In this document: positions 1-33,601 of the stretch, piece by piece
Numbering within the stretch: the first letter of the stretch is position 1
How the letters are laid out: every line of letters begins with the position of its first letter
From: Acidobacteriota bacterium
Lineage (GTDB): Bacteria > Acidobacteriota > UBA6911
Length of the DNA: 33,601 bases
Assembly: GCA_003225335.1 (NCBI GenBank)
Contig: QHZE01000419.1
Coordinates: 1-33,601, forward strand
Reading direction: 5' to 3'
Notes under the pieces: model-generated
Told to the model about the DNA's origin: nothing
Database searches by the model: none
Seen by the model: the letters and a program-made list of their open reading frames with translations, nothing else
Position numbers and translations under genes: made by a program

Positions 1-72
1 ATAATCCTGTCGGTCCTCTTATCCTATCTCGGCCGTTATCCAGTCTGTTTGCCTTTCGTATCTTCGAGGTAC

Positions 73-128
73 ACCACAAAGCCGAAGGAATGGAAGGGCT
101 TCTGCGTCTGCCTCCGTGTCTCGGTGGT
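73..128. repeat. Degenerate inverted repeat, 3' side of the yraN-like gene
   Basis: The stretch opens with ACCACAAAG and closes with CTCGGTGGT, so the ends pair imperfectly. The right arm carries CCTCCGTGTCTCGGTGG, which resembles the 8-bp-unit repeats elsewhere in the window (compare 20685-20737). It ends about 5 bp from the stop codon of the minus-strand YraN-like gene. The arms are too diverged for a firm assignment; I read it as a decayed member of the octamer hairpin class. Bases 1-72 hold no gene or motif that I recognise. Confidence 0.35.
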
Positions 129-132
129 CTGT

Positions 133-498
133 TCAAAAGGCATTTCGGTAGAGCGCGATCTCTTCAGTTTTCTGCCCCGGAGCCACGACCGAAACTATGT
201 CAAAGCGGTAGGTATACTCGCCAAGATCGTAGCGGGCTATGAACTCCTCTGCCGCCCGCCGCAGGCTCTGTTGCTTCTGCCAGTCGACGAACTCCCAGGG
301 ATCCCCGAAAGATTTCGTCGCACGGGTCTTGACTTCAATGAAAACCAGCGTCTCGCCTTCAAACCCGATCAGATCCAGCTCGCCGCTCCTGCCGCGGAAC
401 CGGCGTGCGAGTATGTCGTATCCCTGTTTCAGCAAGAAGCGACAGGCGATCCTTTCTCCCAGGCGTCCTTCCAACAAGTGCAGCGCAACCATGATCAT
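133..498 (-). CDS. YraN/UPF0102 family protein (restriction-endonuclease-like fold)
   Basis: This is a small protein of about 121 residues in the UPF0102/YraN family. The core is seen directly: an N-terminal helix with EGRLGERIACRFL, then a Gly-Glu-Leu-Asp strand (SGELDLIGFEG) followed by FIEVKTR. This is the GExD...ExK pattern of the PD-(D/E)xK nuclease superfamily. The family is widespread and usually next to ribosomal, rnhB or rsmI genes; its cellular role is not settled, so I claim only a predicted nuclease fold. The open frame extends to a TTG at 528, but the family normally starts close to the GxxGE motif. I therefore chose ATG 498, which has GGA six bases upstream; ATG 492 is also possible. 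The gene lies downstream of the aminotransferase gene, separated by a repeat-bearing gap. Confidence 0.85.
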   Translation of the reverse strand: MIMVALHLLEGRLGERIACRFLLKQGYDILARRFRGRSGELDLIGFEGETLVFIEVKTRATKSFGDPWEFVDWQKQQSLRRAAEEFIARYDLGEYTYRFDIVSVVAPGQKTEEIALYRNAF

Positions 499-581
499 AA
501 TGTTTCCGGAACCGGGCCTGTATTTCAAACAATCGAGGGACCGCTTCGAAGTTTTCGTGGTCCAGGACGAGTAGCTTCTAT

Positions 582-683
582 CGCCAAGACGCGAAGACGC
601 ACAAGAATCGCAAAGTTTTGGTTGCCGCCGGGCTGCGCCCTGGAAAAGCCCCTCGCGGTTCTTCGCTCGCGTCTTCGTGGTGG
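582..683. repeat. Octamer-unit hairpin between the aminotransferase and YraN-like genes
   Basis: The left arm is a row of 8-bp units (CGCCAAGA, CGCGAAGA, CGCACAAG, 582-605). The right arm (657-683) reads as the inverse, with GGTTCTTC and GTCTTCGT units ending in GGTGG; a 4-bp irregularity interrupts it. The right arm ends 3 bp from the stop codon of the minus-strand aminotransferase gene (687-689). The same unit type recurs at 17475-17565 and 26563-26599. It could act as a 3' mRNA hairpin; that is inference. Confidence 0.7.
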
Positions 684-686
684 ATT

Positions 687-2054
687 TCAGACGGCGCGGA
701 GGCAGTCGTCAAGAATGGAGAGAGCGCCGTCCACCTGTTCTCGGGTTATGATCAGCGGGGGGCAGAAGCGGATGCTGTTCTCCCCGCATCCGAGCAGCAG
801 CAAGCCGCGCTGGTAGGCTTCCTGCAGGATCCGATCCCTCAGCGCCTTGTTCCTGGTGTCCTTGGTGGCGCGCGGCTTGACGATCTCGATTGCCTGCATC
901 AACCCGAGCCCGCGCGCATCGCCTATGAACGCGAACTGTTCCTTGAGCCGGGCAAGTCCCCGGGCCAGTTGTTCCCCCTGGATGCGCGCGTTCTCCATAC
1001 AGCCGTTTTCGATCAGCTCGATCGTCTTCAGCGCGGCGGCGCACGCGATCGGGTTGCCGCCAAAAGTGGAAGCATGGGCTCCCGGAGGCCAATCCATCAG
1101 GGGCTCCCGAGCCACAATGGCCCCTAGCGGCAGGCCGGAGGCGATCCCTTTGGCGGTGACCAGGATATCGGGAACGAAGTCGAAATGCTCGCTGGCCCAA
1201 AATTTTCCGGTCCTGCCCATGCCGGACTGCACTTCGTCGGCAATAATCAGCATTCCATGTTGACCGGCAATGTCCGTGAGAACCTTGAAGAACTCTTTGG
1301 GCGGAACCACATACCCGCCTTCACCCTGGATTGGCTCCACGATGATGGCAGCGATGGATTCCGGCTCGACGACGGTCTTGAACAGAGTCCGTTCCATGAA
1401 CGTAGCGCACGCAATCTCGCAGGACGGATACGTGAGGTTTATCGGGCACCGGTAACAATAGGCATAGGGATTGTGATACACCCCTGGGATGAAAGGGCCA
1501 AAATGCCGGCGCTGCACGGTCTTGCTGCCGGTGAGCGACAGGGCTCCAAAAGTGCGCCCGTGGAAGCAATCGTAGAAGGCTATGAAATTCTTCCGCCGCG
1601 TGTGATAGCGCGCGAGTTTCATCGCGGCCTCGACCGCTTCCGCCCCCGAGTTTCCGAAAAAGACCTTCTTGGGAAATGTCCCCGGGGTGATCTCGCACAG
1701 CTTCTTGGCCAGTTCCACCATATTCGGGACATAGAAATCCGCGCCCGCTATGTGGATCAACCGCGCCGATTGTTCGTGAATGACACGCACAATCTCCGGA
1801 TGACAGTGCCCCGTGGCGCAAACGGCGATTCCCGCGGTAAAATCGAGAAAAACATTTCCGTCCACGTCCTGCACCATCGCTCCATAAGCGCGGTCCACTA
1901 CCAGAGGATAGCTTCGCGTGTAGGAGGGTGAGATGTACGTCAGATCCTCGGTCAGGACTCCCTGTGACCTGGGTCCGGGGAGGGGAGAAGTGACCCGGGG
2001 GAGCGTGGTTTCAATGGAGTCTCTTCCAGCGTGTGCCTTCTCGTGTGTCTTCAA
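687..2054 (-). CDS. Class III PLP-dependent aminotransferase (acetylornithine/4-aminobutyrate type)
   Basis: This is a fold-type I PLP enzyme of the ornithine/GABA aminotransferase class, about 455 residues. Seen directly: FFGNSGAEAVEAAMKLAR (about 132-149), FHGRTFGALSLTGSK, the EPIQGEGG motif (240-247), ADEVQSGMGRTG (272-283) with the cofactor-contacting Asp273, and the PLP lysine K302 in TAKGIASGLPLG. A short Cys-rich stretch (C200, C203, C212, C216) follows GVYHNPYAYC. I associate this with the broad-specificity aminotransferase/racemase branch known from archaea and acidobacteria rather than classical ArgD. The substrate cannot be fixed from sequence. The start is uncertain: the frame runs to a TTG at 2054, overlapping the end of cysS by 44 bp, and I see no in-frame ATG or GTG before the conserved part. 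The tight overlap suggests co-transcription with cysS. Confidence 0.88.
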   Translation of the reverse strand: MKTHEKAHAGRDSIETTLPRVTSPLPGPRSQGVLTEDLTYISPSYTRSYPLVVDRAYGAMVQDVDGNVFLDFTAGIAVCATGHCHPEIVRVIHEQSARLIHIAGADFYVPNMVELAKKLCEITPGTFPKKVFFGNSGAEAVEAAMKLARYHTRRKNFIAFYDCFHGRTFGALSLTGSKTVQRRHFGPFIPGVYHNPYAYCYRCPINLTYPSCEIACATFMERTLFKTVVEPESIAAIIVEPIQGEGGYVVPPKEFFKVLTDIAGQHGMLIIADEVQSGMGRTGKFWASEHFDFVPDILVTAKGIASGLPLGAIVAREPLMDWPPGAHASTFGGNPIACAAALKTIELIENGCMENARIQGEQLARGLARLKEQFAFIGDARGLGLMQAIEIVKPRATKDTRNKALRDRILQEAYQRGLLLLGCGENSIRFCPPLIITREQVDGALSILDDCLRAV

Positions 2055-3336
2055 GTTGGATCCCCTGCGATAAGAGCCAGTCGCGTATCCGATCCGCTTC
2101 CGCGAAATCCCTGCGGCGCCGCGCAGCCAGCCGTTCTTCTATTTTCTGGTGAATTTGAGAATCGAGGAGTGTTTGCTGCTCGGGCATGACGTCAAACACT
2201 TGATCGGCCTCGCGGGCGAAACCCAGAGCCGTACGGGCGTCGCCTCCGCTCAAGCTTCCCTGATCGAGCATTTTGAAAGTTGTGCTGACAAACTCAAAGA
2301 GCACTCCGAGCGCCGCCGAGGTGTTGAGGTCGTCATCCATGGCCTCTATGAACTTCTCGCGCGCCAATCGGACCTGCTCGAAAAACGAGGGGCAGGGATC
2401 GGAAGAGTCGGCCTTCTCGGACATCCTCAGTGAGAAGTTCTCCAGCCTGTTGAGCGCGGAATGAGCCTGGTGCAACCCGTCTGCCGTAAAGTTCAACTGC
2501 TTGCGATAGTGCACCGAAAGAAGGAGATGTCGAATGGCCTCAGGCCTATGCTCTTTTGCCAGGAGGTCCCGCAATGTGAAGAAGTTGCCCAGCGATTTGG
2601 ACATTTTTTCCCCCTCGACTATCAGAAACTCGGGGTGCACCCAGTAGCGGACGAAGGGCTTGTCTGTTGCGCACTCGCTCTGCGCTATTTCGTTCTCGTG
2701 ATGCGGGAAGATGAGGTCCACGCCGCCGCAATGGATGTCAAAAGTCTCGCCGAGATATTTCATGCTCATGGCAGAGCATTCGATATGCCAGCCTGGCCGG
2801 CCCGGGCCCAGTTCCGTCTCCCAGAAATCCTCCCCTTCCTTGGCCGCCTTCCACAAGACGAAATCGCGGGCTTCGTCCTTCTCGTACCGATCCGCATCCA
2901 CACGGGCTCCCGGCTGTATCCCGCTGCGGCGATAGGTATAGCCTTTCTCCTCGAGCCGCCGGATCAGTTGCACCATCTCCGGAATATGATCTGTGGCCAG
3001 CGGCATGATGTCAGGGGGAAGAATCCGGAGCTTCCTGCTGTCTTCCAGAAATGCCTCGGTATAGCGCGTCGTGTATTCCTTCAGCGGAATCCCCAGGGCT
3101 TTGGAGTTCTGTATGATCCGGTCGTCGACGTCGGTGATGTTCATGACATGGCGGACCTGATAGCCGCGATACCGCAGATAGCGGCACAGCAAGTCCTGGA
3201 ACACGAAGGTCCGGAAATTCCCGATATGCGCATAGTCATAGACCGTCGGGCCGCACGTGTACAGCCGCACCAGCATGTCCTCGGCAGGCTGGAGTTGCTC
3301 TTCGGCCCTGGTGAGCGTGTTGTGGAGGCGCAACAT
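2011..3336 (-). CDS. cysS: Cysteinyl-tRNA synthetase
   Basis: This class I aminoacyl-tRNA synthetase charges tRNA-Cys in the cytoplasm; 441 residues is close to the family norm of about 460. Signature elements are visible: C28 in TCGPTVYDYAHIGN with the HIGH-type motif HIGN at 37-40, WHIECSAM (183-190) with C187, FPHHENEIA (210-218) with H212 and E216, and KMSKS at 244-248. C28, C187, H212 and E216 match the zinc site known from the E. coli enzyme. The C-terminal DALR-like and anticodon-binding region is present but short. The 3' end overlaps the proposed start of the aminotransferase gene. There is no strong Shine-Dalgarno in front of the ATG at 3336. Confidence 0.97.
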   Translation of the reverse strand: MLRLHNTLTRAEEQLQPAEDMLVRLYTCGPTVYDYAHIGNFRTFVFQDLLCRYLRYRGYQVRHVMNITDVDDRIIQNSKALGIPLKEYTTRYTEAFLEDSRKLRILPPDIMPLATDHIPEMVQLIRRLEEKGYTYRRSGIQPGARVDADRYEKDEARDFVLWKAAKEGEDFWETELGPGRPGWHIECSAMSMKYLGETFDIHCGGVDLIFPHHENEIAQSECATDKPFVRYWVHPEFLIVEGEKMSKSLGNFFTLRDLLAKEHRPEAIRHLLLSVHYRKQLNFTADGLHQAHSALNRLENFSLRMSEKADSSDPCPSFFEQVRLAREKFIEAMDDDLNTSAALGVLFEFVSTTFKMLDQGSLSGGDARTALGFAREADQVFDVMPEQQTLLDSQIHQKIEERLAARRRRDFAEADRIRDWLLSQGIQLEDTREGTRWKRLH

Positions 3337-3375
3337 AGGGGACTATCTTAACAGCCGGGGGTCTTGGAGTCGAGT

Positions 3376-3487
3376 TCAGACCTCAGGGGTCAGACCTCAG
3401 ACTTCAGACTCAGACTTCAAGTAAGTGCGTCTTGGCCCAATCCGTGAAGGGTCTGAGGTCTGACCCCTGACCCCTGAGGTCTGATTT
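3376..3487. repeat. Heptamer-unit hairpin abutting the stop codon of the GT39 gene
   Basis: The left arm is a tandem of 7-bp units (CAGACCT, CAGGGGT, CAGACCT, CAGACTT, one 6-bp unit, CAGACTT; 3377-3417). The right arm is the inverse (TGAAGGG, TCTGAGG, TCTGACC, CCTGACC, CCTGAGG, TCTGATT; 3445-3486). About 27 bp of unrelated sequence separates them. The right arm runs into the TAA stop of the minus-strand glycosyltransferase gene (3486-3488), so the transcript would fold right after the stop. Units differ from other loci but the 7-bp period is the same. Confidence 0.85.
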
Positions 3488-5084
3488 AACGGTGGGAGAT
3501 GCGAAAGAGCCGTAGCTTCCCCTGGCTCCCCAGTATGCTAACGGAGAATCCCTGAAGTTTTTGAAGTTCCTCGAACCGGAAGCCCTGCGTGACCACGAGG
3601 AAGCTGGGATTGCGCAGAGCAAACTGCTTCAGCTCTTTTTCAGTCTGCAGATACCCGGCGACCTGATATCCCGTGTAATAAAGAAGGCTGTGATGAAAGA
3701 AACGATATGTGATGATCGGCTCCAGTTTCAGGCGGTCCGCAAGCGCCTGCCGGGCGATGGTCCTGGTGGAATGATAGTCGCCCAGAACCGGAAACGCGAG
3801 CCATCCAACCCCCATTATTACCAGCAATCCTTGGAGCATGGTCCACCGCATCGCGGTCTCAATCTTCCCCATGCGACCCTGAAGAAAAGCCCAGACGCCA
3901 GGTCCCAGCACGCATGATGAAAGCGCCAGGCCAGCCTTCCAACGCCCACCATAGCTGACGTTGAAAAACAGGGGCAGGGCTCCAGCGACTCCGGCGCAAA
4001 TCAGAAGATAGGTCCAGGCGGCCGCGCCCGGATTTGCTGGAGACCTGTTCGCGAGGTCCTGGAGTTTCCTTCCGAGGAGCAGCGACATCGGTGGCAAGGA
4101 AGGTAGGATATAACCGGGAAGCTTCGATTGAGAAAGAGAAAAGAAGAGAAGAGGAAAAACTGCCCAGCAGGTCAGGAACAGAGTAGCAGGGTTCCACTCC
4201 TGAGCTGCATACCAGCGTCCCATCGGACGGGGCGCCAGAAACAGGGCCATCCAGCCACTCCAGGGGAAGAACAGTGCCAGAAACACAGGGACGTAATAAA
4301 AGAAGGTCTCCGAATGATGATGGATACCGCTCACATACCGCACCAGGTTATGGTTGACAAAGAAGAACGATACGAAAGCGAAACCGTTCTCACGAAAAAC
4401 GAGAAAGAACCACGGAAGCGACACCGCGGCCACCGTTAGAAGACCCGCCCCCATACGCCACTTCCGGAGACTGCCTCCCCGTTCGTCCAACCACCAGAAG
4501 AGCACGCAGGTCCCGGCGGCCAGCACCAGTGCCACGGGCCCCTTGGCTAGAACCGCCAGCCCAAGAACTCCGTACGCGCACAGTAGGCTCCATGATGGCG
4601 TCACCGGGTCAACGATGCGGGCACAAAGAACAGAGAGGGCCAGCGTGAGGCACGCGGTGAGCGGCATATCTGTGGAGGCGCTTCTGGCGAATCCCACGAA
4701 CCCGATGCTGGTCAGAAGAATGGCCGCCCCGTAGAAACCACCGAGCGGAGCCCCAAGGCGCCGGCCAAGCCAGAAGACGGTTAGAGCGCAGGCTAACCCG
4801 CACAGAGCCGGCGCCAGGCGCGCGGTAGTCTCTCCAACTCCGAGCGTGGCAAAGAGCGGCATGGTCAGCCAGTAATAGAGCGGCGGTTTCTCAAGCCAGG
4901 GACGGCCTTCCAGCACCGGGGTTATCCAACGGCCGCGCGCGAGCATTTCTTCGGCGATGCGCGCGTACCTGGGTTCGTCGGATCCGCAGAGAGGAAGACC
5001 GCCAAGGCGGAAGAGAAGAGTTGCGGAAGCTATGAGCAGAAGCAGCAGGCAAGAACGAGCCGGGCTCCAGGCGAGAGTCTCCAC
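3486..5084 (-). CDS. ArnT/PMT-type membrane glycosyltransferase (GT39-like)
   Basis: This is a polytopic inner-membrane protein of about 532 residues. It starts with one hydrophobic segment followed by GGLPLCGSDEPRYARIAEEML, the periplasmic loop with the acidic DEPRYA signature of dolichyl/undecaprenyl-phosphate-sugar dependent transferases (ArnT, PMT_2 fold). WITPVLEGRPWLEKPPLYYWL is also typical of the family. Roughly ten further hydrophobic segments follow, then a soluble tail of about 100 residues. Such enzymes move a sugar from a lipid carrier to a lipid or protein on the outer face of the membrane; the acceptor here is unknown. The open frame extends to a TTG at 5129, but those first codons lie inside an intergenic repeat. 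GTG 5084, just before the first membrane helix, is my preferred start, without a clear ribosome-binding site. Confidence 0.82.
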   Translation of the reverse strand: METLAWSPARSCLLLLLIASATLLFRLGGLPLCGSDEPRYARIAEEMLARGRWITPVLEGRPWLEKPPLYYWLTMPLFATLGVGETTARLAPALCGLACALTVFWLGRRLGAPLGGFYGAAILLTSIGFVGFARSASTDMPLTACLTLALSVLCARIVDPVTPSWSLLCAYGVLGLAVLAKGPVALVLAAGTCVLFWWLDERGGSLRKWRMGAGLLTVAAVSLPWFFLVFRENGFAFVSFFFVNHNLVRYVSGIHHHSETFFYYVPVFLALFFPWSGWMALFLAPRPMGRWYAAQEWNPATLFLTCWAVFPLLFFSLSQSKLPGYILPSLPPMSLLLGRKLQDLANRSPANPGAAAWTYLLICAGVAGALPLFFNVSYGGRWKAGLALSSCVLGPGVWAFLQGRMGKIETAMRWTMLQGLLVIMGVGWLAFPVLGDYHSTRTIARQALADRLKLEPIITYRFFHHSLLYYTGYQVAGYLQTEKELKQFALRNPSFLVVTQGFRFEELQKLQGFSVSILGSQGKLRLFRISHR

Positions 5085-5106
5085 GATGGAGGAGGATGTT
5101 AGCTCA

Positions 5107-5210
5107 AAATGACAAATGACACATGACAAATGAACAATGACAAATAGAAGTCACAAGGCCGGACAACGAACTGCGATTTGTCATTTTTCATTGGTCATTG
5201 GTCATTTATT
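5107..5210. repeat. Heptamer-unit hairpin (ATTTGTC type) between groEL and the GT39 gene
   Basis: The left arm is AAATGAC, AAATGAC, ACATGAC, AAATGAA, CAATGAC, AAATAGA (5107-5148). The right arm is ATTTGTC, ATTTTTC, ATTGGTC, ATTGGTC, ATTTATT (5176-5210). The spacer between the arms (GGCCGGACAACGAACTGCG and flanks) is almost the reverse complement of the spacer in the element at 8864-8968, so these two are related copies in opposite orientation. The 5' end of the longer GT39 reading frame is made of this repeat, which is why I reject that longer start. Confidence 0.85.
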
Positions 5211-5305
5211 TGGCTGCTCCCCGGCCAGGCTTATCGGTGGTTTGGTTCTCGCTGGCGTGGTGAGTCTGGTCGCGTCAGCGCCGCCGGGAAGTTCGTGGCG
5301 AAAAC

Positions 5306-5332
5306 GAAAGGCCCCGCGGAACGGGGCCTTTC
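5306..5332 (-). terminator. Intrinsic terminator of groESL
   Basis: A perfect 11-bp stem (GAAAGGCCCCG with CGGGGCCTTTC) and a 5-base loop lie 30 bp downstream of the groEL stop codon. Read on the minus strand, the stem ends in CCTTTC and continues GTTTTCG, giving a short U-rich tail. This is a strong GC hairpin in the right place for a rho-independent terminator and contrasts with the repeat-type hairpins seen after most other genes here. Confidence 0.8.
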
Positions 5333-5362
5333 TTGCAGTCTGAAAATGTTAGGGTGCGGGGC

Positions 5363-7355
<1,993 letters not shown>

Positions 7356-7426
7356 TTCAGAATCTCCTTTCGTAATTCGTTGCCTTCCCATAAGGGCTTG
7401 ATTTTTAAGGAACTTGCAACTCTCAG

Positions 7427-7453
7427 TTGGCACTCGCTGGAAGCGAGTGCCAA
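7427..7453 (-). promoter_or_regulatory. CIRCE operator (HrcA binding site)
   Basis: TTGGCACTC, nine bases, then GAGTGCCAA form a perfect inverted repeat. It matches the CIRCE consensus TTAGCACTC-N9-GAGTGCTAA with one symmetrical change in each arm. The palindrome continues inward, giving 12-bp arms around a 3-base centre. It starts right beside the -10 box, so it covers the expected transcription start and will also be present in the groES leader. Known biology: HrcA binds CIRCE and represses groESL until heat shock. The hrcA gene itself is not in the window. Confidence 0.93.
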
Positions 7454-7483
7454 ATAATATAAGAGCGCTCTACCCAATGTCAA
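7454..7483 (-). promoter_or_regulatory. Sigma-70-type promoter of groESL
   Basis: On the minus strand there is a perfect TTGACA (7478-7483) and an AT-rich -10 that can be read as TATATT (spacer 16) or TATTAT (spacer 18). The -10 abuts the CIRCE element, the arrangement expected for repression by HrcA. The leader to the groES start would be about 90 bases. Confidence 0.75.
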
Positions 7484-7700
7484 CTGGAACTTTTGCTTCC
7501 CCTGCTTCCCCAGGTATTGCGCTAGCTGCCGCCTTTCTTCGCGTGGAGTCTATTCCGAGTTCCAGAAATCTTTGAGGAAGACGTGATCGCAATCCACTGT
7601 GCTGTTTGGAGTGCGGCGGCTTGCTGGGGACCTTGCACGCATCTCGTTAAATCAGCTAGTTTGGGGAATCCGGGAAAGCAACGGACGCCGGAAAGGCTCG
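7484..7700. other. Non-coding gap upstream of the groESL promoter
   Basis: These 217 bases lie between the groESL promoter and the octamer hairpin downstream of the Fis-type gene. I see no coding frame with family features, no tRNA and no clear second promoter. The only visible texture is CT-rich sequence near 7491-7511. Confidence 0.5.
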
Positions 7701-7812
7701 CCGCGAATTTGACGAATTACCCGAATTCTTCCTGCTGGCTGGCTCGCCGTCCGTGTACGGCGTAGGTGATGTCCGCCAGGCCGTTTTCGTGCAATTCGGG
7801 AAATTCGCGGCC
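7701..7812. repeat. Octamer-unit hairpin (CGAATT type) after the Fis-type gene
   Basis: The left arm repeats GCGAATTT, GACGAATT, ACCCGAATT (7703-7727). The right arm (7785-7812) reads as its inverse, TTTTCGTGCAATTCGGGAAA followed by TTCGCGGCC. The spacing of the CGAATT core is 8-9 bp. The right arm ends about 10 bp from the stop codon of the minus-strand Fis-type gene. The same CGAATT variant forms the pair at 26421-26528. Confidence 0.7.
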
Positions 7813-7820
7813 TGACGTCT

Positions 7821-8057
7821 TCATCTCTTGATCTTGTATTGGTAGATGCGTTTCGCGAGGGTGTTGCGATGGAGGCCCAGGCGCTCCGAGGCGCGGACCA
7901 GGTTCCCTTCGTCTCTGCGGAGCACCTCGGTGATAAAGCACTTCTCGAACTGACCCATTGCCTCGGAAAAGAGGATACCCTTGTCGATCATCTCGACGCA
8001 CATGGCTTCCAGACGCTCCTTCAGTCGAGGGGGCTTTGTTGCGGGCGAATCACTCAT
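7821..8057 (-). CDS. Small Fis-type helix-turn-helix protein
   Basis: This is a 78-residue protein whose second half matches the Fis/NtrC C-terminal DNA-binding fold (HTH_8): FITEVLRRDEGNLVRASERLGLHRNTLAKRI, about residues 41-71. The helix-turn-helix carries the typical N-x-x-RAS-x-x-LGLHRNTL pattern. There is no AAA+ or receiver domain, so it resembles stand-alone Fis-like nucleoid or transcription factors. The ATG at 8057 overlaps the cvpA stop codon (ATGA), which implies translational coupling and decides the start; the longer frame to 8588 is out of phase over cvpA. Its DNA targets are unknown. Confidence 0.85.
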   Translation of the reverse strand: MSDSPATKPPRLKERLEAMCVEMIDKGILFSEAMGQFEKCFITEVLRRDEGNLVRASERLGLHRNTLAKRIYQYKIKR

Positions 8058-8599
8058 TCCTTCGTTCGTGGAACGCTCAGGGATGCCATCACCTTCCGGT
8101 ACTCCTCGTAGAAACGGTCCTTGAGCTGCTGTGGAACCATCACTACGGCAACGCGGGCCCCAGTCAAAAGGTACGGAGCGAGAATGGATCGCGCCAGAGC
8201 ATTTCCCCCGGCCGTGAACGCAATCAGGGCCAGCACGATGATCGAAGCTATCAACCATCCTCGGAGAAGCCCGTAAACGCCCCCGAGTAACCGGTCCGCC
8301 CATTCCAGCGACGTCTTCTTCAAAAACCGGTTCACCAGGAAGGAGGCCGCCGCCCCGAGCAAGAGAATGCCTACAAATATCGTCAAAAAACCGAGCAGGT
8401 TGGCGATGTCTTGGGTCTTTGTAAAAGACACAAGGAAGCTCGCGACCTTCCAATAGTAGAATGCGGCCACCAGGAAGCCGCCCAATAACGACACCAGGCT
8501 GATGATCTCCCGCATCAAGCCTTTGGTGAGGGCCAGCGCCGTAGATATCAGAATAATCACCGCAAAAATAAGATCGAGGAAAGTCCAATGGTCTTCCAT
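8054..8599 (-). CDS. cvpA: CvpA family membrane protein
   Basis: This is a 181-residue inner-membrane protein with four hydrophobic segments (about 7-24, 30-48, 66-88, 106-128) and a short charged tail. The pattern FLDLIFAVIILISTALALTKG then REIISLVSLLGGFLVA is the CvpA signature. Known members are linked to colicin V production and, more broadly, to envelope homeostasis; the biochemical role is not settled. ATG 8599 is preceded by GGAGGAGG at ideal spacing, so it is preferred to the TTG one codon earlier. The stop overlaps the start of the Fis-type gene by 4 bases, so the two form a coupled operon. Confidence 0.88.
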   Translation of the reverse strand: MEDHWTFLDLIFAVIILISTALALTKGLMREIISLVSLLGGFLVAAFYYWKVASFLVSFTKTQDIANLLGFLTIFVGILLLGAAASFLVNRFLKKTSLEWADRLLGGVYGLLRGWLIASIIVLALIAFTAGGNALARSILAPYLLTGARVAVVMVPQQLKDRFYEEYRKVMASLSVPRTKE

Positions 8600-8863
8600 C
8601 AATCCTCCTCCGGGGCGCAGGTGCGCATATGAAAATCCAGGTGCTCCACTGCTCCAGAAAGCACAGCCACTCCAGTCGGGGACCTACGTAGTGCTCTATG
8701 GAGGAAAAGGCGCGCTATTCTACCCTCCGCAAAAATTTCATTTCAAGAAAAACCTGCGCAGACCATTAGACACGGATTTTCACGGATTCGCCGAATTAAC
8801 ACGGAGCAGCCTAGCCGCAACCAAAATTCATTCGGCGCAGAGAAACGCGGAGAGAGATTTGGC
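8600..8863. other. Non-coding leader and repeat remnants upstream of cvpA
   Basis: This holds the probable cvpA promoter (8717-8746) and, further up, remnants of octamer-type repeat units such as ACACGGAT and CACGGATTC (about 8769-8810). I could not find a convincing second arm for the remnants. No coding frame here resembles a protein family. Confidence 0.5.
8717..8746 (-). promoter_or_regulatory. Candidate promoter of cvpA-fis-type operon
   Basis: On the minus strand TTGAAA (8741-8746) and TAGAAT (8717-8722) are separated by 18 bp. Both boxes are close to sigma-70 consensus. The start of transcription would fall about 110 bases upstream of the cvpA ATG. Confidence 0.4.
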
Positions 8864-8968
8864 AAATGATAAATGACCAATGACCAATGAAAAATGACAA
8901 ATCGCAGTTCGTTTGTCCGGACCTCTGACTTCTATTTGTCATTGTTCATTTGCCATTTGTCATTTGAC
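8864..8968. repeat. Heptamer-unit hairpin (ATTTGTC type) downstream of purC
   Basis: The left arm is AAATGAT, AAATGAC, CAATGAC, CAATGAA, AAATGAC, AAATCGC (8864-8905). The right arm is ATTTGTC, ATTGTTC, ATTTGCC, ATTTGTC, ATTTGAC (8934-8968). The whole element, including the spacer with GTTTGTCCGGAC, is an inverted and slightly diverged copy of 5107-5210. It lies about 30 bp from the purC stop codon. Confidence 0.85.
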
Positions 8969-8998
8969 GGCGCCCCCATACGAGAAGAATCACAGAGG

Positions 8999-9916
8999 TC
9001 AGACGAGGGAGGAGCCGGTAAGAAGACGGTACGCTTCGAGATACTTCCCGGTTGTTCCTCGGACCACGCTGTCTGGCAGCTCCGGCCCGGGTGGCTGCTT
9101 GTTGAAATGGATGCGCTCGAGGTAGTCGCGTACATACTGCTTATCGAAGGACGGTTGCGGTCTGCCGGGACGGTAGAGGGTGCGCGGCCAGAAGCGCGAG
9201 GAGTCCGGCGTCAGGACTTCATCGCAGAGGATGATTTTACCGTCGTGGACGCCGAACTCAAATTTTGTATCTGCTATGATAATCCCCTTGGGAAACGCAT
9301 AGGCCGCCGCCTGCAAGTAGAGGGTAAGCGTCAGGCGCTTCAACTCGTCCGCAGTTTCTTTCCCGACAATCCGGACCACTTCCTCGAAGGGAATGTTGAT
9401 ATCGTGGCCTTTCTCGGCCTTCGTGGCAGGGGTGAACAATGGTTCGGGCAACTGGTCGCATTCCCGAAGCCCGGGAGACAGTTTGATTCCGCAGACGCTC
9501 CCGGATTCGCGGTACTCCTTCCAGCCGGACCCGACGAGATACCCGCGGGCAACGCATTCGACGGGGAACATCTCGGCCTTCAGTGTCAGCATGCCGCGGA
9601 AGCGCAGCACCTCGCGATGCGGCTGGAGCTCGTCAGGAAAGTCATCGACATCCGCGGTAACGAGATGATTTGGGACCGTGTCCCGGAACATATCAAACCA
9701 GAAGCGGGAGAGCTGGGTGAGCACCGCCCCCTTCATCGGGATCGGCGTCGGCAGCACGACGTCGAACGCTGAGATCCTGTCGGTGGCGATCATCAAGAGC
9801 ATGTCGCCGAATTCGTACACATCCCGCACCTTTCCGCGGCGCAGCAGGCAAAGGCCGTGCAGTTTGGTCTCGATGCAAACATTCGGGTCATTTTCCAGCG
9901 TAAAACTCTGTCCCAT
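8999..9916 (-). CDS. purC: SAICAR synthetase (phosphoribosylaminoimidazole-succinocarboxamide synthase)
   Basis: This enzyme joins CAIR and aspartate with ATP to make SAICAR in purine synthesis. The protein is 305 residues, the longer (about 300 aa) form of the family. Visible motifs: RRGKVRDVYEFGDMLLMIATDRISAFDVV (about 27-55), MFPVECVARGYLVGSGWKEY, GHDINIPFEEV, and IIADTKFEFGVHDGKIILCDEVLTPDSSRFWP near the C-terminus, which includes the SAICAR synthetase signature. No other pur gene is present, so it is a lone purine gene here. It follows smc with a heptamer hairpin between. The ATG at 9916 has AGGGG about 12 bases upstream and GAGG immediately before it. Confidence 0.97.
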   Translation of the reverse strand: MGQSFTLENDPNVCIETKLHGLCLLRRGKVRDVYEFGDMLLMIATDRISAFDVVLPTPIPMKGAVLTQLSRFWFDMFRDTVPNHLVTADVDDFPDELQPHREVLRFRGMLTLKAEMFPVECVARGYLVGSGWKEYRESGSVCGIKLSPGLRECDQLPEPLFTPATKAEKGHDINIPFEEVVRIVGKETADELKRLTLTLYLQAAAYAFPKGIIIADTKFEFGVHDGKIILCDEVLTPDSSRFWPRTLYRPGRPQPSFDKQYVRDYLERIHFNKQPPGPELPDSVVRGTTGKYLEAYRLLTGSSLV

Positions 9917-9960
9917 ACCTCACCAGCCCCTTTCTGGTAGATACCTCCGTTAAAAAACCC

Positions 9961-10028
9961 GATTGACGATTTACGATTGACGATTTGGAAATTGTCAATC
10001 GTCAATCGTAAATCGTCAATCGTCAATT
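9961..10028. repeat. Heptamer-unit hairpin (GATTGAC type) abutting the smc stop codon
   Basis: The left arm is GATTGAC, GATTTAC, GATTGAC, GATTTGG (9961-9988). After about five bases the right arm is GTCAATC, GTCAATC, GTAAATC, GTCAATC, GTCAATT (9994-10028). The period is exactly 7 throughout. The right arm runs into the smc TGA (10028-10030), so the smc transcript would fold into a nearly perfect hairpin straight after the stop. Confidence 0.9.
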
Positions 10029-13000
10029 CACAGAGCCCGGAAGTCGACGCTTACGACTTTTGAAACGCCGGGTTCTTCCATGGTCACACCATAGAGAGTG
10101 TTGGCGATCTGCATGGTCTTCTTGTTGTGGGTTATAAGAATGAACTGCGTGTCCTTGCTCAACTCGGTAATGAGCTGGGTGAACCGCAGGACATTTGCGT
10201 CGTCGAGCGGAGCGTCCACTTCGTCCAGGACACAGAACGGGCTGGGTCGATAATGGAATATTGCAATAAGAAGGGCGAGCGCCGTCAGAGCCTTCTCACC
10301 GCCGGAGAGCAGCAGCACGCTTTGCAAGCGCTTGCCCGGAGGTTGGGCGATAATGTCGATGCCGCTTTCCAGCACATCCCCCTCGTCCAGAAGGCGCAGA
10401 TCGCTTTGCCCTCCCTTGAACAACATCTGAAAGACATCGATGAAATTCTCCCGGATCCTTGTGAACGCCTCTTGAAATTGCTCGATGGATCTTCGGTTTA
10501 TCTCCGCAATTGCTTTCTGCGTGTCGGCAATCGACTTTTCGATGTCGGCCCGCTGCTTGCCCTGGAACTGGTAGCGTTCCTCCAGTTCCTGGTACTCCTC
10601 GAGGGCTCTCATATTGACCGCGCCAAAATGGTCCAGCCGATCGCGGAACTGATCGTGCTGCTGGCAGACCTCGTCATAGTCTCGTTGCCAGTCCCCTTCC
10701 GGGATCTGGCTGATCATATCGGAAAGCGGAACATGATACTCCACCTCGCAGAGACGGGACAGATGATCGAGATCGTTGTCGAGACGAGTCTTTTCGATTT
10801 CGATTCTGCTCCGCGACTCCATCGCAGCTTCTCGCTCGCCATGGAGCTGGCCCACGCTTTCTTCGATCGCGGCGAGCGCCTGCCTTTCGCCGCTTAACTG
10901 CTGTTGCCTCTCGGAAACAGCGATCTCCGCAAGCTGGAGATCCCGGGCCAGACCCGCGAGGCGTTCCTCAGCATCGCGCTGCTCGCGCTCCAGCACTTCG
11001 GACAAGGCCAGAATGCTTTCGCTTTCGTGTTCCATGGCTCCGATTCGCGCCTGCACCTCGGATTCGTCTCGTAGAAGACGGTTCAATTCCGACTCCGAGC
11101 TCGACTTCCGTTCCTGCCGGGCCGCCTGGGCCACAGAGAGCGACGCCAGCTGCTTCGAAAGCGCGAGGGTGTCGGCTTTCAGGGAATCCAGCTGCAAACC
11201 GAGGTCGCGCAACTCCTGCTCGCCGCTACGGCTGGCTACTTCAATTTCTTCGATATCGGCCGCCGCTTCCTTCATCTTCAATTCGAGATCCTGCTTCTCC
11301 GCCAACAACTGCGACAGTTCAGCGCTGGTGACGTTCTCGGTCTGGTCGAGCTTCTGAATCTCCGACTCCAGGCGGCCGATGAAATGATGCAGTCCCACAG
11401 CCTCCATTTCAAGCCGGCGCATTTCCGCGGAAGAGGTTTTGAGCGATTCCTCGATGCCGGACTGCTCTTCTTTAAGCCGCGCCAGCCGCTCCCGGGCCAC
11501 GTGAATTTTTCCACGAAGGGCTTCAAGCCTGACTTCCAATTCCCGCTTCTCACGTTTCAGGGCGAGGAACCCTGCCATGGCTTTGCGCTCCCCTACCGCG
11601 GACAGAGTCCCGCGAGGGGAGTAGGATTCGCCGCCCAAAGTGAGGAAGCTGATTCCCTCGGCTGTTTCGGCGGCACGGAAGGCGGTAGGGAGATCGGTGA
11701 CCATCACCGTGGAGGCAAACTCGGGCAGCGCGCGTTCAAAGGCGTGCCGGACATCTTCCTGCATGCGCAAGAGATCATCCAGGTAGCCGATGATCCCGTC
11801 TCCGGACAGGCAGGGCCGCGGAACCGAGCGGCCGTTGGCGCGTGCGTCGCGCAGAGCGAGGAAGGTGCACTTGCCGGCTCCAATTTGTTTGAGCCGCTCC
11901 ACATTGTGGACCGCCTCCTCAAGGCCCTCGACCAGAATGTACTGGAGGGGATCGTCAAGATAGCTTTCGATCGCGGCCTCGTACCGAGGATCGGTTTCAA
12001 CGTAGTCTGCGAGAGTATGGGCCGGCGCGAATTCCTCTCCGGGCAGGTGCGTGGAGAGGAATTTCTGCACCCCTTCGGAGTAGTTGCTCCGCCTTCGCTC
12101 CACCTCCTCCAGAGAAGAGTACCGGTGCTGCATAAGGCTGTGCTCCTCCTGGATCTCCACAATCTCGTTGGAAACCTGCTCGATGCTCTGAGCCAGCGCG
12201 GCGGCGCGGCGCTCCGCCTCCTCGTGAGCTGCGGCCATTGCCCGCTGACCTAGCGCGTTCGTCTCCCCCTGCTCTTTCAGCCCGGAAAGTTGAGACAGAA
12301 GATTCGCGCGTTCCTGCAGGCCGCTCGCGCGCTCCTCCAGCAACCGGCCGGAGCGAGCCTCGATGCGTTGCGAGTTTTCCTGGCAGCGCCACTGAAGATT
12401 TCTCAAGTCCGACAGTCTTCCAGCACCGTTCAGGAGCGAAGAACGCAGCTCTTCCATCCGGCCTTCCGTCTGCTCTATCGAGACAACGAGGAGCTCGCTG
12501 CGCTCCTGTTCCTGCTCCACCACCTTCTGTTCGCGCTCGATCTCCTCGATGAGGCGCCGCAGCGCGAGCTCGAGACCCTTCCTTTCCTTAGCGATCCCAT
12601 GCGCGCGCCCTTCATCGGCGTTGCGGGCACGGTGGATATCTTGAAGACGCCTGCCTAGTTCCGTCTTCTGATTCTCCTGGCGTTGACGCAGGCTGCTCGC
12701 GCGCTCCACATCGAGTTTGAGGCTCGCGAGATTCTCGCGTTCGCGGTTTAGAAGTTCTTCCTGCTGGAGGCAGGCTTCCCGGCGCAGCACGCGGGCCTGA
12801 TCGAGCCGCGCAAGCTCCGCCAGAAGCGCCTGCTCCTGCTCTTGCGCAGATCTCAGGCGCTCGGAACAAAGCCCCAATTTTTGCTGGAGCTGCCTCTGCT
12901 CCATTGCCAGTTTCAGCTTGTGCAGGCCGCGCATTTCCTCACGCAGGCGGCCGTACCGCCGGGCCTTGGCAGCCTGGCGTTTGAGGGATTCGAGCTGTCG

Positions 13001-13615
13001 CTCCAGCTCGCGAATAATGTCGTTCACCCGTAGAAGGTTGTGCTGCGCGAGCTCCAGCTTCGTCTCTGCCGAATAGCGCCGGGCCTTGAACAAGGTAATC
13101 CGCGCCGCTTCCTCAATCAGGCTCCTGCGGTCGGCAGGTTTCGAGCTGAGAATCTGTCCGATCCGGCCCTGCTCGATAAGCGCATAGGAGTTCGGCCCCA
13201 GGCCGCTCCCTTCAAAGAGCGCCTGAATATCCCGCAGTCGACAACGACGGCCGTCCAGCTGATATTCGCTCTCGCCGGAACGATAGAGCACACGCCCTAC
13301 GGTGAAACCCTCCGGGCTCAACTCCAGGCCTTCGGGCACCTGGAGGCTTTCCGGCAAACGGAGCGTCAGAATAACCTGGGCCATGCTGGTGGCTTTGCGC
13401 GTCTGGGTGCCGTTGAAGATCACCCCCTCCATCCTGTCGGTACGCAGGATTTTCGCGCTCTGCTCGCCTACGACCCAGCTAATCGCATCGGCAATGTTGC
13501 TCTTGCCGCAACCATTCGGGCCAACAATAGCTGTAGTTCCTTCGTCGAAAATCAGCTCCGTGCGGTCGCAGAAGGATTTGAACCCTACGAGATCCAACTT
13601 CTGAATCTGCTGCAT
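10028..13615 (-). CDS. smc: Chromosome segregation protein SMC
   Basis: This is the ATPase that compacts and segregates the chromosome together with ScpA/ScpB. The 1195 residues match the family. Order: N-terminal ATPase head with Walker A GPNGCGKSN (about 32-40) and FKSF near residue 12; a long heptad-rich coiled coil; the hinge around 500-680 (GEEFAPAHTLADYVETDPRYEAAIES... FLTLGGESYSPRG); a second coiled coil; then the C-terminal head with LSGGEKALTALALL from 1103 and Walker B VLDEVDAPLD with D1131/E1132. The ATG at 13615 lies 3 bp after the stop of the alpha/beta-hydrolase gene, with AGG overlapping that stop, so the two are coupled. ScpA and ScpB are not in this window. Confidence 0.97.
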   Translation of the reverse strand: MQQIQKLDLVGFKSFCDRTELIFDEGTTAIVGPNGCGKSNIADAISWVVGEQSAKILRTDRMEGVIFNGTQTRKATSMAQVILTLRLPESLQVPEGLELSPEGFTVGRVLYRSGESEYQLDGRRCRLRDIQALFEGSGLGPNSYALIEQGRIGQILSSKPADRRSLIEEAARITLFKARRYSAETKLELAQHNLLRVNDIIRELERQLESLKRQAAKARRYGRLREEMRGLHKLKLAMEQRQLQQKLGLCSERLRSAQEQEQALLAELARLDQARVLRREACLQQEELLNRERENLASLKLDVERASSLRQRQENQKTELGRRLQDIHRARNADEGRAHGIAKERKGLELALRRLIEEIEREQKVVEQEQERSELLVVSIEQTEGRMEELRSSLLNGAGRLSDLRNLQWRCQENSQRIEARSGRLLEERASGLQERANLLSQLSGLKEQGETNALGQRAMAAAHEEAERRAAALAQSIEQVSNEIVEIQEEHSLMQHRYSSLEEVERRRSNYSEGVQKFLSTHLPGEEFAPAHTLADYVETDPRYEAAIESYLDDPLQYILVEGLEEAVHNVERLKQIGAGKCTFLALRDARANGRSVPRPCLSGDGIIGYLDDLLRMQEDVRHAFERALPEFASTVMVTDLPTAFRAAETAEGISFLTLGGESYSPRGTLSAVGERKAMAGFLALKREKRELEVRLEALRGKIHVARERLARLKEEQSGIEESLKTSSAEMRRLEMEAVGLHHFIGRLESEIQKLDQTENVTSAELSQLLAEKQDLELKMKEAAADIEEIEVASRSGEQELRDLGLQLDSLKADTLALSKQLASLSVAQAARQERKSSSESELNRLLRDESEVQARIGAMEHESESILALSEVLEREQRDAEERLAGLARDLQLAEIAVSERQQQLSGERQALAAIEESVGQLHGEREAAMESRSRIEIEKTRLDNDLDHLSRLCEVEYHVPLSDMISQIPEGDWQRDYDEVCQQHDQFRDRLDHFGAVNMRALEEYQELEERYQFQGKQRADIEKSIADTQKAIAEINRRSIEQFQEAFTRIRENFIDVFQMLFKGGQSDLRLLDEGDVLESGIDIIAQPPGKRLQSVLLLSGGEKALTALALLIAIFHYRPSPFCVLDEVDAPLDDANVLRFTQLITELSKDTQFILITHNKKTMQIANTLYGVTMEEPGVSKVVSVDFRAL

Positions 13616-13618
13616 CCC

Positions 13619-14563
13619 TTACCTTGGCTCTCGCGGGGGGATCGGATTCAAGGGGAGATTGGACATAAAGAAGTTCGCGACATGACGGTTGTAATCCTTG
13701 AGGCTCTCTGCAGTCATTACATGCGCGCGCGCTCCGGGAAGAAAGAGCATCTCTTTCTGCGGTTGCAGCCGGGAATAGAGCCGGGTTACCAGCGGAGCGA
13801 TCTCCGGCCGGTTTTCCCCCTGGATGAACAATATGTTGCGATCTGACAGCGACTCCACCGGGATCTGTGCATTGAACGAGCCTTTCGAATCTATCATATA
13901 GAGTCTGAACGCCTGCCACATTGCAAGAGCCAGAAGCCGGTTGTCCGAGCCCAATTCTTCGCGCATCTTCACCGCAAGAAAGTCAAAGATCCTGTCATAG
14001 GGCGAATCTGCAGCAATGGCGCGCACTTGACTTCGCGCCGCTCCCACCATCAAAGCGGCTCGCGCGCCTATGTCCACCCCCCATATCCCCGCGCGCTCGC
14101 GGTTGACGCCCGGGCGAGCCAGCAGGAAATCCAGCGCCGCCTGCATGTCGTCCGTTTCCAACAATCCCAGCGTGCTTTTTCTCTCAGTCGCCGCGCCGCA
14201 CCCGCGCTGCTCGTAGATCAGAAGATGGAAGCCATTCTCCCTTAGAAGGAGCGCAAGACTCAGAGCATCCGCCCGGTTCATGCCATACCCGGGCGCAAGA
14301 ATTATCCCTGGCGCATTATCACTGGCGCCGGCGATCCACCAACCGGCAAACTCCGTCCCGTCCGTGGATGTCCACCTGACGTCCTGCGCGGGAAGAAGAA
14401 AAAGCGAGGGATTTGCCGACTCCTGAGCGGGAGCCGGATGCGTAATACGATAGACACTCAGGCCGAGAAAAACCGCCAGACCTGCCAGAAGAATCAGCAC
14501 GCCCGGGAGGACCACCCAAAGAAACTTCTTTAGTCTAACTTGCGCCGGAACCTTACGCCGCAT
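13619..14563 (-). CDS. Membrane-anchored alpha/beta-hydrolase with Asp at the nucleophile position
   Basis: This is a 314-residue protein. An N-terminal anchor (about 14-40, very hydrophobic) is followed by an alpha/beta-hydrolase core: PGIILAPGYGMNRADAL (85-101), HLLIYEQRGCGAA (oxyanion and turn region), the nucleophile elbow IWGVDIGARAALMVG (160-174), ILFIQGENRPEIAP (244-257) and GARAHVMTAES with H281. The usual elbow is G-x-S-x-G; here it reads GVDIG with Asp164 (codon GAC). The usual acid position after the ILFIxG strand has E250/N251. Either this uses an Asp nucleophile, as dehalogenases and epoxide hydrolases do, or it has lost classical esterase activity. The closest general family is the BAAT/DUF-type extracytoplasmic hydrolases. 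It precedes smc by 3 bp. Confidence 0.82.
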   Translation of the reverse strand: MRRKVPAQVRLKKFLWVVLPGVLILLAGLAVFLGLSVYRITHPAPAQESANPSLFLLPAQDVRWTSTDGTEFAGWWIAGASDNAPGIILAPGYGMNRADALSLALLLRENGFHLLIYEQRGCGAATERKSTLGLLETDDMQAALDFLLARPGVNRERAGIWGVDIGARAALMVGAARSQVRAIAADSPYDRIFDFLAVKMREELGSDNRLLALAMWQAFRLYMIDSKGSFNAQIPVESLSDRNILFIQGENRPEIAPLVTRLYSRLQPQKEMLFLPGARAHVMTAESLKDYNRHVANFFMSNLPLNPIPPREPR

Positions 14564-14616
14564 CTGAACCTGCCTTAGACTAAACTATCTGTTTCCCTGC
14601 AATAAACGGCGCCCAC

Positions 14617-14690
14617 TATACCACGGATGATTCGGGAATCACCAAGAATCATCGAATTAACTAACCCAAGATATCGTGGTTCGCGTGATT
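14617..14690. repeat. Degenerate inverted repeat between mobA and the hydrolase gene
   Basis: TACCACGGATGATTCGGG at the left and ATATCGTGGTTCGCGTGATT at the right pair imperfectly through CCACGGAT/ATCGTGG and GAATCAC/GTGATTC. The units resemble the ACGGAT/GAATC octamer remnants at 8769-8810. It lies about 40 bp from the mobA stop. I read it as an eroded octamer-type hairpin. Confidence 0.4.
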
Positions 14691-14728
14691 CTGTCTACCA
14701 CATATTGTGACACTGCCGGAGAATCTTC

Positions 14729-15325
14729 CTAGAACAGGCCGAAATTCTCCAAATCCTCCGGGGAGTTAAGGTTACACAAGTCGCCTGTCTGGAACATACC
14801 CTCTTCCGGACCGAGGAGTCGAACCTGCAGCGATCCTTCGTCAAAGATCCCAGTCATCTTGTTGACCCCTGACAAAAGGTTTTTTTCTATGGCGGGGAGG
14901 CATGTCTTCCGATAGAGCCCGCATAGCGGGTGGAAACGACCATCCGCAGTTCGGGGAATAACAGCGTCGGAATCTCCAAGGTTCGCGACGAGGTTTCGAA
15001 GCAGTGGTTCACCAACGCGCGGCAAATCGCAGGCAAGCAGGAGGACGAGTGGACGGCCGGTGTGTCGCATTCCGGAATGCAGGCCCGCCAGTGGTCCTTG
15101 GCCCTGGTAGACATCCTGAATTACGGGAAGGCCAAGAAACTCGTACTTGAATTGGTCGTTGGCAGAGATCCAGATCTCGTCTGTGATCATGCGGACCCGA
15201 TCCACAATTGTGCCGATCAGAGACCGCCCTTGGAGAACAAGTAAGGCTTTGTCTGTTCCCATCCGGCGACTGTTCCCACCTGCGAGGATGACCGCGCTCA
15301 GATCCGGGATCCGGAGAACGGACAT
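14729..15325 (-). CDS. mobA: Molybdenum cofactor guanylyltransferase
   Basis: This enzyme attaches GMP from GTP to molybdopterin to give the guanine-dinucleotide cofactor. The 198 residues match the family. The nucleotide-binding signature VILAGGNSRRMGTDKALL occupies about 12-29. LVLLLACDLPRVGEPLL (the metal-binding Asp in ACDLP) and DAVIPRTADGRFHPLCGLYRK are characteristic. The C-terminus contains DLCNLNSPEDLE, the usual NTPEDL-type motif. No molybdoenzyme or other moa/moe gene is nearby, so the client is unknown. The ATG at 15325 has AGG about 6 bases upstream. The gene diverges from the S55-like gene. Confidence 0.93.
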   Translation of the reverse strand: MSVLRIPDLSAVILAGGNSRRMGTDKALLVLQGRSLIGTIVDRVRMITDEIWISANDQFKYEFLGLPVIQDVYQGQGPLAGLHSGMRHTGRPLVLLLACDLPRVGEPLLRNLVANLGDSDAVIPRTADGRFHPLCGLYRKTCLPAIEKNLLSGVNKMTGIFDEGSLQVRLLGPEEGMFQTGDLCNLNSPEDLENFGLF

Positions 15326-15404
15326 AACAGCCTGTCTCTCAAAGAAACAAGATTATATCGAAAAAGCGAACTCAAACGGTACAAGGTAAATTGCAATAAA
15401 TAAC

Positions 15405-15513
15405 GAACACGGCTATCTTCGGAGCTCAGCCTTTGGCCCGCTTGCAGATCGAACTCGGACGGCAGCCTAAAGGCTGAACTCCAAATCTCATCTGTGTTCA
15501 TCGGTGGTTTCAT
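15405..15513. repeat. Nested inverted repeat in the mobA/S55 divergent gap
   Basis: GGAGCTCAGCCTTTGG (15421-15436) pairs with CCTAAAGGCTGAACTCC (15466-15482). An outer pair GAACAC (15405-15410) and GTGTTC (15494-15499) encloses it. The right flank, TGTGTTCATCGGTGGTTTC, is shared almost exactly with the element between nuoG and nuoH (30638-30706), including a trailing TCTAG. So this is a dispersed repeat with a different inner hairpin. Confidence 0.6.
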
Positions 15514-15554
15514 CATAGTCTAGGTTCGTGAGATTCGTCGTGGCGCGGTGCGGC

Positions 15555-15584
15555 TTGACCCCGATGTTCACCGGGTTCTATACT
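15555..15584 (+). promoter_or_regulatory. Candidate promoter of the S55-like gene
   Basis: TTGACC (15555-15560) and TATACT (15579-15584) with an 18-bp spacer. The implied transcription start, near 15591, lies after an upstream in-frame ATG at 15548 and before the ATG at 15614, so the promoter supports the later start. Confidence 0.5.
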
Positions 15585-15613
15585 TCCATCTTTACCGAGG
15601 AAAGGTTGGAAAA

Positions 15614-17443
15614 ATGACGCGAAGGCGGCTCCTCATCGCGGCGGCTGTTGCGGTGCTTTGCGTATCACCGAATGCCTGGCCGCGCCAGGAGTTCTTCCCT
15701 GTGGAGGAATTACGACCTGGCATGAAGGGAACCGGCAGAACCTGTTACCAGGGGAGCGCGCCTGAGGAGTTTCAGGTAGAAATACTTGGCGTGCTCCGGG
15801 GCGTCGGACCGGGCGCGGACGCCGTGCTGGCACGCTTGAGCGGGGGGCCGCTGGAAAAAACCGGGGTCTTCGAGGGAATGAGTGGAAGTCCGGTTTTCAT
15901 TGATGGAAAGCTCCTCGGAGCTGTGGCCTTCTCTTTTCAATTTCCCAAGGAAGCGATCGGCGGCATCACGCCCATACGTCAGATGGTGGATGCATTCAAA
16001 GAGCAGCCGATAGAAAGCGGATCCGCCAGCGGGGGAAAAGTTCTCAAGAAGAGCATGCTTTGGAACTACCAGTTACAGCCTCCCGATGCGGCTTTGAACG
16101 ACTATGGATTGTGGGCGAACCCAAGCGACACACGCGCGCAGACTGCGCTGGCGGCCTTCCCCGGTCATGCTCTCGTTCCCATCGCGACTCCTCTGAATCT
16201 CGCCGGTTTTAGCCCTAAAGCGCTTCAGGTTTTCACGCCGCATCTGCGCAATCTCGGCCTCACCGCTCTCCAGGGCTCCGGCGCGCGGGCAAGCACAGGC
16301 AATACACCGCCTCTTGAGCCCGGCTCCAACATCGTCGTGCCTCTCGTGCGCGGGGACATGGACGTCGCCGCGGGCGGGACTGTCACGTATATTGAGGGTA
16401 ACAAGGTCTACGCCTTCGGGCATCCTCTTTTCAATCTGGGTTTCGCGGAATTGCCGATGCACAAGGGGCGGGCTATCACCGTGTTTCCCAGTCTGCAAAG
16501 TTCCTTCAAGGTCCTCGAAACCACAGAACCCGTAGGGACGATCCGCCAGGACAGAGGCTCCGGAATCTTTGGCATTCTCGGCGAGAAAGCGAAAATGATC
16601 CCGATCAACGTCCGGCTTGCAACGAGCCGCGGTGTCAAGAAGACTCTGAAATACGAAATCGCCCGAGACAGGTTTCTGACGCCGTTCCTTGTCAATTTCA
16701 CCGTCTTCAACAGCATCATCTCTTCCGAACGGGGTTTGGGTGTGTCCACGGTGGAACTGAAGGGGAAGATCAACATCAAAGGAGAACAGCCGGTCGAGAT
16801 TGAAAACCGGTTTTCTTCTGAAAGCAACTCGCCCGTAATCGCTTCGCTTTCGATCGCCGTACCCGTGAGTTTTCTGCTGTCCTCCGGGTATAAAAACCTC
16901 GAGTTCGAAAATATCGATCTCGACATTGCGGCGGTTGAAGATGATCGGGCTGCGGTACTCGACTCGGTCCGCTTGGACCGGCCGGAGCTCAAGGCGGGTG
17001 AAGCGCTCAATCTGGATCTTTTCTACAGAAAGACCGATGGAGAGGTCGTACAGGATTCCTACCCGGTCAGAATCCCCCCCGACGTGACGCCGGGACCGAT
17101 CCATATGCTGATCGCGGACGGGACGAGCTTGATGTCCATGGACGCGCGGGAGCAGGGAGAAGACTTCATCCCGCGGGATTTGAGCCAACTGATCAAGTTC
17201 ATCAACAACCTCAGGAAAAACGACCGTTTGTACATACGAATCTTCCGGCGCGAGGCGGGAGCTGTAGTCAAAGGAGAAGGGCTCCCTGGCCTCCCTCCGT
17301 CCGTCCTTTCGATACTCAGATCCAATCGCAACGCGGGAGGGATGAACCCGATCCAGACCTCAACTTTCATGGAGTACGAACTGCCGCCCTCTGACTATGT
17401 TATAGCGGGCTCGAAGATTCTCACACTCCAGATCAAACCCTGA
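15614..17443 (+). CDS. Exported S55/SpoIVB-peptidase-like protein, permuted domain order
   Basis: The protein is 609 residues. A signal peptide (RRRLLIAAAVAVLCVSPNAWP, about 3-23) is followed by ELRPGMKGTGRTCYQG, EEFQVEILGVL, and the S55 serine motif EGMSGSPVFIDGKLLGAV (87-104). A second block follows about 150 residues later: GGTVTYIEGNKVYAFGHPLF with H270, then GSGIFGILGEKAKMIPINV. In SpoIVB the GH block precedes the GMSGSP block; here the order is swapped. The remaining 300 residues are beta-rich and unassigned. Peptidase activity is not assured, since no Asp sits where SpoIVB has its catalytic Asp; D69 is the nearest. The start at 15614 is supported by GAGGAAAGG, the signal peptide and the promoter; the open frame from 15548 is rejected. 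Confidence 0.8.
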   Translation: MTRRRLLIAAAVAVLCVSPNAWPRQEFFPVEELRPGMKGTGRTCYQGSAPEEFQVEILGVLRGVGPGADAVLARLSGGPLEKTGVFEGMSGSPVFIDGKLLGAVAFSFQFPKEAIGGITPIRQMVDAFKEQPIESGSASGGKVLKKSMLWNYQLQPPDAALNDYGLWANPSDTRAQTALAAFPGHALVPIATPLNLAGFSPKALQVFTPHLRNLGLTALQGSGARASTGNTPPLEPGSNIVVPLVRGDMDVAAGGTVTYIEGNKVYAFGHPLFNLGFAELPMHKGRAITVFPSLQSSFKVLETTEPVGTIRQDRGSGIFGILGEKAKMIPINVRLATSRGVKKTLKYEIARDRFLTPFLVNFTVFNSIISSERGLGVSTVELKGKINIKGEQPVEIENRFSSESNSPVIASLSIAVPVSFLLSSGYKNLEFENIDLDIAAVEDDRAAVLDSVRLDRPELKAGEALNLDLFYRKTDGEVVQDSYPVRIPPDVTPGPIHMLIADGTSLMSMDAREQGEDFIPRDLSQLIKFINNLRKNDRLYIRIFRREAGAVVKGEGLPGLPPSVLSILRSNRNAGGMNPIQTSTFMEYELPPSDYVIAGSKILTLQIKP

Positions 17444-17474
17444 TTTTGCCAAATGGCAAATGACTTATGGAAAA

Positions 17475-17565
17475 CGCTTCGTGATTCTTCGCGTCTTCGT
17501 GTCTTCGTGGTGGATTGGGGACAGGCTTTACCACGAAGGCGCGAAGACGCGAAGAATCGCCAAGT
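17475..17565. repeat. Octamer-unit hairpin between the S55-like and propeller genes
   Basis: The left arm has GATTCTTC, GCGTCTTC, GTGTCTTC, GTGG (17483-17510). The right arm is the inverse, CACGAAGG, CGCGAAGA, CGCGAAGA, ATCGCCAAG (17532-17564). Just upstream, TTTGCCAAATGGCAAATGAC (17446-17465) looks like one arm of a heptamer element without its partner. The right arm ends about 22 bp before the start codon of the propeller gene, so it may sequester or insulate that start. Confidence 0.8.
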
Positions 17566-17587
17566 TTTTGGTTGCGGCTGAGCACGC

Positions 17588-19822
17588 ATGAGATACAAAG
17601 TCATCCTTGTCCTGATCGTCTGCCTGGCCGTATCGATTACAGCGACGGCGGTCACCCCTCAATTCTGGGAGAACTTCACACAAGAAGAGTTGCTGAAAGG
17701 AACTCTCACGCGGGTTTCCCTGAGCTCCGACGGAAAGCTCTTTCTCGCACCTCCGTACGATCTGTTTTACGACACCGGCCAGCCGTACGTCTTCTCGGTA
17801 GCTCGCGACAGGTCCGGAAACCTCTACGTTGGGACAGGACACGAGGGAAAGGTTTTCAAGGTGGACCCGCAAGGAAAGGGTAGTGTCTACTTCCAGGCCA
17901 AAGAGCTGGACGTATTTGCACTGGCGCTGGATTCCTCCGATGTCCTTTATGTGGGCACCTCGCCGGACGGAAAAGTTTACAAGGTCACGGCCCCCAACCA
18001 GGCGACCGAGTTCTGCAACCCCGAAGACAAATATATCTGGTCGCTCCTCTTTGACGAGGCGGGCAATCTCTATGTGGGCTCGGGAGCGCGCGGGATCATC
18101 TACAAAGTCGACAAGAGTGGTAAGAAATCGACTTTCTACGACAGCGACGACACACACATCGTGTCACTGGCGCGCGAAAGCAACGGAAATGTGCTGGCAG
18201 GGACTTCACCGGGAGGCACGGTGCTGCAGATCAACCCGCAGGGGAGGGCCTTCACGCTTCTGGACTCCCCGATGGAAGAGATCCGCGCTCTTGCGGTGGA
18301 CCGCTTCGGGACCATCTATGCGGTCGCTTCAAGTTCCAAAGGTCTGGTACCACCAGCCCCGCCCAAGACCGAGCCCACAACTGAAGCGACGAGCGAGGCG
18401 CTGCCTCTTGTGACGATCCAGGCGCTGACCAGTCTTGCCGAAAAGTCCAAAGAGTCCAGGTCCTCCGTGTCGGCTCCAGGGGGCGAGAAGGATTCGGCAG
18501 GTTCCAAGTCCTCAATTTACGCGCTGTCCAAAGATGGGAGCGTGGAAACCCTTTTCACTTCTCGGGACCAGATGATCTACGACCTACTCGTGCGCCCCGA
18601 CGGCAGCGTGCTGGCCGCGGCCGGCGGCAAGGGCAGAATTCTCTCGATCGATACCGCGAAGCAGGTGTCGGTCATCACCGATTCCCCGGAAGAGCAGATC
18701 ACGCGGCTGCTTCTCTCCGGCGACGAGATATTTGCTGCGGGCAGCAACCAGGGGAGAATTTACCGGCTCCAGTCTCAGAGAGCCCAGACCGGCACTTTCG
18801 AGTCCAAGGTACTGGACGCCAAGACCGTGGCGTCCTGGGGCAAGATAGCCTGGGTCGTGACCAATGCCAGCGGTGGAACAGTGGAGACGGTTTCGCGCTC
18901 CGGGAACACAGAGAAACCCGACAGCTCCTGGAGCGACTGGAGCACGCCCTATACTGAGTCTGAAGGTCAGCAGATTACCAGTCCCAAGGCGCGCTACTTT
19001 CAATGGAGGGCAACCTTCAAACGTGGACGTTCCCAAACCGCCGGCGCGCCCTCCGATGTTTTCGAGCGCGTCAGGATTGCGTACTTGCAGCAGAATCTCC
19101 GTCCTCAAGTTACCAGCATTAATCTCCTGCCCCCGGGCATCACGCTGCAGAAGATTCCTTCCCTCCCTTCCGGGACGATCGGTCTCGGCAGCTCAGGAAC
19201 GGACGGCGCTCCCGTCAGCTCTCCCCGCGAACGAGGAAAAGACAAACAGACGCTGCCACCGCGCCAGGTAGCACAACCGGGAGCTCAGGCATTTTCGTGG
19301 AAAGCGACGGATGACAACGAGGATACCCTGGAGTATTCGATTTACTTCAGAGGAGAGGGAGAAACCGACTGGAAACTGCTCGAAAAGAACGTCAACGACA
19401 CCTTCTATACTCTCGAAAGTGGCGCGCTTCCCGATGGCGTATACACGCTTAAGGTCGTAGCCAGCGATGCCCCGTCGAACCCGTACGGGAAAGCCCTGAT
19501 CGGCGAACTGGTTTCCAAGCCTTTCGTCATCAACAACAGCACCCCTCTGGTCGAGATCGCACAACATAAGATCACCGGCAAGAAAGTGGATCTGCAGTTT
19601 CGCGCGCGCGTCGCCACAGGGCGAATTGCCAGCGGAGAGTTCTCGATCGACGGAGGCGAATGGTTTCTGGTTTTTCCCGTGGATGGGATCGCCGATTCTG
19701 CGCAGGAAGAGTTTCAGGTGACCACACCGGAGCTCACGACCGGCGAGCATTCCATCGGCCTGCGCGCAGGAGACACGGCCGGAAACACAGGCTCCGCAAA
19801 ACTCGTCGTAAGAATTCCCTGA
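17588..19822 (+). CDS. Exported beta-propeller protein with C-terminal Ig-like region
   Basis: The protein is 744 residues with a clear signal peptide (MRYKVILVLIVCLAVSITATA). Residues of about 50-380 are built from repeating blades with the pattern LYVGTGxxGKVFKVD: LYVGTGHEGKVFKVD, LYVGTSPDGKVYKVT, LYVGSGARGIIYKVD, VLAGTSPGGTVLQIN, then a low-complexity Pro/Thr/Ser linker (about 255-305) and further blades. The C-terminal third has FSWKATDDNEDTLEYSIYFR and LPDGVYTLKVVASD, typical of fibronectin/Ig-like beta-sandwiches. Residues of about 420-510 (WSDWSTPY... ARYFQWRATFKRG) look like a carbohydrate-binding or discoidin-like insert. No catalytic motif is visible. It may bind an envelope or extracellular ligand. 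No good Shine-Dalgarno precedes the ATG; the signal peptide fixes the start. Confidence 0.78.
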   Translation: MRYKVILVLIVCLAVSITATAVTPQFWENFTQEELLKGTLTRVSLSSDGKLFLAPPYDLFYDTGQPYVFSVARDRSGNLYVGTGHEGKVFKVDPQGKGSVYFQAKELDVFALALDSSDVLYVGTSPDGKVYKVTAPNQATEFCNPEDKYIWSLLFDEAGNLYVGSGARGIIYKVDKSGKKSTFYDSDDTHIVSLARESNGNVLAGTSPGGTVLQINPQGRAFTLLDSPMEEIRALAVDRFGTIYAVASSSKGLVPPAPPKTEPTTEATSEALPLVTIQALTSLAEKSKESRSSVSAPGGEKDSAGSKSSIYALSKDGSVETLFTSRDQMIYDLLVRPDGSVLAAAGGKGRILSIDTAKQVSVITDSPEEQITRLLLSGDEIFAAGSNQGRIYRLQSQRAQTGTFESKVLDAKTVASWGKIAWVVTNASGGTVETVSRSGNTEKPDSSWSDWSTPYTESEGQQITSPKARYFQWRATFKRGRSQTAGAPSDVFERVRIAYLQQNLRPQVTSINLLPPGITLQKIPSLPSGTIGLGSSGTDGAPVSSPRERGKDKQTLPPRQVAQPGAQAFSWKATDDNEDTLEYSIYFRGEGETDWKLLEKNVNDTFYTLESGALPDGVYTLKVVASDAPSNPYGKALIGELVSKPFVINNSTPLVEIAQHKITGKKVDLQFRARVATGRIASGEFSIDGGEWFLVFPVDGIADSAQEEFQVTTPELTTGEHSIGLRAGDTAGNTGSAKLVVRIP

Positions 19823-19922
19823 TTGCGGATTTGGGATTGCGGATTGCGGATTAAATTCAACCAATACGCAAGGAGCAGTCAGATTCTCAATCCGCAATCC
19901 GCAATCCGAAATCCGCAATCCT
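19821..19922. repeat. Heptamer-unit hairpin (GATTGCG type) shared by two convergent 3' ends
   Basis: The left arm is GATTGCG, GATTTGG, GATTGCG, GATTGCG, GATTAAA (19821-19855), starting inside the TGA of the propeller gene. The right arm is CAATCCG, CAATCCG, CAATCCG, AAATCCG, CAATCCT (19888-19922), which encodes the last residues and the stop codon of the minus-strand pseudouridine synthase. The spacer is 32 bp. Confidence 0.9.
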
Positions 19923-20663
19923 ATTGAGAGCCTGAATTTCGCCGGGCTTAAGGCGCCGCCACTTGCCAACTTCCAGATCTTCCAGCGTCACGGGCCCGAT
20001 CCGGATTCTTACAAGTTTCAGGACTTTAAAGCCGACCGTTTCCATTATCCGGCGCACCTCACGATTCTTCCCCTCCGTGAGAACGACTTCCAGCCAGCTG
20101 TACTTGCCGCGGTCTTCCAGCCAGCGCACGCTCTCGGGCCTCGCCCAGTCACCCCGGCTCATCCGGACTCCCTGCTGGATCCGCGCAACTGTTTCTTCGC
20201 CGACGATGCCGTTGACCTTGACAACGTACGTCTTGGGAATCCGCGATCGCGGATCTGTAACGCGGTCCGCGAAATCCGTGTCGTTGGTCAGCAAGAGTAG
20301 TCCGGAGCTGTCCTTGTCCAGCCGGCCGACAGGAACAACCCAGTTCGCATTCTCGCCCAGATAACAGTATACGGTTCGGCGGCCGGCAGGGTCTCCATGG
20401 CTCGTAATTACCCCTTTGGGCTTATACAAAGCGAGGTAGAGCTTCCGCGCGGGTTGAACGCGCTCCCCATCCAGGTGAATGACATCCTTTTCGGGCCGCA
20501 CCCACAAATCGGGATCCCGCACCCGGCGCCCGTTCACCTTCAACCGGCCCGCCAGAATGGCGCTGCGAGCTTCGGCGCGCGACGCCAGGCCGAAGCGTGA
20601 GAGCACGCGGTCCAGCGTCATCGTGCTCTTGGGCGTTGGTCTCTTGGACTCTGAAAGCGGCAT
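19887..20663 (-). CDS. RluB/RsuA-family pseudouridine synthase
   Basis: This enzyme isomerises a uridine in rRNA, probably the large-subunit site of the RluB group. About 258 residues. It has an N-terminal S4 RNA-binding domain (TLDRVLSRFGLASRAEARSAILAGRLKVNGRRV), then the catalytic domain with PVGRLDKDSSGLLLLTND (Asp116 in this numbering is the catalytic residue), KTYVVKV and LTEGKNREVRRIMETVGFKVLKLVRIRIGP. The frame begins at a GTG at 20690; ATG 20663 has GAGG 8 bases upstream and is preferred; ATG 20621 is also possible. The final RIADFGLRIAD is encoded by a heptamer repeat, so the ancestral protein probably ended near KPGEIQAL. RluB versus RluE/F cannot be fixed by eye. Confidence 0.9.
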   Translation of the reverse strand: MPLSESKRPTPKSTMTLDRVLSRFGLASRAEARSAILAGRLKVNGRRVRDPDLWVRPEKDVIHLDGERVQPARKLYLALYKPKGVITSHGDPAGRRTVYCYLGENANWVVPVGRLDKDSSGLLLLTNDTDFADRVTDPRSRIPKTYVVKVNGIVGEETVARIQQGVRMSRGDWARPESVRWLEDRGKYSWLEVVLTEGKNREVRRIMETVGFKVLKLVRIRIGPVTLEDLEVGKWRRLKPGEIQALNRIADFGLRIAD

Positions 20664-20684
20664 CGCGGATCCTCGGCAGCCCTC

Positions 20685-20737
20685 AGCCACGGAGACACAG
20701 AGAAAATCCTATCGCTGTGTCTCCGTGTCTTGTGGCT
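20685..20737. repeat. Short octamer-unit hairpin upstream of the pseudouridine synthase gene
   Basis: AGCCACGGAGACACAGAG pairs with CTGTGTCTCCGTG and, shifted by one unit, with TCTTGTGGCT. The arms are built of 8-bp units (CCACGGAG, ACACAGAG; GTGTCTCC, GTGTCTTG), so several registers can pair. It overlaps the longer possible start of the synthase gene by a few bases. Confidence 0.75.
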
Positions 20738-20993
20738 AGATCGCGGTCGGGCCGGCCGGGGTATGTCCTTGTACTCGGCGTGTTTTTGTGGTCAACTTAC
20801 TCTTTCCCGCTCCTCCACGCGATCTTGCTGGCGTAGCGTTGCGACTCTGATTGAACCTCACGTTTCTTGGTTGGAAACTTCAAATGCCAGCTACTCTTTC
20901 ACCTGGAACACAAAAAAAGAAAAACAAACGGCGACGAAGTATGGTACACTACGCGCCAAGTAACGCGCGTCAAAGGTCCGCTAAATCTAAAAC
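20738..20993. other. Non-coding divergent gap upstream of the REC-PAS gene
   Basis: This includes an A-rich run (about 20910-20927) and a possible extended -10, TGGTACACT at 20942-20950, followed by ACGCGC (20951-20956) and GCGCGT (20965-20970), a 6-bp inverted repeat 8 bp apart that could be an operator. No convincing -35 is visible. I see no gene here. Confidence 0.4.
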
Positions 20994-22409
20994 ATGGCTA
21001 TGCTAGAGGTGCAGTCCACGAGTACACCTGACCGGCTCCTGCGAATCCTCATAGTCGAGGACAACCTGGCCGATGCCGACCTGTACGTGCGAAACCTGAA
21101 GAGAGCCGGCTTCGAGGTCATACCCGATATCGTGCAGGCTCCCGGTGAATTCGTCGAAAAGCTGTCCAACGAACGATACGCTCTTATCCTCTGCGATTAC
21201 CGCTTGGGGGGGTGGACCGGTATGGACGCCCTCCTGACTCTACGGCAGTTGGACAAAGATATTCCTTTCATACTCATCAGCGGCACAGTAGGAGAGGACC
21301 TCGCGGTCGAATTCATCAAGAAAGGCGCGGCGGATTATGTCCTGAAAGACCGCATGGCTCGATTGCCGCTGGTGATCCGGCGGGCCCTGGAAGAAAAGAG
21401 CCTGCGCGAAGCGCGCCGCCGCTTCGAGGAAGAATTGCGCGCGAGCGAGGAGCGCTACCGCGACCTGGTTGAAAATGCCAACGACATTGTCTACACCCTG
21501 GACCTGCAAGGCAACCTGACTTCCTTCAATAAAGCGGGCGAACGAATTACCGGTTACAATCGGGATGACATCCTCGAGCACAGCCTGGGCGAGATCATGC
21601 AGCCGGATCAGCTCGCCTTGATGCAAGAGATGTTGAAGCGAAAGCTCGCCGGCCAAAAAGTCACTGCTTATGAAATCCAGATCACCGCCAAAGACAGCAG
21701 CACCGTGGTTCTGGAAGTCAGCAGCCGGCTTATCTACAAGGACGGGAAGCCCGTCGGAGTTCAGGGTATAGCGCGAGACGTCACAGAACGCAAGCGCGCC
21801 GAGGCAGAGTTGCGCAAGGGGGAAGCTCTCTTTCGAGCCGTTGTGGAGACGGCGCTGGACTGTATCATCAGCATAGACCACACCGGCAAGATTACCGAGT
21901 TCAACCCGGCCGCAGAGAGGACATTCGGTTACACGCGCGACAGCGTCCTGGGCAGGGATCTGGCCGAAACTATTATTCCACGCTCCCTGCGCGAACGGCA
22001 CCGGAAGGGGCTGGAGCGTTATCTCGACGCTGCGGAAGGACCGGTTCTCTTCAAACGCGTCGAATTCACAGCAATGCGCGCGGACGGCACCGAATTCCCC
22101 GTCGAGCTCAGTATCTCTCCCATCCCCCAGCAGGGCCAACCGGTATTCACGGCATACCTCCGCGACATTACCGAGCGAAAGCAGGCGGAGCGAGAGCGCG
22201 AAATGCTGATCTCCGAGTTGCAGGATGCTCTGGCCAAGGTCAAGACGTTGAGCGGCCTGCTGCCGATTTGCGCCTGGTGCAAGAAGGTTCGCGATGACCA
22301 CGGGTACTGGAGTCAGATCGAGGTTTACATCGAGCAGCATTCAGACGCGGCGTTCACCCACGGCGTGTGCCCTGATTGCGTCAGAAGGATGTACCCGGAA
22401 ATCCGGTAG
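20994..22409 (+). CDS. Response-regulator receiver with two PAS domains and a 4-Cys tail
   Basis: The protein is 471 residues and cytoplasmic. The receiver domain (about 17-135) keeps the acidic pair E22/D23, phospho-acceptor D68 in LILCDYRLGGWTG and K118 in ADYVLKD. Two PAS domains follow: PAS1 begins ERYRDLVENANDIVYTLD (about 152) and ends in GIARDVTERKRAE; PAS2 begins LFRAVVETALDCIISIDHTG (about 278) and ends in LRDITERKQAE. A short coiled coil then leads to a C-terminal block LLPICAWCKKVRDDHGYWSQ... HGVCPDCVRRMYPEIR with C426, C429, C459, C462, a pattern I know from PAS-protein C-termini and which may bind metal. No kinase, GGDEF or HTH output is present, so signalling is presumably by protein contact. 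There is no obvious Shine-Dalgarno. Confidence 0.88.
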   Translation: MAMLEVQSTSTPDRLLRILIVEDNLADADLYVRNLKRAGFEVIPDIVQAPGEFVEKLSNERYALILCDYRLGGWTGMDALLTLRQLDKDIPFILISGTVGEDLAVEFIKKGAADYVLKDRMARLPLVIRRALEEKSLREARRRFEEELRASEERYRDLVENANDIVYTLDLQGNLTSFNKAGERITGYNRDDILEHSLGEIMQPDQLALMQEMLKRKLAGQKVTAYEIQITAKDSSTVVLEVSSRLIYKDGKPVGVQGIARDVTERKRAEAELRKGEALFRAVVETALDCIISIDHTGKITEFNPAAERTFGYTRDSVLGRDLAETIIPRSLRERHRKGLERYLDAAEGPVLFKRVEFTAMRADGTEFPVELSISPIPQQGQPVFTAYLRDITERKQAEREREMLISELQDALAKVKTLSGLLPICAWCKKVRDDHGYWSQIEVYIEQHSDAAFTHGVCPDCVRRMYPEIR

Positions 22410-22430
22410 CCAAGCCCCACAAAGACCAGG

Positions 22431-22548
22431 CCACTTCACCGCTAAGACTCCGCTAAGACGCAAAGAAACGTGTCTTACACGAGGATAACTGCTTTTCTGA
22501 CGCACTCGGCATTCTTTTGCGCCTTCGCATCTTTGTGTGAGAGTGACG
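22431..22548. repeat. Octamer-unit hairpin between convergent REC-PAS and anti-sigma genes
   Basis: The left arm is CGCTAAGA, CTC, CGCTAAGA, CGCAAAGA, AACG (22440-22470). The right arm is ATTCTTTT, GCGCCTTC, GCATCTTT, GTGTGAGAG (22511-22543), its imperfect inverse. The right arm lies beside the anti-sigma gene stop (22552-22554); the left arm begins about 20 bp after the REC-PAS stop. Confidence 0.65.
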
Positions 22549-22551
22549 AGG

Positions 22552-23328
22552 TCAATCGTAAACGCAGATTTTGCTGAACGACAGTACCAGGTGAGAATCG
22601 ACGGCCCTACCATTCTGGCTCGCCGGCCTCAGTTGCGCAGAGCTGAGCATGTGGTTGAAGCTGTGAAGGAGCCTGCTGTCGGCGGGGTACTCGAGCACAT
22701 TCTGGATTTTGGCCGAACCGCTTCGATCCACCACAGTAAAAACCGAGAAGGAATCATCCGAGCCCGTCCGGGACGCACTTTCTCCGAATTTCAGCAAGTA
22801 GAGATCGTTAATCATGGGTTCGCTTGAGCTGATAGGCTTGCGCTGCATCTCCACCGGAACCAATCCCAGATTCTTGAGCACGTACACCCCCAGATTCTGC
22901 CGGAGGTTCTGCGAAGGGCCCCGCTCGAGAGCCCGGTCGCGCAGGTCGATATAAATAGGGTTCATCGCGGAACAGAGCGCAAAAAAGAAAACGAAAGCGG
23001 AGGCGGTTCCCAGAAACCGGGCGACGTACCAGAGACGCTCCGTGGTCCGGATTCTGGACCACCGCAACTCAAGAAACTCCCGGAGGCGTTTCACGACGTA
23101 ATCGTTTTGGGCTTCGGCGATATGGAGACGGACGAGGTGCCGGAGGTACTGGGGTGCGGGAACCCTGCGCAGCGAATGGAGCTGCTGACGCAGCCGCGAC
23201 AGGCGCATGAATTCCCTATTGCACTTGCGGCACGACCACAGGTGCTCAGAGACTTCGACCGCAAACTCGCTTTCCAGCCTTTCATCCAACAAAAGCGACA
23301 GGTGCTTCGTTACTGCCCGGCAATTCAT
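22552..23328 (-). CDS. Zinc-finger (zf-HC2) anti-sigma factor-like membrane protein
   Basis: The protein is about 258 residues. The N-terminal anti-sigma zinc finger has C3, then H29-x3-C33-x2-C36 in SEHLWSCRKCNREFM. One transmembrane segment is at about 105-125 (WYVARFLGTASAFVFFFAL), and the remaining half would be periplasmic, with no recognised fold. It lies 30 bp after the ECF sigma gene on the same strand, the standard arrangement for a sigma/anti-sigma pair. The zinc finger would hold the sigma factor at the membrane until a signal arrives; that is family knowledge. ATG 23328 has GGGGAGG upstream and is preferred over the GTG two codons earlier, which overlaps that ribosome-binding site. 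Confidence 0.85.
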   Translation of the reverse strand: MNCRAVTKHLSLLLDERLESEFAVEVSEHLWSCRKCNREFMRLSRLRQQLHSLRRVPAPQYLRHLVRLHIAEAQNDYVVKRLREFLELRWSRIRTTERLWYVARFLGTASAFVFFFALCSAMNPIYIDLRDRALERGPSQNLRQNLGVYVLKNLGLVPVEMQRKPISSSEPMINDLYLLKFGESASRTGSDDSFSVFTVVDRSGSAKIQNVLEYPADSRLLHSFNHMLSSAQLRPASQNGRAVDSHLVLSFSKICVYD

Positions 23329-23358
23329 GACCACCTCCCCACCGTTTCCCCCAGCGGC

Positions 23359-24015
23359 TCACCCCAGCTCCCCGTTCAGGCGGCGCTTGAGCTCTTCCCG
23401 CCCACGGGCAATTCTCGACTTGACAGTGCCCAATGACACCTGCATCGCTTCAGCAATGTCTTCGTACGACATGCCCTCTACGTCTCGCATGACTACGGCG
23501 ATACGCTGGTGTATGGGAAGCCGGAGCAGCCAGCGCTCTATTTCAGATCGCTTCTCTTGCAACAGGAGCGCATCTTCAGGAGAATTCCCTTCTGCCTCCA
23601 AAGTTTCCGAAAGATCCGGGTTCCGATTCCTGCCCAGATGCTCGTCGAGGGAGACGGTCCCACGGCGCCGAAGACGATTCCACCACCGGCACCGGTTTGA
23701 CGCGCGATTGATCGCGATGCGAAAGATCCAGGTCTTCAGCGAGGATTCCCCGCGGAAGCGATGCATCTTGCGATAGATCGTGAAAAAGACCTCCTGAGAA
23801 ACATCCAGAGCTTCCTCACGGTCTCCCAAAATGCGAAACGCAAGGTGGAACACCATGGAGTGGTATTGCTCGAACAGGCCGTCAAAGGCCTTTTCTTTGT
23901 CGGCCCGAATTCGTTCTAAGAGGGCCTCGCGCTCCGCGACCGTCGCTTCGCTCTCGTAGCGTTCTAGTGCGATTTCTTTCGGAAACATCTTTTCGTTTTC
24001 TGCAAGAGCGTCCAC
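23359..24015 (-). CDS. ECF-type RNA polymerase sigma factor (sigma-70 family)
   Basis: The protein is 218 residues. Region 2 is at about 42-110 (DGLFEQYHSMVFHLAFRILGDREEALDVSQEVFFTIYRKMHRFRGESSLKTWIFRIAINRASNRCR) and region 4 at about 155-215 (LLRLPIHQRIAVVMRDVEGMSYEDIAEAMQVSLGTVKSRIARGREEL), separated by a charged linker; region 3 is absent, as expected for ECF factors. The start codon is a GTG at 24015 with GAGGA 8 bases upstream; ATG 23988 lacks a good site. About 30 N-terminal residues precede region 2. It is followed by its likely anti-sigma factor and preceded by a small membrane protein. It resembles the RpoE/SigW group. Confidence 0.92.
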   Translation of the reverse strand: MDALAENEKMFPKEIALERYESEATVAEREALLERIRADKEKAFDGLFEQYHSMVFHLAFRILGDREEALDVSQEVFFTIYRKMHRFRGESSLKTWIFRIAINRASNRCRWWNRLRRRGTVSLDEHLGRNRNPDLSETLEAEGNSPEDALLLQEKRSEIERWLLRLPIHQRIAVVMRDVEGMSYEDIAEAMQVSLGTVKSRIARGREELKRRLNGELG

Positions 24016-24085
24016 TCTGAAAGTCCTCGCGCTTATGCCCTTGCGGACTTAGACCCCCTGTCCCTACAAAAGTTCCCATCCTTTT

Positions 24086-24412
24086 TCACTGGACCCCTTC
24101 CCGCGAGGTGGTCCTTGCGCCACTCAGGAGCTCGTCCAGCTCGCGCGAATCCAGTTTTTGTACTTTTTCCAGGTATTGAGAGATCTCGAGGAGCCTTTCC
24201 AGGCGAGCATGACTGTCGGGGAAAGACTGGAGATGCGCGTCCAGTCTCCTTTCAACCTCCTGAGCGGCTACCCCGGAAGGTGCCTTCTGGACCAATGTCT
24301 GCCGGACCACAAACGAAACCAGAATGGGCGATTGATGCAGTGCGATGCCATAAATGACTGCGCCCATCACCACCAGACCTCCCAGGACCATCGTGCGTTG
24401 CTTAAGGGTCAT
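24086..24412 (-). CDS. Small single-pass membrane protein upstream of the sigma factor
   Basis: This is a 108-residue protein of no family I recognise. It opens MTLKQRTMVLGGLVVMGAVIYGIAL, one transmembrane segment, then a mostly helical, charged region (QEVERRLDAHLQSFPDSHARLERLLEISQYLEKVQKLDSRELDELLSG) that looks like a soluble coiled or helical hairpin. The frame is open to 24472, but the ATG at 24412 begins directly before the membrane segment and is preferred. It lies 70 bp upstream of the ECF sigma gene on the same strand, so it may belong to the same signalling unit. That role is inferred only from position. Confidence 0.6.
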   Translation of the reverse strand: MTLKQRTMVLGGLVVMGAVIYGIALHQSPILVSFVVRQTLVQKAPSGVAAQEVERRLDAHLQSFPDSHARLERLLEISQYLEKVQKLDSRELDELLSGARTTSREGVQ

Positions 24413-24662
24413 TTTGTCACAGTCTCTCAGTTGCGTGCGGTGGCAAACAGGGCGCGGATTACCTGGCTGCACACGGATCTTCTGTGGATCAATTGGTTCG
24501 GTTCTGTGTTTTGATCCGCGAGATCGGCGCTCATCCGCGTCCTAACTTAAACCGTCAACTCCTGTAAACTGACGCACTCCTAAAAGTATATCAGATTCCA
24601 GGACAACGGCCCGTAAAGCCTTGTGAGCAGGCAAGGTCTCGGCAAAGTCAGCAATTTCTTGA
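24413..24662. other. Non-coding divergent gap, upstream part
   Basis: The region contains no coding frame with family features. It would hold the promoter of the small membrane protein/sigma operon on the minus strand, but I could not pick out convincing -35 and -10 boxes. A weak stem CCTTG...CAAGG occurs near 24618-24638. Confidence 0.4.
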
Positions 24663-24766
24663 AAATGACAAATGGCAAATGACCAATGATAGATGACAAA
24701 TCCCCGGGGGCAATCCGATCCGGTCTATTTGTCACTTGTCATCGGTCATTCGTCATTTGCCATTTG
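24663..24766. repeat. Heptamer-unit hairpin (ATTTGTC type) in a divergent gap
   Basis: The left arm is AAATGAC, AAATGGC, AAATGAC, CAATGAT, AGATGAC, AAATCCC (24663-24704). The right arm is ATTTGTC, ACTTGTC, ATCGGTC, ATTCGTC, ATTTGCC, ATTTGGA (24727-24768). Units match those of 5107-5210 and 8864-8968 but the spacer is different. Unlike most copies it is not at a 3' end: both flanking genes point away from it. Confidence 0.85.
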
Positions 24767-25106
24767 GAGTCCGGGGAGGGCCTGAAGGCCTTGGATCTCC
24801 GCGCTCGGAGCGTGAAGTGGTCCAAGATACCTTTGCAACGACTTTGCCGTTGCCGTATGTGAATGCGATCTTCAATCCAATCACTACGGTAGGCGCACAG
24901 AAAGGGATGACTTCACGTTCGGCGGCGGCAGTGAGGCGGGGGAAGCATTTGAAATTTCAAATTTGAAATTTGAGATTCAAAAGGATGCACTACCGGGCCT
25001 TCGGCCCCGGTGTAAACTGAAGTCCGTTCAGGATAAACCGGACCCGACAAAAACCTTCGAGAAAATACCGCTGCTGTCTGAATCGCAGTGATAAAATCCA
25101 GTCTCT
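24767..25106. other. Non-coding leader region before the RDD gene
   Basis: These 340 bases have no recognisable gene. At 24948-24981 there is a palindromic array of 7-bp units (TTTGAAA, TTTCAAA, TTTGAAA, TTTGAGA). A short GC hairpin, ACCGGGCC-TTCG-GCCCCGGT, lies at 24992-25011 (one base bulged). TGATAAAAT at 25089-25097 looks like an extended -10 box. Confidence 0.5.
25089..25097 (+). promoter_or_regulatory. Candidate extended -10 for the RDD gene
   Basis: TGATAAAAT fits TGN plus TAAAAT. No -35 of quality is seen. If real, transcription would begin within a few bases of the ATG at 25107, which would suit a leaderless mRNA; the gene indeed lacks a Shine-Dalgarno sequence. Confidence 0.3.
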
Positions 25107-26204
25107 ATGATCTGCCCGCAGTGTCAGAAACCCGTTGCGGACGCCTCCGTCTCTTGCGCAGTCTGTGGCAGCCCGACCGGCAGCCAGAACGTCCAGTCTG
25201 GGACCATCAACGCAGCTGCGAGCGGCGTGGCTCGTTCGCAGGTGGGTGCCGAGCTGCCGGAATGGAGACGGGAGCTAGCCCGCCGCTTGCAACGCATCAA
25301 AGAGAAGCGGGAAGCCGCAATTCCGATAGAGGAGAGTCTCTCCAACATTCCGTCTCTACCGCTAAAGACAGCAGAAGCGCTTCGAGCCGAGACCGCCAGC
25401 GCACCGGCTCAACCTGTGGTTCGAACGCGGAGGTCCCCCAGGAAATCTTTTCGTGACAACGCCGTGGCACCCAAGGCCGTGGAAGAAAGCCGGCCGGAAA
25501 TTGTGGAAGCTGTTTCCGCCCACGAAATAGCGGCTCCAGCCCCCGCGCCCTTGCCTGAACCGGAACAGCAACTATTGGAACCGGCCGTCGAGGCCGTTGC
25601 AGAAGAGTCTGCTCCTCCCGTCCCGGAGCCGGCAGTCGAAGTCCCCAACCCGGAACCGGAGTCAATTCAAAGCCAGGTCGACAACGTTATCCCCGCGCAG
25701 ACTTCTTCGGCGGTACAGGTTGCCAGTATCGTGGAGGCCCCTCCTCCTGCTATGCCCGTAGCACACGCGACCGATAAACTCATTCTCCTCTCACGAACCC
25801 TCTCCGGGTTGGTGGATCTGACCGTGGTGTTTCTCTGCGGGTTTAGCTGTGTCATGGCGGCGGAGATCGTTTCGGGATTTGCGGACGTGGACGCATGGAG
25901 CTGGGTGAACTTTGCTCTTCTGCAGACAATCATCTTCTTTCTCTATTCCGTCTTCTTTCTGGGAGCCGCCAATCAGACCATCGGGATGATGGTTACCGAT
26001 CTCCGGGTTGTGGATCCGGATCATCAGCGGCCGCGAATTTCGCAGATCTGGATCAGGTCTGCTGCTTACCTGACGTCGCTTCTGGGGTTTGGCATCGGCC
26101 TGGTGTGGGGTTTCTTCGACCGGGAGTCGGCCTGCCTGCATGACAAGATCTCGAGGACTTGCGTCATCCGCATTTCGTGGCCTGAAGATCAAACCAATGC
26201 TTAG
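25107..26204 (+). CDS. Zinc-ribbon and RDD-domain membrane protein
   Basis: The protein is 365 residues. The N-terminus is a zinc ribbon with C3-x2-C6 and C17-x2-C20 (MICPQCQKPV... SCAVCG). A long Pro/Ala/Glu-rich linker (about 90-225) follows, then an RDD domain (about 228-360): LLSRTLSGLVDLTVVFLCGF, a second membrane segment LLQTIIFFLYSVFFLG, NQTIGMMVTDLRVVD, and a third segment GFGIGLVWGFFDRESACLHDKISRTCVI. The conserved Arg/Asp positions of RDD are present (R in SRTL, D in LVDLT, HDK near the end). RDD proteins have been linked to ion transport or remain uncharacterised. The zinc ribbon plus linker plus RDD layout suggests a membrane-anchored sensor or scaffold; that is inference. Confidence 0.85.
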   Translation: MICPQCQKPVADASVSCAVCGSPTGSQNVQSGTINAAASGVARSQVGAELPEWRRELARRLQRIKEKREAAIPIEESLSNIPSLPLKTAEALRAETASAPAQPVVRTRRSPRKSFRDNAVAPKAVEESRPEIVEAVSAHEIAAPAPAPLPEPEQQLLEPAVEAVAEESAPPVPEPAVEVPNPEPESIQSQVDNVIPAQTSSAVQVASIVEAPPPAMPVAHATDKLILLSRTLSGLVDLTVVFLCGFSCVMAAEIVSGFADVDAWSWVNFALLQTIIFFLYSVFFLGAANQTIGMMVTDLRVVDPDHQRPRISQIWIRSAAYLTSLLGFGIGLVWGFFDRESACLHDKISRTCVIRISWPEDQTNA

Positions 26205-26215
26205 GGCCCGTCAGG

Positions 26216-26414
26216 AAATAAGGTGTGCATTTTGGCGCGAGCGCCGGGCGGGCAGATGCGAGGCGCCGCGACGCAGGCGATGCCGGTGTGCATCGTCGAG
26301 GAGCGGCAACAAAGCAGATGCCCGCCCGCCGCCGCGCCCCTCCGGGCTGCGGCCCGCAGGCCCGCTGGCGGTGTTGCTCGCTCCTTACATACCGCACCGG
26401 GTATGCTCGTCGCT
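26216..26414. repeat. GC-rich structured non-coding element after the RDD gene
   Basis: Twelve bases past the RDD stop begins AAATAAGGTGTGCATTTTGG and then a very GC-rich stretch. CGGGCGGGCA (26245-26254) and TGCCCGCCCG (26319-26328) are a perfect 10-bp inverted repeat, extending with mismatches. A second small hairpin, CATACC/GGTATG, occupies 26388-26405. Short GCTCG/CGCTCG direct repeats flank it. Its composition differs from neighbouring gaps, which suggests a dispersed repeat or a mobile remnant; no reading frame in it looks like a protein. Confidence 0.5.
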
Positions 26415-26420
26415 CGCGAT

Positions 26421-26528
26421 TACACGAATTTTTGAATTCTTTGGCCCCCCGGGAGGTCTGGCTCCAGATCAAGCCCATGGTCCGCCAGAAGGGAGGCTCT
26501 TTTCGTTTAATTCGTGGAATTCGTGGCC
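26421..26528. repeat. Octamer-type hairpin (CGAATT variant)
   Basis: The left arm, TACACGAATTTTTGAATTC (26421-26439) then TTTGGCC, is matched by the right arm TTTCGTTTAATTCGTGGAAT and TCGTGGCC (26501-26527). The ends pair as GGCC and the arms share spaced GAATT cores, as at 7701-7812. Pairing is imperfect. Confidence 0.55.
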
Positions 26529-26562
26529 AGGCGTCTTTTGGCTTTTTAGTTGGAAAACGCTT

Positions 26563-26599
26563 CGTGATTCTTCGCGTCTTTGCGTCTTCGCGGTGAAGA
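26563..26599. repeat. Single octamer arm beside the metalloprotease stop codon
   Basis: GATTCTTC, GCGTCTTT, GCGTCTTC, GCGGTGAAG follow each other with an 8-bp period. The preceding TTGGAAAACGCTTCGT is nearly identical to the sequence before the left arm at 17475, so the two are copies. I find no inverted partner here, only this arm, about 16 bp from the stop at 26615. Confidence 0.6.
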
Positions 26600-26614
26600 A
26601 GGGCCGGTCCGCAC

Positions 26615-27898
26615 TCAGAAGTTTTTGAACTTCGAGCTGTCCTCCCGCGGAAGGCCTACAATAAATCGGACTCTGGCTCCGTTGCGCTGGATGGAGTGAT
26701 ACTCGCCGTTGTCTTTCCAGGCAAACCCGCCCGAGGTGTCTTCGGATTTCTTGCCCCCGGGAAAACGCTGTTGAAGCCAGCGGGAAAACGCCTCGTAGAA
26801 CTCGCCCGCCTCCTCCGGGGAATCCCAGACGGACTCCTGAAAGACAGTACAACCGTTACTTCCATCCTTTTCAAGAAGCAGCAGGCGATCGCCGTCCCAG
26901 CCCGAGGACGCCTTGAGGGATTCCTCGTCGGAGAGAAAGAGCTTCAGCAACAGATACGTCGTGAACTCCCCAAGGACATTCCGGTAGCTGGTTCTCCATC
27001 CTTTGCCCAAGCGCGCGGAAGGGTCCTCGATTTCCACGGACTGAGGCTTGTCGCGAACATCGAAGTACTTCTCCGGATGGATGATCTGTTCTGTGGATTC
27101 CGGGAGGTCCGAATAGATTCGGTTCACCGCCGACCACGGCTCTTTCGAACGGATCTTCTGCAGGAAGGCCGCTCCATACCCGTACGGGAAAAGCAGGGTT
27201 TCTTTAAGAAACATGGGCGCGTTCTTGAACACCTCGAACTGCGAATCCACCGCTGTGAGCTGGCTGCGCATCACGGTGACAATATTCGGCAACTCGGCAA
27301 AGCTCTTTCCCACCGGCTGCAAGAGATAGTCGAACATAACTGCCATGGCCTCGCCTTCTACCAGGGCCTGACGCGCCAGCACCATGTCGTCGTTCTCCAT
27401 CTTGCGCACCTGTTTGATGAATCGGTTCAGGTCGAAATATTGATCCTGTAAGGCGTGCGTGAGCTCGTGCACCATTACAGGCTTTTGCTGCTCCAGGGGA
27501 AGCCAGCCTGATATAAAAAACGTCTTCTTGTCGGGATCGTAATAGCCGCCTACCTGTTCCGTGAGCAGCTTGAGGATGAACTCCTGGTAATCCATCTCCT
27601 GAGGAATGAGTCCGAGTTTCTTGAGAACTTTGCCCTCCCGGCGCAATTCGCTCGCATCGTATTCATCGCGAATCCGTTCCCGGAGGTATTGTGCGATTTC
27701 CTCCTTGCTCTTAATCCCCTTCTGAACGGGGCCCTTCAGTTCCAGGCCACGAATGCGCGCGACCTCCTTCAGAATCTCGTCGGCGGTCTTGAGAAGGTCC
27801 GTGTCCGAGCTCTGAAACGCGATCGCAAGCGCCCCGCCCAGAACAATGATTGTTGCAACGAAAATCACGCGTTTACCGTTCGATCTGTAATCTTTCAT
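26615..27898 (-). CDS. Exported HExxH zinc metalloprotease-like protein
   Basis: The protein is 427 residues. An N-terminal hydrophobic segment (RVIFVATIIVLGGALAIAF, about 10-28) may be a signal or an anchor. A helical region with GLELKGPVQKGIKSKEEIAQYL precedes GGYYDPDKKTFFISGW and the zinc motif MVHELTHALQDQYFDL with H144-E145-x2-H148. ALVEGEAMAVMFDYLL (178-193) supplies a Glu (E181 or E183) about 33-35 residues later, as in gluzincin-type metallopeptidases. This fits the peptidase MA clan; the substrate is unknown. The frame is open to a TTG at 28009, but codons 1-25 of that version come from an intergenic heptamer repeat. ATG 27898, with GAGG upstream, is the better start. It is divergent from the nuo genes. 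Confidence 0.82.
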   Translation of the reverse strand: MKDYRSNGKRVIFVATIIVLGGALAIAFQSSDTDLLKTADEILKEVARIRGLELKGPVQKGIKSKEEIAQYLRERIRDEYDASELRREGKVLKKLGLIPQEMDYQEFILKLLTEQVGGYYDPDKKTFFISGWLPLEQQKPVMVHELTHALQDQYFDLNRFIKQVRKMENDDMVLARQALVEGEAMAVMFDYLLQPVGKSFAELPNIVTVMRSQLTAVDSQFEVFKNAPMFLKETLLFPYGYGAAFLQKIRSKEPWSAVNRIYSDLPESTEQIIHPEKYFDVRDKPQSVEIEDPSARLGKGWRTSYRNVLGEFTTYLLLKLFLSDEESLKASSGWDGDRLLLLEKDGSNGCTVFQESVWDSPEEAGEFYEAFSRWLQQRFPGGKKSEDTSGGFAWKDNGEYHSIQRNGARVRFIVGLPREDSSKFKNF

Positions 27899-27945
27899 AA
27901 GGACCTCATCATAGTGTGGGCATTCAGAGCAGTCAACCGCTGGCG

Positions 27946-28027
27946 GATTGCGGATTGGGGATTGGGGATTTCGGATTGCGGATGTCTTTTTCCAATTCCA
28001 AATCCCCAATCCGCAATCCCAAATGCC
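27946..28027. repeat. Heptamer-unit hairpin (GATTGCG type) between the protease and nuoA
   Basis: The left arm is GATTGCG, GATTGGG, GATTGGG, GATTTCG, GATTGCG, GATGTCT (27946-27987). The right arm is CAATTCC, AAATCCC, CAATCCG, CAATCCC, AAATGCC (27993-28027). The spacer is only about five bases. Units match the element at 19821-19922. It lies between two divergent 5' ends, not at a 3' end. Confidence 0.88.
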
Positions 28028-28080
28028 GTTTGCTGACTGGACAAGGGAGGCTGCGAGCCCTAAAGTATTTCGTTCGGTGT

Positions 28081-28108
28081 TTGATTTTGGAAAGAGCCGA
28101 TGTAGATT
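28081..28108 (+). promoter_or_regulatory. Candidate promoter of the nuo cluster
   Basis: TTGATT (28081-28086) and TAGATT (28103-28108) with a 16-bp spacer, about 40 bp upstream of the nuoA start. Both boxes are moderate matches to the sigma-70 consensus. Confidence 0.35.
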
Positions 28109-28147
28109 ACTCGGCGAAATTTCGCGACACCTGTAAATGGGTGAAAT

Positions 28148-28501
28148 ATGGATCCCATTACCGCTTTACTGATCATGGCTGTGCTGGCGGGCGCGATCGC
28201 GGGCTCCTTTGTCTTTCTCTCCGCCATTCTGGGGCCCAAGAAGCGGACTCCACTCAAAGATGAACCCTTTGAATGCGGCGTGGAGTCGGACGGGATGCCG
28301 CGCACGCCGATGCCGGTCAAGTTCTATCTGACGGCGTTGCTCTTTATATTGTTCGATGTGGAGCTGGCCTTTCTCTTCCCATGGTCGGTTGTCTTTCGCG
28401 ACCTTGGATGGTTCGGTTTTGTGGAGATGCTCGTGTTCTTCGTCATCGTAGGAGTGGGATTCGTCTATGCGTGGAAGATTGGAGCATTGGAATGGGAGTA
28501 G
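28148..28501 (+). CDS. nuoA: NADH-quinone oxidoreductase subunit A
   Basis: This is a small membrane subunit of respiratory complex I, 117 residues with three hydrophobic helices (about 5-27, 60-80, 88-108). The conserved loop KDEPFECGVESDG (about 37-49) includes the Cys that lies near the quinone site in known complexes, and FDVELAFLFPW is typical. GGTGA lies 5 bases upstream of the ATG. The stop overlaps the start of nuoC by 10 bases. nuoB would normally come next but is absent here. Confidence 0.95.
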   Translation: MDPITALLIMAVLAGAIAGSFVFLSAILGPKKRTPLKDEPFECGVESDGMPRTPMPVKFYLTALLFILFDVELAFLFPWSVVFRDLGWFGFVEMLVFFVIVGVGFVYAWKIGALEWE

Positions 28502-29004
28502 AAAGTTCCGTGGCACAGAACCTTCCCGAGACGGCGACCCTGGATCTATTACTGGCGACCTTCGAGGAAGATGTGCAGGAAATCTCTTCACCTCAGGGTG
28601 ACGCCACGGCGGTGGTCCTCCCTGGAGGCTTGAAGAGAATCATGGAGTTTCTGAAGGATGATGCTCGGACGCGGTTCAATCTGCTGGTAGATATCACAGC
28701 CGTGGATTACCTGGGAAGAAAACCCCGGTTTGACGTGGTCTACCACCTCCTCTCCCTGAGCGCCAAGCGCCGTCTGCGGATCAAGGTTCGTGTGGAGGAG
28801 AGCAATCCGGAAATCGATTCGATGACGTCCTTGTGGGGAAGCGCAAATTGGCTCGAGCGCGAAGTGTGGGACATGTTCGGCATCCGGTTTACGGGACATC
28901 CGAACCTCAAGCGCATCTTGATGTACGAAGAATTCCAGGGACACCCCCTGCGCAAAGATTATCCCGTAAATAAACGCCAGCCGTTGATCGGGCCGAAAAA
29001 CTGA
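28492..29004 (+). CDS. nuoC: NADH-quinone oxidoreductase subunit C
   Basis: This is the 30-kDa-type peripheral subunit of complex I, 170 residues. FNLLVDITAVDYLGRKPRFDVVYHLLSL, then the signature SANWLEREVWDMFGIRFTGHPNLKRILM and GHPLRKDYPV at the C-terminus are diagnostic. It is not fused to NuoD. The ATG at 28492 overlaps nuoA and has GGAG 8 bases upstream; GTG 28510 is an alternative. Longer in-frame sequence back to 28273 is only the nuoA region in another frame. It is followed by nuoG after 11 bp. Confidence 0.95.
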   Translation: MGVESSVAQNLPETATLDLLLATFEEDVQEISSPQGDATAVVLPGGLKRIMEFLKDDARTRFNLLVDITAVDYLGRKPRFDVVYHLLSLSAKRRLRIKVRVEESNPEIDSMTSLWGSANWLEREVWDMFGIRFTGHPNLKRILMYEEFQGHPLRKDYPVNKRQPLIGPKN

Positions 29005-29015
29005 GGAACAGCACC

Positions 29016-30635
29016 GTGGCGGAAAAGGTGACCTTCACCATTGACGGGCTTACGGTTCAGTCCCCCAAGGGGATCTCTATCCTTGAAGCGGCAAAGCAGG
29101 TGGGCATCAAGATTCCTTACTACTGCTATCACCCGGGCCTCTCCGTCGTGGCAAACTGTAGAATGTGCCTCGTGGAGATCGAGAAGATACCCAAGCTGCA
29201 GCCCTCGTGCGGCACGGCGGTAGCCGAAGGCATGGTCGTCCGCACCCAGAGCCCGGAGGCCCTGCGGAACCGCCAGTCAGTCCTCGAATTCCTGCTCATC
29301 AACCATCCCCTCGACTGTCCTGTGTGCGACCAGGCCGGCGAATGCGAGCTCCAGAACTATTACATGGACCACGGGGTCTACGATCCGCGTTTCAACGAGA
29401 ATAAGAAGAAGCGGAAGAAGGCGTTTCCTATCGGGCCTTATGTCATCCTGGACCAGGAACGGTGCATTCTCTGCACGCGGTGCGTGCGTTTCACCAGGGA
29501 AATATCGAAAACAGGAGAACTGGCCGTGCATGACCGCGGACACCTGAGCGAAATCGATGTCTTCCCCGGGGTAGATCTCAATAACCCGTATTCAGGTAAC
29601 GTCGTGGACATCTGCCCGGTGGGAGCCTTGACCGACCGGGACTTCCGGTTCCAATGCCGCGTATGGTTTTTGTCGAGCACTTCTTCCGTCTGCCCTGGAT
29701 GCAGTCGCGGATGCAATATTGAAATCCACGTTAACGAGCACTTCAATCCACGTTATCACGACAAACGCGTGCCTCGCCTGAAACCACGTTTCAACCCGGA
29801 CGTGAACGGCTACTGGATGTGCGACGAAGGGCGTTACTCCTATCCTGCTATCGACGCCCCCAACCGCTTGCGGGCGCCGAGGCTGCGCCAGGGCAACGGC
29901 TGGCAGGAGGTCAGCTGGCAAGAAGCCATCCAAAAAACCGCGGCGGCACTGCGGGAAGCCCTGGAGATTCAGGGGCCCACGGGTGTCGCCGTCCTCGCTT
30001 CCCCTCAAATGAGCAATGAAGAGCTCTTCGGGCTGCGCCAACTGTTCCGAGACGTTCTCGACGTGCGCAACATAGAGTATCGAGTGCCCCTCCGCGATAA
30101 AGTCTACGCGGACGACTTCTTGATTACGGCCGACAAGAATCCGAACTCACGCGGCGCGGAGGCTCTCGATTTAGGCGGGAACGGCTGCGAGGCAGTGCTG
30201 CGGGATTGCGTCGAAGAGCAGATTCGTTTTCTCTACATCTGCCAGCACGACCTGACACGAGGATTCGACGAAGACCAGGTTGTTCGGGCTCTGAGCAAAG
30301 TACAGTTTGTGGCGTACCATGGCTCGCGGGAAAACCGGACTGCCGCTCTGGCCAACGTCCAACTGCCGGCGGCCGTGTACGCGGAAAAGGACGGAACCTT
30401 CACCAACATTCAAGGCCGCGTGCAGCGCATCCGTCGCGCGGTGGCTCCTCTGGGACAGTCGTTGCCGGATCTCGAAATCTTGGAACTCCTGGCCAGGGAA
30501 CTGGGCCTTGAGGTCCAACCTGGCTCACCGGGAGAGATCTTTCTACAGCTGGCCGAACAAGTTCCTGCATTCCGCGGCATGAGCTACGAATCCATCGGCG
30601 ATCTCGGCCAGCCGATGCATTCTTTCGGGTCTTAA
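29016..30635 (+). CDS. nuoG: NADH-quinone oxidoreductase subunit G, short form
   Basis: This is the iron-sulfur subunit of the complex I arm that takes electrons from NADH, 539 residues. Cluster ligands are visible: 2Fe-2S at C37, C48, C51, C65; a His-Cys3 4Fe-4S site at H97, C101, C104, C110; a 4Fe-4S site at C150, C153, C156, C200; and a molybdopterin-oxidoreductase-type site C226, C229, C233, C269. The rest (about 275-539) is a shortened molybdopterin-oxidoreductase domain ending in AEKDGTFTNIQGRVQRIRRAV. Most NuoG proteins are about 690-900 residues, so this one lacks part of that domain. The start is GTG 29016 with GAGG 9 bases upstream. NuoE and NuoF, its usual partners, are not in this cluster. 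Confidence 0.92.
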   Translation: MAEKVTFTIDGLTVQSPKGISILEAAKQVGIKIPYYCYHPGLSVVANCRMCLVEIEKIPKLQPSCGTAVAEGMVVRTQSPEALRNRQSVLEFLLINHPLDCPVCDQAGECELQNYYMDHGVYDPRFNENKKKRKKAFPIGPYVILDQERCILCTRCVRFTREISKTGELAVHDRGHLSEIDVFPGVDLNNPYSGNVVDICPVGALTDRDFRFQCRVWFLSSTSSVCPGCSRGCNIEIHVNEHFNPRYHDKRVPRLKPRFNPDVNGYWMCDEGRYSYPAIDAPNRLRAPRLRQGNGWQEVSWQEAIQKTAAALREALEIQGPTGVAVLASPQMSNEELFGLRQLFRDVLDVRNIEYRVPLRDKVYADDFLITADKNPNSRGAEALDLGGNGCEAVLRDCVEEQIRFLYICQHDLTRGFDEDQVVRALSKVQFVAYHGSRENRTAALANVQLPAAVYAEKDGTFTNIQGRVQRIRRAVAPLGQSLPDLEILELLARELGLEVQPGSPGEIFLQLAEQVPAFRGMSYESIGDLGQPMHSFGS

Positions 30636-30637
30636 CG

Positions 30638-30706
30638 GAAACCACCGATGAACACGGATCAGCACAGCCGAACCCAAGAGCCTGCTCTGTGTACATCGGT
30701 GGTTTC
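30638..30706. repeat. Hairpin inside the nuo cluster, between nuoG and nuoH
   Basis: GAAACCACCGATG (30638-30650) and CATCGGTGGTTTC (30694-30706) are a perfect 13-bp inverted repeat starting 3 bp after the nuoG stop. The left arm continues in 8-bp steps (AACCACCG, ATGAACAC, GGATCAGC). The right part with TGTGTACATCGGTGGTTTC is a copy of the sequence at 15493-15511. It could reduce read-through into nuoH. Confidence 0.75.
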
Positions 30707-30734
30707 ATTTTATGCAGTCTAGCGGCCACAGGAA

Positions 30735-31823
30735 ATGTGGATTGATCTGGTCATTCTGTTCACCAAGGCCTTTGTCTTAATCAACGCCGTCCTGATCCTC
30801 ACTTCTTTCTTGACCTGGATGGAGCGCAAGCAGTCGGCCGTAATGCAGGACCGCCTCGGAGCCAACCGCGCGCCGATCTTCGGCGTTCGAGCATTCGGAC
30901 TCCCTCACATACTGGCCGACGCGCTGAAGATGTTTTTCAAGGAAGACTACGTGCCTCCGGGAGGGGACAAGCTCCTGCATACGGTCGCTCCGCTGGCGGC
31001 CGTGTTTTTCGCCCTGATGAGCTTTGCCGCAATTCCCTTTGGAGACGCCATACGTGTTGGCAGCAGAGAAATAAAGCTCCAGGTGCTCGAACTGGATGTC
31101 GGCCTGCTTTTTGTCTTTGCCATGATGTCCATGGGGATCTACGGCACCTTTCTGGCAGGCTTTTCCTCCAACAATAAGTTCGCATTTCTGGGGGGACTGC
31201 GCGCCTCCAGCCAGATGATCAGTTATGAGATCACCATGGGGGCAACCCTCGTCGGGCTGCTCATGATTTTCAAAACCCTGGATCTCAATCAGATCGTCCG
31301 CGAGCAGGGACAGCTTCTTTGGGGATGGCTGCCAAGCTGGGGAATAATCCTGCAACCCTTTGGTTTCTTGTTGTTCTTGACAGCCGGGTTCGCCGAAACC
31401 AAGCGCGTTCCCTTTGATCTGCCTGAGGGCGAATCCGAGATCATAGGTTACTTCGTAGAATACAGCAGCATGAAGTTCGGCGCCTTTTTCATGGTCGATT
31501 TCGTGGAGACGATTCTCATCGCGGCGCTGACCGCCACCCTGTTCCTGGGTGGCTGGCAGATGCCCTATCTTTACGGCGACGGCTTCCATTTCCCCTGGGG
31601 AACGACTCACTCTCTATCATCCGCGAGCGTAACGATCCTGCAGGTCGCATCTTTCGGGATCAAGGTTCTGTTCGTTTGCTGGCTGATGCTTCTTATTCGC
31701 TGGACTTTGCCGCGCTTTCGCTACGACCAGTTGATGCGTCTGGGCTGGAAGATCCTGCTTCCTCTCTCTGTGGCCAATATCTTCCTCACCGGCTTTTTTC
31801 TCATTCTCCTGCAGTCCCGCTGA
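30735..31823 (+). CDS. nuoH: NADH-quinone oxidoreductase subunit H
   Basis: This membrane subunit of complex I lies at the quinone-binding junction, 362 residues with about eight transmembrane helices. Diagnostic stretches: FLTWMERKQSAVMQDRLGANRAPIFGVR (about 25-52), LADALKMFFKEDYVPPG, and FAETKRVPFDLPEGESEIIGYFVEYSSMKFGAFFM. The conserved Glu/Arg of the first cytoplasmic loop are present. The protein is of normal length and looks functional. It lies 99 bp after nuoG, separated by the hairpin. nuoI-N do not follow: the next gene is convergent and unrelated. Confidence 0.96.
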   Translation: MWIDLVILFTKAFVLINAVLILTSFLTWMERKQSAVMQDRLGANRAPIFGVRAFGLPHILADALKMFFKEDYVPPGGDKLLHTVAPLAAVFFALMSFAAIPFGDAIRVGSREIKLQVLELDVGLLFVFAMMSMGIYGTFLAGFSSNNKFAFLGGLRASSQMISYEITMGATLVGLLMIFKTLDLNQIVREQGQLLWGWLPSWGIILQPFGFLLFLTAGFAETKRVPFDLPEGESEIIGYFVEYSSMKFGAFFMVDFVETILIAALTATLFLGGWQMPYLYGDGFHFPWGTTHSLSSASVTILQVASFGIKVLFVCWLMLLIRWTLPRFRYDQLMRLGWKILLPLSVANIFLTGFFLILLQSR

Positions 31824-31828
31824 GCATA

Positions 31829-31904
31829 ATTGATGATTGACGAATGACGATTGAAGGCCATCAGTCTTTCATTTTCCATTCGTCAATCGTCATTCGTCAA
31901 TGTC
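31829..31904. repeat. Heptamer-unit hairpin (CAATCGT type) at a convergent 3' junction
   Basis: The left arm is ATTGATG, ATTGACG, AATGACG, ATTGAAG (31829-31856). The right arm is CATTTTC, CATTCGT, CAATCGT, CATTCGT, CAATGTC (31870-31904). It starts 6 bp after the nuoH stop and ends inside the stop codon of the minus-strand acyl-activating gene, so one palindrome serves both 3' ends. Confidence 0.88.
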
Positions 31905-33601
31905 AGCTGAGGAGGCGGGCGACGGTGTCCCGGAGCCTGCGCGTATCGTCTTCGTATGAAGCTTCTCCCTGAGAGGCCGTCAAAGGTTGTCCAAAAACGA
32001 GCGTGATTTTGTGAAGGCGTATCTTCCAGGTGTCCCGCGGCCAGGCTTCATACGTGCCCTCAATCCGCACGGGGACCATGGGCACTCCCACTTCGCCCGC
32101 CAGAATGGCGGCTCCCTTTTTGAACTCTTGCAGCATTCCGTCGAAAGAGCGCCCTCCTTCCGGGAAAATGCAGAGAATGCGCCCCTGGCGGAGGCCGCGA
32201 GCTCCGACCTTCATGGCCCGGAGCAGGTGGGCATCCGGATCGACGGGAACGATGTTGGCGAGGCGCGCAAGAAACTTCATCAACCAGTTCTGAAAGTGCT
32301 CGCTGTAGCCGACAAAGAAAGTCCTTTCGAACACGCGGTACGGCATTGCCGACACCAAAACGAAAGAATCCAGATAGCTCAGGTGATTGGGGCAAATGAG
32401 ATACGCCCCCCCTTTGGGAAGGTTTTCCAGACCCCGTACTTCCAGCCGGAAAAGAATCCGGCAGAAAAAATAGATCATCCTGACGCAGAGGTGCTTGATC
32501 CGTGACAGGACCGGCCCGGAAAAGCGCACATCCAACGCGCCCTCGTGACGGAGCGTTTCATCCGAGAGGATTTCTTTCCAGCTCTGCCTGCGCGCGCCCG
32601 CTACGCCGGCGACATCGGTCGCCCGCTCTTTCAGCCGCACGATCAGATCACGCACGGTGAATATCTCCGCCCCGAAATCTTCAGGCAGCTGCACGCCGAG
32701 CGATTGTTCCAGGCTGGCGAGAAGCTCCACCCGTTCCATCGAGTCGAATCCCAAGTCGAGCTCCAGGTTCATCGACGGATCAACCGGCATCTGCCTGCGA
32801 TGCCCCTCGCGCAGGCAGCGCAGAACCTCGCTTGCTACGGCGGACGCCATCAGCGCCTGGTCCTCAGGGGAGGCGGTCTCCGGCGGCCGCACGGGCTCTG
32901 CTTCCTGTAACGCGCCGCTCTCGATCATGCGTTTGAGCTCCAGGCGCTTGATCTTTCGCGTAGTCGTGCGCGGAAGAGGGTCCTTCTGTATTTGATAGCT
33001 CATCAGCCGCTTGTACTTCGGAAGCTGGTTGGACAGAGCCGCTATTTCGTCTCTCAATATTTCCCGGGCATTGGCGATCTTCCTGGCCTTCAGATGCTCG
33101 AAATTGGGGACCACCACCGCATGAAGACGTTCCGCGCCTTCGTACTGGCCGGGACTTGCGATACCGAGGACCGCAATCTCCTGTATGTACGGGTTCTGGA
33201 GGTAGTGGGTTTCCAGCTCGTCCGGATAAATGTTCTTGCCATTGGGCAGGACAATCACTTCCTTCTTTCTTCCGGTGATGAAGAGATTTCCCCGATTGTC
33301 CATTCGTCCCAGGTCCCCGGAGAAGAACCATCCATCACGCCACACCTGCGCCGTCGCCTCCGGATTCCGATAATAGCCGTTCATGACAATCTTTCCGCGT
33401 ATCGCCACGTCTCCTACGCCGCTTTCATCCGGATCCACAATCTTGATCTCAACTCCCGGAAGAGGCTTCCCTACAGAGCCCAGCACATTGTCTTCGGCGC
33501 GGGTCGTCGTTGCCGCACCGCTCGTCTCCGTCAGGCCGTATCCCTGTAAGACGGTGAAGCCAAGATCATGAAAATCCTGAGCCACCCTTGGATCAAAGGA
33601 A
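31903..33601 (-). CDS. Acyl-activating enzyme/acyl carrier/PlsC acyltransferase fusion (5' part missing)
   Basis: The frame is open to the window edge, so the N-terminal half of the adenylation domain is missing; residues are counted from an in-frame GTG at 33585, which is internal. Domain order: C-terminal part of an AMP-binding domain (QGYGLTETSG 14-23, DGWFFSGDLG, TGRKKEVIVLPNGKNIYP 104-121, A10-type lysine in PRTTTRKIKR at K211); a carrier domain (about 245-320) with attachment Ser282 in LDLGFDSMERVELL; a PlsC domain (about 365-560) with HLSYLD (H401, D406) and FPEGGRS (474-480). This resembles Aas of E. coli, which joins acyltransferase and acyl-ACP synthetase in the opposite order and lacks the carrier. 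It may load a fatty acid on its own carrier and pass it to a glycerol lipid; that is inference. Confidence 0.88.
   Translation of the reverse strand, partial: SFDPRVAQDFHDLGFTVLQGYGLTETSGAATTTRAEDNVLGSVGKPLPGVEIKIVDPDESGVGDVAIRGKIVMNGYYRNPEATAQVWRDGWFFSGDLGRMDNRGNLFITGRKKEVIVLPNGKNIYPDELETHYLQNPYIQEIAVLGIASPGQYEGAERLHAVVVPNFEHLKARKIANAREILRDEIAALSNQLPKYKRLMSYQIQKDPLPRTTTRKIKRLELKRMIESGALQEAEPVRPPETASPEDQALMASAVASEVLRCLREGHRRQMPVDPSMNLELDLGFDSMERVELLASLEQSLGVQLPEDFGAEIFTVRDLIVRLKERATDVAGVAGARRQSWKEILSDETLRHEGALDVRFSGPVLSRIKHLCVRMIYFFCRILFRLEVRGLENLPKGGAYLICPNHLSYLDSFVLVSAMPYRVFERTFFVGYSEHFQNWLMKFLARLANIVPVDPDAHLLRAMKVGARGLRQGRILCIFPEGGRSFDGMLQEFKKGAAILAGEVGVPMVPVRIEGTYEAWPRDTWKIRLHKITLVFGQPLTASQGEASYEDDTRRLRDTVARLLS

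Follow-up and report, generated by a model that had tools for sequence, protein, structure and literature searches.

The window (the whole 33,601-nucleotide stretch of DNA analyzed here) carries a gene for a putative exported protease related to SpoIVB (MEROPS S55) and, directly downstream, a gene for a beta-propeller protein, with a palindromic repeat between them (Table 1). The sequence GAGGAAAGG at 15597-15605 lies ahead of the protease start codon (ATG 15614), and an alternative in-frame GTG start upstream at 15548 is possible. Upstream of the protease, positions 10028-15325 of the minus strand hold SMC-like (assigned from sequence only), alpha/beta hydrolase and MobA-like genes. An interspersed repeat different from the palindrome, TCTGTGTTCATCNGTGGTTT at 15491-15510, has 287 copies in the genome at up to 1 mismatch, compared to 0 for the reversed control.

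In the translated protein, the block starting with EEFQVEIL begins at residue 51, GMSGSPVFIDGKLLGAV spans residues 88-104 and includes Ser90, GGTVTYIEGNKVYAFGHPLF spans residues 254-273 and includes His270, and GSGIFGILGEKAKMIPI spans residues 315-331. The protein had initially been annotated as exported, which inspection of the signal-like N-terminal sequence supports. An AlphaFold model of the full protein gave pLDDT 89.7 and pTM 0.89, with the linker region varying in confidence: of the five blocks spanning 131-180, four had pLDDT 51-64, and 191-220 had 91-95. The C-terminal domain of this model matched complement C3 MG domains at a middling Z of 5.5 over ~72 aligned residues, and a Pfam scan of the 609 residues for PDZ gave no match at E <= 10.

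Table 1. Features of the protease and propeller genes (positions in the window)
Feature	Residues	Position	Strand	Basis
Permuted S55-like protease gene (P0001)	609 aa	15614..17443	+	single open frame
Putative Sec signal peptide	1-23	15614..15682	+	RRR n-region and hydrophobic stretch (inspection); predicted helix 2-16
Ser barrel (second barrel of S55, first here)	25-132	15686..16009	+	PF05580, hhalign, 9lnf alignment
Ser90 codon, putative nucleophile (SpoIVB Ser378)	90	15881..15883	+	conservation
Inter-barrel linker with conserved PIATPL..SGF stretch (consensus)	133-234	16010..16315	+	
His barrel (first barrel of S55, second here)	235-323	16316..16582	+	hhalign, fragment model, 9lnf alignment
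Asp248 codon, near-invariant	248	16355..16357	+	conservation
His270 codon, putative general base (SpoIVB His236)	270	16421..16423	+	conservation
Asp313 codon, proposed third catalytic residue (SpoIVB Asn290 position)	313	16550..16552	+	conservation, hhalign
C-terminal Ig/MG2-like domain	446-609	16949..17440	+	structural matches
Palindromic interspersed repeat between the two genes		17472..17569	.	40-nt arms, 85% complementary
Beta-propeller and Ig-like protein, signal-like N-terminus	744 aa	17588..19822	+	Pfam

Distribution and gene neighborhood

Relatives of the protease were found at E <= 1e-5 in 281 of 297 Acidobacteriota genomes, including the window's own; restricting the count to the better assemblies gives 248 of 257. 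The 16 genomes without a match, nine of them at least 90% complete, also gave none in a family-profile search, and no SpoIVB scored above the TIGR02860 cut-off in any of the 297. Searching genome contigs with the single protein returned no relative; an alignment-based search returned at least 595, of which 80 were taken, and Acidobacteriota group names (Aminicenantes counted in) stood on all 80 listed loci but L108, L130, L160 and L169. Viral contigs held no match for one SpoIVB or for the permuted family, and plasmids held none for the permuted family. A weak match to residues 18-108 (31%, E 7e-4) occurs at 6083-6358 of the phage record MT835614.1, an unannotated 'Bacteriophage sp.' from human faeces that is perhaps a Firmicute SpoIVB contig. 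A passage of one earlier paper reports wide detection of S55 among acidobacteria (PMC8841776). Titles and abstract openings of the open-licence literature yielded nothing on a permuted S55 or trypsin-fold protease.

A family set of 161 sequences was assembled from 84 better-scoring Acidobacteriota genome matches, among the matches listed, and 77 pattern-fetched sequences (from 77 of the 80 listed loci). L001 and L002 (the window itself) and the truncated L025 were left out before the 84 were counted. From the remaining matching genomes, beyond these 84, we took 27 divergent members. Six of the 77 repeat proteins already present, such that the 161 rows amount to 155 distinct sequences and the 188 rows with divergent members to 182.

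Of 149 loci across the phylum whose downstream flank reaches 900 bases or more, 129 have the propeller gene as the same-strand downstream neighbor, or 123 of 143 distinct loci after merging repeats. In eight genomes checked, the window's own and seven that failed this neighbor test, the propeller was present once each; among the seven it lay elsewhere in the genome in five and ~2 kb downstream of the protease in G074, and G037 has it next to the protease but encoded on the opposite strand. MobA-like genes were near only 24 loci and alpha/beta hydrolase genes near 27, counts that include several loci with little flank. Reg_prop, SBBP and Big_7 score above their Pfam cut-offs in the propeller protein, with Big_13 just below. 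This recurrent pairing suggests that the propeller protein is most likely a partner or substrate of the protease. Co-transcription of the two genes is not assured, as the palindrome (ACCACGAAG...CGCGAAG) lies between them; its arm motif has 258 genomic copies at up to 1 mismatch, and its reversed control has 0. At the other end of the propeller gene, 19821-19900 holds direct and inverted repeats (GATTGCGGATT) that overlap the end of a pseudouridine synthase gene.

Order of the two SpoIVB halves

The initial annotation described SpoIVB as having its His block first and its Ser block last, and proposed a circular permutation from the reversed order here. Three Firmicute SpoIVBs from plasmid-labelled records have this order, the His half following PDZ and preceding the Ser half. 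Pfam PF05580 runs through them end to end, from position 2 to 209 or 210; the B. subtilis sequence of structure 9lnf is collinear with one of the three. In the native 609-residue protein, PF05580 matched residues 45-108 (33.4 bits, gathering cut-off 25) and only positions 129-194 of the 210 in the profile. All 78 members of family set A2 matched PF05580 at E <= 0.01. The SpoIVB equivalog model TIGR02860 reached 29 bits, below its cut-off of 305, and the nearest solved structure by sequence was the Ser part of SpoIVB 9lnf (E 0.02, or 3e-8 with the family profile).

Both halves were recovered, in swapped order, when profiles of four SpoIVBs and the 161 family members were compared with hhalign. 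The SpoIVB Ser half aligned to family residues 43-132 (E 1e-13, probability 98) and the His half to residues 251-323 (E 7.6e-5, probability 62). When the family was split and the His half compared to residues 180-609, the score was 35.1 (E 7e-5), compared to at most 20.3 in 100 column shuffles, and each SpoIVB half matched only its own counterpart, cross pairs being no better than E 0.036. Against the unsplit family the His half was weaker (score 29.9, E 9e-4, probability 23), and a second match near the Ser block (E 0.008) is probably spurious. Pairing strand 239-247 with the SpoIVB pre-PDZ strand (Pro108 onward), as in a PDZ-less barrel, raised the hhalign score from 35.1 to 44.1; this candidate was set aside as only suggestive, since shuffling the strand 50 times gave 44.1 at least once.

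Swapping the blocks in silico restored continuity. The swapped 609-residue protein gave one PF05580 match over profile positions 17-194 (42.2 bits), and the match became one piece in all four sequences scanned, a non-random choice made up of the window's protein plus three taken from the top four of the 161 by swapped score. With a four-sequence SpoIVB HMM, the swapped order outscored the natural order in 149 of 161 members, by a mean of 2.1 bits. Its mean gain was 5.0 bits both over a shuffled His block, which it outscored in 160 members, and over a reversed one, which it outscored in 159. One domain extended over more than 150 positions in only 8 of the 161 swapped sequences, compared to 0 of 161 in both the order control and the shuffle control. 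A shorter sequence accounts for part of the bit gain; we regard the lengthening of the PF05580 match as the stronger point. Single-sequence HMMs are weak on the His block because it is too diverged: by itself it was matched to PF05580 in 3 of 75 family members (best E 0.054), and a PDB search with the His-block profile found no convincing relative (best E 0.53, unrelated).

Putative catalytic residues across the family

Ser90, His270 and Asp313 were invariant in all 84 sequences from the genome searches and in all 161 once pattern-fetched sequences were added. Divergent members kept Ser90 in 26 of the 26 that hold this stretch (one further member is without it), and both His270 and Asp313 in 27 of 27, making the three residues invariant wherever present in 182 distinct sequences. 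One of the two patterns used to fetch the 77 sequences includes GMSGSPV, which biases Ser90 conservation among those 77 but not that of His270 or Asp313. The retention of Ser90 and His270 noted at the outset thus extends to the whole family, and examining nearby aspartates brought out Asp313 as an additional invariant residue; Asp248 is D in 160 of 161 members and 26 of 27 divergent ones. Strands 298-314 and 317-322 of the model are the fifth and sixth of the barrel, and Asp313 lies at the end of the former, presumably where chymotrypsin Asp102 is expected in the fold. Profile alignment pairs Asp313 with SpoIVB Asn290, and we propose it as the third catalytic residue.

The initial annotation also observed that the Asp expected 15 residues before the Ser is missing, and suggested that activity may be altered or lost. 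Its observation stands: residues 75-77 are most often L, S and G, and no Asp is conserved at the SpoIVB Asp363 position, residue 76 being mostly S, E, T or K (S in 93 of 161). The Thr393 position is not kept either, residue 105 being Ala, Ser or Gly. Its suggestion of altered or lost activity is not supported. According to a passage of the SpoIVB crystal paper, Asp363 lies ~24 A from His236 and its catalytic role is doubted (PMC12502668). Together with the invariance of Ser90, His270 and Asp313, this distance removes the missing Asp as an argument for lost function, and the equivalent of Asp363 is probably not catalytic.

The absence of the Asp363 and Thr393 positions would also fit a catalytically dead relative that retained the permuted S55 fold as a binding or scaffold module. 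Dead enzyme relatives usually lose at least one catalytic residue, but Ser90, His270 and Asp313 are invariant in all examined sequences that hold them, the most divergent included, and we consider this explanation improbable. As judged from sequence, loss of activity in the permuted family is unlikely, and active-site residues kept across Acidobacteriota point to what seems a working enzyme with a rearranged chain rather than a decayed one.

Predicted folds and interpretation

In structural comparisons, Foldseek returned nothing at E <= 0.001 for the full model, and each of the best 23 VIA rows, which align from residues 24-26 on, carried the title of a clan PA protease or a protease-fold protein. 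The Ser barrel (25-132) aligned to 9lnf 312-424 (Z 5.9, rmsd 3.0, 105 aligned, 22% identity), and to the second barrel of DegQ/DegP at Z up to 6.9 and 12-14% identity. The His-barrel fragment 228-350, modelled alone, gave a confident fold (pLDDT 92.3). For this fragment Foldseek also returned nothing at E <= 0.001, its top rows not being proteases, and the best 23 VIA rows were trypsin-fold proteases (Z 8.5 to 6.0). By residue numbers these rows fall mostly on C-terminal barrels of other proteases, so that a barrel fold is better supported than its assignment to one of the two barrels. The His barrel aligned to 9lnf 108-301 (Z 5.2, rmsd 3.3, 86 aligned, 26% identity). Thus each predicted barrel, superposed singly, aligns with clan PA barrels and with the matching part of 9lnf at middling Z, and the predicted folds agree with the profile comparison and block swapping in supporting the permutation proposed initially.

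The same arrangement might have arisen without permutation by descent, if the half-domains were assembled independently through barrel shuffling or through tandem duplication and partial loss. Such an origin is compatible with the length and divergence of the linker and with the additional C-terminal domain, and duplication followed by trimming is a usual route to permutation. The split comparisons argue against it, as they reveal no Ser block repeated downstream of the His block and no His block upstream of the Ser block (best E 0.036 for each) and thus no trace of a tandem-duplication remnant; moreover, both halves are S55-like, and every one of the 188 sequences has this order, apart from one without a Ser block. 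We judge independent assembly unlikely. That only the GMSGSP block is S55-like, with the GTVTY...GHP...GIFG block a chance resemblance in an unrelated barrel, would match the weak single-sequence HMM support and the non-protease Foldseek rows, but was already disfavored and appears very improbable given the margin of the His-half profile score over its shuffles, the continuous PF05580 match after swapping in four of four sequences, and the 26% identity to 9lnf over 86 residues.

We are fairly confident that the gene encodes a probably exported and probably active chymotrypsin-fold protease related to S55 in which the two barrels are circularly permuted. The chain of this permuted protease would begin with the Ser barrel and continue through a ~100-residue linker joining the former ends to the His barrel, with a Ser-His-Asp active site where the two barrels meet. 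With the Ser barrel first, the catalytic order would be Ser90-His270-Asp313, not His-Asp-Ser. Sec would export the protease, and an envelope protein would be cleaved. A broader reading can be held only tentatively: the proteins may be a near-universal, one-phylum family of natural Ser-His-Asp permuted proteases that forms a core envelope proteolysis system with the propeller, and the third S55 catalytic residue may lie at the Asn290 position.

A phylum-wide natural permutation of a two-barrel serine protease would indicate that such a fold can be reconnected during evolution, and would account for the partial annotation of such proteins by domain models. It also bears on the open question of which residue completes the SpoIVB catalytic site, because in this family Ser and His are retained although Asp363 and Thr393 are not, and the Asn290 position is always Asp. 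For the function of the gene pair in Acidobacteriota, the propeller neighbor is a concrete lead.

Acidobacterial proteins annotated as 'SpoIVB peptidase (S55)' are probably the same family as the permuted protein, and the passage describing them contains no mention of permutation, catalytic analysis or a partner (PMC8841776). HtrA/Deg and other clan PA chymotrypsin-fold proteases have a two-barrel fold as predicted here, whereas the permuted protein differs in its rearranged chain, lack of PDZ and 12-14% identity in the DegQ/DegP rows. Compared to SpoIVB (PF05580, 9lnf), the permuted protein runs Ser to His instead of His to Ser, lacks the PDZ found in three SpoIVBs, has Asp in place of Asn290 and no equivalent of Asp363 or Thr393, and adds a C-terminal Ig-like domain. 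The two nevertheless share a signal-like N-terminus and homology in both halves, with the equivalents of Ser378 and His236 invariant.
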